Positions 1 through 64,000 of a stretch of 64,000 nt of DNA are shown one piece after another (the stretch's first letter is position 1; each line of letters begins with the position of its first letter). Origin of the DNA: an uncultured Pelagibacteraceae bacterium. Its GTDB lineage: Bacteria; Pseudomonadota; Alphaproteobacteria; Pelagibacterales; Pelagibacteraceae. The stretch lies in the NCBI GenBank assembly GCA_902557935.1, contig CACECJ010000002.1, positions 30,660-94,659 on the forward strand, read 5' to 3'. The position numbers were made by a program, and so were the translations under genes. The notes under the pieces were generated by a model. That model did not search any database. It was not told where the DNA came from and saw only the letters and a list, made by a program, of their open reading frames with translations.

Positions 1-1806
1 ATCCTTTCTAAATAATACGGCATCGGGTCTACCAGTGACACCAGTTCCAGCTTTTTCTAAAATATTTGAAGCTCTTTTATAAGAACTAATTGCATTAAGT
101 CCAATTCCTTTATTTTTGTATTTATTCATTAAAATTGTTTTTATATAAAGAGCTAAGAAATTATCCCCAGCGTGAGAGCTTATAGAGGCCTCAATAATAT
201 CAGTTTTAATATTTTTCAATTTTAATACGTTTCGCATTCTTTCCTTAATAAATTCCAAAATTTCATATTCTGTTTTTTCATTTATCATTTTAATACCTTG
301 TTCTTGATAAAGTCTTATAGCGTAACTAATTAAATCTCTAAGTTTAAACGATAATTTATTTTCGATAATTATTCTAAGCAATCCGATCGCAGCCCGTCTT
401 AAAGCAAAAGGATCTTTTGAACTCGTTGGTTTTTCATCAATGACAAAAAAGCCAACTAACGTATCTATCTTATCTACAATTGAAATAGAATAGCTAAAAG
501 GTTTTTTGGGTATTACTGAAGTAAGACCAGTAGGCAAATAATGATCGCTTACTGAATTTGCCACATCTTCATCAAAACCTTGAGCTAATGCAAAATATTT
601 TCCCATTACGCCTTGCAGCTCTGGATATTCTCCGACTAAGTCAGAACATAAATCTGATTTAGAAATGGAGGCTGCAACTTGGACTTTTTCTTTATTGATA
701 TTTAAATCATCAGATAATAAACCAGCTAACTGTCTTAATCTTTGCGTTTTGTCGTAGATAGTCCCTAATTTTTCATAGAAAGTTACTGATTTAAGATTGG
801 CTATCTGTTTTATCAAATTTTTAGATCTGTCTTTATCCCAAAAAAATTTGGCATCTGCCAGTCTGGCTTCCACAACTCTTTTATTTCCTTGGGTAATTAA
901 TTTTTTTTCGTCTTTTTTATTCGCTACAACAAAAAAATAATTAATTAATCGATCTCGACTATCAAATATCGGGAAATATCTCTGATGTTTCTCTAAAGTA
1001 GAGATTATAATTTCTTTTGGTATTTCTAGATAATCCTTACTAAAACTAACATGAAGTAAATTTGGATCCTCAACAATATTAACGACTTCTTCCAAAAGTT
1101 TTGGATTTAAATTCTCTTTATACTGTTTTGATTGAGAAAATGAGTTGATTTTTTTAAGAATGATCTCCTCTCTTTCCTTATGATCTACAATTATTTTGTT
1201 ACTTCTTAAAAAGTTTAAGTAATCTTTAAAATCTTTTATTTTTTTAGTTTTTATAGTGAGATCTTGTTCAATAATAACCTCATCGGTAGTATCAAAATGT
1301 TCAAATTTAAATGTTAATTTTTTATTATTAAACTTTGCCAAAATTGACCTAAGCGGCCTACCCCACATCAAATTGTGGTCTGACCATTTCATTGATTTTT
1401 TCCAGTTAATTGATCCTATTGCTTTTGGAATAAGCTTGATTAATAGATTTTCAACTTCGATTGATTGCGATTGTGTTTTAATAAAATAAAATTCTCCTTT
1501 ATCAGTGCCTTTTTTAATTAAGTCTTTTTCATTTGCATTTTTAGATCTTATGAAACCTTGCACTACTTTATCTGGAGAACCTACCTTAGGTCCTTTAATT
1601 TGTTTAGCCTCTATTTTAATTTTCTCAGCAAGAACTTTTGTAAATATTGTTAGTCTTGTTGGTGAAGAGTAAACAGATAATTCTTTGTATTCTATACTGT
1701 TCTCTTTAAAAGAGTTTTCAATATATTGTTTTATCTGAGACCTTGCTGCTATTTGTAATTGAGGTGGAATTTCCTCACTATACAATTCCAATAATAGTTC
1801 TGCCAT
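1..1806 (-). CDS. glyS: Glycine--tRNA ligase beta subunit, 3' end cut by window edge
   Basis: Own translation of the minus strand from ATG at 1806: MAELLLELYSEEIPPQLQIAARSQ...; open to position 1; directly downstream of glyQ. Not in the ORF track because it is truncated. Confidence 0.93.
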   Translation of the reverse strand, partial: MAELLLELYSEEIPPQLQIAARSQIKQYIENSFKENSIEYKELSVYSSPTRLTIFTKVLAEKIKIEAKQIKGPKVGSPDKVVQGFIRSKNANEKDLIKKGTDKGEFYFIKTQSQSIEVENLLIKLIPKAIGSINWKKSMKWSDHNLMWGRPLRSILAKFNNKKLTFKFEHFDTTDEVIIEQDLTIKTKKIKDFKDYLNFLRSNKIIVDHKEREEIILKKINSFSQSKQYKENLNPKLLEEVVNIVEDPNLLHVSFSKDYLEIPKEIIISTLEKHQRYFPIFDSRDRLINYFFVVANKKDEKKLITQGNKRVVEARLADAKFFWDKDRSKNLIKQIANLKSVTFYEKLGTIYDKTQRLRQLAGLLSDDLNINKEKVQVAASISKSDLCSDLVGEYPELQGVMGKYFALAQGFDEDVANSVSDHYLPTGLTSVIPKKPFSYSISIVDKIDTLVGFFVIDEKPTSSKDPFALRRAAIGLLRIIIENKLSFKLRDLISYAIRLYQEQGIKMINEKTEYEILEFIKERMRNVLKLKNIKTDIIEASISSHAGDNFLALYIKTILMNKYKNKGIGLNAISSYKRASNILEKAGTGVTGRPDAVLFRKD

Positions 1807-1809
1807 AGT

Positions 1810-2694
1810 TTAAGATTGCGAGCTTAACCATAAGGCTCCGCAACCTTTTGCAAGCTCCCTTATCCTGGTAATATAGCCAGTTCTTTCTGCGACACCAATT
1901 ACTCCACGAGCGTCTAATAAATTAAAAATATGACTAGCTTTTAGACATTGATCATAAGCTGGTAATGAAAGTTTTTTTTCGAGTAAGGATTTACACTCAT
2001 TTTCAATATTTTCAAAACTTTTTAGTAAAGTATCTGTATTTGCAAACTCAAAATTATAAGCAGAAAATTCTTTTTCAGCTTGAAAAAAAACTTCTTTATA
2101 CTTCACGCCATCGTTATTCCAATCCAGATCAAAAACATTATTTTTTCCTTGAACAAACATACATAGTCTCTCTAGACCATAAGTAATTTCAACTGGAACA
2201 GGTTTACACTGTATACCTGTCATTTGTTGAAAGTAAGTGAATTGAGTAATCTCCATTCCATCGCACCAAACTTCCCATCCTAATCCTGCTGCTCCTAATG
2301 TTGGACTTTCCCAATCGTCTTCAACAAAACGAATATCGTGATTTTTTACATCAATACCTATAGCTGCTAAACTTTTTAAATAAAGTTGTTTAATATTTTT
2401 TGGAGAGGGTTTTATGATTACTTGATATTGATAATAATGTTGTAGTCGATTTGGATTTTCACCATACCTGCCATCTGTAGGTCTTCTGGACGGTTGTACG
2501 TACGCAGCCCTCCAAGGTTTAGGGCCAAGAGATCTTAAAGTAGTCGCTGGATGAAAAGTTCCTGCGCCAACTTCCATATCATAGGGTTGTAAAATAACAC
2601 ATCCATTTTTTCCCCAAAATTTCTGAAGGTTCATAATTATTTCTTGAAAAGATAGAAAGTTTAATTTTTGTTTAACTTTTTTTTTAACTGGCAT
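1810..2694 (-). CDS. glyQ: Glycine--tRNA ligase alpha subunit
   Basis: [46 protein letters not shown] motif typical of GlyQ. Confidence 0.97.
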
Positions 2695-3507
2695 TTATAA
2701 ACCAAATTTTTGCCACATCGATTTTTCTTCAATAATATTTGCTAATTTTTCAATAGGATCTTGAGTTGATGAAGAAAGTTTTCTTGCAATGAAACCTTTT
2801 GGTTTTTCAAATGTTTTTATAATTACCTTATCTCCAAATTTTTCTTTTAAAACTTGATCGGCATTACCGATTCCATCAATTAACCCAAGAGTAAGCGATG
2901 TTTTGCCTGTCCAAAACTCCCCGGTAAAAATATTGTTTTTTTCAGGGTCTTTCAGCTTGGATCCTCTACTTTTTTCTACAATTTTAATAAAATCTTCATG
3001 TAGCTCTAATTGTATAGTTTTTAATCTTTTTATATCCTCCTCTTTTTCTTCTTTAAAAGGATCTAGTGTACTTTTATTTTTTCCAGCGGTGTAAACTCTT
3101 CTTTCAACTCCAATTTTTTGAATTAAATCTTTGAAACCAAAGGAAGCGGAGATCACCCCTATAGAACCAATAATTGAACTAGAGTTTGCGTATATTTCGT
3201 CCCCAGCGCAAGCAATAAAATATCCTCCAGAGGCAGCAACATCTTCAGCAAAAACAATTACCTTAACTTTATTTTTTTCAGCCAGTTGTCTTATGTAACT
3301 ATAAATTAAATGTGATTGAACTGGTGATCCTCCTGGTGAATTGATAGAAATAGCAACATGAGATATTTTTTTTACTGAAAAAGCTTTCTTTAAAATATCT
3401 CTTTGGTTAGCTAATTCCATGCCTTGTTTAAATCTTCCGCCTGAGCCAATAATCCCAGTGAGTCTAACGTGTGGCACTACTTTTTTTTTTTTAAAAAATG
3501 AAAACAT
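2695..3507 (-). CDS. S49 family serine peptidase (SppA/SohB-like)
   Basis: SINSPGGSPVQSHLIYSYIR, EDVAASGGYFIACAGDEIYANSSSIIGSIGVI. Confidence 0.92.
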   Translation of the reverse strand: MFSFFKKKKVVPHVRLTGIIGSGGRFKQGMELANQRDILKKAFSVKKISHVAISINSPGGSPVQSHLIYSYIRQLAEKNKVKVIVFAEDVAASGGYFIACAGDEIYANSSSIIGSIGVISASFGFKDLIQKIGVERRVYTAGKNKSTLDPFKEEKEEDIKRLKTIQLELHEDFIKIVEKSRGSKLKDPEKNNIFTGEFWTGKTSLTLGLIDGIGNADQVLKEKFGDKVIIKTFEKPKGFIARKLSSSTQDPIEKLANIIEEKSMWQKFGL

Positions 3508-3653
3508 ATATTTACAATGATTATATATTCTTATAACAGCAAAAATTTAAATTTTAATTAATAATTACGCTACTTATAGTTGAATTGTGGGTGCGTCACC
3601 ACGTTACTAATAAAAAATTTATTATCATCAAAAAACAAATATAAATATTACTA

Positions 3654-4667
3654 ATGGGATTAGTTGTACCAATAAAAAAATCAGCGAATTCGGCTTACTT
3701 AGAATTGAAAAATCTTCTGAGTGAAAAAATTAATGAAGTTGAAACACTGATTCAACTAAAGCTAAAAAGTGATGTAGACCTTATTGAGAAAATGAGCAAT
3801 CACCATTTAAGCTCGGGTGGAAAAAGATTAAGAGCGTTATTAACACTTGGATCTGCTAAATTAACAGGTTTCAATGAGCAAGCTAGAGACATAAATTTAG
3901 CAGCTTGCGTTGAGCTAATTCATTCAGCAACATTGTTACATGATGATGTCATTGATGAAAGTAAATTAAGAAGAGGATCTCAAACAACCAATTCAATTTG
4001 GGGAAATCAATCCTCAATTTTAGTAGGTGATTATTTATTAAGTAGATGCTTTGAGATGATGGTAGAAGATGGTGACTTAGAAATTTTAAAATTGTTATCG
4101 TCTACATCTGCAAGAATTGCTCAAGGTGAAGTATTACAACTTCAGCATAAAGGTGAGGCAGATCTTCTAGAGGAAACTTATATTGAAATTATTAATTTAA
4201 AAACAGCCTCTCTATTTGCTGCTGCAACAAAAACAGGCGCTTGTTTATCTAAAAGTAATGAAAAAGAAAAAAAAGCGTTAGAATCATATGGAAAAAATTT
4301 GGGCTTAGCATTTCAAATTGCAGATGATGCTCTCGATTATTACGCAAAAGAAAAATTTTTTGGAAAAAAAATAGGTAAAGATTTTTTTGAAGGAAAAGTT
4401 ACACTTCCGTTAATTTCAATTTTTCAAAAAGGGAACGATAAAGAAAAAAGTCATTTGACTGAGATAATGAAGAAAGAAAAGAGAACTGAAGAAGACTTTA
4501 ATCAAATTTTAACTCTAATTAATAAATATAAAACGGTTGAGTCTACATTTAAAAAAGCAGAGTACTTTGTAAATGTTTCCTATGATGCTTTGGCTATTTT
4601 TCCTGATACAGATGATAAAAGAATTTTACAGAATTTAACTAGCTTTAGTCTAAATAGATCCTTCTAA
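3654..4667 (+). CDS. ispB: Polyprenyl diphosphate synthase (octaprenyl type)
   Basis: GGKRLRALLTLGSAKL, LLHDDVIDESKLRRG, QIADDALDY aspartate-rich motifs. Confidence 0.9.
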   Translation: MGLVVPIKKSANSAYLELKNLLSEKINEVETLIQLKLKSDVDLIEKMSNHHLSSGGKRLRALLTLGSAKLTGFNEQARDINLAACVELIHSATLLHDDVIDESKLRRGSQTTNSIWGNQSSILVGDYLLSRCFEMMVEDGDLEILKLLSSTSARIAQGEVLQLQHKGEADLLEETYIEIINLKTASLFAAATKTGACLSKSNEKEKKALESYGKNLGLAFQIADDALDYYAKEKFFGKKIGKDFFEGKVTLPLISIFQKGNDKEKSHLTEIMKKEKRTEEDFNQILTLINKYKTVESTFKKAEYFVNVSYDALAIFPDTDDKRILQNLTSFSLNRSF

Positions 4668-5296
4668 GGATAAAGAAGTTCTTTTTTCCAACTTCCGTTT
4701 CTTTTTCTATAGTTTAATCTCTCATGTATTCTGCCCTCACCATCTAACCAAAATTCTATTTCTTCGGGTAATAACCTCCACCCAGACCAATAAGGGGGCC
4801 TTGGTACATTTTTTTCATCAGGAAATTTTTTTTCAAATTGTTTAATCTTATTCGTAAATGTTTTTCTTTGGTCTAAAATTGCCGATTGCGATGAAGCCCA
4901 TGCGCCAATTCTATTTTTGTACGGTCGTGAGTTAAAATAATCATCGGCTTCTTTAGTTGAAACCTCTTCTACTTTTCCAATAGCTCTTACTTGACGTCTT
5001 AAACTTTTCCAATGAAAGCACATTGAGGCTTTTTGATTTTCTTTAAGTTCATTTCCTTTTTTACTGTTAAAATTAGTATAAAAAACAAATCCTTTATCAC
5101 TTAAACCTTTGAGAAGAACCATTCTAACATTAGGCTGATTATATTTATTTGAAGTTGCAACAGCAACGGCATTTGGGTCATTTATTTCAGTCTCTTCTGC
5201 TTTAGAAAACCATTTTTTGAACAATTCTATAGGATTATCTATATCTTCAAAGATAGCGTCTAAACCTAGTAAATTTTTGCCATTTTTTTGATTCAT
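4664..5296 (-). CDS. pdxH: Pyridoxamine 5'-phosphate oxidase
   Basis: MVLLKGLSDKGFVFYTNFNSKKG, SGWRLLPEEIEFWLDGEGRIHERLNYRK. Confidence 0.95.
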   Translation of the reverse strand: MNQKNGKNLLGLDAIFEDIDNPIELFKKWFSKAEETEINDPNAVAVATSNKYNQPNVRMVLLKGLSDKGFVFYTNFNSKKGNELKENQKASMCFHWKSLRRQVRAIGKVEEVSTKEADDYFNSRPYKNRIGAWASSQSAILDQRKTFTNKIKQFEKKFPDEKNVPRPPYWSGWRLLPEEIEFWLDGEGRIHERLNYRKRNGSWKKELLYP

Positions 5297-5330
5297 AATT
5301 TCTATAAAATAATTTATACATTAATTATCT

Positions 5331-6413
5331 ATGTCTTTTAATACTTTTGGAAAAATTTTTAGGTTCACTACATGGGGAGAATCCCACGGTCCAGCTATTG
5401 GTTGCGTAATTGATGGCTGTCCGCCCAACATATCTCTATCTGAGAAAGACATTCAAAAAGATATGGACAGAAGAAGACCTGGACAGTCAAAATTCACTAC
5501 TCAGAGGAAAGAGTCAGATAAAGCTATAATTTTATCTGGGGTTTTCGAGGGTAAAACCACAGGAACGCCGATTTCAATAATTATATATAATGAGGACAAA
5601 AGATCTAGAGACTACGAAACTATTAAAAATAAATTTAGACCTGGTCATGCCGATTATACATATTTTAAAAAATATGGAATTAGAGATTATAGAGGAGGCG
5701 GAAGACAGTCCGCTAGAGAAACTGCATGTAGAGTCGCTGCTGGAGCTGTGGCAAAGATTGTTTTAAAAAAAATTATTGGTCCTAATTTTAATGTAATTGG
5801 AGCTGTTACTCAATTAGGATTAATGTCTTGTGATAAATCAAATTGGAAAAATAGTGAAATAAGAAAAAATCCATTTTTTTGTCCAGATAAAAAATCTGTC
5901 AAACTATGGGAAAAATATCTTTTAGCTGTTAGAAAAGCTGGTTCTTCTTGTGGTGCAATAATAGAATTAAGAGCATCTGGAGTTCCTATCGGATTAGGTG
6001 CTCCAATTTATTCTAAACTTGACACAGATATAGCTGCAGCATTAATGAGTATTAACGCTGTCAAAGGTGTAAATATTGGAGCAGGAATGAATGCAGCTTT
6101 TTTAAGTGGTGAAGAAAACTCTGATGAAATAAGTAAAGGATCTGGAAAAGTAAAATTTAAATCTAACCAAGCTGGTGGAATTTTAGGTGGGATTTCCTCA
6201 GGTCAAAAAATTGTGGCCTCATTTGCTGTCAAACCTACATCTTCAATTTTAACTAGCCGGAATACAATTGATAAAAAAGGCAATAATACAAAAATATCAG
6301 TTAAAGGAAGACATGATCCTTGTGTCGGTATAAGAGCAGTTCCTATAGGTGAAGCTATGATTAATTGTGTAATTTTAGATCATTTTTTAATGCATAGAGC
6401 TCAATGCAATTAA
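5331..6413 (+). CDS. aroC: Chorismate synthase
   Basis: [60 protein letters not shown]. Confidence 0.98.
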
Positions 6414-8329
6414 TTAGAAATCTTATTTTTATTTTTAGCTAAAATTATATTTGAATTTAAAGTTTGCTCAACTTTATTAACAATTGAAAAACTATCTAAA
6501 CCTGCTTTTTCATACATTTTTTCTGGCGTATCTTGATCGATAAATACATCAGGTAAAATCATAGATCTAAATTTTAATCCAGTATCAAAAACACCTCTAT
6601 CAGAGAGTAATTGCATTACATGTGATCCAAAACCTCCTATTGACCCCTCCTCAATTGTTATAAGAACTTCGTGATTTGTAGCTATTTCCATTATAAGTTT
6701 TTCATCTAAAGGTTTAGCAAACCTTGCATCAATTATTGTACAATTAATACCTTTTGTAATTAAGTTTTCTGATGCCTTCAAACATTCCTCTAATCTCGTT
6801 CCAAAATTCAATAATGCTACTTTTTTTCCTTCCTTTATAACTCTCGCTTTTCCTATCTCAAGTATCTCCTTTATTCCAGGTAACTGGACTCCTGTACCAT
6901 TACCTCTTGGATACCTAAAAGCAGAAGGTCTATCATTTATTTCTACTGAGGTATTAATCATTTTTACTAGCTCTGACTCATCGCTAGCAGCCATCACAAT
7001 GAAATTAGGTAAAGTTGATAGATATGTTATATCAAATGATCCAGCGTGTGTTGGTCCATCCGCACCAACTAGGCCTGCTCTGTCGATTGCGAATCTCACT
7101 GGTAAAGATTGTAAAGCAACATCATGAACCACTTGGTCATATGCTCTTTGTAAAAATGTGGAGTATATTGCAGCATATGGCTTGTACCCCTCAGTAGCTA
7201 ATCCAGCTGCAAATGTAACAGCATGTTGTTCCGCTATACCAACATCAAAAGTTCTGTCTGGAAATTTTTTTTCGAACAAATTTAGACCCGTGCCTGATGG
7301 CATTGCTCCTGTAATACCTATAATTTTAGTATCTTGTTCAGCATGTTTGATTAAAGTTTCAGCAAAAACCTTAGTATAAGAAGGTGTATTAGATTTAGAT
7401 TTTGATTGTTCGCCAGTAGACACATTAAACTTTGAAACCCCATGGTATTTATCACCTGAGTCCTCCGCTGGTTTATACCCCTTTCCTTTTTGAGTTCTGA
7501 CATGTATTAGGACTGGTCCTTGATGACTTGAATTTTTAACATTTTCAAAGATTTGAACTAAATTTTCTACATCATGTCCATCAATCGGTCCAACATAATA
7601 AAAACCAAGTTCGCTAAATAAAGTACCACCAGTTACTATATTTCTTAACATATCTTCGGCTTTACCGGCTTTTTGACTAAATCTCTTTGAAAATGCAGAT
7701 ATAATCATCTTTAAAGTTTCTCTAAAACTAAAATATAATTTTCCAGATAACAATTTTGCTAGATAATTACTCATAGCGCCAACAGGTCTAGCTATTGACA
7801 TATCGTTATCGTTCAAAACAACTATTAAATTAGATTTAAGAGCTCCTGCATTATTCATTGCCTCATAAGCCATACCAGCGCTCATTGCTCCATCTCCAAT
7901 TACTGCAATCACATTATTTTTGTTATTAGATAACTTTTTTGCAACTGCCATACCTAATGTAGAGGAAATTGAGGTAGAGCTGTGAGCTGCTCCAAACGGA
8001 TCGAATTCACTCTCAGTTCTTTTGGTAAAACCAGATAATCCTCCACCTTTTCTTAATGTTTTAATACGATTTCGTCTACCAGTTATAATCTTGTGAGGGT
8101 AACATTGGTGGCTAACATCCCATACTAATTTATCTTTTGGTGTGTCAAACACATAATGTAATGCAACAGTCAATTCAACAACGCCTAGTCCTGCTCCAAG
8201 ATGTCCTCCTGTTTCTGAAACTACGTCTATAAGCTCATCACGTAATTCATCTGAAATTTGCTTTAAATTTTCCTTTTTTAGCTTTCTTAAATCAGATGGA
8301 TAATTTACCTGTTTTATAAGTCTTGCCAT
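6410..8329 (-). CDS. dxs: 1-deoxy-D-xylulose-5-phosphate synthase
   Basis: [45 protein letters not shown]; full-length DXS. Confidence 0.97.
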
Positions 8330-9210
8330 TAAAATTTTCTTCCCAATATAAATTTAATTGTATCTTCTAAGTTATCAGATTTATTTCCATGTTTCTTTAT
8401 TTTAAACAATATTTTTTTCATTAGATCATCAGCATACACAAATGCCTTATTATAACCAATAAGATTAATTAATGTAGATTTACCTTTTTTTTTATCTTTT
8501 TTGATCGGTTTTCCTACCAGTGTCTTAGTTCCCTTGACATCTAAAAAATCGTCTGCTAATTGGAATAATAAGCCAATGTCCTCACCAAGCTTACCAAGTG
8601 AGGTTTTTTCTTTTTTATTTTTATTTGCAATTATCGCTACTGATTGAAGACAAAAATTAAATAATTTTCCAGTTTTTTTTTTTTGCATACTTATAATTTG
8701 ATTTAACTTCTTTTTTTTATTTTCGTATTTTAAATCAAGTTCCTGGCCTCCTGCTATACCAGTATGCCCAGAAAAATTGGCCATCAAATTAATTATCTCA
8801 TTTTTTTGTTTTGGTGAGAGTGAATTTCTTTTATCAGAAATTATCTCAAACGCTAAAGTTAGTAATGAATTTCCAGCTAAAACAGCTGTTGCCTCTCCAT
8901 ATTTTATATGTGTAGAAGGTTTGCCCCTTCTTATCGAATCATTATCCATACAAGGTAGATCGTCATGAATTAGGGAGTATGAATGTATACACTCTACTGC
9001 AGCACATACATGAATTACTTTTTTTATATTTAAATTTAATAATTTTGCTGTGTCAAAAATAATTGTTGATCTTATTTTTTTTCCACCTGAAATAATCCCA
9101 TATTTCATAGGTGAGATCAGAAGAGAATTATTTTGTTTTTTTAAGTAGTTGACTAAAAAAAGGTCTACTTTTTTTGCATTTTTAATGAGTTTGCTTTTAA
9201 TTTTAATCAT
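8329..9210 (-). CDS. ispA: Farnesyl/geranyl diphosphate synthase
   Basis: [52 protein letters not shown]; next to dxs and xseB. Confidence 0.93.
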
Positions 9211-9421
9211 TTTGGTTTTTCAAATTTAATATTTTTTTTGATTTTAGTTTAAAAATACTCTCAATGTGTTTATTGAGTTGAATAAGTCTTTTATAATCAG
9301 TATCAATACTATTAAAATCTAAATTTTCGCTTTCAAGTTTTATTAATATCTTATTTATCTCATCCTTAGCCTCTTTTAATGATTTACTTTTTATATCAGC
9401 TGGAATATTTTCAATTTTCAT
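9203..9421 (-). CDS. xseB: Exodeoxyribonuclease VII small subunit
   Basis: 72 aa, position upstream of ispA-dxs, xseB-like pattern (EAKDEINKILIKLESENLDFNSIDTDYKRLIQL). Confidence 0.75.
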   Translation of the reverse strand: MKIENIPADIKSKSLKEAKDEINKILIKLESENLDFNSIDTDYKRLIQLNKHIESIFKLKSKKILNLKNQND

Positions 9422-9442
9422 TTAATTAATAATAATTACTTT

Positions 9443-10390
9443 ATGGGAAACATTTATTCAAATATTTATTCTTTTAATAATAAGATGCTCAAAAAAACTG
9501 TTAATTCTTTGAAGAGAGGAAATATTGCAGGTTTACCGACAGAGACTGTTTACGGCTTAGCTGGTAACGCATATTCAAAAAGCGCAGTTAAAAAGATTTT
9601 TAAATTAAAAAAAAGACCCAAAAAAAATCCTTTAATAGTCCACTATTATGACTTAAAATTTATACATGGAGATATATTAGTTAATCAATATTTTCGAAGA
9701 TTATACAGAAAATTTTGCCCGGGACCAATAACATTTATTTTAAGAAAAAAAAAAAATTCTAAGATAGGCTCTTTAGTAACAGCAAATTTGAGTACGGTTG
9801 CAATTAGGTTTCCTAAACACAAAATTGCACGAGCAGTTTTAAAAAGTTTAAATTTTCCATTGGCTATGCCAAGCGCAAATCTTTCTTCTGGCTTAAGTCC
9901 AGTCAATGCTTCTGACGTATTTGATGAGTTTAAAAATAAATTGAAAATAATTATAGATGGAGGCAAATCTAAGTTTGGAATAGAGTCAACAGTTATAGAT
10001 TTAACCGGTATTCCTAGAATTTTAAGACCTGGAATAATTAGTTCTGATAAAATTAAAAAAACATTAAAAATAAATCTTTCAAATAAAAAAACAAAAATTA
10101 AGTCTCCCGGAATGTTAAAAAAACATTACTCACCTGGCATTCCAGTAATATTAAATAAAAAACCCACAAATCAAAAACACGCATTTATATTTTTTGGAAA
10201 AAAATACAAAAAAAAAGAAAATTATTTTTGTTTAAGCAAAAAATCAAACTTAAGTGAAGCAGCATCAAACTTATATAAAATAATGCGAAACATAAAGAGA
10301 AAAGGTTATAAAAAAATTTTTGTTTCTAAAATTCCAAATCGTGGTTTAGGAATTGCTATTAATGATCGTTTAAAAAGGTCTGCTTCATAA
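9443..10390 (+). CDS. L-threonylcarbamoyladenylate synthase (Sua5/YciO/YrdC family)
   Basis: GLPTETVYGLAGNAYS, KKRPKKNPLIVHYYD, PSANLSSGLSPVNASDV, C-terminal SPGMLKKHYSPGIP Sua5 segment. Confidence 0.93.
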   Translation: MGNIYSNIYSFNNKMLKKTVNSLKRGNIAGLPTETVYGLAGNAYSKSAVKKIFKLKKRPKKNPLIVHYYDLKFIHGDILVNQYFRRLYRKFCPGPITFILRKKKNSKIGSLVTANLSTVAIRFPKHKIARAVLKSLNFPLAMPSANLSSGLSPVNASDVFDEFKNKLKIIIDGGKSKFGIESTVIDLTGIPRILRPGIISSDKIKKTLKINLSNKKTKIKSPGMLKKHYSPGIPVILNKKPTNQKHAFIFFGKKYKKKENYFCLSKKSNLSEAASNLYKIMRNIKRKGYKKIFVSKIPNRGLGIAINDRLKRSAS

Positions 10391-11121
10391 TGTTTATAGA
10401 AGTACAAAAATTATCTAAAATTTATAAAGAATATTTTGCAGTAAACAAAATTAATTTTAAAATCGAAAAAAATAAAACCTTAGGTTTGCTCGGCCCGAAT
10501 GGTTGTGGAAAAACTACAACTATTGGTATGTTACTTGGACTTATAACACCAACAGAAGGTGAAATAATAATTGATGGAAAAAACTTAAGCCAATTTAAAA
10601 GAAATGAAATTTTATCTAGAGTAAATTTTGCATCTCCTTATGTGGAGCTGCCAAAAAAACTTACTGTAAAGCAAAATCTTGAAATTTACGGTAGAATGTA
10701 TGGAGTTGAAAATTTGGAGAAAAGAATTAGAGAAATTTCACAAGATTTAGATATTCAAAATTTTTTCAATAGAAAAACTGGAGAGTTATCATCTGGACAA
10801 AAAAATAGAGTTTCTTTAGCCAAGTCTCTAATTAACAAGCCGGAAATCCTTCTCCTAGACGAGCCCACCGCTAGCCTAGATCCAGACATTGGTGATTTTA
10901 TAAGAGGTTATATACAAGAGTATAAATCAAAAAATCAAATTACAATTTTGCTAGCATCTCACAACATGAATGAAGTCGAGAGATTGTGTGACAGTGTAAT
11001 AATGATGAGAAGTGGTAAAATAGTAGATGAGGGAACATGTGAAGAGTTAATAAAAAAACATGGCAGAAGCAACTTGGAAGAAACTTTTTTAAAAATAGTA
11101 AGGAGTAAAGATGAGTTTTAA
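10390..11121 (+). CDS. ABC-2 type transporter ATP-binding protein
   Basis: Walker A GPNGCGKTTT, LSSGQKNRVSLAKSL signature, Walker B ILLLDEPTASLDP. Confidence 0.93.
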   Translation: MFIEVQKLSKIYKEYFAVNKINFKIEKNKTLGLLGPNGCGKTTTIGMLLGLITPTEGEIIIDGKNLSQFKRNEILSRVNFASPYVELPKKLTVKQNLEIYGRMYGVENLEKRIREISQDLDIQNFFNRKTGELSSGQKNRVSLAKSLINKPEILLLDEPTASLDPDIGDFIRGYIQEYKSKNQITILLASHNMNEVERLCDSVIMMRSGKIVDEGTCEELIKKHGRSNLEETFLKIVRSKDEF

Positions 11122-11902
11122 TAGAATATATGCCCTTGGTTTGAGACATTTATATTTAATAATGAATTCATTCCCTAGAGTTTTAGATTTAATTTATTGG
11201 CCAACAGTTCAGATTTTTTTATGGGGTTTTATCTCAAAATTTTTTACAATAAATTCAAATTATTATAGCGACACAGTCGGTGTAATACTTACGGCTGCAA
11301 TACTTTACGATTTTTTATTTAGAGCAAGCATTAGTTTTAATATGATGTTTCTAGAGGAAATTTGGAGCAGGAACTTTACTAATTTATTTATTGCCCCAAT
11401 CAAAGTAAGTGAAATTATTACATCTTTAACAATTACAGCAATATTAAGAACTTTAATCGGTTTGGTTCCAGCTGTATTAATAGCAATACCTCTATTTGGC
11501 GTTTCAGTTTTAAGTCTAGGTTTACCGTTATTATTTCTTTTGGTAGCTTTGTATTTATTTGGTGTAAGTTTAGGATTGCTTGTAACATCGGGATTATTAA
11601 GATTTGGACCATCATTTGAAAATATTGCTTGGGCCAGTTTATTCTTTTTGGCTCCACTAGGTTGCATCTATTATCCGATCGAAATTTTACCCTCCTCACT
11701 ACAAATTGTTGCTAAGGGTCTACCTCTAGTGCACATATTTGAAGAGATGAGAAATATTCTTGTAGTTGGAGAGGTGGTTTATCAAAATATTTTCAAGTCA
11801 ATAATAATTTCGATAATTTATTTTTTAATTGGTATATTGATTTTTTATACTTCTTACTTTGGTGCAAAGAAAAGAGGAACATTAATGAATATGGGTGAAT
11901 AA
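11111..11902 (+). CDS. ABC-2 type transporter permease
   Basis: Multi-TM protein overlapping the ATPase gene; ABC-2 membrane pattern. Confidence 0.87.
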   Translation: MSFNRIYALGLRHLYLIMNSFPRVLDLIYWPTVQIFLWGFISKFFTINSNYYSDTVGVILTAAILYDFLFRASISFNMMFLEEIWSRNFTNLFIAPIKVSEIITSLTITAILRTLIGLVPAVLIAIPLFGVSVLSLGLPLLFLLVALYLFGVSLGLLVTSGLLRFGPSFENIAWASLFFLAPLGCIYYPIEILPSSLQIVAKGLPLVHIFEEMRNILVVGEVVYQNIFKSIIISIIYFLIGILIFYTSYFGAKKRGTLMNMGE

Positions 11903-11905
11903 GAT

Positions 11906-12727
11906 ATGAAAATAATTGATTGTTTTATGTACTTTGATGAAGATCTTGTCTTAGATCTAAGATTAAATATTTTAAATAGTATAGTTGATAAGTTTGTAAT
12001 AGTTGAATCGAAAATTGATCATGCTGGAAATCACAAAAAATTAAATTTCAATATTAATAATTTCACTAAATTTAAAGATAAAATAGAATATTTCGTCTTG
12101 GAGGAATTACCGGTTAAAAAAAAAATTTTTTCAAAATCATGGAGAAACTCTCCCAATTGGATTAGAGAAAACTACCAAAGAAACTGCTTACTTAAAGGTT
12201 TCAAAGATAGTGATGATAATGATTTAATAATGATATCAGATATTGATGAAATTCCTAATCCAAAGATGATAAATAAATTTGAAAAAAAAAATAAGTACGC
12301 CTGTTTTGTCCAAAAAAACTTTCAATCTAAGATTAATTTATTGAATACTTCTGAGCCCAATTGGTACGGTACTAGAATTTGTGTAAAAAAATTTATTAAA
12401 TCTCCCATGTGGTTGAAGAATATAAAAATTAAAAAAAAAAATTTTTGGAAATTTTTTCAACCAAAGCCTCCTCAATTAATTTTAGAAGGTGGATGGCATT
12501 TCAGTTTTTTGAAAACATCAGAAGGAATTTCGAAAAAAATTATGTCCTACGCACATCAAGAATATAATAATTCAAATTATAATAATATTGATTTAATTCA
12601 AAAAAGAGTTGATGAGAAAAGAGATATTCTTGACAGAGATTTTGTTTACAAAAAGATAAATTTAGACTCAACTTTTCCTGATTTTATCATTAAAAATAAA
12701 GATAAATTGAAAGCATGGATTTTATAA
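11906..12727 (+). CDS. Glycosyltransferase family 17-like protein
   Basis: IIDCFMYFDEDLVLDLRLNILNSIVDKFVIVESKIDHAG, SDIDEIPNP, GGWHFSFLKTSEGISKKIMSYAHQEYN match the GT17 pattern. Confidence 0.78.
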   Translation: MKIIDCFMYFDEDLVLDLRLNILNSIVDKFVIVESKIDHAGNHKKLNFNINNFTKFKDKIEYFVLEELPVKKKIFSKSWRNSPNWIRENYQRNCLLKGFKDSDDNDLIMISDIDEIPNPKMINKFEKKNKYACFVQKNFQSKINLLNTSEPNWYGTRICVKKFIKSPMWLKNIKIKKKNFWKFFQPKPPQLILEGGWHFSFLKTSEGISKKIMSYAHQEYNNSNYNNIDLIQKRVDEKRDILDRDFVYKKINLDSTFPDFIIKNKDKLKAWIL

Positions 12728-12734
12728 ATATAAG

Positions 12735-12809
12735 CGCGCCGGATAGGAGTCGAACCCATAACCTCCGGAGCCGAAATCCGGCGCTCTATCCAGTTGAAGC
12801 TACCGGCGC
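12735..12809 (-). tRNA. tRNA-Arg(TCG), CCA not encoded
   Basis: Minus strand GCGCCGG TA GCTT..GAGC G CCGGA TTTCGGC TCCGG AGGTT ATGGG TTCGACT CCTAT CCGGCGC G; full cloverleaf, anticodon TCG. Confidence 0.9.
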
Positions 12810-12833
12810 ATAGTTGATAATTTAATTTAATTT

Positions 12834-13814
12834 ATGAATAACGCAATAAAATTCTCAATCACGAAAAAAAATGTTGGTGAGAGATTAGATGTCTTTCTTT
12901 CAAAAAATATCAAAGATTTTACCAGGTCATATATCAAAAAACTGATTACTGCTAGAAATGTTAAATTAAACGGTAAAATTTTACTATCTGCCTCTACCAA
13001 AGTAAAAGAGGGCGATCAAATTTTAGTTAAAGTAATTCAAAAAAATACTGATAATTTGATCGCTAATAAAATTGACTTAAAAATAATATACGAAGATAAA
13101 GACCTTTTAATAGTCAATAAATCTAAAGGGATGGTTGTGCATCCTGGGGCAGGAAATTTAGAAAATACGTTAGCAAATGCCCTTAAGTTTAAGTATAAAA
13201 ATAATTTGTCAAATAGAGGTGGAAATCTAAGGCCCGGGATAGTTCACAGAATTGATAAAAATACTAGTGGGTTATTAGTGATAGCTAAAAATAATTTATC
13301 TCATTCGAATTTAAGTAAACAGTTTGCTAATCACTCAATTAAAAGGAAATATAATTGTTTAGTTTGGGGTGTCTTACGCCCAATGCAGGGGACTATAAAA
13401 ACTTTAATTTCTAGGAATAAAAAAAACAGAAAATTGATGACCGTAAGTGACATAAATGGAAAATTAGCTATAACCAATTATAAAACTTTAAGAGTGTTTT
13501 ATTCTAATGAAATTCCTAAAATAAGTTTTATTGAATGCGAATTAGAAACAGGAAGAACTCATCAAATTAGAGTTCATTTAAAATACAAAAAAACTTCAAT
13601 ATTAGGTGACAAAGAATACGGTAAGAATAAATTAAAATTTAAAAAAATTAATCAAGATTTTCTTGAGAGTTTAGAGAAATTAAATGGACAGGTCTTGCAT
13701 GCAAAAACTCTTGAATTCACTCATCCTTCGACTAATAAACACATGAAATTTAGTTCTAATGTTCCAAATGAATTCAAAAAACTGTTACATTTGCTTGAAA
13801 ATCTAACTAGTTGA
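12834..13814 (+). CDS. RluD/RluA-family 23S rRNA pseudouridine synthase
   Basis: GERLDVFLSKNIKDFTRSYIKKLI S4-like domain; RPGIVHRIDKNTSGLLVIAKN catalytic motif. Confidence 0.94.
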   Translation: MNNAIKFSITKKNVGERLDVFLSKNIKDFTRSYIKKLITARNVKLNGKILLSASTKVKEGDQILVKVIQKNTDNLIANKIDLKIIYEDKDLLIVNKSKGMVVHPGAGNLENTLANALKFKYKNNLSNRGGNLRPGIVHRIDKNTSGLLVIAKNNLSHSNLSKQFANHSIKRKYNCLVWGVLRPMQGTIKTLISRNKKNRKLMTVSDINGKLAITNYKTLRVFYSNEIPKISFIECELETGRTHQIRVHLKYKKTSILGDKEYGKNKLKFKKINQDFLESLEKLNGQVLHAKTLEFTHPSTNKHMKFSSNVPNEFKKLLHLLENLTS

Positions 13815-13845
13815 AAAATAAATTTTAATATATATTTTCTTAAAT

Positions 13846-14742
13846 ATGGATAGTGAAAATCGCATAACTAACTTTCCGTCACCTGCAGTTGGGGGTTTGT
13901 CAGTTTATTTAGCTCAAATAAAAAAATTTCCAATGCTTGATGCGGAGGAAGAATACATGCTTGCAAAAAATTGGCGAGAAAATGGGAGTCTACAATCGGC
14001 CCATAAATTAGTAACAAGCCATTTGAGATTAGTAGCAAAAATAGCTATGGGCTACAGAGGTTATGGTTTACCAGTAAATGAACTTATATCAGAGGGTAAT
14101 ATCGGTTTGATGCAAGCAGTAAAAAAATTTGATCCAGATAAAGGATTCAGATTAGCGACTTACGCGATGTGGTGGATCAAAGCTGCAATTCAAGAATATG
14201 TGTTAAGATCATGGAGTTTGGTTAAAATGGGCACAACAACTGCACAAAAGAAACTTTTCTTTAATTTAAAAAAAATTAAAAGTCAAATTGCACCAGAGCA
14301 AGATGGAGATTTAAAAGATGAGCAGGTAAAAGAGATATCTAAAAGACTTGATGTGGACTCCAATGAGGTTGTAAATATGAATAGGAGAATGATGGGGCAA
14401 GAAAAATCTTTAAATGATCCTATCAAAAGTGGTGAAGCTGATGAATGGCAAGACTGGTTGGTTGACGACAGTTTAGATCAAGAATTATTAATATCACAAC
14501 AACAAGAATACAATGATAAGAAAGAACTTTTAAACAGTTCAATGAAAATTTTAAGTGAGCGAGAAAAAGAAATTATTTACGCAAGAAGATTAACAGATGA
14601 ACCTAAAACTTTAGAGGAGTTAAGCAAAAAATATAATATAAGCAGAGAAAGAATAAGACAAATTGAAACAAAAGCTTTTGAAAAACTTCAAAAATCAATG
14701 ATAAGCGCAAGTAAATCTAAAAATTTACTAACTGCAAATTAA
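13846..14742 (+). CDS. rpoH: RNA polymerase sigma-32 factor
   Basis: [77 protein letters not shown]. Confidence 0.97.
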
Positions 14743-16031
14743 TTCTTAAAAGGATCTTGAATTAAAATAGTGTCTTCCCTCTCTGGGCTTGTAGAAACAC
14801 TTGAAATTTTAGCTCCAATAAAATCCTCTAATGCATAAATATATTTTTTTGCATTTTCAGGTAAATCTTTCATATTTCTTATACCTTGAGTTTTAGATTT
14901 CCAACCTTTGAAAGTTTTATAAATTGGCTTTATGCTAAATTGATCTTCTGAGGTTGCGGGTAAATAATCTATTACATTTCCGTTCAACTTATATCCTATA
15001 CACATTTTGATTTCCTCTAAGTCATCTAATACATCAAGTTTTGTTAAGGCTATTCCATTTATTCCAGAAATCTGAATTGATTGTCTTACAAGAACTCCAT
15101 CAAACCAACCACATCTTCTTTTTCTCGCAGTTACCGTCCCAAATTCTTTTCCTCTTTTTCCTATGCTTTCACCTATTTTATCTTTTAGTTCAGTAGGAAA
15201 GGGTCCGCTTCCTACTCTTGTAGTATAAGCTTTTGTAATTCCTAAAACGTATCCAATCTTATCCGGGCCAAGACCAGAGCCAGTAGCTGCAGTTGCTGGC
15301 ACAGTATTAGAGGATGTTACAAAAGGATAAGTTCCATGATCAACATCTAAAAGAATCCCTTGAGCACCTTCAAAAAGAATCTTTTTTCTATCTTTAGAGA
15401 ATTGGCTTAGTTTAAGCCATACTGGCTTTGCAAATTTTAATATTTTTGGAGCAATTTTCAATAACTCATTTTTGATGTCATCTTTTTTATAAATCGTTTT
15501 TTTTAAACCTTTTCTTATTGCATTGTGATGTAATAAAACATTTTCTAACCTTTTTTCTAGATTACTTTCAGATCTTAAGTCCATTAATCTTATCGATCTT
15601 CTGCCAACTTTGTCTTCGTAACAAGGGCCTATACCTCTTCGAGTAGTGCCAATTTTTCCTTTTCCGGCAGCATCCTCTCTAATTTCGTCCATTTCTTGAT
15701 GAAATGGTAAAATTAGTGAAGCAGATTCTGATATTATAAAATTCTCGGGCTCTACATTTATCCCTTTTTTCTTTATATCATCAATTTCATCTAAAAGTGC
15801 CCAAGGGTCAATTACAACACCATTGCCAAGTATTGATATTTTTCCTTTTCTTACTATGCCAGATGGTAAAAGTCTTAATTTAAAAATTTTCTTATCGATT
15901 ACAAGTGTGTGTCCTGCGTTATGGCCACCTTGAAAACGTACCACTACATCTGCTTCACTCGACAACCAATCTACAATTTTGCCTTTACCCTCATCTCCCC
16001 ACTGTGATCCTACTACTACAACATTATTCAT
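14739..16031 (-). CDS. purA: Adenylosuccinate synthetase
   Basis: [39 protein letters not shown]. Confidence 0.98.
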
Positions 16032-16840
16032 TATAAAAATTTCTGTTTTACTTTTATTGAATTTAAATGATTGATTGGGCCATGACCTTTACCATAGTTT
16101 AAATTTGATCTTATTGCTTGGTTAACATATTTAATCCCCAACTCACAAGATCTCTTTAATGGTTTTCCACATGATAAGAATGTTGCAATAGCGCTAGATA
16201 AAGTGCATCCAGTCCCGTGAGTATTTTTAGTTTTGATTTTTTTATTTTTAAATATTTTAAATTCCTTATTATTTAAAAAAACGTCCTCTAAAAGATTTGA
16301 CTTACTATGACCCCCTTTTACCAGTACATTTTTTGCGCCAATTTTGATAAGAAATTTTGCAGCTTTTATCATATCTTTCGTATTCTTAATTTCTACCCCT
16401 GTTAAAACTTCAGCTTCAGGAATATTAGGTGTGATTAAAAATGACTCCTTTAATAGTTTTTTTTTTAAAGTTTTAATTGCAGACTTATTAATTAATTTTG
16501 ACCCCCCTTTGGCAATCATAACTGGATCTAATATAATTTTTCTCTTTATCTTTTTTATAACTTTCAAAACTGATAATATTACTTGTGATGAGTGCAACAT
16601 TCCTATCTTAACCACATCAGGTTTCATATCAGCACAGGTAACTAAAATTTGTTTTTCAATATCTTTGGGACTTAATGGGGTTACTCCAAAAACTCCTTTA
16701 GTATTTTGTGCAGTAATGGCTGTTATTGCGGTCATTGCATATCCACCTAAAGCTGTAACAGTTTTTATATCCGCCTGAATACCTGCCCCTCCTGAAGAGT
16801 CAGATCCAGCGATGATTAAAATTTTTGATTTTGGTTTCAA
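16031..16840 (-). CDS. thiD: Hydroxymethylpyrimidine/phosphomethylpyrimidine kinase
   Basis: [60 protein letters not shown]. Confidence 0.96.
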
Positions 16841-16841
16841 A

Positions 16842-18173
16842 TTAATTTATTGATTTTTTTATAATTTTTATACATTTTAAAATTAAACTTTTATTATTAG
16901 ACTCTGCCATAATTCTAATCTTAGGTTCAGTGCCAGATTTTCTTACTAGTATTCTTCCTTTTTTTCCCATAATTGAGTTAGCTAGTTTGATGGCCTTTCT
17001 ACAACTAGCTTTATTAATTATTTCTTTATCTCTAACCGTCACATTTTCTAAGATTTGAGGTAAAGGCTTAAAAACATTTAATAAGGAGCTCGCTCTTTTT
17101 CTTTTTCTTAAAGAAAATAAAACCTCTAATGCAACAAGTAGTCCGTCCCCTGTTGTAGCGAATTTTCCTAAGATTATATGTCCAGATTGCTCACCGCCTA
17201 AATTAAAACTTAATTTTTTCATTTTCTCTTTAACATATTTGTCACCTACTTTTGATCTAGAGAATTTTATTCTCTCTTTTTTTAAAAAGTTTTCTAATCC
17301 TAGATTTGACATTAGTGTGCCTACTACACCTCCTTTTAATATACCTTTAGACTTCCATCTACGGGCGAGCATTCCGATGATTTGGTCACCATCAATGATT
17401 TTTCCTTTCTCATCACACATTATTACCCTGTCAGCATCACCATCAAATGAAACACCAATATGAGCTTGATGTTTTTTGACTGCAGATTTAATTCTAGATG
17501 GAAACATCGATCCACATTTTTCATTAATATTTAAACCGTTAGGCTTAATTCCAAGTGCAATCACTTTAGCTCCAAGTTCTCTAAGTAATTTGGGCGCGGC
17601 TTTATAGCAAGCTCCATTAGCGCAATCTAAAACTATCTTAGTCCCTTTCAAATTATAATTTTTTGGGAAATTATTTTTTAGGATTTTTATATATTTTTCA
17701 TTACCATCTTCTAATCTTTTAACTCTACCTAAGTATTTTGGATTAGTTAGTTGTTTCGAATTTTTGGCATCTATTAGTTTCTCTATTTTTTTTTCAATTT
17801 TGTTAGATAATTTCATACCATCTGGGCCAAATAATTTAAGCCCATTGTCAAAATAAGGATTATGAGAAGCTGTGATCATTATACCCATGTTAGCTTTCAT
17901 TGATTTGGTCAACATGGCTAATCCGTTCGTCGGTAAAGGACCCAAAGTAAAAACGTGCATACCACCTGAAACAAGTCCAGAAACCAATGCTGGCTCTAAG
18001 GTATATCCAGATAATCTAGTATCTTTTGCTATAATTGCAATTTGTTTTATTTTTTTTTGATTTTTGAAGTATGTTCCAGATGCTAAGCCAAATTTAAAAA
18101 ATTTTTCTCCTGTAATGTTTCCTTGATTTACAGTTCCTCTAATGCCATCAGTTCCAAAATATTTATTTTTCAT
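16842..18173 (-). CDS. glmM: Phosphoglucosamine mutase
   Basis: KYFGTDGIRGTVN, MITASHNPYFDNGLKLFGPDG, VSFDGDADRVIMCDE. Confidence 0.97.
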   Translation of the reverse strand: MKNKYFGTDGIRGTVNQGNITGEKFFKFGLASGTYFKNQKKIKQIAIIAKDTRLSGYTLEPALVSGLVSGGMHVFTLGPLPTNGLAMLTKSMKANMGIMITASHNPYFDNGLKLFGPDGMKLSNKIEKKIEKLIDAKNSKQLTNPKYLGRVKRLEDGNEKYIKILKNNFPKNYNLKGTKIVLDCANGACYKAAPKLLRELGAKVIALGIKPNGLNINEKCGSMFPSRIKSAVKKHQAHIGVSFDGDADRVIMCDEKGKIIDGDQIIGMLARRWKSKGILKGGVVGTLMSNLGLENFLKKERIKFSRSKVGDKYVKEKMKKLSFNLGGEQSGHIILGKFATTGDGLLVALEVLFSLRKRKRASSLLNVFKPLPQILENVTVRDKEIINKASCRKAIKLANSIMGKKGRILVRKSGTEPKIRIMAESNNKSLILKCIKIIKKSIN

Positions 18174-19233
18174 ATGTCTTTACCATTTCGTTGTAGATTA
18201 AAATACCTTGCTTGATCTCATTAACATCATGCACTCTAAAAATTTGAACTCCTTGAGACAATAAAAAAATTACTGAAGCTAAAGTTCCACCTACTCTTTC
18301 TTTACTATCAAATTTTCCTGATATCTGATTTATAAACCTTTTTCTAGAAGTTCCAATCATTATCGGAAGTCCCAAGCTATGAAATAAAGATATTTTAGAA
18401 ATTAAAGTCAAATTATGTTTCAAAGTTTTTCCAAAACCTATTCCTGGATCCAACACTACTTTTTTACTTTTGAATTTTGTGTTTAAGCTTTTTTCAAAAA
18501 AATCATAAACATCTAGTAATACATTATTATATTTTGGATTATTTTGCATTGTTGAGGGATCACCCTTCATATGATGAAGAACTTTAGGAATATCTAAGTT
18601 TTTTAATTTATGAAAAGACATCTTATCATAACTAAAACCAGAGACATCATTTATCAAATTTACACCATATCTCGTACTTCTTTGCATCAATTCAGATTTT
18701 CTAGTATCGATTGATAGACAGGTATTCTTAAATTTATTTTTAAAATTTTTTATTATATATTTTATTCTATTCCACTCTATTTTTGGGTCTATGTCTTTGG
18801 CACCTGGTCTTGTCGACTCACCACCAACATCTATTATATCTGCTCCAGAATTTATTAAATTATTAATATGTTTAATAGATTTTTTTTTGTTATTATATTT
18901 CCCGCCATCTGAGAAACTATCTGGAGTAAGATTTAAAATTCCCATAATTGATGGTTTCGAAAAATTTACATTTTTTAAGAAATTTTTTCTTTTTAAAATA
19001 ATTTTTTTTATATCTTTTTTGACTTTTTCTTTTTTTTTCTTTTCTAATTTTCCAACGTCAAGAATATTTATTAATTTGTAGCTGATTTTGTTTTTTTTTC
19101 TCGAAATGATTTCTAAGTTATCAAATGCTATGTTTTTATTACCGCAAAGAGGTAGTGCGACTTTTTTTTTAATAAGCTTTTTTGCTTTTTCTCCATAGTA
19201 AAAATTACACGCTCTAGTGTAATATTTTATCAT
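18163..19233 (-). CDS. folP: Dihydropteroate synthase with N-terminal extension
   Basis: PSIMGILNLTPDSFSDGGKYNN, GADIIDVGGESTRPGA, LDPGIGFGKTLKHNL. Confidence 0.95.
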   Translation of the reverse strand: MIKYYTRACNFYYGEKAKKLIKKKVALPLCGNKNIAFDNLEIISRKKNKISYKLINILDVGKLEKKKKEKVKKDIKKIILKRKNFLKNVNFSKPSIMGILNLTPDSFSDGGKYNNKKKSIKHINNLINSGADIIDVGGESTRPGAKDIDPKIEWNRIKYIIKNFKNKFKNTCLSIDTRKSELMQRSTRYGVNLINDVSGFSYDKMSFHKLKNLDIPKVLHHMKGDPSTMQNNPKYNNVLLDVYDFFEKSLNTKFKSKKVVLDPGIGFGKTLKHNLTLISKISLFHSLGLPIMIGTSRKRFINQISGKFDSKERVGGTLASVIFLLSQGVQIFRVHDVNEIKQGILIYNEMVKTYEK

Positions 19234-19237
19234 GAAT

Positions 19238-21130
19238 TTAGATTGCTGGTTTAGGTTTTAATCCTAACGATCCTAGTGCTGATGATTTATTGTCATCACT
19301 TTCCTCTTCTTTGAAAGATCTTGTCGGTTTAATATTTTTCAAAATTAAATCTCTAATTTCATCACCAGATAAAGTTTCATAAATTAATAGAGCTTTAGCA
19401 ATTTTGTGAAGATCATCGATTTTGTCTGTTAGAACTTTTCTTGCTCTTTCGTAGCCTTTATCTACTATTTTTTTTACTTCGGCATCAATTTTTCTAGCCG
19501 TGTCCTCTGACATATTTTGTTGTTTAGTTACTGACCTACCTAAAAAAACTTCTTCTTCATTTTCACCATATGCTATAGTACCAAGTTCTGTGCTCATCCC
19601 ATATTTTGTAACCATGTTTTTTGCCATTTTTGTAACCATATCAATATCTGAAGATGCGCCAGAAGTAACTTTATCATGTCCAAAAATTATTTCTTCAGCT
19701 ATTCTTCCGCCCATAGCTACAGCAATATCTGCATGCATTTTTTCTCTAGAAACTGATAATTGATCTCTCTCTGGCAATCTCATTACCATTCCCAAAGCTC
19801 TTCCTCTTGGAATAATAGTTGCTTTATGAATTGGATCAGATGCTTTTTCATTAAGCGCAACAATTGCATGGCCACCTTCGTGATAAGCTGTCAATTTTTT
19901 CTCGTCTTCTGACATTACCATTGATCTTCTTTCTGCTCCCATCATAACCTTGTCTTTTGCTTCTTCTACATCAGACATTGTTACAACTCTCTTATTTTTC
20001 CTAGCTGCTAGTAGAGCAGACTCATTAATTAAATTTGCTAAATCAGCACCAGAGAAACCAGGGGTTCCTCTAGCAATTGTTCTTAATTTTACATCAGGCC
20101 CTACATTTACCTTTTTGACGTGAACTTTTAAAATAGCTTCTCTGCCTATTATGTCAGGATTACCTACAACTACTTGCCTGTCAAATCTACCTGGCCTCAA
20201 TAAAGCGGGATCAAGAACATCTGGTCTATTAGTTGCTGCGATTAAAATAATACCCTCATTAGTGTCGAAACCATCCATTTCTACAAGAAGCTGATTTAAG
20301 GTTTGTTCTCTCTCGTCATTACCTCCGCCTAATCCAGCTCCTCTACTTCTACCTACCGCATCTATTTCATCAATAAAAATTATACATGGTGAATGTTTTT
20401 TTCCTTGTTCAAACATGTCTCTTACTCTAGATGCTCCAACTCCTACAAACATTTCGACAAAATCAGATCCGGAAATTGAAAAGAATGGCACATTAGCCTC
20501 TCCAGCAATAGCTTTAGCTAAAAGTGTCTTACCTGTACCTGGTGGACCTATTAAAAGTGCACCTTTTGGAATTTTACCTCCCAATCTGCTAAATTTTTTT
20601 GGATCTTTTAAAAATTCAACTATTTCTTCTACTTCTTCTTTTGCTTCCTCAACACCAGCAACATCATTGAAGGTAACTTTGCCTTGAGCCTCATTTAAAA
20701 GTTTTGCTTTAGATCTTCCGAAGCCCATTGCACCACCTTTTCCTCCTTGCATTTGACGCATAAAAAATATCCAAACACCTATTAATAACAACATAGGGAA
20801 CCAAGATAATAGAATACCTAATAATGATGGCATTTTATCTTCTTGAGGCGAAGCTACAATACTTACTCCGTTTGATGAAAGTTTATCAACTAGCTCGGGA
20901 TAATTAGGTGAATATGTTGTAAAATTATTTCCATCGGCTAAAACACCTTTAATGTTATTGCCTTGAATTTGAACTTCAACAACTCTCCCAGCCTCTACCT
21001 CATTTAAGAAATTTGAAAATGCAAGGGAGTTTTGTTGTCTGTTTATTTTTTCTGGATCTTGAAACATATTGAATAATCCTACTGATAATAAGACTATTAT
21101 GACCCACATGACTAAATTTTTTACATTCAT
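19238..21130 (-). CDS. ftsH: ATP-dependent zinc metalloprotease FtsH
   Basis: [51 protein letters not shown] zinc motif. Confidence 0.98.
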
Positions 21131-21226
21131 AATTTAATAAATAATCATTAAAAATTGATTAACAAGTATACTAATAAAAAATATTAAGTTGTAAATAAGA
21201 CAAAATATAACAATTTTAGAGGAATA

Positions 21227-22246
21227 TTACTTTTTTTCCAATTTTAAGGTCAAATAACCTGGTTTCTTTATAAATAAACACCCCCCGAGAGTAGATCTAG
21301 AAAAATTTCTGTTACTTAAATTATTTATCAAATTCATAACTTTTTTTGATCTTAGATTATAATAGTTGCCTTTAAGAGTTCTAATTGAATTATTGATTAA
21401 AGTCATTTTTGTCTCATTATTTAAACAGTTAAATTTTGTGGTATTAATCAGTAATAAATTTTTTCTTTTCCTTACTATTTCTTTAAAAGTTTTTTTAAAA
21501 TAACTCTCCAAAGTTGAGCTGCTAGAGGCTAAATTATTAATAGATCTTATAATCTGATCATAATTTATTCCACTTTGCTCTAAGGGTTTTTTTAGTTTTC
21601 TTATATTAGTTCTTAAATACTTCGAATTGTAATTAGATGGGTCTTTAATATATTTGCCGAATACTAATCTCGAAATTTTTATCAATTGATTTTTTTTTAC
21701 ATCAAGCAATGGCCTATAAATCTTAGCTTTGTTATTAAAACTACTAAGTGTTTTCATAGCTGATAAACCTTTTAATCCACTTCCCCTTGAAAGACGAATT
21801 AAAAAGGTCTCGACTTGATCTTCTAAATTATGAGCAGTTAGTATAACTTTGGCTTTTTGTTTGGAGCAATACTCTTGCAATTTCGTATATCTTATTAATC
21901 TAGCCTCATTTTGAATGTTTTTTTTAATTTTTTTTCTATTGGTAAAAATTTTCAATTTAATTTTTTTCGTTTTCAAAAGATTTTTAACTTGTAAGGCCTC
22001 TTTCCCTGAATTTTTTCTAATATTATGATTTATCAAAACATAATAAATTTTTGTTTTGTGCTCATAACTAAAAGATTTTGCCAAGGCGGCTAAGGCTAGA
22101 CTATCTGGACCGCCAGAAACTGCAATTATCAATTTTTCTTGTTTTAAAATTTTAAGTTTTTTTTTAAAATCTAAATAAATTATTCTAAGATCATTAAAAT
22201 CTTTAAAATTGTTTTTAAGATTTACAATTGAATTTTTTTTGCTCAT
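21227..22246 (-). CDS. tilS: tRNA(Ile)-lysidine synthase
   Basis: IIAVSGGPDSLALAALAKSF PP-loop, HNLEDQVETFLIRLSRGSGLKGLSAM. Confidence 0.93.
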   Translation of the reverse strand: MSKKNSIVNLKNNFKDFNDLRIIYLDFKKKLKILKQEKLIIAVSGGPDSLALAALAKSFSYEHKTKIYYVLINHNIRKNSGKEALQVKNLLKTKKIKLKIFTNRKKIKKNIQNEARLIRYTKLQEYCSKQKAKVILTAHNLEDQVETFLIRLSRGSGLKGLSAMKTLSSFNNKAKIYRPLLDVKKNQLIKISRLVFGKYIKDPSNYNSKYLRTNIRKLKKPLEQSGINYDQIIRSINNLASSSSTLESYFKKTFKEIVRKRKNLLLINTTKFNCLNNETKMTLINNSIRTLKGNYYNLRSKKVMNLINNLSNRNFSRSTLGGCLFIKKPGYLTLKLEKK

Positions 22247-23201
22247 ATTGAGCTTTTTGTAACACAGACTTGCTAGCTTTTGGATATTCTTTTTTAATAC
22301 CAGATATCATCTTACATCCTTGGTCTTTTTCGCCTAGTTGAACCATGGTGATACCTAACTTTAATAAATTATCTGGAGCTTTAATACTTTTCGGATAATT
22401 TTGATACCCGTCCAAGTATGCTGTAGCGGCGTCAGAATAAAGTTGTCTTATTCTAAAAGTTTCCCCGTACCAATATTGTGCACTACCGGCTAAGTCATGG
22501 TCTTTATTTTTTTCTATGAATTCTGCTAGTGCAAACTCAGCAGTTTCATAATCTCCTATCTTCATAAAGCTTACTGCAAAATCATATTGCTCTTTAGGTG
22601 GTTTGTTAGGAAGTAATGATTCTTTTTTTTCTGGCTCTTCAGTTATAACTGTTTGAGCACTCTCAACTGAATTTAATGTTTGATTAGCAGGTAAGTTCTG
22701 AGTTTTATACCCAGGATTAGCTCCAAAGTCCTGTGGTTTACTTGTGCCAGGAAGTTGAACTTGTTTTTTTTCTTTGATTTGAGTTGATCCAGACTCTAAA
22801 TCTGAAAATCTAAGCTGAGTATCAGATTGTATCTTTGTAACTCTTGTTGACAACTTATCTAATTTGAAATTAACTTCCTCAAACTTATTCGTCAATTCAC
22901 GAAATTGATCTTCTATATTATTTAATTTTAAAAGATGTTTAGTTAGAATATCTTCATTTAATCCATCCGATTTTAATGAAGATTTAAGTGCAGAAGATGC
23001 TGTAACATCGGATTTATTATAAACTGCTTTTTCTAAAGTTTTAAGATCTTTAGTTATTACTTGTATTTGATCAGAAATAGACTTTAGATAAATTTCTTCT
23101 TCCTCGGCATTTAAAAATGTAAAGAATGTTAGAATCGCAAATACCAAAAAATTTATTTTTTTAAATTCTCTGATGAAAATCATAGTTCTTTTTAATTTCA
23201 C
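22215..23201 (-). CDS. cpoB: Cell division coordinator CpoB/YbgF-like TPR protein
   Basis: N-terminal coiled coil, C-terminal TPR (YDFAVSFMKIGDYETAEFALAEFIEKNKDHDLAGSAQYWYGETFRIRQLYSDAATAYLDGYQNYP), next to pal. Confidence 0.88.
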   Translation of the reverse strand: MKLKRTMIFIREFKKINFLVFAILTFFTFLNAEEEEIYLKSISDQIQVITKDLKTLEKAVYNKSDVTASSALKSSLKSDGLNEDILTKHLLKLNNIEDQFRELTNKFEEVNFKLDKLSTRVTKIQSDTQLRFSDLESGSTQIKEKKQVQLPGTSKPQDFGANPGYKTQNLPANQTLNSVESAQTVITEEPEKKESLLPNKPPKEQYDFAVSFMKIGDYETAEFALAEFIEKNKDHDLAGSAQYWYGETFRIRQLYSDAATAYLDGYQNYPKSIKAPDNLLKLGITMVQLGEKDQGCKMISGIKKEYPKASKSVLQKAQYEQKKFNCKS

Positions 23202-23209
23202 AAAATGGC

Positions 23210-23248
23210 AAAAAAAAGACCCTTTAATATCTTATATTAAAGGGTCTT
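23210..23248 (-). terminator. Rho-independent terminator of the tol-pal cluster
   Basis: Perfect 15-bp inverted repeat AAGACCCTTTAATAT-CTT-ATATTAAAGGGTCTT; run of 8 T on the minus strand after the stem, directly downstream of pal. Confidence 0.85.
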
Positions 23249-23265
23249 TAAGTTTTGTAAGTTAT

Positions 23266-23742
23266 TTAATTTACTTTGACTGTTACTGATCTTCTATTTT
23301 GTGACCAAGATAATGGCGAAGATTTTGGATTAACTGGTTTTTCCTTTCCGTAACTAATTACTGAAATCCGTTTACCCGATATTCCATAAGTCATTAAATA
23401 ATCTCTAGCTGCATTTGCTCGTCTTTCGCCTAATGCTAAGTTATATTCTCTTGTTCCTCTTTCATCAGCATGACCCTCGATTGTAACATTAAGATTTTTA
23501 TTTTTTCTTAAATACGTAGCTTGTTTTCTTAATGTTGCTCTTGAAGCAGTTGTCAAAGAAGATTTATTAGTTGCAAAAAACACTCTGTCAGGAACACCGG
23601 TTGCTAAAAACTCAACTGTCTCTTTTCCAGTATACACATCTCCGTCAATATCACCTGATTTTTTTGCCGTAGAACATGCGCTTAGTAAAAGTGTAGTAAA
23701 TATTACTAAAAATATGTTTTTTAAATTCGTTTTCAATGTCAT
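23266..23742 (-). CDS. pal: Peptidoglycan-associated lipoprotein Pal
   Basis: LLSACS lipobox; NVTIEGHADERGTREYNLALGERRANAARDYL OmpA-like domain. Confidence 0.96.
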   Translation of the reverse strand: MTLKTNLKNIFLVIFTTLLLSACSTAKKSGDIDGDVYTGKETVEFLATGVPDRVFFATNKSSLTTASRATLRKQATYLRKNKNLNVTIEGHADERGTREYNLALGERRANAARDYLMTYGISGKRISVISYGKEKPVNPKSSPLSWSQNRRSVTVKVN

Positions 23743-23817
23743 TTTATCCCCTAGGTTTATTGTGGTTATTTCAAATTATTAGAAATTATTCAAGTATATT
23801 TTGCATAAAATTCAACC

Positions 23818-25155
23818 TCACTTAGATAATAAAGAGGACCAAGATGGGTCTGAAGCGTCAGTTTTCGTAGAAAGCCTTCTTTCATTGTATCCTGTTATAT
23901 CAATAGACCATAATTTTGCGGAAAATCCCTCTCCTTTTTCCCCCGCTTTTGTTTCTCTATAAAACACTAAAACTCTTCCATTGGGAGACCACGAGGGAGC
24001 TTCCTGATAGTAATTTTCGGTAAGTAATCTTTCACCTGTTCCATCAGTTCTCATCACGCCAATAAAAAATCTTCCTTTATGCATTTTGGTAAAAGCTATT
24101 AAGTCCCCTCTAGGTGACCACACCGGTGTTCCATATATTCCCTTACCAAATGTAATTCTTTTTACATTTCTCCCGTCACTTCTCATAACATAAATTTGTT
24201 GTAAACCACTTCTATCAGAATTAAAGGCAATAAATTTACCATCTGGTGAAAATGAAGGAGAGGTATCTATAGATGAATGTTCGGTTATTCGCTCTACAAC
24301 TCTAGTGTCCAAATCCATTGTATAGATATCTGAGTTTCCATCCTTAGCAAAACTCATTATAATTTTTTTTCCGTTTGGTGAAAATCTTGGAGCGAATGTC
24401 ATTCCTGGAAAATTACCAACAACTTCTTGAGTACCGGTTTCAATATCTAAAAGATAAACTCTTGGCATATTTCTAAAATATGACATATAGGTAACCATTT
24501 GATTAGTTGGATTAAATCTTGGTGTGAGAACTAGTTCATTACCTAAAGTAAGATATTTTGTATTAAATCCATCTTGATCCATTATCGCAAGCTTTTTAAC
24601 TCTTTGATTTTTTGGTCCACTTTCGGCTACATATATTATTCTTGTATCGAAGTAACCCTCCTCACCTGTTAGTCTCTCATAAATTTTATCTGAAATTATA
24701 TGAGCCACCCTTCTCCAATTAGAAGGAGTGGTCGTAAACGCTAAGGCTGTCATTTCTTGAGCAGCAGTTAAATCCCATAATCTAAACTCAACTTTTAATT
24801 TACCGTTTTTAATTAAAAGTTTCCCAGTCACTAACGCTTGTGCTTTTATCAATCTCCAATCTTCGAATCTCGGTTTAAGATGTGCGATGTCTGGTTTTTG
24901 AACAAACGCATCCCTTTTCAATGGATTAAACAAACCTGTACTTTTAAAGTTTTTCTCAATTATTTCAGATATATTTAAACCCAAGTCTTTTATTTTCAAA
25001 TTTTCAACTTTTTCAGAACTAATATCTACATGCAACGGTGATACTGCGATCGGCAAAGGATCTAAATTACCTCGCGTAATATCGATCTCAATTAATGCGT
25101 GTAGATTTTTTAAAGAAAATAAATTGAATAAAATTATAAAGAAAATTTTTTTCAT
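23818..25155 (-). CDS. tolB: Tol-Pal system protein TolB
   Basis: Repeated WD40-like blocks ([28 protein letters not shown]) and signal peptide, next to pal. Confidence 0.96.
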
Positions 25156-25157
25156 TT

Positions 25158-25967
25158 TTAACCTTTTAACATTTCAGCTGGGTTAAAATTTAATTGTATA
25201 TTTTTCCACTTTTCATAACCAGTTGGTGGTACTTTAAGAGGCTGACACAATCTAACTGCTCTTAGTGCACTTTCAGCCAAAACTTTATAAAATTTTTGCC
25301 CTGGTTTATTCATCCTTTCGTGATCTAATATCTCTGATTTCATAATTGTTCCATCTTTTTTAAGCTGCAATTTGACCCTAACCAGTAGATTTTGGTCATA
25401 AGGTAATCCAAGTGGAACACTCCAACAACCAAATATTTGGGCTCTCAAAGCGTCCTCTTGAGACAAAGTAAGACCAGATGCAAATGAATTTTTTTTGCTA
25501 CTTTGAGTAACTTTTTCATTTTGTTTGCTTTGAACTGCTTCGACCTCTTTAGCTTTATCAATTAAAGCTGCTATTTGATTAGTATCAACTAGTTCTTTTT
25601 TTTCAAATTCTGACGATTGTCTTATTTGTGGTTTTACTTCTTCAGGATTCTGCTTTTTTTTGATTATTTGTTTATCTTCTTTTTTTTCGTCTGGTAACGG
25701 AATTCTGTCAGGTTTTTCTTTTGCTTTAGCTGATGGAGGAGCTTGCTCTGATACCACCCTCTCTTCCTCTTTTTTCTTTTTATCTTCAATTATTTTTCTT
25801 GCTTTTGGAGCATATGGAATATTGGTCCTATCTGAAATTTGAATTAATTCCATTGAAACTATAGGAGGTAAATCTACTGGTTCTCTAAGCATAAAAGGTA
25901 AGCTCAAAACTGTAAGAATTATCATTAAAGAATGAAATCCTATTGAGTAAATTAAACTTCTTATCAT
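25158..25967 (-). CDS. tolA: TolA-like protein
   Basis: N-terminal TM, charged Lys/Glu-rich middle, TonB/TolA-like C-terminus ([29 protein letters not shown]); between tolR and tolB. Confidence 0.85.
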
Positions 25968-25975
25968 AATCCATC

Positions 25976-26389
25976 CTAATTTTTATATGGCTCTGAAACT
26001 AACGCCACTTTTGAAAAACCTGCTCCAGAAAGTGTGCCCATAACTTCAAGTACTCTTCCATAATTTATATTTTTGTCTCCTCTCACATAAATTCTTGTAT
26101 CTGTTCTATTTTTGGCAATAGCTAGTAGTTTGGGAACCATTTTTTGATAAGTAACTTGATGCTCTTGAATAAAAATTTCACCTTTTGAATTTATACTGAT
26201 TGTTAAAGGCTCTTGATCATCTGGCAATGAGTCTGCTGCAGACTCAGGTAAATCCACTTGCACACCAACGGTTAGGAGCGGTGCTGTAACCATGAAAATG
26301 ATTAATAAAACTAACATTACATCCACAAAAGGAGTAACATTTATTTCACTCATCGGTTCGTTTTTTGAGCGGTTAAATTTAAATGCCAT
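25976..26389 (-). CDS. tolR: TolR (ExbD family)
   Basis: MSEINVTPFVDVMLVLLIIFMVTAPLL. Confidence 0.96.
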   Translation of the reverse strand: MAFKFNRSKNEPMSEINVTPFVDVMLVLLIIFMVTAPLLTVGVQVDLPESAADSLPDDQEPLTISINSKGEIFIQEHQVTYQKMVPKLLAIAKNRTDTRIYVRGDKNINYGRVLEVMGTLSGAGFSKVALVSEPYKN

Positions 26390-26395
26390 TATGAA

Positions 26396-27076
26396 TTAAA
26401 TAATCGATAAAAATCTTTTAGAAAAATTTTCGATTTTAGAAAAATATCTTCTAGAGTCACTGTTAAATTTATTATAAGCAACAACTGCAGGTATGGCGGC
26501 AAGTAGTCCTAAAGCAGTTGCGAATAAAGCCTCAGCTATTCCAGGAGCCACTATTGCTAAACTTGTATTTCTTGAGATAGCTATTGACTGAAATGAATTC
26601 ATTATACCCCAAACTGTGCCAAATAATCCTATAAATGGCGCCGTGGATCCAATAGTTGCTAAATATGTAAAATTTTTTTCTACCTTTTTTAATTCAGTAT
26701 CTGTAGCTATTTCTAAAATTCTTTCAACTCTTGCTGACTGAATAGACGCAGATTGCCTTTTTGTTTTAATTAATTCAGCCATTGCTGCTTTAAAAATAAG
26801 CGTTGCTGGATCTTTTGAATTTAAAGGGAGGTTGTTATTAAAACTTTCAGCAGATTTAGCCTTCCAGAATTTTTTTTCAAAATCATCTGTTGATTTATTG
26901 ATAGTTTTAAAAAGTTTAAATTTATCGAAGATTAGAGCCCATGAAAAAATTGAGCTTGCAATTAATAGTATTATAACAAATTTAACAACAAAGTCTGCTC
27001 TCATGAATAAACTCCATAAAGTAAACTCAGATGCTCCGCCCAATCCCACTACTTGAGATGCTATATCTTGCTCCAT
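26396..27076 (-). CDS. tolQ: TolQ (MotA/TolQ/ExbB family)
   Basis: LATIGSTAPFIGLFGTVWGIMNSFQSIA..IAPGIAEALFATALGLLAAIPAVVAYN pattern. Confidence 0.96.
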   Translation of the reverse strand: MEQDIASQVVGLGGASEFTLWSLFMRADFVVKFVIILLIASSIFSWALIFDKFKLFKTINKSTDDFEKKFWKAKSAESFNNNLPLNSKDPATLIFKAAMAELIKTKRQSASIQSARVERILEIATDTELKKVEKNFTYLATIGSTAPFIGLFGTVWGIMNSFQSIAISRNTSLAIVAPGIAEALFATALGLLAAIPAVVAYNKFNSDSRRYFSKIENFSKRFLSII

Positions 27077-27133
27077 AGTGGTTAATTACTTTTAGATTGT
27101 GTCATGAATTTGGCGTTAATAGTTATTTTGGGT

Positions 27134-27625
27134 TCAATTTTCTTCGGTTAATCTTGTTTCACTGAAAAATCTTGCGATCAGTATGGCATCAGATTTATTA
27201 ACGTCTTTTTTTTTTGATAGTTGATTAGATAGTTTGGGATACATCTCAATTGCTTTAGTTCTACTTGAGTCCTTGGTAGAATTAATTAATTCAAAATGTT
27301 TTTTCCACTTAGATGGTCGAACAAAGAAAATTGGCAGATCTAGAGCAGCACAAATACCTTTAATAGCTCCAAAAGTTTGACCAAAATTAAACATACTTGT
27401 AACACCCTGGCCAGGCATAGCATTTACTTGTTCAACAACAACCGATACTTCATTACTATCTATGATATTTTCTTTTAGTAGGCTTACCAGTAGTGCGCTA
27501 TTTAATTGTCTTTTATTTTTTTTTCCCTCGGACATTACAGGTATGTCAAATATTTTCAGGACCTTGTTATTTTCAAGAATTGCTATTGCTCCACTTAAAC
27601 CGGGATCTATTCCTATAATTTTCAT
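27134..27625 (-). CDS. ruvC: Crossover junction endodeoxyribonuclease RuvC
   Basis: MKIIGIDPGLSGAIAIL, VEQVNAMPGQGVTSMFNFGQTFGAIKGICAAL, DAILIARF. Confidence 0.85.
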   Translation of the reverse strand: MKIIGIDPGLSGAIAILENNKVLKIFDIPVMSEGKKNKRQLNSALLVSLLKENIIDSNEVSVVVEQVNAMPGQGVTSMFNFGQTFGAIKGICAALDLPIFFVRPSKWKKHFELINSTKDSSRTKAIEMYPKLSNQLSKKKDVNKSDAILIARFFSETRLTEEN

Positions 27626-28353
27626 TATTGTAAATTTTTAATGTTGGCATTGGTAAAGATTTTTTGAACATCATCTAATTCCTCTAACGCGGTTAAAACC
27701 TCTATAAATTTCTCACTCTTATCTTTAGCTAAATCAATAAAATTAATAGGCCTCCACTCTATCGAAGAATAGTGCAATGTTTCAATTTTTTTTTCAAGTT
27801 CCATTTTTATTTTATAAAAATCCTCTTTCTCAGTCAGGATCTCATAAATATTATCTAAAATAATACAGTCTTTTGCTCCAGCATTTATTGTAATTTCAAA
27901 TATTTCTTCCTCGTTAATTTTATTTTTTTCAATATGGATCACTCCACAATTAGAAAACATATGGGTAGTTGATCCTGTCTCCCCTAATCTTCCCCCATTT
28001 TTTTGTAAAATTGTTCTGATACTCGATGCAGATCTATTTTTATTATCGGTCAGAGTCTCTATTATTAAAGCAGTGTTTGATGGTCCAAACCCCTCGTACC
28101 TTAAACTCTCATAATTTTTTTCTCCACTAATTTCTGATTTGCTGATCGCTCTTAAAATATTATCTTTTGGCATGTTGGCATGTTTAGCTGCCTGAATTGC
28201 AGTTCGTAATCTCGGGTTCATATCGGGATCCTTATCTCCTAACTTCGCCGCAACGGTTATTTCTCTTGATAATTTAGAAAAAATTTTAGATCTCTGTTTA
28301 TCTGCTCTGCCTTTTTTATGTTTAATACCTGCCCAATGCGAATGTCCTGCCAT
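27625..28353 (-). CDS. YebC/PmpR family transcriptional/translation factor
   Basis: MAGHSHWAGIKHKKGRADKQRSKIFSKLSREITVAAK. Confidence 0.97.
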   Translation of the reverse strand: MAGHSHWAGIKHKKGRADKQRSKIFSKLSREITVAAKLGDKDPDMNPRLRTAIQAAKHANMPKDNILRAISKSEISGEKNYESLRYEGFGPSNTALIIETLTDNKNRSASSIRTILQKNGGRLGETGSTTHMFSNCGVIHIEKNKINEEEIFEITINAGAKDCIILDNIYEILTEKEDFYKIKMELEKKIETLHYSSIEWRPINFIDLAKDKSEKFIEVLTALEELDDVQKIFTNANIKNLQ

Positions 28354-28355
28354 AA

Positions 28356-29162
28356 TTAATTAGATAAACTTCCTCCGTGTATCAATCTTGTAATTTTTTT
28401 TGCTAAGCCAGTTTCAAAATCAGTTTCGATAATTACTCCAGATAAAGTTCCCTCACCCTCCGCTGGAAAATGACTAACTGCATCTTTATCTTTTAAAAAT
28501 TTTTTTATTGAGTTTTCTTTATTCATTCCAATTACAGAGTTATAATCACCGCACATACCTATATCTGTTTGATAAGCTGTTCCACCATCTAAAATACGAG
28601 TATCTGCAGTAGGAATATGTGTGTGGGTTCCAATCACACAAGTAGCTTGACCGTCAAAAAAATGACCAGCTGCCATTTTTTCACTTGTGATTTCACCATG
28701 AAAATCTACGACTAAAAAATCTACCTCTTTTTTCAATCGCATTTTATTCTGAATTTCTTTGGCTGTTTTAAATACATCTTCTGTTTTTCTCATGAAAACA
28801 TTTCCCATTAGATTTATTACTCCTACTTTAAAATGTTTATCTTTTGAAATAAATATTTTATATCCTCTGCCTGGAGAACCATTTGCTAAGTTGGCAGGTC
28901 GTAAAAGCCTATTTTCTTTTTCTATAAAATCTGCTGTTTCTTTTTTGTCCCAAATATGGTTTCCAGAAGTAATTACGTCGACTCCTAATCTAAAAAAATC
29001 TTCTGAGATTTCTTTAGTAATGCCTCTGCCATCATCAGAAGCATTTTCTCCATTAACAATTACAAACTCAATTTTATTATTTTTAATAAGCTCTGGAAGT
29101 TTGTTGTATAAAACTTTTCTACCAGAAGCTCCCATAATATCTCCTAAAATTAGTAAGTTCAT
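28356..29162 (-). CDS. YmdB-family metallophosphoesterase
   Basis: MNLLILGDIMGASGRKVLYNKLPELI, VVDFHGEITSEKMAAGHFFDGQATCVIGTHTHIPTADTRIL. Confidence 0.93.
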   Translation of the reverse strand: MNLLILGDIMGASGRKVLYNKLPELIKNNKIEFVIVNGENASDDGRGITKEISEDFFRLGVDVITSGNHIWDKKETADFIEKENRLLRPANLANGSPGRGYKIFISKDKHFKVGVINLMGNVFMRKTEDVFKTAKEIQNKMRLKKEVDFLVVDFHGEITSEKMAAGHFFDGQATCVIGTHTHIPTADTRILDGGTAYQTDIGMCGDYNSVIGMNKENSIKKFLKDKDAVSHFPAEGEGTLSGVIIETDFETGLAKKITRLIHGGSLSN

Positions 29163-29713
29163 TTATAAATTCTTTTTTCTGTTATAATAAAATCTAATTT
29201 AACATCTTTTTGACTCACCGGAAGTTTATGATGTTTTTGAAACGAAAAAGCAACACCAATGGTCAAAATATTCTTAAATTTTTTTAAATATTTATTTAGA
29301 TAACGATCATAAAACCCTTTACCATATCCCAATCTATATTTATTTTTATCAAAAGCTAATATGGGAATTATCATTATATCAGGAACTTTAGCGTGGCTTT
29401 TAGCTGGTTCAAGTAAACCAAATTTATTCACAAATAATGCTTCATTTTTTTTCCAAGAAAAAAAATTCATTAGATTATTTTTGTCAATTACAGGAAGCAA
29501 TATATCCTTTGTCAAAATATGGTTAAATTCTAAAATTTTAAGAACATTCAATTCAAAGTTAGAGGGATAATATATAGCTATTTTTGTAAATTTTTTTTTC
29601 GATTTAAATTGAATTAATTTTATTAAAGGTAAGAAGAATTTTTTATCGATATCAAAATATTTTTTTTTTCTTAAAATTAAATATTTTTTCCTTAATTGAG
29701 TTTTTTGATACAT
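29159..29713 (-). CDS. 5-formyltetrahydrofolate cyclo-ligase
   Basis: RLGYGKGFYDRYL motif; next to zapA. Confidence 0.92.
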   Translation of the reverse strand: MYQKTQLRKKYLILRKKKYFDIDKKFFLPLIKLIQFKSKKKFTKIAIYYPSNFELNVLKILEFNHILTKDILLPVIDKNNLMNFFSWKKNEALFVNKFGLLEPAKSHAKVPDIMIIPILAFDKNKYRLGYGKGFYDRYLNKYLKKFKNILTIGVAFSFQKHHKLPVSQKDVKLDFIITEKRIYK

Positions 29714-30160
29714 CTACTGTATTTTAGACAGCGATTCTGTGTTTGATATTATTTTTTCCAAAGATTTGGTAGTTTTATCAAGCATTGCTTCATATAAAGA
29801 TTTATTTTCTTCAATAGTTTTTTTAAAGCTATCTAATTCATTATTTAGATTTTGTATCTCAATATCTTTACTCTCTTTATATTTGATCGCCAAAGATCTT
29901 ATTTCTTTAAATTTATTTGATATTTCGTCTAGTTTTTTCTTCTGATTTGTTACTTTCTGCTTTAAATCAAAATACTCGTCAATTAATTGAATAGTAGTAA
30001 TTAGTAAAAGCTTATTTTCTCCTATATTCCCTAATTTATCTTTTAATTCTGAATATTTTTTGTCTAAAAACTTAGTTAATTTTTTTAACGATTCTTCTTG
30101 GCCATCGTCACATGAGAGTAGGTAATCCTTATTATTAAATTTTATATTTACATTTGCCAT
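29714..30160 (-). CDS. zapA: Cell division protein ZapA
   Basis: MANVNIKFNNKDYLLSCDDGQEESLKKLTKFLDKKYSELK..; ZapA N-terminal pattern and context. Confidence 0.85.
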   Translation of the reverse strand: MANVNIKFNNKDYLLSCDDGQEESLKKLTKFLDKKYSELKDKLGNIGENKLLLITTIQLIDEYFDLKQKVTNQKKKLDEISNKFKEIRSLAIKYKESKDIEIQNLNNELDSFKKTIEENKSLYEAMLDKTTKSLEKIISNTESLSKIQ

Positions 30161-30471
30161 TTATCTATTTCACTTACTAAATTTTCAGTTTCTTGACTTA
30201 ATTCCTCAATATCTTGGTTAAACTTTTCCTCCATTTCAGTGCTTTTATTAATTGCTGATTGAAGATTTCTTATTTTTTCTTTTAAATACTTATGTTCCCT
30301 CATTAGTTCCTCATTTTTTTTTTCAATTTCTTTTTTTTGATTAGCTAATTCAATTTTTTCAGTTTTAATTTTTTCTAATTCATTATTTGGCTGTGAATAA
30401 CTTAATGACATTGAATTTAATTTATCAATAAGGTGGTTTAGATTTTGTTCTTTTTTTTCAAAACTACTCAT
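30148..30471 (-). CDS. Small coiled-coil protein, DUF4164-like
   Basis: 107 aa, Glu/Lys-rich heptads, upstream of zapA. Confidence 0.6.
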   Translation of the reverse strand: MSSFEKKEQNLNHLIDKLNSMSLSYSQPNNELEKIKTEKIELANQKKEIEKKNEELMREHKYLKEKIRNLQSAINKSTEMEEKFNQDIEELSQETENLVSEIDKWQM

Positions 30472-30528
30472 AAAGATTTATACCATAATATTGATATAGT
30501 TAGTTTAAGTCTATATAGGTAATTAAAA

Positions 30529-32511
30529 GTGACTGTAAAATTTAATCAATTATCCAACGCAATTAGATTTTTATCAATTGACGCTGTACAAAAAGCAAAT
30601 TCTGGCCATCCTGGGATGCCCATGGGCATGGCAGATGTTGCGGCGGTTTTATTTAAATACCACCTGAGGTTTAATCCTAAAAATCCTAGTTGGGCGAATA
30701 GAGACAGATTTATTTTATCTGCCGGACATGGATCGATGCTTCTTTACTCGCTACTTTATTTGACTGGTTATAATTCTATTTCATTAGAGGATATAAAAAA
30801 TTTTAGACAACTAAATTCTATTTGCGCAGGCCACCCAGAGTATCAAAATGGGACAGGAATTGAAACTACCACGGGCCCATTAGGACAAGGTTTAGGAAAT
30901 GCAGTCGGTATGGCTATAGCAGAGGAAATATATAGAAAAAAATTTGGATCAAGTATAATTAATAATAAAACTTATGTTATTGCTAGTGATGGTGATTTAA
31001 TGGAAGGCATCAGTCATGAGTCAATGAGTTTAGCGGGTCACCTAAAATTAAAAAACCTCATAGTTTTTTTTGATAATAATAAAATTTCAATAGATGGTTC
31101 AACTGCTCTAAGCGTTTCAGATAATTATAAAAAAAGATTTGAGTCATATGGTTGGAGTTTTTTAGAAATTAATGGTCATAATGAAAAACAAATAACTAAG
31201 GCAATTTCAAAAGCATCTAAATCAAAAAAGCCAACGATAATATCTTGTAAAACTGTTATAGGTTATGGTTCGCCTAACAAATCTGGTAAAGCTTCGTCAC
31301 ATGGATCTCCTTTAGGAGAGGAAGAAATATCCTTGGTAAGAAAAAAACTTAAATGGGACAATGAACCTTTTGAAATTCCTGATAAAATTTTAAATGAATG
31401 GAGGAAAATTGGAAATAAGGGTGAAGAATTAGAAAATGAGTGGCTTGAGACAATCAATAAAAAATCTAATATTAAAAGCGAGCTTGATAAAACTATCAAT
31501 AAATTTGATATTAATGGCTTAGAAAACTTAATTCTAAAAGAAAAACAAAAATATTTTGAAACTAAACCAAGTTTAGCAACGAGACAATGTTCTATGGCGG
31601 CTATCGAGAAGATTTCTGCTTTTATTCCTCAACTGATAGGTGGTTCAGCAGATTTAAGTGGCTCTAATAATACAAAAACAAATAATTCCAAAATCATAAA
31701 CTATAAAAATTTTAATGGAAATTACATACATTATGGAGTTAGAGAACATGGTATGGCGGCAATCATGAATGGTTTATCATTGTACGGAGGAATTATTCCG
31801 TATGGAGGAACATTTCTTATATTTTCAGATTATTGTAAACCATCTATTAGACTTTCTGCTTTAATGGGTCTAAAAATGATTTATATTTTTTCACATGACT
31901 CAATTGGTCTCGGAGAGGATGGTCCAACTCACCAGCCTATAGAACAGCTTTCAGGATTAAGAGCTATTCCAAATCTTAATGTTTTTAGGCCAGCAGATAT
32001 TAATGAGACCTTGGAATGTTGGGAAATAGCTTTAAAAAATAAAAATACACCTAGCGTTATTGCTTTATCTAGACAAAAAGTTCCTTATATTAATCCTGAT
32101 AATTCAAAACAAAATAAATGTGAAAAAGGAGCGTATGTAATAAATATAACTTCGCATGAAAGCGTTGTTACAATAGTTGCCTCTGGGACTGAGGTGGAAC
32201 TTGCATTAAAGGTACAAAAAAAACTTCAAGAAAATAATGTTCATTCAAAAGTTGTTTCTATGCCTTGCATGGAGATTTTTGATAGACAATCTGAAGATTA
32301 CCGTAAAGATATTTTAGATGAAGGCTCATTAATAGTTACATTAGAAGCGGGAAGTATAATGTGTTGGCAAAAGTATATAAAAAATAATGATGGTATTAAT
32401 ATAGGAATAGATAAATTTGGAGAGAGCGCTCCTTATAAAGAGGTCTATAATCATTTTGAGTTATCAGAGGAAAGTATAACAAGTTTCATCCAAAAAAAAT
32501 TAAGAAAATAG
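30529..32511 (+). CDS. tkt: Transketolase
   Basis: [65 protein letters not shown]. Confidence 0.97.
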
Positions 32512-32517
32512 TGTTTA

Positions 32518-33708
32518 ATGGGTGAAATAAATTTCTTTCCTGATAATTTAAAAGTTCAAAATCAAAAAATAATTTTAAGATTAGATTTAAACGTACCAAT
32601 AAAAAATAAAATCATAACAGACGATACTAGGATTACAGCGTGTTTACCTTTTATTAAAAGTTTAATAAAAAAAAAGGCTAAAATAATAATAATTAGTCAC
32701 TTAGGTCGACCGAAAGGTGTAAAAGATCCCGAGCTTTCTTTAAAACCAATTTATAAATATCTTAAAAATGCCCTTAATACCAATGTGTATTTTTTTACAG
32801 GAAATTTTGATGACGAAATAAAGGAAAAATTCTCATACCTTAAAGAGGGTGAGGTAATGTTAATAGAGAATATTAGATATTTTAATGAAGAAACTGAAGA
32901 TGACGAAAATTTTTCAAAAATATTAGGTTCATTAGGTGATATTTATATCAATAACGCTTTTTCATGTTCGCACAGAAAACAAGCATCAGTGCATAATATA
33001 ACAAAATTTGTAAAAAAAAATTACGCTGGCCCACTTCTTAAAAAAGAAATAGAGGCAGTTAATTTAGTTATTAAGAATAAAAAAGAACCGGTAACATGTA
33101 TAATCGGGGGGTCTAAAATTTCAACAAAAATCAATGTAATCTCAAATCTAATTAGTAATGTTAATAATCTAATAATAGTTGGTGCAATGGCTAATAATTT
33201 TTTTGTTTATAAAAATTTAAGAGTAGGTAAATCATTAATAGAGAAAAATGTAGAAGAGATAATAGAAAATATCTATAAAAAAGCTCAAGCTAATAATTGT
33301 GAAATATTAATACCTCAAGATTGTATCGTCGGAAAAAATTTTGGTGGTGAAGGATCAAACAAAAATTTAGATGAAATTAGAGATGACGAAATAATTTTAG
33401 ATATAGGTATTAATACAATTAAAAATATTAATAAAAAAATTGATAAATCAAATACGGTATTATGGAACGGGCCAGCTGGATATTTTGAAAATGACAATTT
33501 TTCTAAAGGAACTTTATCAATTGCCGAAAATATCTCAAAAAATACTGCCGAAAAATCATTAATTTCTATCCTTGGAGGTGGAGATACTTTAGCGGCAATT
33601 AAAAAAAGTAAAATTAAACTTTCTTTTTCGCACTTATCAACAGCAGGAGGTGCATTTTTAGAATACTTAGAAGGAAAAGACTTGCCTGGCATAAGAGTTT
33701 TAAAATAA
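32518..33708 (+). CDS. pgk: Phosphoglycerate kinase
   Basis: LRLDLNVPIKN, IISHLGRPKGVKDPELSLKPI, ILGGGDTLAAI. Confidence 0.97.
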   Translation: MGEINFFPDNLKVQNQKIILRLDLNVPIKNKIITDDTRITACLPFIKSLIKKKAKIIIISHLGRPKGVKDPELSLKPIYKYLKNALNTNVYFFTGNFDDEIKEKFSYLKEGEVMLIENIRYFNEETEDDENFSKILGSLGDIYINNAFSCSHRKQASVHNITKFVKKNYAGPLLKKEIEAVNLVIKNKKEPVTCIIGGSKISTKINVISNLISNVNNLIIVGAMANNFFVYKNLRVGKSLIEKNVEEIIENIYKKAQANNCEILIPQDCIVGKNFGGEGSNKNLDEIRDDEIILDIGINTIKNINKKIDKSNTVLWNGPAGYFENDNFSKGTLSIAENISKNTAEKSLISILGGGDTLAAIKKSKIKLSFSHLSTAGGAFLEYLEGKDLPGIRVLK

Positions 33709-33717
33709 ATAATCGAT

Positions 33718-34734
33718 ATGACGCTAAATGAAATCGCAAAAAAAATGTGCGCTAGAGGTAAAGGTATTTTAGCCGCAGATGAGAGCACTGGTACAATTGC
33801 CAAAAGATTTAAAAGTATAAATGTGGAAAACTTAGAAAAGAATAGATTAAATTTCAGACAAGCTCTCTTTAGTTCAAGCGCAATGAAAGATTGTATCGGA
33901 GGAGTGATCCTATTTGATGAAACAATCAGACAAAAGACTACTATAGGATCCTCTATTCCGGAATTAATTTCTAAGCATGGTGCTATTCCAGGTATTAAAG
34001 TTGACAAAGGTGCTAAAGCTTTAGCTGGTTCAAATAATGAGACTGTTACAGAAGGTTTAGATGGCTTACGTGAAAGATTAAAAGAGTATTATGAATTAGG
34101 TGCTAGATTTACAAAATGGAGAGCTGTTTATAAAATCTCAAACGAATTTCCTTCATCTCAATCGATCAAATCAAATGCGCATGCATTAGCTAGATATGCC
34201 TCTTTAGTTCAAGAGGCTAAGATGGTGCCTATTGTAGAACCAGAAGTTCTTATGGATGGTTTTCATACTATTGATAAATGCTATCAAGTAACAACTGATG
34301 TTTTGAATGAATGCTATAATGAACTAGAAATTCATAAAGTCGATTTAAAAGGAACAGTTTTAAAACCAAATATGGTAATTCCTGGCACTGATTGTAAAGA
34401 TAAATGTAGTTCAGAGGAAATAGCCAAAAAAACTCTGGATTGTTTAAAGAAAAACGTACCAAGCATTGTCCCTGGAATTGCTTTTTTATCAGGCGGTCAA
34501 TCTGAAATTGAGTCGACTAAAAACCTTAATGAGATAAATAAAATTAACGATAGCAACTTTTTAATTACATTCTCATATGGTCGAGGTTTACAAGCAAGTG
34601 CTTTGAGGGAATTTGGAAAAAATCAAGATAATATTTTAAATATTCAAAAGGCCTTTAATCACAGAGCAAGGATGAATGGTCTTTCATCAAAAGGAGAGTG
34701 GTCTGAAGATTTAGAAAAAGAAACCGCTGCTTAA
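33718..34734 (+). CDS. Class I fructose-bisphosphate aldolase
   Basis: GKGILAADESTGTIAKRF, FTKWRAVYKI, VPIVEPEVLMDG, VLKPNMVIPG, PGIAFLSGGQSE. Confidence 0.97.
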   Translation: MTLNEIAKKMCARGKGILAADESTGTIAKRFKSINVENLEKNRLNFRQALFSSSAMKDCIGGVILFDETIRQKTTIGSSIPELISKHGAIPGIKVDKGAKALAGSNNETVTEGLDGLRERLKEYYELGARFTKWRAVYKISNEFPSSQSIKSNAHALARYASLVQEAKMVPIVEPEVLMDGFHTIDKCYQVTTDVLNECYNELEIHKVDLKGTVLKPNMVIPGTDCKDKCSSEEIAKKTLDCLKKNVPSIVPGIAFLSGGQSEIESTKNLNEINKINDSNFLITFSYGRGLQASALREFGKNQDNILNIQKAFNHRARMNGLSSKGEWSEDLEKETAA

Positions 34735-34739
34735 TCACA

Positions 34740-35339
34740 TTGAAGAAATTAGTTTATTTAATTTCACCAAATAAAATTTACAAAAATTTTTATAGTGATT
34801 TAGATAAAGTGCTTTCTTTCAAAAATGTTAAGTTTTTTCAATTTAGAATTAAAAAAAAGCCTAAATATTTTTTGAAAATAGCCAATAAAATCAAAAAAAT
34901 TACAAAAAAACACAAAGTAAAATTTATATTAAATGATGATTATATCTTAGCCTCTAAAATTAAAGCTGACGGGTGTCATATGGGCCAGCTTGACGGTCCT
35001 TTTTCTAAAGCAAGAACTAGGCTAAAAAATAAGCTTCTTGGAGTTACTTGTCATAACTCAAAAATTCTTGCAAAAAATGCTGTAATAAATAAAGCAGATT
35101 ACGTTGCTTTCGGATCTTTCTTTAAATCGAAACTTAAGCCTAAAGCCACAAAAGCAAATATAGATATATTGCGATGGGCTAAAAAAGAGATAAAGGTGCC
35201 AATAGTAGTTATAGGAGGTATTAATAATTTAAATTACAGAAAATTAATTAATGCTGGAGCAAAATATATTGCAATATCAAGTTATATTTGGGATAACCCA
35301 AAGTTAAAACCTGAGTTTGCTATAAAGAAATTCAAATGA
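34740..35339 (+). CDS. thiE: Thiamine-phosphate synthase (TTG start)
   Basis: FILNDDYILASKIKADGCHMGQLDGPFSKAR, ADYVAFGSFFKSKLKPKA, VVIGGINNLN. Confidence 0.87.
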   Translation: MKKLVYLISPNKIYKNFYSDLDKVLSFKNVKFFQFRIKKKPKYFLKIANKIKKITKKHKVKFILNDDYILASKIKADGCHMGQLDGPFSKARTRLKNKLLGVTCHNSKILAKNAVINKADYVAFGSFFKSKLKPKATKANIDILRWAKKEIKVPIVVIGGINNLNYRKLINAGAKYIAISSYIWDNPKLKPEFAIKKFK

Positions 35340-35899
35340 AAATAACTGCTAATGAAATTAAACAGGGAATGATTATTGAGCATAAAAACGATTATTGGAA
35401 CGTTTTAAAAACTCAGCATGTAAAACCTGGAAAAGGTGGGGCTTTTAATCAAGTTGAATTAAAAAGTGTAATTAAGGGAACGAAATTAAATGAGAGGTTC
35501 AGGTCAAACGAAACAGTTGAAAAAGCAGAAGTTGATGAAAAAAAATTCAATTTTTTATACATCGATGGAGAAAACTGTCACTTCATGGATAATAAAACTT
35601 TTGAACAAATTGAGATTTCAAAAACTATTGCAGGTGAACAATACAAGCTTTTAAAAGAGAATTTAGAAGTTACAATTTCATTTATGGAGGAAAAACCAAT
35701 TTCAATGGAGTTGCCTAATAACATAGAATGTACTATAGAAACCACTGATGCAGCTATAAAGAACCAAACTGCATCATCATCGTATAAACCGGCTACACTA
35801 GATTGCGGAATAAAAATTAATGTTCCCCCTTTTATTGAAAGTGGGGAAAAAATTATTATAGATACAAGAACTTTAGAGTATGTGAAAAGAGTGAACTGA
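35336..35899 (+). CDS. efp: Elongation factor P
   Basis: HVKPGKGGAFNQVELKSV, TAGEQYKLLKENLEVTI..., YKPATLDCGIKINVPPFIESGEKIIIDTRTLEYVKRV. Confidence 0.97.
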   Translation: MKITANEIKQGMIIEHKNDYWNVLKTQHVKPGKGGAFNQVELKSVIKGTKLNERFRSNETVEKAEVDEKKFNFLYIDGENCHFMDNKTFEQIEISKTIAGEQYKLLKENLEVTISFMEEKPISMELPNNIECTIETTDAAIKNQTASSSYKPATLDCGIKINVPPFIESGEKIIIDTRTLEYVKRVN

Positions 35900-36699
35900 T
35901 GCGACTAAACTCTCCACAAATAAATTTAATCACAAAGGCTTGTCTTAAAGCTTCTAGGTCTTTAATTCGTGACTTTGGAGAAATAGAAAATTTACAAGTT
36001 TCTGCAAAAGGACCAGGTGATTTTGTTTCTTCTGCTGATAAAAGAACTGAGAAAATTTTAATCGAAGAACTGCTTAAGGCTCATCCAAATCATTGCATTG
36101 TTACCGAAGAGTCTGGTGTGATAAATAATTCAAACTTAAATAATAAATGGATAATAGATCCAATAGATGGAACAACAAATTTTTTAAATGGTATACCACA
36201 ATTTGCAATTTCTATAGGTTACGAGGAAGAAAATGAAATTAAATGTGGAATAATATTTGATCCAATAAAAAATGAGATGTTTCTTGCTGAAAAAGGTAAT
36301 GGTGCTTACCTTAACAATACAAGAATTCGGGTTTCTAATAGAAAAAGATTAAAAGACGCATTATTAGTTACGGGGGGGCCAAAAAATTCAAGTAAAATTA
36401 AAGACAAAATATTTTCAGAGTATGAATTCATTTCAAAAAAAATAAATTTTCCAATTAGAAAGTTTGGAAGCGCTGCCCTTGATATTGCATATGTGTCTTG
36501 TGGTAGATTTGATGGGTGCTGGCATAGAGAATTAAATTATTGGGATCTAGCTGCAGGAATTGTAATGATAAAAGAAGCAGGTGGTTTTTTTGATTATTTC
36601 GAAGAAGATAAAAAATTCCCCTTAAAAAAGAATATTATCGCCTCCAATACCTTTATTCACGAGGATTTAAAAGGTTTAGTAAAAAAAGATATTGAGTAA
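35899..36699 (+). CDS. suhB: Inositol monophosphatase family protein (SuhB-like)
   Basis: [60 protein letters not shown]. Confidence 0.93.
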
Positions 36700-36727
36700 A
36701 AACAATTATTCATATAAAACACCGCTC

Positions 36728-36952
36728 ATGAAAAAAAACATACATCCCAATTACCATAAAATCAAAGTCGTTATGACTGATGGAACTGAATTTGAGACTC
36801 GTTCAACATGGGGAAAAGAGAATGACGTTTTAAAATTGGATATAGATCCAAAATCTCATTATGCTTGGACCGGGGGTGCGCAAAAAGTTTTAGATAAAGG
36901 TCGAGTGAGTAAATATAATAAAAAATTTAGTAATTTAAGATCAAAAAAATAA
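36728..36952 (+). CDS. rpmE: 50S ribosomal protein bL31 (cysteine-free type)
   Basis: [32 protein letters not shown] at 36728 preferred over the TTG at 36692 in the ORF track. Confidence 0.95.
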
Positions 36953-36955
36953 GCT

Positions 36956-37540
36956 ATGACTGATACACCTTTCATGCCAAAAGCCACTGCTGTTTGGTTA
37001 GTTGAAAATACAACTTTAACATTTAAACAAATTGCAGAATTTTGTGATTTGCATGAATTAGAAATAAAAGGTATTGCAGATGGTGATGTAGCCAAAGGCA
37101 TAAAAGCTTATAATCCTATACTCGCTGGTCAACTTTCTAGAGATGAAATTGAGGAGTGTTCAAAAAATTCTAATAAGAAACTTACTTTATTGAAAAAAAT
37201 TGATGAGGTTAAGTTGAAAGAAAGAAAAAAACCTAAGTATACACCTTTGTCAAAAAGACAAGATAGACCAGATGCAATTTTATGGCTATGCAAAAATGCT
37301 TCGGAATTAACTGATGGTCAAATTTCAAAATTAGTTGGAAGCACTAAAGGGACTGTCTCTTTGATAAGGAAGAGAAGCTATTGGAATTTTTCAAATTTAA
37401 AACCTCGAGATCCAGTAATTTTATCTCTTTGTACTCAAGAAGCATTTCAAAAAAGTTTAGAAAAGGCAAAAAGAAGAGTGGAAAGAGAAAAAAAGGCTAA
37501 GATAAGAGAGGAAAAAAAGGCTGCTGCAGCTTCTCTATAG
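36956..37540 (+). CDS. DUF1013 / TrcR-like regulatory protein
   Basis: MPKATAVWLVENTTLTFKQIAEFCDLHELEIKGIADGDVAKGIKAYNPILAGQLSRDEI, DAILWLCKNASELTDGQISKLVGSTKGTVSLIRKRSYWN. Confidence 0.87.
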   Translation: MTDTPFMPKATAVWLVENTTLTFKQIAEFCDLHELEIKGIADGDVAKGIKAYNPILAGQLSRDEIEECSKNSNKKLTLLKKIDEVKLKERKKPKYTPLSKRQDRPDAILWLCKNASELTDGQISKLVGSTKGTVSLIRKRSYWNFSNLKPRDPVILSLCTQEAFQKSLEKAKRRVEREKKAKIREEKKAAAASL

Positions 37541-37592
37541 ACAAATAATCACTCAAATGATAATTACCAATGAAAATTAACTGGGGGTTTTT

Positions 37593-37787
37593 ATTAAAAT
37601 AGACGTAAAAGATAACAATGTCGAACAAGCGATTAGAGTTTTAAAAAGAAAACTTCAAAAAGAAGGCTTTTTTAAAGTTATGAAAATGAAAAGCACCTAC
37701 GAAAAACCGTCTGAGAGAAAAAAAAGAGTTCAGACGGAAAATATGAAAAGAATAAAAAAACTTCAGAAACTTAAAAATAGATACTAA
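37593..37787 (+). CDS. rpsU: 30S ribosomal protein bS21, non-canonical (probably ATT) start
   Basis: Own translation: (M)KIDVKDNNVEQAIRVLKRKLQKEGFFKVMKMKSTYEKPSERKKRVQTENMKRIKKLQKLKNRY*. In-frame stop TAA at 37578-37580; no ATG/GTG/TTG before the conserved core; GGGGG upstream of ATT. Confidence 0.9.
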   Translation: MKIDVKDNNVEQAIRVLKRKLQKEGFFKVMKMKSTYEKPSERKKRVQTENMKRIKKLQKLKNRY

Positions 37788-37813
37788 TAAAATTAAAAAT
37801 GAGAGGATTTATA

Positions 37814-38017
37814 ATGCCATCTGGTAAAGTAAAATGGTTTAACGCCAAAAAAGGTTACGGTTTTATAACTGATGATAAAACAAAAAAAGATATCTTTCTT
37901 CATGTATCAGCTTTGGAAGACTCAAAACTAAGAGTTTTAAAAGAAGATCAAATTATTAAGTACGACATAAAAGAAGAAAAAAATAAACTTCAGGCAATTA
38001 ATATTAAAAAGAAATAA
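37814..38017 (+). CDS. Cold-shock domain protein
   Basis: MPSGKVKWFNAKKGYGFITDDKTKKDIFLHVSALEDS; RNP1/RNP2 motifs; ATG at 37814. Confidence 0.96.
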   Translation: MPSGKVKWFNAKKGYGFITDDKTKKDIFLHVSALEDSKLRVLKEDQIIKYDIKEEKNKLQAINIKKK

Positions 38018-38021
38018 CTAT

Positions 38022-38098
<77 letters not shown>

Positions 38099-38100
38099 AA

Positions 38101-39924
38101 ATGACAAATATAATCAGAAACATAACTATCATTGCTCATGTCGATCACGGTAAAACAACTTTGATTGATAATCTGATGAAGCAAAGCGGTACGTTTAGGG
38201 AGAATGAAAACGTAGAGGAAAGAGTAATGGACTCAGGCGAGTTAGAAAAAGAGAGGGGAATTACAATTCTAGCAAAGCCCACCTCAATTAATTGGAAAAA
38301 CTCCAGAATAAATATTATTGATACTCCAGGTCATAGAGATTTTGCAGCTGAAGTGGAAAGAGTTTTACATATGGCAGATGGAGCTTTATTACTTATAGAT
38401 TCTGCTGAAGGTGTAATGCCTCAAACAAAATTTGTTTTATCTAAAGCACTGAAGCAAGGATTGAAACCCATCGTTGTGATTAATAAATTAGATAAACCTG
38501 ATCAAAGAGCAAATGAGGTATTAGATGAAACATTTGATTTATTTGTAAATCTTGATGCTAACGAAGAACAATTAGATTTCCCTGTATTATATGCAAGTGG
38601 TAGATCTGGTTGGGCATCTAAAGAAGTAAATGGACCAAGAGAAAACCTTCAACCGTTATTAGATTTAATTATCGATCATGTCAAACCATCAACTTTTGAT
38701 AAAACAAAGCCATTTGCAATGCTTTCAACTCTTTTATATGCAGACAGCTATCTTGGAAGAAGTTTAGTTGGAAGAATTGCTCAAGGAACTGCAAAAGCAA
38801 ATCAGCAAATCAAAGCGATAGATTTAAGTGGAAAAAAAGTTGATGAAGGAAGACTTACAAAAATATTTAGATATGAAGGAACAAAAAAAGTTCCTATCGA
38901 ACAAGGTGAGGCTGGAGATATAGTAATTATTGCTGGATTAGAAAAAGCGAATGTTGCCGATACTATTTGTGATCTAGAGATAAACGATCCTATAAATGCT
39001 ACACCTATAGACCCTCCAACTATGTCCATTACAATAACAGTAAATAGCTCCCCTTTGGCAGGAACAGAGGGAAAAAAATTAACAAGTACTCAAATTAGGG
39101 ATCGATTAATTTTGGAAGCTGAAAACAATGTTGGGATCAACTTTGAAGAAAATGAAAATAAAGATGCTTTTGTCATAAGTGGACGAGGTGAGTTGATGTT
39201 AGAGATTCTTTTAACACAGATGCGAAGAGAGGGATTCGAAATGACCGTAAGCCCACCAAAAGTTTTAATTAGAGAAGATGATCAAGGTAACAAAATGGAG
39301 CCAATTGAAGAAATAACAATGGATTTAGATGAAGAGTTTTCGTCAAGAATTATAGACTCCATGAATAGAAGAAAAGGTAAATTAATTGATCTCAAGGACA
39401 CTGGAAAAAATAAAAAAAGATTAATTTTTCATGCGCCAACTAGAGGATTAATGGGTTACACAAGTAGATTTTTAACATTAACAAAAGGTACTGGCGTAAT
39501 AAATAGAATTTTTCACTCTTATGGAGAATACTCAGGAGATATGGAGGGAAGAAGAAACGGTGCTTTAATTTCCATGGAAAATGGTAAAGCAGTTGCCTTT
39601 GCAATTTTCAATTTACAAGCTCGAGGTGAAATGTTTGTGACACATAATGATCCAGTTTACGAAGGGATGATAGTAGGCCTTTCTTCAAAAAGTGGTGACT
39701 TAGAGATTAATGTTTTAAAAGGGAAAAAACTTACAAATATGAGAACTCAAGGAACTGATGAAAATGTAGTTTTAACACCAGTAAGAAAAATGGCTATAGC
39801 CGAACAGCTAAGTATGCTTAATACAGATGAAGCTTTAGAGATAACACCAAAATCTTGCAGACTTAGAAAGTTAATATTAGATCCTCATGAAAGAAAAAGG
39901 CAATCAAGAGCCAAGGCTTCTTAA
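38101..39924 (+). CDS. typA: Translational GTPase TypA/BipA
   Basis: IRNITIIAHVDHGKTTLIDNLMKQSGTFR, DSGELEKERGITILAKPTSI. Confidence 0.98.
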   Translation: MTNIIRNITIIAHVDHGKTTLIDNLMKQSGTFRENENVEERVMDSGELEKERGITILAKPTSINWKNSRINIIDTPGHRDFAAEVERVLHMADGALLLIDSAEGVMPQTKFVLSKALKQGLKPIVVINKLDKPDQRANEVLDETFDLFVNLDANEEQLDFPVLYASGRSGWASKEVNGPRENLQPLLDLIIDHVKPSTFDKTKPFAMLSTLLYADSYLGRSLVGRIAQGTAKANQQIKAIDLSGKKVDEGRLTKIFRYEGTKKVPIEQGEAGDIVIIAGLEKANVADTICDLEINDPINATPIDPPTMSITITVNSSPLAGTEGKKLTSTQIRDRLILEAENNVGINFEENENKDAFVISGRGELMLEILLTQMRREGFEMTVSPPKVLIREDDQGNKMEPIEEITMDLDEEFSSRIIDSMNRRKGKLIDLKDTGKNKKRLIFHAPTRGLMGYTSRFLTLTKGTGVINRIFHSYGEYSGDMEGRRNGALISMENGKAVAFAIFNLQARGEMFVTHNDPVYEGMIVGLSSKSGDLEINVLKGKKLTNMRTQGTDENVVLTPVRKMAIAEQLSMLNTDEALEITPKSCRLRKLILDPHERKRQSRAKAS

Positions 39925-40619
39925 AGACTGAATCTTGATTTTTTACTATCTGTTAGAAAACCTTTAACAGTATCTAGTGTCATAGATTTGAAACTCTTAC
40001 CAAATCCCGCAATTTGATTTATTACTTTTGGTGGCATTGTAATTATATTGCAATTTAATTGTTTTGCTTGAATAAAGTTGTAAGCTTCTCTCGTACTAGC
40101 CCAAAGAATTTCAATATTTTTATTTTTCTTAGTTAAAGTGATGCTTTTTTTAAAAATCGGAAGAGGGTCTTTACCTTTATCAGCCATTCTGCCTGCAAAT
40201 ATTGAAATTATTGATTTTGTTTTCTTATTTAATTTTTTAAAAATCTTCTTAGTTTGTTCGAATGTGTAAACTGCAGTTATATTAAGTTTAATTCCTTTGT
40301 CACTTAATTCTTTGATGACTGGTCCTGTAAATACTCCTTTAGAATTTACAACCGGAATTTTTACGTAAACATTTTTACCCCAAGAATTAATTTCATAGGC
40401 TTGTTCCAGCATATCTTTAAAATTATCTGCAAATACTTCAAAAGAAATTGGTTTTTTTTTACAAACCTTTAAAATTTTAAGAGAATAATTTTTGTAATTT
40501 TTAGCTCCAGCTAATCGCATTAAACTCGGATTAGTCGTAAAGCCATCAACTAAAGACTTATTGTTAAAAAATTTAATTGTCTCATAGTCAGCAATGTCAC
40601 AAAAGATCTTTGTTTTCAT
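39921..40619 (-). CDS. tal: Transaldolase (FSA/TalC-like)
   Basis: MKTKIFCDIADYETIKFFNNKSLVDGFTTNPSLM, VKIPVVNSKG, ISIFAGRMADKG. Confidence 0.88.
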   Translation of the reverse strand: MKTKIFCDIADYETIKFFNNKSLVDGFTTNPSLMRLAGAKNYKNYSLKILKVCKKKPISFEVFADNFKDMLEQAYEINSWGKNVYVKIPVVNSKGVFTGPVIKELSDKGIKLNITAVYTFEQTKKIFKKLNKKTKSIISIFAGRMADKGKDPLPIFKKSITLTKKNKNIEILWASTREAYNFIQAKQLNCNIITMPPKVINQIAGFGKSFKSMTLDTVKGFLTDSKKSRFSL

Positions 40620-42022
40620 TAGTCTAAATTTTTAACTATGTCTTCTGTCATCTTTTTTGCATCTGCAAACAACATTAAAGTGTTATCTTTATAAAAGAGT
40701 TCATTATCTATACCGGCATACCCTGGTGATAAACTTCTTTTAACAAATAAAACAGATTTACATTTTTCAACATCTAGCACTGGCATTCCGAATATTGGAC
40801 TTTTTGGATCTGTTTTTGCTACAGGATTTGTTACATCATTTGCTCCAATTACAAATGCAACATCGGAATTAGCAAAATCGTTATTTATATCTTCTAATTC
40901 AAAAACTTCATCATAAGGAACATTTGCTTCAGCTAATAAAACATTCATATGGCCAGGCATTCTTCCAGCTACAGGGTGTATTGCGTAAGTAACTTTAATG
41001 TCATTTTTTTTTAATTTATCTACCATCTCTCGAAGAGCGTGCTGAGCTTGGGCTACAGCCATACCGTACCCTGGAACTATAATTACAGATGAAGCATTTT
41101 TCATCAAAAAAGCCGCATCTTCTGCGTTACCACTTTTAACTGGCTTTTGATCTTTCTTTTCTTTTTTATCATCAGTAGAATTGTCTGCTCCAAAACCACC
41201 TAGAATTACACTTACAAAAGATCTGTTCATGGCTTTACACATTATATATGAAAGTATTGCTCCAGAGGATCCGACAAGTGCACCTGTTATAATCAAAGCA
41301 GTATTTTCTAATGTAAAACCTATTCCAGCTGCAGCCCACCCAGAATAAGAATTAAGCATTGAAATTACTACAGGCATATCTGCTCCTCCTATAGGAATAA
41401 TCAATAAAACTCCGACAAGAAATGAGATTATAATTACAGTCCAAAAAATATTTGTAGACTGAGTTTTACATAGGTAAAAAATTAAAACAAATATACCTAT
41501 TCCAAGCACCAAATTTAAAATATGCTGACCACTAAATGTAATGGGAGCTCCAGACATTATTCCTCTTAACTTTAAAAAAGCTATTATAGAACCTGAAAAA
41601 GTTATCGCTCCTACTGCCGCTCCAATAGACATTTCAATTAGACTCGCTAATTTTATATCACCGACATTTCCTAGATTAAAAGCCGTGGGATTTAAAAAAG
41701 CTGCGATCGCGACAAAAACTGCTGCTAAACCTACTAAACTGTGAAAACCAGCCACTAATTCTGGCATTGCAGTCATTGGAATTTTAAAAGCTATAAAAGC
41801 ACCGATTGCTCCACCGATTACTAAGAATATAACTACATAAACTAGAGACGTTGAAAAATTTCCAATTGATAGGAATGTCACTACGATTGCAATTATCATT
41901 CCGGCAATTCCGAAGTAGTTTCCTTGTCTAGATGTATCTGGTGATGATAATCCTCTAAGCGCAAGAATAAATAATATTCCAGAAACTAAGTAAAAAATTG
42001 CTGCTAGATTAGCTGAGATCAT
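40619..42022 (-). CDS. pntB: NAD(P) transhydrogenase subunit beta
   Basis: IIVPGYGMAVAQAQHALREMVDKLKKNDIKVTYAIHPVAGRMPGHMNVLLAEANVPYDEVFELEDIN. Confidence 0.97.
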   Translation of the reverse strand: MISANLAAIFYLVSGILFILALRGLSSPDTSRQGNYFGIAGMIIAIVVTFLSIGNFSTSLVYVVIFLVIGGAIGAFIAFKIPMTAMPELVAGFHSLVGLAAVFVAIAAFLNPTAFNLGNVGDIKLASLIEMSIGAAVGAITFSGSIIAFLKLRGIMSGAPITFSGQHILNLVLGIGIFVLIFYLCKTQSTNIFWTVIIISFLVGVLLIIPIGGADMPVVISMLNSYSGWAAAGIGFTLENTALIITGALVGSSGAILSYIMCKAMNRSFVSVILGGFGADNSTDDKKEKKDQKPVKSGNAEDAAFLMKNASSVIIVPGYGMAVAQAQHALREMVDKLKKNDIKVTYAIHPVAGRMPGHMNVLLAEANVPYDEVFELEDINNDFANSDVAFVIGANDVTNPVAKTDPKSPIFGMPVLDVEKCKSVLFVKRSLSPGYAGIDNELFYKDNTLMLFADAKKMTEDIVKNLD

Positions 42023-42330
42023 TTCTTTTTATCTTTCTTTTTTTTGTACATTTGAAGCATTCTTTGAGTCACCAAGAAGCCCCCAAAAATATTTATTGCT
42101 GCTAAAATGATAGCTATAAATCCAAAGATACTCGATGTATTAAAAATACTCTCGGAACTTCCTGCTAAAGCTGCAATGATAGCACCTACAATAATAACTG
42201 ATGAAATAGCGTTAGTGACTGACATTAATGGAGTATGAAGCGATGGAGTAACACTCCATACAACATAGTAACCGATAAAGATCGATAAAACAAAAATGCT
42301 TAATCTAAATATAAACGGATCTATTTCCAT
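42019..42330 (-). CDS. NAD(P) transhydrogenase subunit alpha, TM part
   Basis: GYYVVWSVTPSLHTPLMSVTNAISSVIIVGAI. Confidence 0.96.
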   Translation of the reverse strand: MEIDPFIFRLSIFVLSIFIGYYVVWSVTPSLHTPLMSVTNAISSVIIVGAIIAALAGSSESIFNTSSIFGFIAIILAAINIFGGFLVTQRMLQMYKKKKDKKK

Positions 42331-42332
42331 AA

Positions 42333-43427
42333 TTAAACTCTTTTAATTAATGATTTTTCTATTATTTCGTCCTCTAAATTAATATTAAAATTTTTCTTCT
42401 CTTTACTATACAAGTTGCGGATAAAACTAAATAAGTTTTTAGCATATAAGTTTGAAGCAGTGAGTGGTAAACTATTCATTAAACTTTTAACTCCTATAAT
42501 CTTTATCCCATCTACTGAATTAATTTTGCCTGCTTCTGAAAATGCGGAGTTTCCTCCCTGTTCTGCTGCTAAATCATAAACAATTGACCCAGGCTTCATA
42601 AGTTTAACTAAGTCCTCCGTTAGTATTCTTGGAGCAGGTTTTCCAGGAATTAATGCTGTACATATAACTATGTCATTTTTTTTAAGAGCTTCTTTCATCA
42701 TCTCTGCTTGTTTTTTTTTATACTCATCTGATGCTTCTTTTGCGTATCCACCAGTAGTTTCCATATCTTCGTTTTGTTCAACTGTTAAAAATTTACCACC
42801 TAAGCTTTCTACTTGCTCTTTAGATGCTGCTCTTACATCAGTTGCCGAAACTATTGCACCCAATCTTTTGGCAGTAGCAATTGCTTGTAGTCCAGCAACA
42901 CCTGCTCCAATAACTAATATTTTAGCTGCTGGTACAGTGCCGGCTGCTGTCATCATCATCGGTACAGCTTTCTTAAATTCTGCCACACAATCAACAACTG
43001 CTCTATATCCGGCTAAATTAGATTGAGACGACAAAACATCCATTGATTGAGCTCTGGTTATCCTGGGTAACAATTCTAATGAAAAAAGTTTTATTTGTTT
43101 ATTTATAATTTTATCAATCCGATTTTTATTTTTGGCTGGATTGAGCATACCAATTAGAATAGTTTTCTCTTTTAAAATATTAATTTCTTCATCAGACGGG
43201 CAATTAACTTTAGTGATAAGGTTGCACGAGCTTAAAACTTCTGATGACGAATTCTTTATTTCAACTCCATTTTTTATGTACTGATCATCATTAATACCAA
43301 TATGAAGTGCATAATTTTTTTCAACACATACTCTCAGTCCAAGACCAATAATACTTTTCGCTGAGTCAGGGGTAATTGAGACTCTTTTTTCTAATGCTGT
43401 GTTTTCTTTAATTGAGCCTACTATCAT
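42333..43427 (-). CDS. NAD(P) transhydrogenase subunit alpha, NAD-binding part
   Basis: MIVGSIKENTALEKRVSITPDSAKSIIGLGLRVCVEK, VIGAGVAGLQAIATAKRLGAIVSATDVR. Confidence 0.97.
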   Translation of the reverse strand: MIVGSIKENTALEKRVSITPDSAKSIIGLGLRVCVEKNYALHIGINDDQYIKNGVEIKNSSSEVLSSCNLITKVNCPSDEEINILKEKTILIGMLNPAKNKNRIDKIINKQIKLFSLELLPRITRAQSMDVLSSQSNLAGYRAVVDCVAEFKKAVPMMMTAAGTVPAAKILVIGAGVAGLQAIATAKRLGAIVSATDVRAASKEQVESLGGKFLTVEQNEDMETTGGYAKEASDEYKKKQAEMMKEALKKNDIVICTALIPGKPAPRILTEDLVKLMKPGSIVYDLAAEQGGNSAFSEAGKINSVDGIKIIGVKSLMNSLPLTASNLYAKNLFSFIRNLYSKEKKNFNINLEDEIIEKSLIKRV

Positions 43428-43444
43428 TTTATTAAATTAAATCT

Positions 43445-43555
43445 TTAAAGCAACGTAATCGCGAGTATTACTAAAATTGCAATGACTGCAAGAGTTCCCC
43501 ATAATACAAATTTTGTGAAACCACTATAAGTTTTTTTAAAATCATTCTCACTCAT
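43445..43555 (-). CDS. Small TM protein, aa3-type cytochrome c oxidase subunit IV-like
   Basis: Own translation MSENDFKKTYSGFTKFVLWGTLAVIAILVILAITLL*; 36 aa, below ORF-track cutoff. Confidence 0.65.
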   Translation of the reverse strand: MSENDFKKTYSGFTKFVLWGTLAVIAILVILAITLL

Positions 43556-43558
43556 ATT

Positions 43559-43684
43559 TTAACCTTGACGAGCTTTGAATTTTGGATTTTTTTTATTTAT
43601 TACGTAAAGCTTTCCTCTTCGTTTTACAAGCTTAGAGTTAAGATCTCTTTTTTTTAACGATTTTAATGAGCTAGCAATTTTCAT
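43559..43684 (-). CDS. rpmJ: 50S ribosomal protein bL36 (cysteine-free type)
   Basis: Own translation [41 protein letters not shown]. Confidence 0.95.
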
Positions 43685-43694
43685 AATTAATAAA

Positions 43695-43810
43695 GCCTGG
43701 CAACGTCCTACTCTCCCATATCTTAAGACAAAGTACCATCGGCGCTGAAGGACTTAACTTCCGAGTTCGGTATGGGATCGGGTGTAGCCCCTTCGCAATA
43801 ATTACCAGGC
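43695..43810 (-). rRNA. rrf: 5S ribosomal RNA, not adjacent to a 23S gene in this window
   Basis: Minus strand GCCTGGTAATTATTGCGAAGGGGCTACACCCGATCCCATACCGAACTCGGAAGTTAAGTCCTTCAGCGCCGATGGTACT...GGGAGAGTAGGACGTTGCCAGGC; ends pair. Confidence 0.97.
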
Positions 43811-43815
43811 ATGGC

Positions 43816-43844
43816 TTTATAGTATTTTTAGTTTAGAATGTAAA
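43816..43844 (-). promoter_or_regulatory. Predicted sigma70-type promoter of the 5S gene
   Basis: Minus strand TTTACA - 17 nt - TATAAA; -10 ends 5 nt before the 5S 5' end. Confidence 0.65.
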
Positions 43845-43845
43845 T

Positions 43846-45114
43846 ATGTTTTTAAAGAAAAATCTTTTTTCATTAGTGCAATTTTCGTTCTATTTAATCC
43901 CTCTTTCTCTAATAATTGGTAGTACAGTCATAAACTTTAATATTATTTTATTTTTGATTGTTGGATTCTTATATATTTTTTTAGGTAAAATAAAATTTAT
44001 ATTTAGCTTCAATAGTAAAATTTTATTATTATTTTTTATAATATTAATATTTTCATCTATTGTTAATATAAAAGTTATTGGATTTGAAAATTTTTTTAAA
44101 TCAATTTTTTTATTAAAGTTTTTCTTACTATATATTTTAATTGAAAATTTGGTATCCAACAAAAATTTAAATATTAAAAATTTTAGTAAAATAACTTTAT
44201 TTCTAGTAATTTTTGTCTCTTTAGATTTAATTCTCCAATTCTTTTATGGAAAAAATATATTTGGTTTAAGGCCTTGGGAAGGAAGAATTACGGGAGTATT
44301 TGGATCCGAAGCTATAGCTGGTGGTTTTATCCAAAAACTCTTTTTAATTTCATTAATTGGAATTTATTTATCGATGTATAAAAATAAACATTTAAAAAAA
44401 ATTTTTGGCCCTCTTTTAATAATAGTAATTCTTTTTGCATCTTTTATTGCCAGTAACAGAATGTCGTTTTTATTAATTATATTAACTCTAATTATGTTAA
44501 TTTTTTTTATAAAAGAATATAGAAAAAAAATTCTTATTCCAATTCTATTTTTAGTTCCCGTATATATTTATCTTTACGATCAAAACGATGATTTAAAAAA
44601 AAAATTTGATGGATTAAAGAATAAAGTTATTAATTTATCAAATCACGCTTTTGAAATATTTGACGATGAAAATCAAAATAAAGAGGTTCTTAGAACTAAT
44701 CACGGAAAAATATATTTCACTGCCATTCAATCTTTTAAAGAAAATAAAATTCTTGGCAGTGGCCTCAAATCATTTAGAAATAAATGCAGTAAATTTGAAA
44801 ATTTAAATGAAAATTTTAAATGTTCAACTCATCCCCACAATTATCATTTAGAAATTTTGCATGATGCAGGATTATTAGGATTGTTTGCTTTGTCTATTTT
44901 TTCATTTGCAATCATATATACAATTTATAAAAATTTTAGACAAAAAAATTTAATTTATGAAGATAAGCTAATCATATCTCTATTATTGTTGAACTTGTTA
45001 ATTGAAATTTTTCCAATTAAATCTACAGGTAGCATCTTTAGTACTTGGACTGGAACGATTTTTTGGTTATCAATTGCCTTGGTAAATTATGGATCTAGAA
45101 AAAAAGATTATTAA
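43846..45114 (+). CDS. O-antigen ligase/polymerase-like membrane protein
   Basis: Multi-TM with Wzy_C-like loop: GRITGVFGSEAIAGGFIQK, ILGSGLKSFRNKCSKF...STHPHNYHLEILHDAGLLGL. Confidence 0.85.
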   Translation: MFLKKNLFSLVQFSFYLIPLSLIIGSTVINFNIILFLIVGFLYIFLGKIKFIFSFNSKILLLFFIILIFSSIVNIKVIGFENFFKSIFLLKFFLLYILIENLVSNKNLNIKNFSKITLFLVIFVSLDLILQFFYGKNIFGLRPWEGRITGVFGSEAIAGGFIQKLFLISLIGIYLSMYKNKHLKKIFGPLLIIVILFASFIASNRMSFLLIILTLIMLIFFIKEYRKKILIPILFLVPVYIYLYDQNDDLKKKFDGLKNKVINLSNHAFEIFDDENQNKEVLRTNHGKIYFTAIQSFKENKILGSGLKSFRNKCSKFENLNENFKCSTHPHNYHLEILHDAGLLGLFALSIFSFAIIYTIYKNFRQKNLIYEDKLIISLLLLNLLIEIFPIKSTGSIFSTWTGTIFWLSIALVNYGSRKKDY

Positions 45115-47218
45115 TAGAAATCAACTTACATTAAATATTTTTGTCTTTATAAACATATCCATTTTCCTTGGAATCTTTTTTGTAGGCCCCGATAATTATT
45201 GGTTTGATAATACCAAATGGTTATATGAATCAACTGATCTAACAAATTCTCAACTAAGCTGGGAATATTTTAAAAATGACGAATGGCGTTTCCCTTTTGG
45301 TAAAAATCCTAATTACGGACTAGAGGTCTCTAACTCAATAGTCTATACGGACAATATTCCTATTCTAGCTTTATTTTTTAAAATATTTGATGGAATTATT
45401 TACAATAAATTTCAATACTTTAGTTTGTGGATTACTCTAACCTTTTTTTTTCAACTTTTTTTTTCATACTTGCTTTTAATTAGAGCAACTAAAAATAACT
45501 TATTTTCTTTTTTTGGTAGTTTTTTATTCCTGTTGTGCCCTTTTTTATTTTTTAGATTATCGCACCACTTTTCTTTAGGCGCACATTGGTTAATTTTATA
45601 TGCATTTTATACTGCATACTTTGTTCAAGAGAAACAAAAAGAGTTTCATTGGTACATAATATTTTTCTTAAGCACTCTTACACATTTTTATTTTACTATT
45701 ATGATGTTTGTGATCTATTCTTCATTTTTACTGGCAGAAATTATAAATAAAAATAACTTTTATAATATTTATAAAGTTATTTATAAATTATTATTTGTTT
45801 TGACGTTGATGTTTTTAGTAGGCTATTTTGAGTCTTCCCCAGTCAATTCAATATCCAGAGGTTATGGGGAATTTAAGTTAGACCTATTTGGATTTTTTGA
45901 TCCAAAACTGGGATCAGGGAACTCATGGTCAATTTTTCTACCAGATATTGAAGGTACACATTTGGAGGGTTTTAATTATATAGGTTTGGGACTAATTATT
46001 TTATTTATTCTCGCTCTATTTTCGTTGATTAAAAATAATTTTAATAAAGTTGAAATTTCTAATCTATTTAAAATACAAAATCTTTATATATTAATATTTT
46101 TCATTTGGTCTATAACAACAAATCCTTCTGTCATGGGTAAGGAAATATTGAAAATAAATCTTCACGATTATATTTTTGGAATGCTAAGTATATTTGGAGC
46201 CACAGGAAGGTTTGCTTGGCCAGTCATTTATATACTAATTTTTGCATCGTTAGTTACTATTTTCAGAAAATTTAAAGTCGCTCACGCCATGTACATAATT
46301 GGATCAATACTTTTTATTCAAATTGCTGATACGGGTGCTGCAATTAAAATAAATTCTTTTAAAAAACCCCAGCTTGAGAAAAAAGATCAAATATGGAATT
46401 TAATTGAGAAAGATTTTCAAAAAATTAAAACCACATACCTATTTAATAATTATGGCCCCGTTTATAGAGGAATGCGAAGTGTTTTAGGAAGTATGAACAA
46501 TATTAAAACTAATATAATTTTAAATGCAGGGATGGATAGAGTGAAAGCTGCTAAAACTAGATATGATTTTTATGAAAAGATTACTAAAAAAAATTTAGAT
46601 GCTGACACAGCTTACATTGTTGATAACAAAGGACATTTAATTAATTTAAAAAGAAACTTTATAAACCAAAATGTTGGTTTTTTCTACAGAGATGATCTTT
46701 GGATTATGCTTCCAAATAAAAAAGACTTAATGAATAAATCAGATAAAAAAAAAATTGATCAAATTAGTTTTTTTAAAGTAGATATAAATAAAAAAAATAT
46801 GGTTAAATTTAAAAAAGAATATTTAGGTTTAGGATGGACACATAATTTTTTTGAGGAATACGGAGCTTGGACAGAAGGAAAGCAAGCTTTTTTGTTAATA
46901 AGTTTAAACAAGTCTCAAACTAAATTTCAAAATAAATTAAAACTTGCCTTAGATATAACTCCTTTCAATTTAAATAAAAATGAGAATTATGCGCTAAATA
47001 TTTATATTAATAACAATCAGGAGAGGCAAATAAATTTTTATAACAATAAAGACTCTCAAATAGTTCATGTTGATTTAGACAAAAATTTATTAGAACAAGA
47101 TTTATTAATAAAATTTGAACTAACTGGTTTAATATCTCCTTATAAATTACGTAAAAGTCCAGATGCTAGAGAATTAGGGATTCTATTAAAATCTTTCGAG
47201 GTAAAAGAAATTAAATGA
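45089..47218 (+). CDS. Large membrane protein, DUF6311/GT-C-like
   Basis: W.FPFGKNPNYGLEVSNSIVYTDNIPILALFFKIF, many TM segments, C-terminal soluble domain. Confidence 0.65.
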   Translation: MDLEKKIINRNQLTLNIFVFINISIFLGIFFVGPDNYWFDNTKWLYESTDLTNSQLSWEYFKNDEWRFPFGKNPNYGLEVSNSIVYTDNIPILALFFKIFDGIIYNKFQYFSLWITLTFFFQLFFSYLLLIRATKNNLFSFFGSFLFLLCPFLFFRLSHHFSLGAHWLILYAFYTAYFVQEKQKEFHWYIIFFLSTLTHFYFTIMMFVIYSSFLLAEIINKNNFYNIYKVIYKLLFVLTLMFLVGYFESSPVNSISRGYGEFKLDLFGFFDPKLGSGNSWSIFLPDIEGTHLEGFNYIGLGLIILFILALFSLIKNNFNKVEISNLFKIQNLYILIFFIWSITTNPSVMGKEILKINLHDYIFGMLSIFGATGRFAWPVIYILIFASLVTIFRKFKVAHAMYIIGSILFIQIADTGAAIKINSFKKPQLEKKDQIWNLIEKDFQKIKTTYLFNNYGPVYRGMRSVLGSMNNIKTNIILNAGMDRVKAAKTRYDFYEKITKKNLDADTAYIVDNKGHLINLKRNFINQNVGFFYRDDLWIMLPNKKDLMNKSDKKKIDQISFFKVDINKKNMVKFKKEYLGLGWTHNFFEEYGAWTEGKQAFLLISLNKSQTKFQNKLKLALDITPFNLNKNENYALNIYINNNQERQINFYNNKDSQIVHVDLDKNLLEQDLLIKFELTGLISPYKLRKSPDARELGILLKSFEVKEIK

Positions 47219-47949
47219 TATCTATTTCAATAATAATTCCTTGTTATAATGATGAAAAAATTATTGAAAAAAAACTAATCTTATTGGTTAAAAAATTAAA
47301 GTCTATTAAAGCCAAATTTGAAATTCTAGCTATAGATGACGGGAGTAAAGACAAAACCTTTGTAAAACTTAATAAAATTAAACAGAATTATAAAAATGTT
47401 AAAATTTATTATAATAAGAGAAATATGGGAAAATCATACTCAATTAGAAAGGGCTTAAAAAAATCAAAATATAATTATGTGATATTAACTGACAGTGATT
47501 TACCTTATTTTTATGTATTTTCAAAAATTGTTAAGTATTTTAAAAAAGATTACGATTTTGTATTTGTTAACAGAAGGCATAAAAAAAGTTCAATACAGAA
47601 AAAAGATTTATCTTTTTATCAAAAAACAAGATACTTAGCAGGTTATATTGTAAGTTTAATAATTAGATCATTACTTAACTTAAATATAGATGGAGGAGAT
47701 ACACAATCAGGGCTTAAAGGATTTAAGAAAATTAAAAATTTTGAAGATTATGAATTTATATCTTTTAAATTTTTCTTAGATCTTGAAATATTTTATTTAT
47801 ATCGAAAACTTAATAAAAAATTTTTTTCTATCCCTGTTAAATATGATATTGATGAAAATTCATCTATTCAAATCTTTTCGGTTAAAAATTTTGCAATATT
47901 AAGTGAGCTTACAAAGGTTATTTTAAAATTAAAATCTCAAAGATACTAA
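47215..47949 (+). CDS. Glycosyltransferase family 2 (DPM1/DPG synthase-like)
   Basis: ISIIIPCYNDEKIIEKKL, ILAIDDGSKDKT, NMGKSYSIRKGL, DGGDTQSGLKGF. Confidence 0.9.
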   Translation: MISISIIIPCYNDEKIIEKKLILLVKKLKSIKAKFEILAIDDGSKDKTFVKLNKIKQNYKNVKIYYNKRNMGKSYSIRKGLKKSKYNYVILTDSDLPYFYVFSKIVKYFKKDYDFVFVNRRHKKSSIQKKDLSFYQKTRYLAGYIVSLIIRSLLNLNIDGGDTQSGLKGFKKIKNFEDYEFISFKFFLDLEIFYLYRKLNKKFFSIPVKYDIDENSSIQIFSVKNFAILSELTKVILKLKSQRY

Positions 47950-48641
47950 GAACATTCTATAACACAGTAAAAAGATAAATTTTTTACAGGTAAAATAAAC
48001 GGGCTTCTTAAAAATTTCTTTATCTTAAAATAATGGCTTAGTACAATTAAAATTTCATTTAGTGAATTAAGATGTTCATGACTCATTATTTTTGAATAAT
48101 CTAAACCATATTTTGCTCTAAAACCTAAACCTGTCGTTAGTTTCCATCCTAATTTAAAGGCCAGCTCACCTTCACAAGGAATTGCAATTTGTAAAGTGCC
48201 ATTTTTTTTTAAAAGTTCTCTGCATTTTTCCGTAATTCGAGGCAAATCTTCTAAGTGTTCAAAAGTCATTATTGAAATTATCCGATCGTATTTTTTATTC
48301 TTAATTTCAAATAAAGATTCATAGAAATTATTAATTTTTTTAATTTCAATGCTATCTTGGTAAAGATTTTTAAATGGCTCAACTATGTCATATACTGAGT
48401 AATTTTTTTCGTGCTTTAAATGATTTAAAGTTCCAGCACCTATTTCAAGAATTTCTTCATTATGAATTTGTTTATTTGAAATCACTTTGTGAGCCCAACT
48501 TTCCATATAACTACTTAAGAAATTAAAAAACCCTTTGCCTTCCCTATTGTCTTTGTAGTGGCGCTCGTAAATACTCATATATTGTTCTGTAAGCCTAGGT
48601 CTTTTTTTTGGAAATCTTTTTTTTATCTCTAGAAAATCCAT
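47946..48641 (-). CDS. Class I SAM-dependent methyltransferase
   Basis: EEILEIGAGTLNHLKH, IISIMTFEHLEDLPRITEKCRELLKKNGTLQIAIP. Confidence 0.85.
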   Translation of the reverse strand: MDFLEIKKRFPKKRPRLTEQYMSIYERHYKDNREGKGFFNFLSSYMESWAHKVISNKQIHNEEILEIGAGTLNHLKHEKNYSVYDIVEPFKNLYQDSIEIKKINNFYESLFEIKNKKYDRIISIMTFEHLEDLPRITEKCRELLKKNGTLQIAIPCEGELAFKLGWKLTTGLGFRAKYGLDYSKIMSHEHLNSLNEILIVLSHYFKIKKFLRSPFILPVKNLSFYCVIECS

Positions 48642-48643
48642 AA

Positions 48644-49690
48644 TTAAATATAAAATTTTATTAGTTCATCTAAAATTTTTTTTGATGTATAAATTTGTTT
48701 CCATTTCGGATAATGTTTTTTAAATTTTCTAAGATCTGATACGTACCAAATGTGATCTCCTGTTCTGTTTTGTTTAACAAACTTTTTCTTAATCTTAATT
48801 TTACAAACTTTTTCAATGTAATCTAAAGCTTCTAAAATTGAACAATTTGATTTACTACCTCCTCCTATATTATAAATTTCACCTTTTTTAGGTTTTTTAA
48901 AAAATTCCCAAAAACTATTTATTAAGTCCAGACTATGAATGTTGTCTCTAACTTGTTTTCCTTTGTAGCCTAAAATACTATATTTCTTGTTTTCAATCGA
49001 TGACTTTACTAGATATGATAAAAAACCATGTAGCTTTGTTCCAGCATGTGCTGGTCCAGTAATACAACCTGCTCTAAAACAAGCGCAGTTGAGTCCAATA
49101 TTTTTACCGTATTCTTGTACGATAAGATCTGCATAGGTTTTTGAAACACCAAAAAAACTATGAATATTATTATCAATTGACATATTTTCATTAATACCTT
49201 TTGAAAAATTATTATTAGAACTAATTTCCCATCGGGTTTTTTTTTCAATAAATTTAAGTTTGTTAGGGTTATCTCCGTAAACCTTATTTGTTGACATAAA
49301 TATAAAAACTGCTCTTGGACAATAGTGATGAGTATTTTCCAATAAATTAAGCGTTGATTTAGCATTAATGTCGAAATCTATCATTGGATAATTTTTAGCC
49401 CAATCATGTGATGGTTGAGCTGCTGCGTGTATGATAAGTTTTATTTTTTTATTATATTTTTTAAAAATTCTTTTTATAGAGTTTTTATCTCTTATATCAT
49501 AATTATAGTGATGATATTTCTTTATTTTTTTTAAATTTTTTTTAATTGATGTGGTATCTCCCTCATTTCCAAAGAAAAATTTTCTTCGATTATTATCAAT
49601 ACCAATTACCCTATAACCCTTTAAAGCAAAAAATTTAACTGATTCAGACCCAACTAGACCACATGATCCAGTTACTAAAACTATAGACAT
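48644..49690 (-). CDS. NAD-dependent nucleotide-sugar epimerase (CDP-paratose 2-epimerase-like)
   Basis: VLVTGSCGLVGSESVKFFALKGYRVIGIDNNRRKFFFGNEGDT, HAAAQPSHDWA, FISTNKVYGDNPN-like pattern. Confidence 0.8.
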   Translation of the reverse strand: MSIVLVTGSCGLVGSESVKFFALKGYRVIGIDNNRRKFFFGNEGDTTSIKKNLKKIKKYHHYNYDIRDKNSIKRIFKKYNKKIKLIIHAAAQPSHDWAKNYPMIDFDINAKSTLNLLENTHHYCPRAVFIFMSTNKVYGDNPNKLKFIEKKTRWEISSNNNFSKGINENMSIDNNIHSFFGVSKTYADLIVQEYGKNIGLNCACFRAGCITGPAHAGTKLHGFLSYLVKSSIENKKYSILGYKGKQVRDNIHSLDLINSFWEFFKKPKKGEIYNIGGGSKSNCSILEALDYIEKVCKIKIKKKFVKQNRTGDHIWYVSDLRKFKKHYPKWKQIYTSKKILDELIKFYI

Positions 49691-50709
49691 TAAAAATACT
49701 TCTCCATTATTTTTTTATTATTAATTAACCATTTGTATATATCTCTAATTATATCATTAGAGCTTAGTTTGGGTTTCCAATTATAATATTTCCTAACTTT
49801 AAAATTATTAGAAACAAAATAAGGTACATCAAATAATGATGTGTGTTTTTCTTTGAAAATTTTTAATTTATTTTTTGAAATTTTTTGACATTTTTTCGTT
49901 AAATCTCTTAAACTTATTGTATTTTTTAAACCCCCGCCTATATCAAATGTTAAGTTAGAGATAGATTTAATTTTTCTAATTTGTTTATAAATGATTTCAC
50001 AGACATCATTTATATGAATTACATCCCTTAATTGATTACCATATCCCCCGTATCCTTTGTATGATAATTTTTTTTTGTTAATATGCCTAGCTACCCATAA
50101 TGAAATAAAACCTTGATCTACTTTTCCGAATTGCCAAGGTCCGCTTATTACTCCAAACCTATTAATTATATATTTAAAATTATACATATAACTATATTCC
50201 TTTATAAGCATTTCTGAACTTAATTTTGTAAATCCATAAAGTGATATTGGGGAGTCGTTGCTAAATGTTTCATCTATTTTGATTTTCGGCAAAATTTTTT
50301 TTTTTTTATTTTTTATCAAAGAATTAAGTTTTTTTATCGAATAAACTCTACTTGATGATAAAAATATTACGTTGGATTTCTCTTTTTTAATTTTTTCTAA
50401 TAAGTTAAAAGTTCCAACTAAATTAGTATAAAAAACTTTTTTTGGGATTTTCTTAGAGTCTTCTATCGCTGTTTCAGCACAACAATCAATTATAAGATCA
50501 AATCTAGGAAGAGATGAAAGGTTATTATTCGATATATCAAGCTTATAATTTTTAATCCCAAAAGAATGTAGTCTTTTCATATTAATTTTTGAGCCATCTC
50601 TATGTAAGTTATCTAAACTATAGATTTTATATTTTGAGGATTTTTTTGTTAAATAGATCGCCAAATTTGATCCAACAAAGCCGCAACCACCAGTAATTAA
50701 TATTTTCAT
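49690..50709 (-). CDS. NAD-dependent epimerase/dehydratase
   Basis: ILITGGCGFVGSNLAIYLTKK, LIDCCAETAIEDSKK, YGFTKLSSEMLIKEYSYMY. Confidence 0.85.
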   Translation of the reverse strand: MKILITGGCGFVGSNLAIYLTKKSSKYKIYSLDNLHRDGSKINMKRLHSFGIKNYKLDISNNNLSSLPRFDLIIDCCAETAIEDSKKIPKKVFYTNLVGTFNLLEKIKKEKSNVIFLSSSRVYSIKKLNSLIKNKKKKILPKIKIDETFSNDSPISLYGFTKLSSEMLIKEYSYMYNFKYIINRFGVISGPWQFGKVDQGFISLWVARHINKKKLSYKGYGGYGNQLRDVIHINDVCEIIYKQIRKIKSISNLTFDIGGGLKNTISLRDLTKKCQKISKNKLKIFKEKHTSLFDVPYFVSNNFKVRKYYNWKPKLSSNDIIRDIYKWLINNKKIMEKYF

Positions 50710-50756
50710 AAAAATAGATATATATATCGATAATGTGTATATAATATTAAGCTAAG

Positions 50757-51464
50757 ATGTTATCAATAATAATACCTCTCAAAAATGAGGAAGAAGCAAT
50801 AAAATCGACTGTTGAAAAAATTATCTATCAATTACATAACATAAAATACGAAATTATTCTTATTGATGATTTTAGTGAAGATCGGACATCTGCAATCGCT
50901 GAAAAGTATTCAAAAGAAAATACTAGCATAAAGTTTTTTAAAAATGAAAAAAAGGGTTTGGGTCCATTAATAAATTTAGGAGTAGAGAAATCTTCTGGAA
51001 GTTATATAGCTATTATGATGGCGGATCTCTCTGATGATATTGAGGATCTTAAAAAATATTACGAAATAATAAATGAATCAAATTACGACGCAATCTTGGG
51101 AACAAGATTTTCAAATTACTCAAAATTAGAAAACTATCCTTTAACAAAGCTTATTTTGAATAGATTGTTTAATTATTTTGTAAAGGTAATTTTCCTAAGC
51201 GACTATAATGATTTCACAAATGCTTTTAAAATTTACAAAAAAACGACTTTAATCAAACTTAGACCATTTGTGTCGGAAAGCTTCAATATATTTTTAGAGC
51301 TGCCATTAAAAGTAATTTCGAGAAAATATGAATATAAGATAATACCAATCAATTGGAAAAATAGAAAAGATGGCAAATCAAAATTTAAAATTAAGGAGCT
51401 GGGAGCAAAATATATTTTTACATTAATCTATTGTTTTGCTGAAAAAATACTACTTAAAAAGTAA
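50757..51464 (+). CDS. Glycosyltransferase family 2
   Basis: LSIIIPLKNEEEAIKSTVEKII, IILIDDFSEDRTSAIAEKYSKE. Confidence 0.9.
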   Translation: MLSIIIPLKNEEEAIKSTVEKIIYQLHNIKYEIILIDDFSEDRTSAIAEKYSKENTSIKFFKNEKKGLGPLINLGVEKSSGSYIAIMMADLSDDIEDLKKYYEIINESNYDAILGTRFSNYSKLENYPLTKLILNRLFNYFVKVIFLSDYNDFTNAFKIYKKTTLIKLRPFVSESFNIFLELPLKVISRKYEYKIIPINWKNRKDGKSKFKIKELGAKYIFTLIYCFAEKILLKK

Positions 51465-51474
51465 GAAAAAATTT

Positions 51475-52809
51475 TTAAAATATAAAATATCTGTAGTAAA
51501 AACTTGTAAATAAAAATAAAAAAAAATAAGTGAATACAATAACAAAAGACGTGCTATTTTTTAAAGCTTGTATTTGGCTTTTTTTTAATTCGATAAGTGT
51601 AAAAAATAATATTAGGACTAATGGTTCAAAATATTCTTGAAAAATAAATTTCGGAAAGCAATAAATTAAAAGACTCAAAAATAAAATAATATTTCTTTTA
51701 TTCATTTGCATATATTCAAAAATGTATACAAAGCCAAAAGATGAAAAAAGAATAAAAATTATGTAATTTTTTTCAAATATTAAGTTATTTAACTTTAAAA
51801 AGAAGCCTCCGCCAAGTTTGGTCATAGTTAAAAATTCAAGAAAATTAAAATAATATAAGAAAAATAAAAATAAAAAAAATATCATAAAAATCATTAAAAT
51901 TTTGAAATCTATTAAATTTTTATTTTTTTTTAAAAGATAAATTTTTTCAATTATCTTAAAAGGTAGTAAATAGAAATAAAATATAGAAGCAAAAAATATC
52001 AAATTCTTTAAAACAAATCTTGGATGATGAAATTCGTAAATAAAATTAGTTTTTTCAAAACCCTCTCCCATAAAAAGTGATCCGCCCCAGAGGTAAAGTA
52101 AAGTAAATCCTGGAACTGAAAAAATTAGATAGTATAAACTTGAAATTTTTAAATGATTTAGTTTTTTACTAAATATAAAATATAGTGATAAGAAAATTGG
52201 GAAAAAAATTAGATAAGGCCTCGTATAAAGTGCTAAACTAGAAAATATACAAATAAAGAGAATATTCTTATGATGATTCTTAAAATTATCCTTTTCCATT
52301 TTTACAAAAAACTTGATTGCTATTAGTAAAAACAGCCACCCAAAGTTTTCTGTTAACCCCCAAAATGCAGATGATCTAAAAAAAGGTAAAATTAGAAAAA
52401 TGCTAGAATAAAGCATTGAGTCAATTTGTGAAATTTTAAATTTGAGTTTTAAAATTTGAGAAAAAATATAAACGTTTAGTATAGAAATAACTGTAATTGA
52501 AAACTGGAAAATAAATTGATTATAAGTAAACGGATTTAAATAAGCATTAATTATATGAAATAGTGGTAAGCTGCCTTCACCTATTTTTCCATAGTTTATT
52601 AAAGTATTTAAAAAGTCTTTTTTAAATGATTCTATTGCAGGCCAAGTAAATTTCTTAAAATCTAATTCAGCGCCACCAGCAATATTCTCTCTTAAATAAA
52701 AACCTAAAAAATATAAAATTAAAATAGAAATAAAAAATAATAATTTTATATAATAATTATTTTTATTTGTAATATTTTTAAAATTTTTAATACCTGACAA
52801 TTTTAACAT
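51475..52809 (-). CDS. Multi-TM membrane protein, possible GT-C type glycosyltransferase
   Basis: About ten hydrophobic segments, LRENIAGGAELDFKKFTWPAIESFK; no clear family motif. Confidence 0.55.
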   Translation of the reverse strand: MLKLSGIKNFKNITNKNNYYIKLLFFISILILYFLGFYLRENIAGGAELDFKKFTWPAIESFKKDFLNTLINYGKIGEGSLPLFHIINAYLNPFTYNQFIFQFSITVISILNVYIFSQILKLKFKISQIDSMLYSSIFLILPFFRSSAFWGLTENFGWLFLLIAIKFFVKMEKDNFKNHHKNILFICIFSSLALYTRPYLIFFPIFLSLYFIFSKKLNHLKISSLYYLIFSVPGFTLLYLWGGSLFMGEGFEKTNFIYEFHHPRFVLKNLIFFASIFYFYLLPFKIIEKIYLLKKNKNLIDFKILMIFMIFFLFLFFLYYFNFLEFLTMTKLGGGFFLKLNNLIFEKNYIIFILFSSFGFVYIFEYMQMNKRNIILFLSLLIYCFPKFIFQEYFEPLVLILFFTLIELKKSQIQALKNSTSFVIVFTYFFLFLFTSFYYRYFIF

Positions 52810-52863
52810 TTGTGATTTTTATTTTGTATTGCATATACCTTGGTGAAAGTATATGTAATTATC

Positions 52864-53640
52864 ATGAAAAAAAAGATTTTAATAATGGGTCTACCTGGTG
52901 CAGGAAAAACTTATTTAGCCGAAAGACTTGCTCCATTAATTAACGCCACCTGGCTTAACGCTGATAAAGTAAGGAAAGAGGTAAATGATTGGGACTTCAG
53001 TCCAGAAGGAAGACAGAGACAAGCTAAAAGAATGAAAGATTTAGCCGAAAAATCAATAGAAGAAGGAAGGCACGTGATAGCTGATTTTGTGTGTCCAACA
53101 GAAAAAACTAGAATAGATTTTAATGCGAATATAATAATCTGGATGGATACAATCGAAAAAGGTCGATTTGAAGATACTAATAAAATTTTCGTCCCTCCTA
53201 AAAAATTTAATTTTAGAATTAAAGAAAAGAATGGAGAAATATGGGCTATGAAAATTGCGGAGGAAATAGAAAAATATAAATGGGATAATAAAAAACCCAC
53301 CGCACAAATGCTAGGCAGATGGCAACCGTGGCATGAGGGCCATCAAAAATTATTTGACGAAATTGTAAAGAAAACAGGTCAAGTAAACATAATGGTGAGA
53401 GATGTACAAGGAGTTGGTGATAACCCGTTTGATTTTTCTACAGTTAAGAAAAATATAGAGAATGCATTATCAAGTTTTGGTGAGAGAGTAAAAATTACAT
53501 TGGTGCCAAACATAACTAACATTTGTTATGGAAGGGGTGTAGGATACAAAATTGAAGAGATAGTTCTAGAGGAAACAATACAAAAAATTTCAGCAACTGA
53601 GATTAGAAAAAAAATGAGGCAAGAAGGAAAATTAAAATAA
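52864..53640 (+). CDS. Two-domain protein: APS-kinase-like P-loop kinase plus HxGH-type nucleotidylyltransferase (NadM-like)
   Basis: GLPGAGKT Walker A, LNADKVRKEVNDWDFSPEGRQRQAKRM, VIADFVCPTEKTR; C-terminal GRWQPWHEGH, DNPFDFSTVKKNI, ISATEIRKKM. ATG at 52864 preferred over 52840. Confidence 0.8.
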   Translation: MKKKILIMGLPGAGKTYLAERLAPLINATWLNADKVRKEVNDWDFSPEGRQRQAKRMKDLAEKSIEEGRHVIADFVCPTEKTRIDFNANIIIWMDTIEKGRFEDTNKIFVPPKKFNFRIKEKNGEIWAMKIAEEIEKYKWDNKKPTAQMLGRWQPWHEGHQKLFDEIVKKTGQVNIMVRDVQGVGDNPFDFSTVKKNIENALSSFGERVKITLVPNITNICYGRGVGYKIEEIVLEETIQKISATEIRKKMRQEGKLK

Positions 53641-53641
53641 C

Positions 53642-54364
53642 CTACCTATTTATTGAGTGAAATCTAGCTTGTGCAGACCATTTTACTTTGTGAGATGCTA
53701 GATTTATACCTGACTTATGTATTGTTTTAAAATCAATTAAAATTATATCACCTTTTTTTGTTTCAAATGAGGTTTCTCTTTTTTTTTTAAGGATCGGAGA
53801 TATCACTACAGATGGCACAATAGCTGATGAAGATTTTTTAAATCTTTTAAATTTAACATTTTTTATTTTGTGGCTCGATTCTTTAAAAACTAAAGGACCC
53901 ATTTCGTAAGTTATATCCACTAATGAAATCCACACCACTATAGAGTTTACGTTTTTAAATTTATTATACTGTTCATCAAAATGCCAAGGCAAATTGGCGA
54001 GACGATCATTTCCTGGTATTTGTAGTCTCAATCTGTGATTATTACATATTAGAGGATTATTCTTACTCAAAATTTTTTTTATAATTCCAAGTTGAATATC
54101 ATCATTAAGTAAATTATGTAAACTTGGTAATAGGTTAATTTTATCATTAAGACTACCAGAAATTTTTTTGTTTTTCTTAAATTTAGAAAAAATAATCTGG
54201 TCAAAATCTTCAATTTTTTTTAATCTTTTTTTAAAATAAAAATTTAGGAAATTAACTACTTCTAATTGATGTTTTTTAAAATTTTTATTTTTGCATAAAA
54301 ATTTTTTAATATGACAAAAACCTTTTATTTTAAGATCTTTTTTTATTTTGTTAACATTTAGCAT
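53642..54364 (-). CDS. Phytanoyl-CoA dioxygenase (PhyH)-like 2OG-Fe(II) oxygenase
   Basis: LPWHFDEQYNKFKNVNSIVVWISLVDITYEMGPLVFKESSHK (HxD), KKGDIILIDFKTIHKSGINLASHKVKWSAQARFH. Confidence 0.72.
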   Translation of the reverse strand: MLNVNKIKKDLKIKGFCHIKKFLCKNKNFKKHQLEVVNFLNFYFKKRLKKIEDFDQIIFSKFKKNKKISGSLNDKINLLPSLHNLLNDDIQLGIIKKILSKNNPLICNNHRLRLQIPGNDRLANLPWHFDEQYNKFKNVNSIVVWISLVDITYEMGPLVFKESSHKIKNVKFKRFKKSSSAIVPSVVISPILKKKRETSFETKKGDIILIDFKTIHKSGINLASHKVKWSAQARFHSINR

Positions 54365-54378
54365 AGTAAAAAAAAGTT

Positions 54379-55404
54379 TTATAACTTTTCAATTAAATAT
54401 CTTAGTTCTCCATTCCCATAAAGTAATTTAAAATGCTTGAATTTTTCATAACTTTCTAGATGTGTATTTTTATTAGTTTTTATCTTTTTAAATAAAAAAT
54501 TTTTTTTTTCAAACCATTTCTCTAATGATATTTTACTTACATGATCCTCGATTTCTACATACCAGCTATCCAAAAAAATTGTTCTTCTAGATGGAATATT
54601 TATAAAATCTAAAATATTTTTACTCAAATTAAATTCTATTTTTTTCATAATGCCCCTCATTTTTTTTCTTGAATACCAGTATAATCCTCCCGAGCCATAT
54701 AAATAGATAAAACCTTTTCCGCCCTTTTTTAAAACTCTATTAAATTCATTAAGACCTTTTTTTAAATTTCCTGTGTGATGTAATACACCTTTGCAAAAAA
54801 CATAATCAAATGAAGAATTTTTAAAAGGCAACTTCAAAACTGAACTTTTTCTGAATTCAACATTTTTAATTCCTTTTAATTTTTTATATTTTTTTGCTAC
54901 TTTTAAACCATCATCTCCAAGATCAACTCCGATAACTTTTTTTGCACCCTTTTTTGCAAGAGCAAATGAAAACCTTCCGCTTCCGCAACCCATATCAAGG
55001 ACTTTTTTATTTTTTATAAAAATTAAATGACTTTTGTTATTTTTGTAAAATTCGTCAAGAATTTTACTTGAATTAATTTTGTTATCTTTCAACCTATCTT
55101 TCCAAAGAACTCCAAACAATTTTTTTGTTAGAATATGTTTTTTTGTTTTTGTTTTTTCTGGGTAATAACCAAAATTTTTTACAGTTTCTAAATATCTTAT
55201 ACAATTATCCAGGGTAATATTTATTTTATTGAAAGGAGTTGTTGTTTTTTTTGTTAATTTATTTTTTTTAACAAATGGATCTTCTAAATATAAATTTCTA
55301 AAATACTCATGAAGCGCTAAAATTATTTGCACTTGGTGTGTTTTAACAAGCTTATCAGCTAAAGAAAATAATCTATTTGCTTTTGCAAAAATTTTTTGGG
55401 TCAT
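54379..55404 (-). CDS. Class I SAM-dependent methyltransferase
   Basis: KVLDMGCGSGRFSFALAKKGAKKVIGVDLGDDGLKVAKKY, FDYVFCKGVLHHTGNLKKGLNEFNRVLKKGGKGFIYLYG. Confidence 0.88.
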   Translation of the reverse strand: MTQKIFAKANRLFSLADKLVKTHQVQIILALHEYFRNLYLEDPFVKKNKLTKKTTTPFNKINITLDNCIRYLETVKNFGYYPEKTKTKKHILTKKLFGVLWKDRLKDNKINSSKILDEFYKNNKSHLIFIKNKKVLDMGCGSGRFSFALAKKGAKKVIGVDLGDDGLKVAKKYKKLKGIKNVEFRKSSVLKLPFKNSSFDYVFCKGVLHHTGNLKKGLNEFNRVLKKGGKGFIYLYGSGGLYWYSRKKMRGIMKKIEFNLSKNILDFINIPSRRTIFLDSWYVEIEDHVSKISLEKWFEKKNFLFKKIKTNKNTHLESYEKFKHFKLLYGNGELRYLIEKL

Positions 55405-55480
55405 AAAAGTTTAAATAAACAATTAGGCTAAAGGCATTAAAAAAACAAGTCTTTTTAATCCTTTCTCTAATTTTGATTTT

Positions 55481-55555
55481 TGGTGGACCGTGTAGGTAAC
55501 GCTCCTACTGCCTCTCGCATGTCAAGCGAGCACTCTACTTTTGAGCTAACGGTCC
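55481..55555 (-). tRNA. tRNA-Val(GAC)-like gene with degenerate D- and T-loops, CCA encoded
   Basis: Minus strand GGACCGT TA GCTC AAAAGTA GAGT G CTCGC TTGACAT GCGAG AGGCA GTAGG AGCGTTA CCTAC ACGGTCC A CCA. All four stems pair; D-loop lacks GG, T-loop lacks TTC..A. Confidence 0.8.
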
Positions 55556-55569
55556 TTTAAAAGATATCT

Positions 55570-55598
55570 ATAATAAATTATTTAGGATACTATTTCAA
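55570..55598 (-). promoter_or_regulatory. Possible sigma70 promoter of the tRNA-Val-like gene
   Basis: Minus strand TTGAAA - 17 nt - TATTAT, -10 ends 14 nt before the tRNA 5' end; chance match possible at this AT content. Confidence 0.4.
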
Positions 55599-56498
55599 TT
55601 CATCTAATATCATTTTTAAATTTTCTCTTGATTTATTTGAAATAAAGTTTTTTTTTAAAAATAATTCTTTAAATAAATAATAATTTTTTATGAATTTAAA
55701 TTTTTGTTTTACAAAACTAGGTAATAAAAATTTAATTATTTTAAAAGCTTTGTTAGGACTATATGAAAATGGTTTTTTATTTAATTTAAAAGTCACATTC
55801 TCTTTTATTTTAATCTTTTGCAAAAAAGACTTTTCGACCTCTATATTTAAAAATCGACAAAAATCCTTTAAAAATTTATTTTGATTAAATTGTAAATCTT
55901 CAAATTCAAAAAATTTTAATTCTTGTTCTTTAAAAACTTTCTTTAATTTTTCTTTATCATAAACACTAAATAATAAATTTAAGAAATACGCATGTTTATC
56001 TTTTTTTTCATATTTATCTAATAATTTATCTAGAGAAACACACTCTGGACCTAAAAATTTTACTAGTTGATTTTGTCTACTTATAAAAAGGGAAACTGTG
56101 CCTTCTAAGCGCTCACGCATAATTACAAAGTATCTGCAAGGTAAGTTTAAACCTGAAAAAAAATTGATTAAACGTTTTATTTTATCGTACTGAGATATTA
56201 CTTTAATATTTTTTTCATCACTATTATTATGATGCGGGACCATCCATCCTTCGTGTGAAATTAGATTAATATCTTTGGAAAGCTGTCGCTTAAATTTTGT
56301 TCTTAGGATTTGTAAATCTTGGTCTAGTAATATTCTATTACCTTCGATATAATCATATAATTCGTCAAAAATTTTTGAGTTTCCTTTATAATTTCTACCA
56401 AGGTAGTTAATTCTTTGAATATATGGATAAAAATTGGACTGCAATGCGGTTGAAGCTGATTTAGGAAGTCCGATATTAATGAATATTTTACAAGGCAT
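55590..56498 (-). CDS. Sulfotransferase-like P-loop protein
   Basis: KIFINIGLPKSASTALQSNFYP PAPS 5'-phosphosulfate-binding-like loop near N-terminus. Confidence 0.6.
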   Translation of the reverse strand: MPCKIFINIGLPKSASTALQSNFYPYIQRINYLGRNYKGNSKIFDELYDYIEGNRILLDQDLQILRTKFKRQLSKDINLISHEGWMVPHHNNSDEKNIKVISQYDKIKRLINFFSGLNLPCRYFVIMRERLEGTVSLFISRQNQLVKFLGPECVSLDKLLDKYEKKDKHAYFLNLLFSVYDKEKLKKVFKEQELKFFEFEDLQFNQNKFLKDFCRFLNIEVEKSFLQKIKIKENVTFKLNKKPFSYSPNKAFKIIKFLLPSFVKQKFKFIKNYYLFKELFLKKNFISNKSRENLKMILDELK

Positions 56499-56545
56499 TG
56501 GAATGAAAGTATTATTTATATGATAAAATTGAAATATTTTTTTTC

Positions 56546-57349
56546 ATGAAAAATGTCAACCCAAAAATTTCGATAATAATGACAATATACAATCATGAAA
56601 AATTTTTGAAAAAGTCCATACAAAGTATTATCAATCAGTCATTTAGAAATTGGGAGTTAGTAGCAGTTGATAATGGTTCAAACGATAATTCAAGAAAGAT
56701 TTTAAATTCTATTAACGATAAAAGAGTTAAAAAATTTTATCTAAAAAAAAACATTGGAAGAACAAATTGTCTAAATTTTAGCTTAGAAAAATGTAAGGGG
56801 AAATTAGTTGCAATAAACGACTCTGATGATTTTTCTGATAAAGATAGATTAAAAAATCAATTTAATTACTTCAAGAAAAATAATAAGTGCCAATTTTTAG
56901 CATCTAATTACACTTTGAATGACAAAAAAAGAAAAATTAAAATTAGAACTGATACTTTTAATTTAATTAAAAATCGAAGAAAAATATTATTTGAAAATTA
57001 TATAGCTCACTCTTCAGTAATGTATACAAAAAAAATAATAAAAAAATTAGGCGGCTACCCAAAAAATTACAAATATTCTCAAGACTACATGTTCTACTTA
57101 AAAATATATTTAATAAATGAAATTCATATAATTAATAAATATTTAGTGGAAATTAATTTTAACCATGAAAATACCGAAACAAATAGGTTAATGCATAAAA
57201 ATTTTACAATTTTTTATGAGAATTTAAAAAGATTAAGATGGATTAAACAAAATTTTTTTTTATCGTCTCTCGAGAAACTGAAGATAAATTATAAAATTTT
57301 CTTAAATTATCTTAAAGTTTTGCAAATTAAAATTGGATTTAATTCTTGA
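56546..57349 (+). CDS. Glycosyltransferase family 2
   Basis: ISIIMTIYNHEKFLKKSIQSIINQSFRNWELVAVDNGSNDNSRKIL, AINDSDDFSDKDRL. Confidence 0.92.
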   Translation: MKNVNPKISIIMTIYNHEKFLKKSIQSIINQSFRNWELVAVDNGSNDNSRKILNSINDKRVKKFYLKKNIGRTNCLNFSLEKCKGKLVAINDSDDFSDKDRLKNQFNYFKKNNKCQFLASNYTLNDKKRKIKIRTDTFNLIKNRRKILFENYIAHSSVMYTKKIIKKLGGYPKNYKYSQDYMFYLKIYLINEIHIINKYLVEINFNHENTETNRLMHKNFTIFYENLKRLRWIKQNFFLSSLEKLKINYKIFLNYLKVLQIKIGFNS

Positions 57350-57752
57350 TATAATGGTTTTTAACAAGATTTTGTTTTTTTAACTCGCTATCTTTATGCG
57401 GTCTATTAATTAAATTTACTAGTAGTGAGATTTTTCCTAAAGATTTAAAACTAAACCAAATATTAGAAGGTATTTTTAATATTTCGTTTCTATTGGAATT
57501 CAAAGTTATCTTTCTCTCTTTTCCTTTTAAATCAACAAAATGAAATAAAACTTTTCCAGAAATACATTTGATAAGACAAACATTTTTTTTATGGAGATTC
57601 CACCCTTTATGAGAGTTTTTATTAATTGAATTAAAGTATACTTCTCCAAATCCAGAAAAAAATGTATTCTTAATTGAAACATACTTTTGAATCTTACCTT
57701 TTGAGTTTTTATATTCTTCAGATTTATATAATTTAATGGATTTTACTGTCAT
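57339..57752 (-). CDS. RmlC/WxcM-like cupin, sugar 3,5-epimerase-like
   Basis: FSGFGEVYFNSINKNSHKGWNLHKKNVCLIKCISGKVLFHFVDLKGKE, ILKIPSNIWFSFKSLGK. Confidence 0.7.
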   Translation of the reverse strand: MTVKSIKLYKSEEYKNSKGKIQKYVSIKNTFFSGFGEVYFNSINKNSHKGWNLHKKNVCLIKCISGKVLFHFVDLKGKERKITLNSNRNEILKIPSNIWFSFKSLGKISLLVNLINRPHKDSELKKQNLVKNHYIKN

Positions 57753-58812
57753 GCATATACTTTTTGATTTGTAATAAACAGGTTTCTAATGATTTTTTTT
57801 TATATTTAAGGATTTGTTTGTACCAACTCACAGTAAACTCAACACTCTTCTTGATATCATAAGTAGGTTGCCAATTTAATATTCTTTGAGCTTTTGAAAT
57901 ATTTAATTGTAAATTTACTTGCTCATATAATTTACTATTTTTAGTTTTCATAGTCCCCGATCCCCAAAATTTAATTATGAGATTCACAATTTTTTTCACA
58001 CTAGTCACTGAATTTGATTTAGTTCCGAAGTTCCATGCGCCCGAGTATTTGTCTGGTTTTTTAAATTGCTTCATTGCAAGTATTAAATACCCCTTTATTG
58101 GCTCTAGTACATGTTGCCATGGACGATTAAAATTTGGATTTCTTATTAATACAGTTTTTTCATTAAAAATTGATTTTATGCTGTCAGGAATTATTCTATT
58201 TTGAGACCAATCGCCTCCTCCAATTACATTGCCTGCTCTACCAGTAGATATACCAATTTTATTTTTTTTCTTTTCGAAAAAACTCTTGTAATAAGCCCTA
58301 GTGATTATTTCCATGCTAGATTTTGATGCACTGTATGGATCAACGCCCCCTAACCTATCTTCTTCTTTAAAACCTTTTGTTGAGTTATTGCTTTCATAAC
58401 ATTTATCTGAAGTCACTATCACTAGTGATCTTACAAAGCTTGTTTTTTTTGTTATTTCTAAAATGTTTAATGTTCCTTTTATATTTATATCAAACGTTTC
58501 ATAAGGTTTTTTATAAGACTCTAATATCAGAGGTTGAGCCGCTAAGTGAAAAATAATTTCAGGTTTATTCTTTTTTATCAAATTATTTAACTTATTATAA
58601 TTTCTGATATCGAATAATTTTAGATTAATTTTTTTTTGTAGTCTCAAATCATAAAACAATTTTTTGTTTTTGTTAGGTTGAAAACCAATTCCATAAACTT
58701 TGCTACCTAACATTGTTAGCCATAGAGCCATCCATGAACCCTTGAATCCGGTAACTCCAGTTATGAGGATTTTTTTATTTTTGTAAAATTTTGATAAAGC
58801 AAAATTCACCAT
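57733..58812 (-). CDS. rfbG: CDP-glucose 4,6-dehydratase
   Basis: ILITGVTGFKGSWMALWLTMLGSKVYGIGFQP, HLAAQPLILESYKKPYETFDINIKGTLNILE, GRAGNVIGGGDWSQNRIIPD. Confidence 0.92.
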   Translation of the reverse strand: MVNFALSKFYKNKKILITGVTGFKGSWMALWLTMLGSKVYGIGFQPNKNKKLFYDLRLQKKINLKLFDIRNYNKLNNLIKKNKPEIIFHLAAQPLILESYKKPYETFDINIKGTLNILEITKKTSFVRSLVIVTSDKCYESNNSTKGFKEEDRLGGVDPYSASKSSMEIITRAYYKSFFEKKKNKIGISTGRAGNVIGGGDWSQNRIIPDSIKSIFNEKTVLIRNPNFNRPWQHVLEPIKGYLILAMKQFKKPDKYSGAWNFGTKSNSVTSVKKIVNLIIKFWGSGTMKTKNSKLYEQVNLQLNISKAQRILNWQPTYDIKKSVEFTVSWYKQILKYKKKSLETCLLQIKKYMHDSKIH

Positions 58813-59501
58813 AAATGTTTGTTAGATTTAAAAAGCATATTTAAATAATTTTTTTCTCTGAGGGTATCCATACATTGCCAAAATCCCAAGTGTTTGAATG
58901 CCATCAGTTGTTTTCTTTTTACTAATTTCTTTATAGGTTTTGTTTCTAACATGACATTAGAATTATCTAAATATTCAAATATTTTTTTTTTAAAAACAAA
59001 GAAACCTCCATTTATCCATCCCTTTTTAGCTTGAGGTTTTTCTGAAAATTGCATCACTTTTGAATTTTGAAGTTCAATTTCTCCAAATCTTACTGGTGGT
59101 CTTACTGCTGTTAAAGTAGCTATCTTATTATTTTTAAAATGGAATTTTAATAATTTTTTAATGCTTTGATTAGAGAGACCATCACCATATGTAAGCATAA
59201 AATCGTTATCTTTATCCAAAAATTTTTTTAACTTAAATAATCTAAGACCTGTTAAACTTTTTTTTCCTGTATTAACAACTTTTACTTTTTTGAAAACTTT
59301 ATGATTTTTAAAATGATTTGCAATTATATGGTGTTTATAACCTGTGGCTAAAATAAAGTCGTCAAACCCATTTTTTTTATATATTTGCATAAGATGTTCA
59401 ATAATAGGTTTTTTACCAATTTTGACCATTGGTTTTGGAATTAATTTAGTTTCCTCTGCTAATCGAGTACCTAACCCGCCACATAGAATTACAATTTTCA
59501 T
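58806..59501 (-). CDS. rfbF: Glucose-1-phosphate cytidylyltransferase
   Basis: VILCGGLGTRLAEETKLIPKPMVKIGKKPIIEHLMQIY, MLTYGDGLSN, AVRPPVRFGEIEL. Confidence 0.92.
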   Translation of the reverse strand: MKIVILCGGLGTRLAEETKLIPKPMVKIGKKPIIEHLMQIYKKNGFDDFILATGYKHHIIANHFKNHKVFKKVKVVNTGKKSLTGLRLFKLKKFLDKDNDFMLTYGDGLSNQSIKKLLKFHFKNNKIATLTAVRPPVRFGEIELQNSKVMQFSEKPQAKKGWINGGFFVFKKKIFEYLDNSNVMLETKPIKKLVKRKQLMAFKHLGFWQCMDTLREKNYLNMLFKSNKHLW

Positions 59502-59537
59502 TATCTTTTTAAGTGCTATAAAGTTGCATAATAATTG

Positions 59538-61271
59538 TTAACATTGAAGTAAAATGTTTTTAAGTTCATTGATAGCTTGTTTTTTTGAAGGTAGTTTTGA
59601 ATAAGTTCTTACTATATTTTCGATAGCCTTTTTTCTTTCCTCAAAGTTCCACCAAACATCTACTTTGCTCCAAAATTTTTTTAATTCAGACACTAGGGAG
59701 TCTTGATCTTTGAAAATTAAACCAGACTTAACCATGCCATCTATAACCTCTTTATATGCTGGGGAGACGTGAACATAAAAATTTGACCAATAAGATATTG
59801 ATGGAAAACCATAAGATAAATTCTCCAAGAATCCAGTAGAGTTATAATTAAAAAGACAAAGTCTATAATTTTTCAAAATTTTTTCAATTTTTTTGTCTCC
59901 ATAGTCAAATTTAATAAAAGGAAAATTTTTTTCCAAAATTTTTTTTTCTTTCTCAAAATAATGAGATTTAAAGTTTCTAAATCTGAAAGTTATATCAGTC
60001 GTAACATTTTTACTTATTTTTTTTATTAAATTTACATAAGAGTAAATTAATAGATCGTAATCCTGGCCTGTATTGTAAAATTCACATTCATGCCTTCGCG
60101 CCCTTGAAACAATGAGAATACCGCCATTTTTATCTAAATTTATTTTATCTCTATAAATTAATTTAGGATTAAAAAATTCGATATTCTTTTTATTTTTTTT
60201 ATTTTCCCAAATAAAAAAATTATCAAAAGATTTATAAATTAAGGAATTTTTAAAATCTCTAGAAAAAAAAGTTCCATGTTGACCCACAAGATATTTTGCT
60301 CCATTAACAGTTTGCTCTGCAGTCCATAATTTAAAGAAGTCAAACACATCGTAACCGTATAAAGTAAAAATTTTCTTAACTTTTCTTGGCAAAGAAGAGC
60401 TTTTTACTTTGTCAACATTATCTTTGTAGGATTCAAGATAAATATTTGGAATACATTCTATTAATAATTCAAAAAAACATTTATCTATTTTATCTTTAAT
60501 TTCAAATTTACTAAATTGGGAATACCTTAAATTTTTATTGTATGGCTTAATTTTAAGATGCTTCTCGTATTTTTCTAAATAAAAATAATTAAATTTTTTA
60601 TTTAGTAGGTAATTGAGTTTAATTTCATCGAAAAGTTTTAATCCAGTTTTGGCAATCATAAAATCGGAATTTCCGCTGAAATTCATATTACTTAAAACAA
60701 GGTCTCTTAAATTTTTAAAAAGACTTCCTTTTTTTTCATCAATAAAATTAACAGGTTGACTTTCAATATATATAATTTCTAAATTCTTTATAGGTAGATC
60801 AAGGTTTTTAATCATTTTTGAATAAAAATTTAGATTCCAATTCATGTCACTACAAAAATATTGTATTTCGGATGTAGAATTGAATCTTAGGCTATGATTG
60901 TAATCTTCATTTATTATTACTTTGTCTATTTTATATTTTTTTACTAAACTAATTAAATTTAAATACCTATTAAAAAATAATTCAGTAAATCTTTCAAACC
61001 AGGAACCTAGTAAAATGCTCCAATATTTGACATCCCTATCTAAGTTATGAATTACATTCAAATAATTTACCATCTGAATAAAAGCTTTGCCTTTATATTC
61101 TTCGGAAATTTTTTTTTTTTCTTGTATTAAAGTTTCATTGTCTAAGCAAACTATATTATCTTTTTTAGATAGTGTTTCACTCGAATAATAATTTTTTAAC
61201 AATAGGTAGTTTGTCTTATTGGTTGAGTCTTTCATTCTATCCAAATGTCTAAAAATAAGATTATAATTCAT
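59538..61271 (-). CDS. Putative transferase, LIC12162 family-like
   Basis: 577 aa; NGAKYLVGQHGTFFSRDFKNS, LCLFNYNSTGFLENLSYGFPSISYWSNFYVHVSPAYKEVIDGMVKSGLIF. Confidence 0.65.
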   Translation of the reverse strand: MNYNLIFRHLDRMKDSTNKTNYLLLKNYYSSETLSKKDNIVCLDNETLIQEKKKISEEYKGKAFIQMVNYLNVIHNLDRDVKYWSILLGSWFERFTELFFNRYLNLISLVKKYKIDKVIINEDYNHSLRFNSTSEIQYFCSDMNWNLNFYSKMIKNLDLPIKNLEIIYIESQPVNFIDEKKGSLFKNLRDLVLSNMNFSGNSDFMIAKTGLKLFDEIKLNYLLNKKFNYFYLEKYEKHLKIKPYNKNLRYSQFSKFEIKDKIDKCFFELLIECIPNIYLESYKDNVDKVKSSSLPRKVKKIFTLYGYDVFDFFKLWTAEQTVNGAKYLVGQHGTFFSRDFKNSLIYKSFDNFFIWENKKNKKNIEFFNPKLIYRDKINLDKNGGILIVSRARRHECEFYNTGQDYDLLIYSYVNLIKKISKNVTTDITFRFRNFKSHYFEKEKKILEKNFPFIKFDYGDKKIEKILKNYRLCLFNYNSTGFLENLSYGFPSISYWSNFYVHVSPAYKEVIDGMVKSGLIFKDQDSLVSELKKFWSKVDVWWNFEERKKAIENIVRTYSKLPSKKQAINELKNILLQC

Positions 61272-61272
61272 T

Positions 61273-62220
61273 TCAATTTTTTAAATTAATTATTTCTTTT
61301 TCTAACAAGCATAACTTATCAAAAATACTTTTATTTACTTTTTTCTTTATAATAATTTTAGATTGAGATGAAACTTTTCTTTTCTTTTTTTTTTCTTTTA
61401 AATATATTTTATAAGTATTAGTATTAGTTTTTACTTTTAGAAAATTTTCTATTTTTTTCTTAAATATATTAAAATTTAACAGGTCCTCAAAATTTAATAT
61501 TAAAATTTTTTTTTTTATATTTTGTGGAAGTTTTTTATAGATATCTAATTTTTTCTTTTCTATAAAATAAATAATTTCACAAAGCTTTTCATAATCGTTT
61601 TTTTTTTTTAATTTATCTAAAATTTTATTATCATTAAGAAAATAAGGATAAACTTTACCTTTACTTCTTATACATAAAATTTCTGAATTGGGCTTTTTAT
61701 AGAATGGACCTTGATATTTTTTTTTTTTCCAAGATATTACTAAATCGAAGGGATTTTTAAATATTTCAATTAGTTTAGAATTTTTTTTTGCACTTAATAA
61801 GAGTTGAGCCTCTAAAATCCCATTATGTATCAGGAAAGGTATTGTAAAATTTTCTTTCAAAGATTTTCTGAATGTTGAATGTGCGTTTTTTTGTTTTGCC
61901 TTTACTAAATATCTTTCTGGTTTTCGATACTCTTTTAAACTAGTTATTTCGTTTGTTCTTAAATTTAAATCTCTTCCTATAGCCTGATTGTAATGTAAAG
62001 AGTTTAAAAATTTAGTAATTAAATAATTAGAGACGGTGTTACTAATTTGATTAATATGTTTGAGAGTGAAAATTTGTTCAAATATAGCGGACATCAAAGG
62101 TTTTTCAAACTTTGGTAAGGTACTTAATAATTTTACTAAAATTACTTTTCCAGTTCTTATTTGACCTGAAACAAATACAACCGGATATGATAAATCTACT
62201 TTAAATAAATCAAGTTTCAT
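61273..62220 (-). CDS. Sulfotransferase-like P-loop protein
   Basis: YPVVFVSGQIRTGKVILVKLLSTLPKFEKPLMS N-terminal loop; LIEIFKNPFDLVISWKKK. Confidence 0.58.
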   Translation of the reverse strand: MKLDLFKVDLSYPVVFVSGQIRTGKVILVKLLSTLPKFEKPLMSAIFEQIFTLKHINQISNTVSNYLITKFLNSLHYNQAIGRDLNLRTNEITSLKEYRKPERYLVKAKQKNAHSTFRKSLKENFTIPFLIHNGILEAQLLLSAKKNSKLIEIFKNPFDLVISWKKKKYQGPFYKKPNSEILCIRSKGKVYPYFLNDNKILDKLKKKNDYEKLCEIIYFIEKKKLDIYKKLPQNIKKKILILNFEDLLNFNIFKKKIENFLKVKTNTNTYKIYLKEKKKKRKVSSQSKIIIKKKVNKSIFDKLCLLEKEIINLKN

Positions 62221-62917
62221 TAAAATTTTTCCTTAAATGATTTAAGTCTTTCAATGTATCAATTTCAGTCCAATAATCAAAAATATTTAATATTTTAATT
62301 TTTTCTTTTTTCTTTATTAATTCATTAAAAATATCTACATAATATTTATTGTTATACTCGGGGTTTTTTTTCTCTAACATTTCTACAATCAAGTTAGATT
62401 TTTTTTTTGGAATGAAAGCTATGCCAATAAAATTACCATCAGCTTTTTTTTTCTTAGAGTTGATATAATTTAAATAATTATTTTTACATAAAACTTTCAT
62501 AGTGCCCTTTCTTACTTTTCTTTGGTCCACGAAAACACAAATTTTATCTTTTTTTATTTTATTAAATTTTTTCAAAATATTATCGTCAAAAATTAAGTCA
62601 GAAAAAAGAATTAAAGAATCTTTATTTTTTAAAAAACTTCTAAATTTAAAAAGAGTATAAAAATTATTACAAGATGTGTATCTTTTTACATTGTAGACTT
62701 TAACTCTTTTAATTTTTTTTTTTTTTAAATAATTAACGATTATTTTATGCTTGTAACCTGTTAATATCTTTAATTCTTTTGCCTTTATAATATTAGATTG
62801 TTGAATTAACTTAGATAATATCGTTCCTTTTTTAAACTTTATCAGACACTTAGGATAACTCGATGTTATTTTATTTATTCTTTTTCCTCTGCCAGCAGCT
62901 AAAATTAAAAATTGCAC
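62210..62917 (-). CDS. Sugar-phosphate/phosphonate nucleotidyltransferase (LicC/PntC-like)
   Basis: MQFLILAAGRGKRINKITSSYPKCLIKFKKGTILSKLIQ, YWTEIDTLKDLNHLR; 235 aa. Confidence 0.8.
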   Translation of the reverse strand: MQFLILAAGRGKRINKITSSYPKCLIKFKKGTILSKLIQQSNIIKAKELKILTGYKHKIIVNYLKKKKIKRVKVYNVKRYTSCNNFYTLFKFRSFLKNKDSLILFSDLIFDDNILKKFNKIKKDKICVFVDQRKVRKGTMKVLCKNNYLNYINSKKKKADGNFIGIAFIPKKKSNLIVEMLEKKNPEYNNKYYVDIFNELIKKKEKIKILNIFDYWTEIDTLKDLNHLRKNFNET

Positions 62918-62924
62918 TTGTATA

Positions 62925-64000
62925 TCAGATATTGAATAATTTTTTTTGTTGAAAGGTTGACAGGTGTGGTCTTGGCAGATTTTTTATTGTTCCCGCTTTT
63001 ACTTTTAATTCTATTCCAGTTGGTCCAGAATAATTCTTCTTTAAGAATTTTTTAAATGTATTCACGCTTTTGAATTCAAATGAATTTTTATAATTTATAG
63101 ACTTAAACAATTTTCTATAGGAAATAAATTTATTAGTAACAAAATGATTTCCTGTCGATTCATGAATGTAATTATTAAAGATAATATGGTAAATATTTTT
63201 ATTTAGTTTTTCACTAATTTTAAAAAGATTACCTGTATGCATTTGGATAGCACCATCGCCATCTAAAATGAAAACTCTTTTTTTTTTCTTAAATTTTGAA
63301 ATAGCGTATCCAATCTGATTTGCATGCCCCATTGCTCCAATACAATAAAAAGAGTTTTTATGTCCTAATTTAAATTTTTCATTTAAATAAAATAATTCAC
63401 GACTTATATATCCTGTAGAACCAATAAATATATCATTTTTTCTTTTATTATTTAAAAGAGCCTTTATAAAATTTATTCTTTTTTCTTTAAAAGAATTAAA
63501 ATTTTTTTTTATATTAATCTTTTCAAAAAAAAATTTATCAACAACTATACAAGCTGGTGATGAATTTTTTTTAATAAAATTTAATGCTTCTTTAATTTTT
63601 TTTTTATAGTTAGTAGATTTTAAAATAAAAGTTTTTAATTTAATTGAAGAGAGAACTTTTAAAAGTTTTGGACCAATTACTTTATGCTGAGGCTCATCTT
63701 TAATACCTGGTTTCCCTCTCCATCCGATCAAAATTAACATCGGGATTGAAAATATATTCTTGTCTGCCATTGATGTAATTGGATTCATTGCGTGACCTAA
63801 ACCAGAGTTCTGAAAATATACCAAGGGTATTTTGTTTGTTGCAAGATTGTATCCAATACCAATTGCTACAGCGCTTCCCTCGTTTACTGCAACTTCGTGA
63901 TTAATTTTTGTTTTAGACTGTAAAAGACTTATAAAACTATTTAGGGTGCTATCCGGCACACCGCAATAAAAGTTAATTTTTTTTTTTTTCAAAAAATCCA
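62925..64000 (-). CDS. Phosphonopyruvate decarboxylase, 5' end probably beyond window
   Basis: FYCGVPDSTLNSF, PLVYFQNSGLGHAMNPITSMADKNIFSIPMLILIGWRGKPGIKDEPQHKVIGPKLLKVL, VFILDGDGAIQMHTGNLFKI; frame stays open upstream of the TTG at 63992 (..DFLKKKKINFYCGVPDS). Confidence 0.9.
   Translation of the reverse strand, partial: DFLKKKKINFYCGVPDSTLNSFISLLQSKTKINHEVAVNEGSAVAIGIGYNLATNKIPLVYFQNSGLGHAMNPITSMADKNIFSIPMLILIGWRGKPGIKDEPQHKVIGPKLLKVLSSIKLKTFILKSTNYKKKIKEALNFIKKNSSPACIVVDKFFFEKINIKKNFNSFKEKRINFIKALLNNKRKNDIFIGSTGYISRELFYLNEKFKLGHKNSFYCIGAMGHANQIGYAISKFKKKKRVFILDGDGAIQMHTGNLFKISEKLNKNIYHIIFNNYIHESTGNHFVTNKFISYRKLFKSINYKNSFEFKSVNTFKKFLKKNYSGPTGIELKVKAGTIKNLPRPHLSTFQQKKLFNI

Follow-up and report, generated by a model that had tools for sequence, protein, structure and literature searches.

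The window, a 64,000-nucleotide stretch of DNA from an uncultured Pelagibacteraceae bacterium, carries a complete tRNA-Val(GAC) gene with an encoded A73-CCA end on the minus strand at 55481..55555, identified by ARAGORN, which called exactly this interval, by Rfam and by homologs in the family. The Rfam RF00005 score of 53.2 bits (E = 1.3e-8; cut-off, 29) was the lowest among the three tRNAs of the window. Read directly, the gene consists of acceptor strands GGACCGT and ACGGTCC, D-stem strands GCTC and GAGT, anticodon-stem strands CTCGC and GCGAG, and T-stem strands GTAGG and CCTAC, with TA before the D-stem, a single G after it and ACCA at the 3' end. All 21 of the 21 stem pairs form, G10:U25 being the sole wobble, which gives a cloverleaf with stems of 7, 4, 5 and 5 bp followed by A73 and CCA, and the anticodon GAC (55521..55523, minus strand) sits in the loop TTGACAT. 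The intact stems, the encoded A73-CCA and the GAC anticodon described in a first-pass annotation of this DNA were confirmed by ARAGORN, Rfam and direct reading. Minimum-free-energy folding of the bare sequence favored a non-cloverleaf structure, a preference that is common among tRNAs.

The D-loop, AAAAGTA (55536..55542, minus strand; A14 A15 A16 A18 G19 U20 A21), is 7 nucleotides long and has no G18, and the T-loop, AGCGTTA (55497..55503, minus strand; A54 G55 C56 G57 U58 U59 A60), has no T54, T55 or A58. The canonical D- and T-loop letters had been listed as missing altogether, which holds for these four positions and does not hold for C56, or for the one D-loop G that aligns with G19. Since G19 and C56 are retained, the exposed G19-C56 pair can still form, and it is the only one of the canonical elbow contacts (G18·Ψ55, G19-C56 and T54·A58) that is kept. 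Compared with canonical tRNA-Val(GAC) from other Alphaproteobacteria and from the sister family, the window gene has the same length, stems, anticodon loop, A73, CCA, G19, C56 and G57, but A18, A54, G55 and U58 in place of G18, U54, U55 and A58, respectively. It also has A60 for the usual pyrimidine, and A15 faces A48 of the variable loop AGGCA (55509..55513, minus strand) instead of forming the usual Levitt pair. By inspection, the other tRNAs found in the genome were all canonical (24/24). As far as its letters tell, the gene is a variant of translational tRNA-Val and not a typical member, and T54, Ψ55 and m1A58 modification is ruled out in it.

The gene lies within an island made up of sugar and surface genes, which begins beside a 5S rRNA gene (43695..43809, minus strand; Rfam) and the NAD(P) transhydrogenase genes pntB and pntA (40619..43427, minus strand), a conserved landmark near the tRNA-Val locus of relatives. 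The island matches hypervariable region HVR2, which in Pelagibacter HTCC1062 is described as a cell-surface region of 48 kb lying between 5S and 23S (PMC2217521), and the neighbors of tRNA-Val vary among genomes of the same genus. Upstream and co-directional is an open reading frame of 302 aa with no Pfam match (55590..56498, minus strand), whose stop falls 34 nt before the tRNA and which is likely the source of read-through. A promoter-like TTGAAA-17-TATTAT (55570..55598, minus strand) ends 14 nt before the tRNA with 10/12 matches, a score that 9% of shuffles equaled. It was not seen at the other tRNA-Val loci, which share no conserved promoter, and a conserved promoter of the gene's own was rejected on that ground. 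At 55 of the 57 loci that could be scored, a co-directional gene ends close to the tRNA, from 21 nt within it to 81 nt ahead of it, and in 34 cases this gene is rpoD; the tRNA often follows rpoD in genus g4 and pntB in genus g12. The simplest route to a mature product would be read-through transcription, mainly from the gene directly upstream, followed by processing.

Some loci showed further peculiarities. At L053 and L054 (also L052, L057 and L061), the reading frame of the upstream gene extends into the tRNA and reaches its stop there, and in the first two the last residues, GPLAQK, and the stop codon consist of tRNA letters, with the stop in the D-arm. The window open reading frame at 52840-53640 has an APS-kinase-like domain and a C-terminal stretch that by eye resembles a nucleotidyltransferase, and a similar frame lies directly before or overlaps the tRNA at L061 and apparently at L052. 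In genus g4 (L250, L059), the tRNA comes immediately after rpoD and has variable sequence on its other side, a layout that looks as if island insertions had used the tRNA 3' side.

Distribution of the gene and of its elbow

A blastn search of 397 family genomes recovered homologs of tRNA-Val(GAC) in 149, the window's own included, and in 103 of the 140 more complete ones. A canonical elbow was present in one of the 149, a genome designated G137. Of 297 genomes sampled from the order, 171 contained the exact elbow pattern, and every one of these belongs to the window's family; the scan returned none in 53 genomes of the sister family (0/53) and none in about 380 other alphaproteobacterial genomes. 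Homologs in 148 other family genomes, together with the exact elbow in those 171 genomes of the order, exclude a sequencing error, which the first-pass annotation had named as a way in which its reading might fail. The gene is missing from many genomes of the window's genus and is thus not essential there.

Among 17 distinct homologs, standard pairs formed in 374 of 374 cells (the 21 stem pairs and a 16-59 pair), and 13 of the pairs were changed on both sides; none of 500 shuffles and no slid control came close to this figure. The anticodon loop, A73, CCA and G45 were invariant, as were A14, A15, A18, G19, A54, G55, C56, U58 and A60, and A57 replaced G57 in a few relatives. Positions 26-44 hold either G·A or A·G, depending on the SAR11-type homolog; the label SAR11-type relies on the first-pass annotation and on gene order. 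That a non-standard tRNA is under selection here, as the first reading of this gene had proposed, is strongly supported by homologs in the family in which every stem pair is kept.

A normal valine tRNA is also present in the family. In 30 of 37 SAR11-type genomes checked, exactly one canonical-elbow valine tRNA was matched, always Val(TAC); none was matched in the window's own assembly, which is 83% complete. Because Val(TAC) is also present, tRNA-Val(GAC) is dispensable. When 70 genomes were searched independently of the D-stem, canonical Val(GAC) turned up in the sister family and in many other Alphaproteobacteria, and within the window's family only in G137, a genome that is 63% complete. 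That copy excepted, the rewired tRNA is the only Val(GAC) seen in the family, and in much of the family it would have replaced the canonical alphaproteobacterial Val(GAC). The acceptor, D-stem and anticodon arm of the canonical G137 gene are identical in sequence to those of the rewired gene of another genome, G226 (83% identity over the whole gene). Each of the two is co-directional with pntA and lies upstream of it. Together this suggests a loop exchange inside a single orthologous gene.

Outside the family, the same elbow was found in phage tRNAs, in tRNA arrays of Verrucomicrobia and in candidate-phyla bacteria. A scan of bacterial genomes for this elbow, restricted to anticodons whose last letter is not C, yielded 47 stretches, mostly from Verrucomicrobia, candidate-phyla bacteria (Daviesbacteria, Gottesmanbacteria and others) and Solobacterium. 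In the complete Daviesbacteria chromosome CP066688.1 (820 kb), 44 tRNAs were found with a single tRNA-His among them, and its D-loop is AAAAGTA and its T-loop AGCGTTA. Unless a second tRNA-His was missed, the rewired elbow must read all histidine codons of this chromosome, and so must support translation there. The cultured Pseudomonas phage 16Q carries a tRNA-Ile with the rewired elbow, and a tRNA of the KIL phages is 94.6% identical to it. For phage tRNAs of this kind, pattern scans and not blastn were informative, as the window tRNA, used as a blastn query against phage records, yielded partial matches only. The tRNA-Ile matches from Escherichia coli Phapecoctavirus were set aside, the one inspected (ESCO13) having a canonical elbow, and a search of viral contigs with the methyltransferase neighboring tRNA-Val gave no relatives. 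The Verrucomicrobia contigs (L290, L292-L297 and L325-L333) hold dense tRNA arrays in which most T-loops are non-canonical; T-loops TGCRA, GGCRG, CGCRA and AGCGT go with A18G19 D-loops, and these arrays and the other fetched genome contigs together cover 29 anticodons.

A phage-derived tRNA captured by SAR11-type bacteria, and now serving mainly as a recombination or attachment site of the island, would account for an elbow that is common in viral contigs and was not found in the roughly 380 other alphaproteobacterial genomes, for flanks that differ right up to the gene ends, and for the nearest compared sequences usually being phage tRNAs (identity 0.71-0.81, versus 0.69-0.77 for alphaproteobacterial Val(GAC)); a SAR11 tRNA-Val hosting a prophage has been reported (PMC7542561). 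Overall, however, the SAR11-type gene resembles phage tRNAs about as closely as it resembles the canonical alphaproteobacterial ones, the tRNA 3' end is single-copy in the window (allowing up to 3 mismatches of 18 nt), and the canonical gene of G137, with the same arms and the same position near pntA as in G226, favors conversion in place. We consider this combined reading of capture and present role unlikely, and such an origin would in any case leave the translational constraint in force.

Covariation at the elbow contacts

A scan of viral contigs for this T-loop with the D-loop left free gave at least 120 stretches, and most of the listed matches were full cloverleaves with intact stems. 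The fetched loci were then scanned for all cloverleaves, with a scanner limited to short variable loops, and the D-loop of each was compared with its T-loop. Among 1017 distinct viral tRNAs, whose frequencies are biased because patterns for this elbow were used to collect the loci, canonical TTCRA T-loops went with G18G19 in 766 of 767 cases, and T-loops with G55 occurred mostly with A18G19 D-loops. We also assembled 515 tRNAs with 7-nt D-loops from viral contigs and bacterial genomes, a set in which no gap placement was needed. Here the 18-55 combination was G·U in 285, A·G in 216 and something else in 14, counts that are inflated by kinship of the sequences. Positions 18-55 and 54-58 gave the top non-helical couplings of this set, with a 15-48 coupling also visible, and they stayed on top after similarity weighting. 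The same two couplings led when the scanned-for AGCGT class was removed, a comparison less affected by the fetching bias, and in the 322 viral tRNAs outside that class 18-55 was G·U in 277 and A·G in 39. The 19-56 pair covaries in a few of the 515 tRNAs, with G-C, A-U, U-A and C-G all found.

Positions 18, 55, 54 and 58 are known elbow contact positions (PMC4810234), so that the unusual letters can be read as compensatory replacements at the same contacts, and the strength of the two couplings likewise points to compensated contacts. With respect to the canonical elbow, G18·U55 is exchanged for A18·G55 and U54·A58 for A54·U58, and G19-C56 is unchanged. The tRNA had initially been described as being without the elbow; covariation at 18-55 and 54-58 argues that the elbow is rewired with compensated contacts, not lost. 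The D- and T-loops would meet through A18·G55 (for G18·Ψ55) and A54·U58 (for T54·A58), in a geometry that we infer from covariation, and the retained G19-C56 would stay on the outside as the platform that the ribosome and RNase P see. A contact between 16 and 59 probably forms in addition, and is likely in the AGCGT and GGCRG classes generally. In the survey of all tRNAs from the viral contigs (IMG/VR), other combinations were also observed, namely T-loop TTTGA with G18A19, TTAGA with G18U19, TGGGA with A18C19 and ATCGT with GG, so that both 19-56 swaps and 18-55 swaps are present there.

Our initial model was a continuous D-loop/T-loop helix (16-59, 18-58 and 19-56) instead of a modified standard elbow. 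Positions 16-59 are A-U or U-A in 17 of 17 SAR11-type sequences and are correlated within the AGCGT class, and suppressor tRNAs with such helices have reportedly been selected by the Steinberg group. However, position 18 tracks 55 and not 58, A18/G55 occurring with A58, U58 and G58 alike, and 16-59 is often U·U in phages, where a strict Watson-Crick 16-59 pair, true of the SAR11-type set, fails. After the wider coupling survey the helix was dropped as the main reading, and we now regard it as improbable.

Function and wider meaning of the rewired elbow

We consider it probable that this is a working accessory tRNA-Val for GUU and GUC in ordinary translation, transcribed mainly by read-through. 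As an accessory isoacceptor it would read GUU and GUC, which make up 46% and 8.5% of the valine codons of the window, respectively. Published valine identity elements are A35, C36, A73 and G45, with G45 and G20 as minor elements (PMC9976931); the first four are present and invariant in tRNA-Val(GAC), position 20 is U, and charging by ValRS would be expected. An accessory valine isoacceptor kept in the island had been suggested from the start, and the patchy occurrence of the gene, its place in a hypervariable surface-polysaccharide island and a Val(TAC) that serves the family all support it.

The first-pass annotation had alternatively suggested a role in surface modification. Certain staphylococcal tRNA-Gly isoacceptors serve peptidoglycan synthesis; apart from a changed consensus in the D- and T-loops they are normal tRNAs, and the window tRNA shares this feature. 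Use of the charged tRNA outside translation, for peptidoglycan, lipid or surface modification, would suit a non-standard elbow, dispensability in relatives and, in this genus, a position among polysaccharide genes. We judge it very unlikely, as no match to FemAB (PF02388) or FemAB-like (PF13480) proteins was found in the window's assembly (G000, 83% complete), the valine anticodon loop and A73 are invariant, the gene often follows rpoD (g4) and pntB (g12) and not fixed surface genes, and the same elbow serves translation elsewhere, on the sole tRNA-His of a complete genome. A decaying pseudogene or remnant of an integrated element, to which the patchiness in the genus, the hypervariable island and the low Rfam score might point, is rejected and has almost no chance of being correct, because the stems are perfect in divergent genomes (no mismatch in the 17 distinct homologs) with compensatory changes, the loops are invariant and their changes compensated and not random, and CCA is kept; as a general account of these sequences, decay is already refuted.

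In passages of PMC7912444, eukaryotic initiator tRNAs are described with a variant T-loop containing A54·A58, a purine likewise replacing U54 in tRNAs that still work in translation; unlike the window tRNA, with 54-58 as A·U and 18-55 as A·G, they keep A58. The tRNA-Pyl and type II mitochondrial tRNAs treated in passages of PMC7609411 resemble the window tRNA in being without the G18G19 or TΨC motif, but they have unusual cloverleaves or lost D/T contacts, whereas in the window tRNA the cloverleaf is standard and the contacts are compensated. Passages of the same review give a 16-59 contact in tRNA-Sec (C16:C59, U16:U59), like that indicated in the AGCGT and GGCRG classes, although the window tRNA is not a selenocysteine tRNA and has standard 7/5 arms. 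A natural A18·G55 elbow is not described in the review passages on tRNAs without GG/TΨC (tRNA-Pyl, mitochondrial) or on A54 initiators, and a full-text literature search on G18/A18/G55 in tRNA loops gave nothing relevant. The suppressor-tRNA literature may anticipate parts of the picture. Zagryadskaya, Doyon and Steinberg in 2003 and Kotlova in 2007 are said to have obtained active suppressor tRNAs with alternative 54-58 and D/T contacts from D/T-loop libraries; those were laboratory selections, and the window elbow is natural, widespread and conserved.

To our knowledge, the elbow contacts are regarded as close to universal, with mitochondria and a few special tRNAs as exceptions. The rewired elbow in phage and bacterial tRNAs, including the sole tRNA-His of one complete genome, indicates that this supposedly near-universal feature has a working alternative. 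A natural, covarying replacement on a tRNA of which a living genome has no other copy would mean that the ribosome, RNase P and the CCA enzyme accept a different elbow, and this at a contact, 18-55, that is reported to be important for translocation in work cited in a passage of PMC4810234. Chances are about even, in our estimate, that these sequences represent a second natural elbow code, with 18-55 as A·G for G·U and 54-58 as A·U, G·G or U·A, which spans at least 38 anticodons in viral contigs, fills the Verrucomicrobia arrays, is the sole version of a tRNA in some cellular genomes and would allow folding without host elbow modification. Where U55, and often U54 and A58, are gone, there can be no Ψ55, and T54 or m1A58 is likewise excluded wherever its letter has been lost; freedom from these modifications is one idea why the alternative was favored; such tRNAs would fold without the host's elbow modification and may escape host factors that recognize the elbow. 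A natural replacement also makes the role of T54/Ψ55 modification testable, and tRNA-finding programs can overlook a class of phage and bacterial tRNAs or score its members too low. In one phage tRNA-Ile(GAT) with this D-arm (L082:1997-2650; also L083 and L085), an open reading frame without an Rfam intron match is inserted right after the anticodon and the 3' half is missing, and in L082 an intact tRNA-Ile(GAT) with T-loop ATCGTAA follows the interrupted copy.

Follow-up and report, generated by a model that had tools for sequence, protein, structure and literature searches.

Phosphonates feed marine methane production. SAR11 bacteria are estimated to be a dominant source of phosphonates in the sunlit ocean, and in clusters of SAR11 and of Prochlorococcus SB the genes pepM and ppd lie within 5 kb of glycan-assembly genes, phosphonoglycoproteins having been proposed there (Acker et al. 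2022, PMC8931226). In Pnt clusters, which encode PepM, Ppd and PntC, a PEP mutase-nucleotidyltransferase fusion, Ppd and a stand-alone LicC-like nucleotidyltransferase occur together among glycan genes (Rice et al. 2019, PMC6697681). In Campylobacter, according to the account in PMC11800397, the likely donor is CDP-phosphoramidate 3'-phosphate, formed by Cj1415-Cj1418. Here we examine a locus that is, on balance, best explained as the 3' half of an operon for surface-phosphonate (phosphonyl tailoring) synthesis in a probable SAR11 genome, and we are highly confident that it encodes a phosphonate pathway with nucleotidyl activation.

The window, that is, the whole stretch of 64,000 nucleotides analysed, comes from an uncultured Pelagibacteraceae bacterium (G000:C2:30660-94659) and runs to the end of its contig, C2 (94659 bases). 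The gene at its right edge (62925-63998, minus strand) carries all four motifs that the initial annotation had taken as diagnostic of a decarboxylase there (GVPDS, QNSGLGHAMNPITS, GWRGKPGIKDEPQH and DGDGA); its 5' end is open, with about 10 N-terminal residues cut off, window base 64000 being the last of the contig. Family models provide good support for its assignment as a single-chain phosphonopyruvate decarboxylase (Ppd/AepY): TIGR03297 gives 328.9 bits (cut-off 312.5) over profile positions 2-356, Pfam finds TPP_enzyme_N and TPP_enzyme_C domains, and the top PDB sequence match is 9iz3, a putative phosphonopyruvate decarboxylase. Identity as a sulfopyruvate decarboxylase is ruled out by the scores of the corresponding models, which fall far below their cut-offs (TIGR03846, 79.9 against 221.5; TIGR03845, 71.5 against 147.95).

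PEP mutase had been expected outside the window, and this is where it lies: the window contains none, and a gene for a PEP mutase::nucleotidyltransferase fusion occupies the end of a second contig of the same genome (G000:C8:1-1431, minus strand; TIGR02320, 334 bits, above the equivalog cut-off of 319.55), with the motif EDKx5NS present as EDKLFPKVNS. The fused nucleotidyltransferase domain lacks both the Arg and the Lys of its motif. An APS-kinase-like gene adjoins pepM, and upstream of pepM are homologues of PseC, PseB, PseF, PseH, PseI and PseG, a pseudaminic-acid cluster; the order PseB-PseC-ApsK-PepM::NTP is repeated on a Pelagibacteraceae single-cell contig (L058). The pepM gene is open at the contig end and oriented as if preceding the window's ppd, so that the ends of C2 and C8 face each other in compatible order and strand; the end sequences share no exact overlap. 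In 13 of 22 congeneric loci pepM immediately precedes ppd on one strand, which is the arrangement that joining C8 to C2 would give. No contig bridging this PepM architecture and Ppd was found among viral contigs or in the genome collection, where one contig ends in the same PepM-fusion gene without Ppd. We consider it very likely that the two ends are adjacent in the genome, and the window probably ends inside a genuine phosphonate cluster, as an operon 3' half cut by the contig end.

Seven base pairs from ppd, and overlapping the following gene by 11 bp, lies the stand-alone LicC-like nucleotidyltransferase recognized in the initial annotation (62210-62917, minus strand; PF00483, 34.4 bits, cut-off 21.2). 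Its segment GRGKRINKITSSYPK forms a canonical GxGxRx8PK loop, which fits the published consensus GxG(T/S)Rx4-8PK (PMC6697681) at R and K, with Lys occupying the T/S position. The enzyme is predicted to make CMP-phosphonate, a reading that is well supported as chemistry, the phosphonate substrate being putative. It might instead be a LicC that activates phosphocholine and has no tie to the adjoining phosphonate genes: LicC is its nearest solved relative (1jyk, E 7e-6, against 2e-4 for PntC 6pd1), it has the NNFY(S/T)L segment of LicC, and the plasmid-borne relative with the highest profile score, from Prevotella, adjoins a gene that by eye is LicD-like. Several observations make this very improbable: the tight spacing from ppd and the overlap with the next gene, the lack of LicD in the window's genome (83% complete), the LicC-type residues also found in an AEP-specific PntC (PMC6697681), and another relative that lies inside a pepM-ppd locus of Rhizobium rhizoryzae. 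Relatives occur in pepM loci and LicD-type loci alike, the scores being slightly nearer LicC than PntC.

The initial annotation named an AEP transaminase, along with pepM, as a gene to look for. Searches of the 83%-complete genome with TIGR03301 and with the divergent class-V aminotransferase of L044 gave no match, a weak absence; the phosphonate may therefore be something other than AEP. In most congeners an Fe-ADH stands in place of the transaminase, pointing to 2-hydroxyethylphosphonate, and no Fe-ADH was found in the window's genome at that same completeness. The predicted cytidylyl-activated phosphonate headgroups on the cell surface are supported as far as the pathway (PepM, Ppd) and the glycan context are concerned, while the lipid implied by the word "headgroup" is unsupported.

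The next gene (61273-62220, minus strand) encodes a sulfotransferase-fold protein. A profile of its family matches PDB sulfotransferases (5x2b, E 1.3e-5), and with an AlphaFold2 model (pLDDT 73.8, pTM 0.77) as query, sulfotransferases make up all 20 of the top 20 Foldseek matches (best E 2.5e-6), at modest query TM-scores of 0.31-0.48. It also contains KNPFDLVIS, a motif of the 3'-phosphate-binding type, and it is predicted to be a transferase acting on a 3'-phosphonucleotide donor. The nearest family members are encoded in phosphoramidate cassettes, immediately 3' of an APS-kinase-like gene; homologues immediately follow the kinase in L124, L130, L131 and L164, and others stand beside CysD (L121) or beside pseudaminic-acid genes without a nearby kinase (L163, L165). 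One base pair away is a LIC12162-family transferase-like gene (59538-61271, minus strand), a candidate glycan or phosphonate transferase that scores 194.9 bits with TIGR04331, under the cut-off of 225, finds no match in Pfam, and yields a low-confidence model (pLDDT 54) too poor for a fold search; in the genomes L163, L164 and L165 as well, such a gene adjoins a member of the 61273-62220 family. Neither the APS-kinase-like gene nor 61273-62220 had been used in the initial annotation.

The kinase beside pepM on C8 matches PF01583 at 39.3 bits, above the curated cut-off of 21.1, yet is very divergent, with a long tree branch and no match among plasmid relatives, and its assignment rests on P-loop and DGD motifs and on position. 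A full-length stand-alone APS-kinase-like gene is present in 20 of 151 congener genomes (about 51-98% complete, so that absences are weak), a count that leaves out short PF01583 matches of about 83 profile positions, which represent a different protein and in some cases lie beside ATP sulfurylase. Ten of the 20 carry PepM/Ppd and six others a glutamine-kinase phosphoramidate cassette (16/20; Fisher p=7e-9 for either cassette); glutamine kinase itself (PPDK_N with a PEP-utilising mobile domain) was found in 10 of the 151. A Campylobacter-type phosphoramidate cassette was rejected for the window locus, as its 83%-complete genome gave no glutamine kinase match. Phosphonate-locus kinases from L040, L043, L049 and L051 form a clade with the glutamine-kinase-adjacent copy of L133 (support 100/100), and for three clade members the best plasmid matches outside the genus are kinases of phosphoramidate cassettes, which also carry glutamine kinase, gamma-glutamyl hydrolase and phosphocholine-cytidylyltransferase-like genes. 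The idea that all pepM-linked kinases are of one kind was dropped, since those of L045, L047 and L055 cluster with ATP-sulfurylase-linked ones; the best match of the L045 kinase is an ordinary cysC, as is the plasmid match of an ATP-sulfurylase-linked kinase.

These associations bear on a second reading, in which a sulfation module lies by coincidence beside the phosphonate module, the kinase making PAPS and the sulfotransferase-fold protein sulfating a surface glycan. ATP sulfurylase does adjoin the kinase in the pepM locus of two genomes (G041 and G061), and a homologue of 61273-62220 stands beside CysD in a third (G072). Yet neither type of ATP sulfurylase, CysD or Sat, was found in the window's 83%-complete genome; cassette-linked stand-alone kinase genes mostly occur without ATP sulfurylase; and with the two sulfurylase-adjacent copies set aside, the kinase remains associated with the cassettes (p=2e-7) and shows no association with ATP sulfurylase across the genus (p=0.69). 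Outside the genus, moreover, the clade-supported kinases are nearer to phosphoramidate-cassette kinases than to cysC, and we regard coincidental sulfation as improbable.

We hypothesize instead that kinase and sulfotransferase-fold protein act on the phosphonate. On the minus strand the order would be APS-kinase-like and PEP mutase::nucleotidyltransferase genes (C8), a short assembly gap, then ppd and the nucleotidyltransferase, sulfotransferase-fold and LIC12162-like genes (window). PEP mutase would convert PEP to phosphonopyruvate and Ppd decarboxylate it to phosphonoacetaldehyde, both steps being well supported by family models; the aldehyde would be reduced or aminated, by a gene not found in the available sequence, and the nucleotidyltransferase would couple the resulting phosphonate to CMP. 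The APS-kinase-like enzyme may then phosphorylate the 3'-OH of CMP-phosphonate, after the example of Campylobacter Cj1415, and the sulfotransferase-fold protein may recognise the 3'-phosphate and move the phosphonate onto a surface glycan containing pseudaminic acid. We consider 3'-phosphorylation with sulfotransferase-type transfer rather likely in related loci with a clade-supported kinase, and put it forward only tentatively for the window locus. With similar reserve we suggest that the carrier in SAR11 may be doubly tagged: a cytidylyltransferase and an APS-kinase relative would make 3'-phospho-CMP-phosphonate, and enzymes of the sulfotransferase fold would transfer the phosphonate (and phosphoramidate), a PAPS-type logic with phosphorus in place of sulfur.

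A more conventional route, in which PepM, Ppd and PntC yield CMP-phosphonate that passes directly to glycan through a GT-B or LicD-like transferase (perhaps the LIC12162-like protein) and the kinase and sulfotransferase-fold genes are unrelated occupants of the same glycan island, follows the published logic of pepM and nucleotidyltransferase loci (PMC6697681). It fits a pepM-ppd-reductase cluster of Segatella copri, whose next gene is of the CDP-glycerol glycerophosphotransferase family (PF04464, 219 bits), the closeness of the LIC12162-like and sulfotransferase-like genes, and the fact that, of 22 Ppd-bearing relatives, over half show no APS-kinase-like gene in the part that was read. We nevertheless think it rather unlikely: no LicD was found in the 83%-complete genome, the LIC12162-like protein lacks a Pfam match, and the route leaves unexplained why APS-kinase-like genes track both phosphonate and phosphoramidate cassettes and share a kinase clade. 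Transfer through a 3'-phosphorylated carrier would offer a concrete donor and transferase for the attachment of phosphonate to glycan, would connect phosphonate and phosphoramidate decoration through common genes, and could explain APS-kinase-like genes in SAR11 genomes without ATP sulfurylase. No description of such transfer logic, nor any paper on pepM with adenylylsulfate kinase, was found in the literature searched.

Clusters of pepM in SAR11 are already known; the attachment route is the part put forward here as novel. The locus shares with the Pnt clusters (PMC6697681) the PEP mutase fusion, Ppd, the stand-alone nucleotidyltransferase and the glycan setting, differing in that a search for AEP transaminase gave no match, in the missing Arg and Lys of the fused domain, and in its APS-kinase-like and sulfotransferase-fold genes, the kinase being unmentioned in that paper's main text. 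It resembles the clusters of PMC8931226, from the same bacterial group, in its pepM, ppd and glycan genes, whereas its PepM bears a C-terminal nucleotidyltransferase rather than an N-terminal CTP_transf_like domain (found in the single congener that was scanned, and suggested for the others by their length), and its kinase and sulfotransferase-fold genes are absent from that main text. With PAPS-dependent carbohydrate and tyrosylprotein sulfotransferases, 61273-62220 shares the fold, a 5' P-loop-like segment and the 3'-phosphate-binding motif; unlike them, it comes from a genome in which no ATP sulfurylase was found, and its genomic partners are a cytidylyltransferase and phosphonate genes. 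The O-methyl phosphoramidate pathway of Campylobacter (Cj1415-Cj1418), as PMC11800397 and PMC3907429 present it, likewise pairs a cytidylyltransferase of the same broad family with an APS-kinase-like enzyme, giving a 3'-phosphorylated cytidine donor for phosphorus modification of the capsule. Here the predicted transferase is sulfotransferase-like, the sequences of Cj1421/Cj1422 lying outside the comparison, and the activated group would come from PEP mutase, with a C-P bond, rather than from a glutamine kinase.

The gene at the right end of the window (62925-63998, minus strand), whose open reading frame stays open there because the contig ends, encodes a phosphonopyruvate decarboxylase (Ppd), as the initial annotation had proposed: it scores 328.9 bits against the phosphonopyruvate decarboxylase equivalog model (cut-off 312.5 bits), with nearly the whole profile covered, and 80 and 72 bits against two sulfopyruvate decarboxylase models, far under both cut-offs. 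The stand-alone LicC-like nucleotidyltransferase described beside it (62210-62917) is likewise borne out as a member of the NTP_transferase family whose closest solved relative is LicC (1jyk), with PntC (6pd1) matching more weakly. Its loop, GRGKRINKITSSYPK, fits GxG(T/S)Rx4-8PK at the Arg and Lys, the residues of this motif required in PntC (PMC6697681). G+C content is 29% in the window and 24% in its last 10 kb.

The PEP mutase (PepM) on which the phosphonate reading depended is encoded in the same genome (926,619 bases in 36 contigs, 83% complete), on the minus strand of a second contig (G000:C8:1-1431). It scores 334 bits against TIGR02320 (cut-off 319.55), matches the solved phosphoenolpyruvate phosphomutase 5unc at 2e-88, carries the EDKLFPKVNS motif, and continues at its C-terminus into a fused nucleotidyltransferase domain, which extends past the contig start. 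Because the contig ends show no overlap, we can only infer that C8 would run on into the window's contig, C2, placing pepM upstream of a ppd of the same orientation; in 13 of the 22 other Ppd loci of the genus, pepM immediately precedes ppd. On C8, pepM is itself preceded by an APS-kinase-like gene, the two overlapping by 35 bp, and by homologues of PseC, PseB, PseF, PseH, PseI and PseG (pseudaminic acid), PseF and PseG scoring under their cut-offs. The same order, PseB-PseC-ApsK-PepM::NTP, is found on a Pelagibacteraceae single-cell contig (L058, from AG-343-F19), whose PepM is 62% identical to that of C8 and which breaks in the same gene; this likeness points to SAR11 as the probable source of the window.

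PepM scores above the cut-off in 22 of 151 same-genus genomes, and among these the form of 477 or more residues is found in the window's genome alone; the open frames of the other 21 span 429-450 aa, and the one scanned (L045) shares the architecture of Fom1, with a CTP_transf_like domain at its N-terminus. In the C-terminal domain fused to PepM, PPKGK and YPV replace the R and PK of active enzymes, and since the motif Arg and Lys are missing in both the window's genome and L058, the domain may be conserved in a non-catalytic or altered state. At these loop positions the stand-alone gene has the canonical residues, and it is on motif grounds the stronger candidate for cytidylyltransferase activity. 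Stand-alone proteins of 123-151 aa resembling the PepM CTP_transf_like domain also lie near ppd in several relatives (L035, L036, L037, L038, L044, L046 and L052) and are a further cytidylyltransferase candidate.

Searches of the 83%-complete genome with TIGR03301 and the divergent class-V aminotransferase of L044 returned no AEP transaminase, an enzyme that the initial annotation had suggested looking for, and no Fe-ADH was found in this genome. In most relatives an Fe-ADH lies near Ppd, implying 2-hydroxyethylphosphonate as the product; in at least one (L044) an Aminotran_5 protein follows Ppd, implying AEP.

Two parts of the locus are absent from the initial reading, the APS-kinase-like gene and a sulfotransferase-fold gene. 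Full-length stand-alone copies of the kinase occur in 20 of 151 genomes; 10 of these belong to the 25 genomes with PepM or Ppd, and 6 others to the 10 genomes with a glutamine-kinase-like gene (PPDK_N plus a PEP-utilising mobile domain). Combined with genes for a GATase and a cytidylyltransferase, the latter constitutes a Campylobacter-type phosphoramidate cassette. Fisher tests of co-occurrence, whose p-values are indicative only because the genomes have common ancestry, gave p=1.7e-4 for PepM/Ppd, p=3.9e-4 for glutamine kinase and p=7e-9 for either; with two ATP-sulfurylase-adjacent copies removed, they gave p=2e-7 for either cassette and p=0.69 for ATP sulfurylase. Neither CysD nor Sat was found in the window's 83%-complete genome. 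In the kinase tree, copies from the phosphonate loci L040, L043, L049 and L051 form one 100/100 clade with two others and that of L133, which adjoins a glutamine kinase; sulfurylase-linked kinases fall outside it, and the window genome's own kinase and that of L058 are long branches without reliable placement. Outside the genus, the L051, L043 and L040 kinases were searched against 72,556 plasmids and matched best to Azospirillum kinases in phosphoramidate cassettes, with deltaproteobacterial ones lower down; these cassettes hold a PEP-utilising enzyme, a gamma-glutamyl hydrolase and a phosphocholine-cytidylyltransferase-like gene, to which the A. lipoferum one adds a sulfotransferase. A sulfurylase-linked SAR11 kinase matched ordinary cysC (among 445 records). 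The best match of the pepM-linked kinase of L045 was also cysC, and therefore not all pepM-linked kinases are of the phosphoramidate-cassette type.

Other proteins carry related domains. On Azospirillum plasmids (L176:7033-9573 and L177:7036-9552), a protein of ~840 aa adjoining a phosphoramidate cassette has a C-terminal APS-kinase domain, its ~650 N-terminal residues being without a Pfam match. In the window, 52840-53640 (plus strand) encodes a 266-aa protein whose P-loop/APS-kinase-like N-terminus is joined to a nucleotidylyltransferase-like segment containing GRWQPWHEGH and ISATEIRKKM. Comparable open frames, 257-283 aa long, are found repeatedly in the genus.

The sulfotransferase-fold gene (61273-62220) overlaps the cytidylyltransferase gene and is identified by profile, model and motif. 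Its family profile matches sulfotransferases in the PDB (1.3e-5), and with its AlphaFold2 model (pLDDT 73.8, pTM 0.77) sulfotransferases are all of the best 20 Foldseek matches. In SULT family sulfotransferases the 3'-phosphate of PAPS is bound by an R...S pair, whose spacing is preserved in the KNPFDLVIS segment of 61273-62220; other members of this gene's own family have RNPxDxxxS. Among 1081 ORFs, a single-sequence search found, its own gene aside, three matches (in L124, L130 and L131), each directly after the kinase in a phosphoramidate locus; iterating with a profile brought in further genes, next to CysD in L121 and, as a weak match, in L120. A wider search, spanning 169 genomes, recovered family members in 13. 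One further cassette (L164) combines GATase, cytidylyltransferase, sulfotransferase, kinase, a family member and a LIC12162-like gene, and in L163 and L165 the family member adjoins a LIC12162-like gene and PseC/PseB, without the kinase. In the phosphonate loci L049 and L051, a different Sulfotransfer_3-like protein, with RDPxxxxxS, directly follows the kinase.

In Campylobacter, Cj1415-Cj1418 produce CDP-phosphoramidate 3'-phosphate, the likely donor of a capsule modification (PMC11800397). By analogy with that system, PepM and Ppd would make the C-P unit, the cytidylyltransferase would convert it to CMP-phosphonate, the APS-kinase-like enzyme would add a 3'-phosphate, and the sulfotransferase-fold enzyme would take this phosphate as a handle and move the phosphonate onto a presumed glycan acceptor. 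What the analysis documents directly is gene identity, linkage, co-occurrence, the kinase clade and the fold; the activities of the two enzymes and the acceptor are predicted.

Phosphoramidate-type cassettes, with glutamine-kinase-like, GATase and cytidylyltransferase genes and often APS-kinase-like and sulfotransferase-like ones, were seen in L124:2955-10409, L125, L127, L130, L131, L133 and L172-L175, and partially in L164. Counted by glutamine kinase, they occur in 10 of 151 genomes of the genus; we know of no SAR11 report of them. After the phosphonate genes in the window, on the same strand, 57339-59501 encodes CDP-glucose cytidylyltransferase-like, 4,6-dehydratase (TIGR02622, 431 bits) and FdtA-like proteins, a CDP-sugar branch that belongs to the same glycan island. 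A tRNA-Val within this island (55481-55555) may mark the place where the variable region integrates.

Nucleotidyl activation of phosphonates is already known (PMC6697681), as are pepM clusters of SAR11 with glycan genes close by (PMC8931226), and choline kinase and LPS choline phosphotransferase are listed among their neighbours (PMC9381506). The literature searched, outside which subscription papers mostly fall, yielded no report of pepM paired with adenylylsulfate kinase. If shown, the transfer logic of a 3'-phosphate donor and a sulfotransferase-fold transferase would be new; the locus itself varies on a known theme, as a variant of the known pepM clusters.
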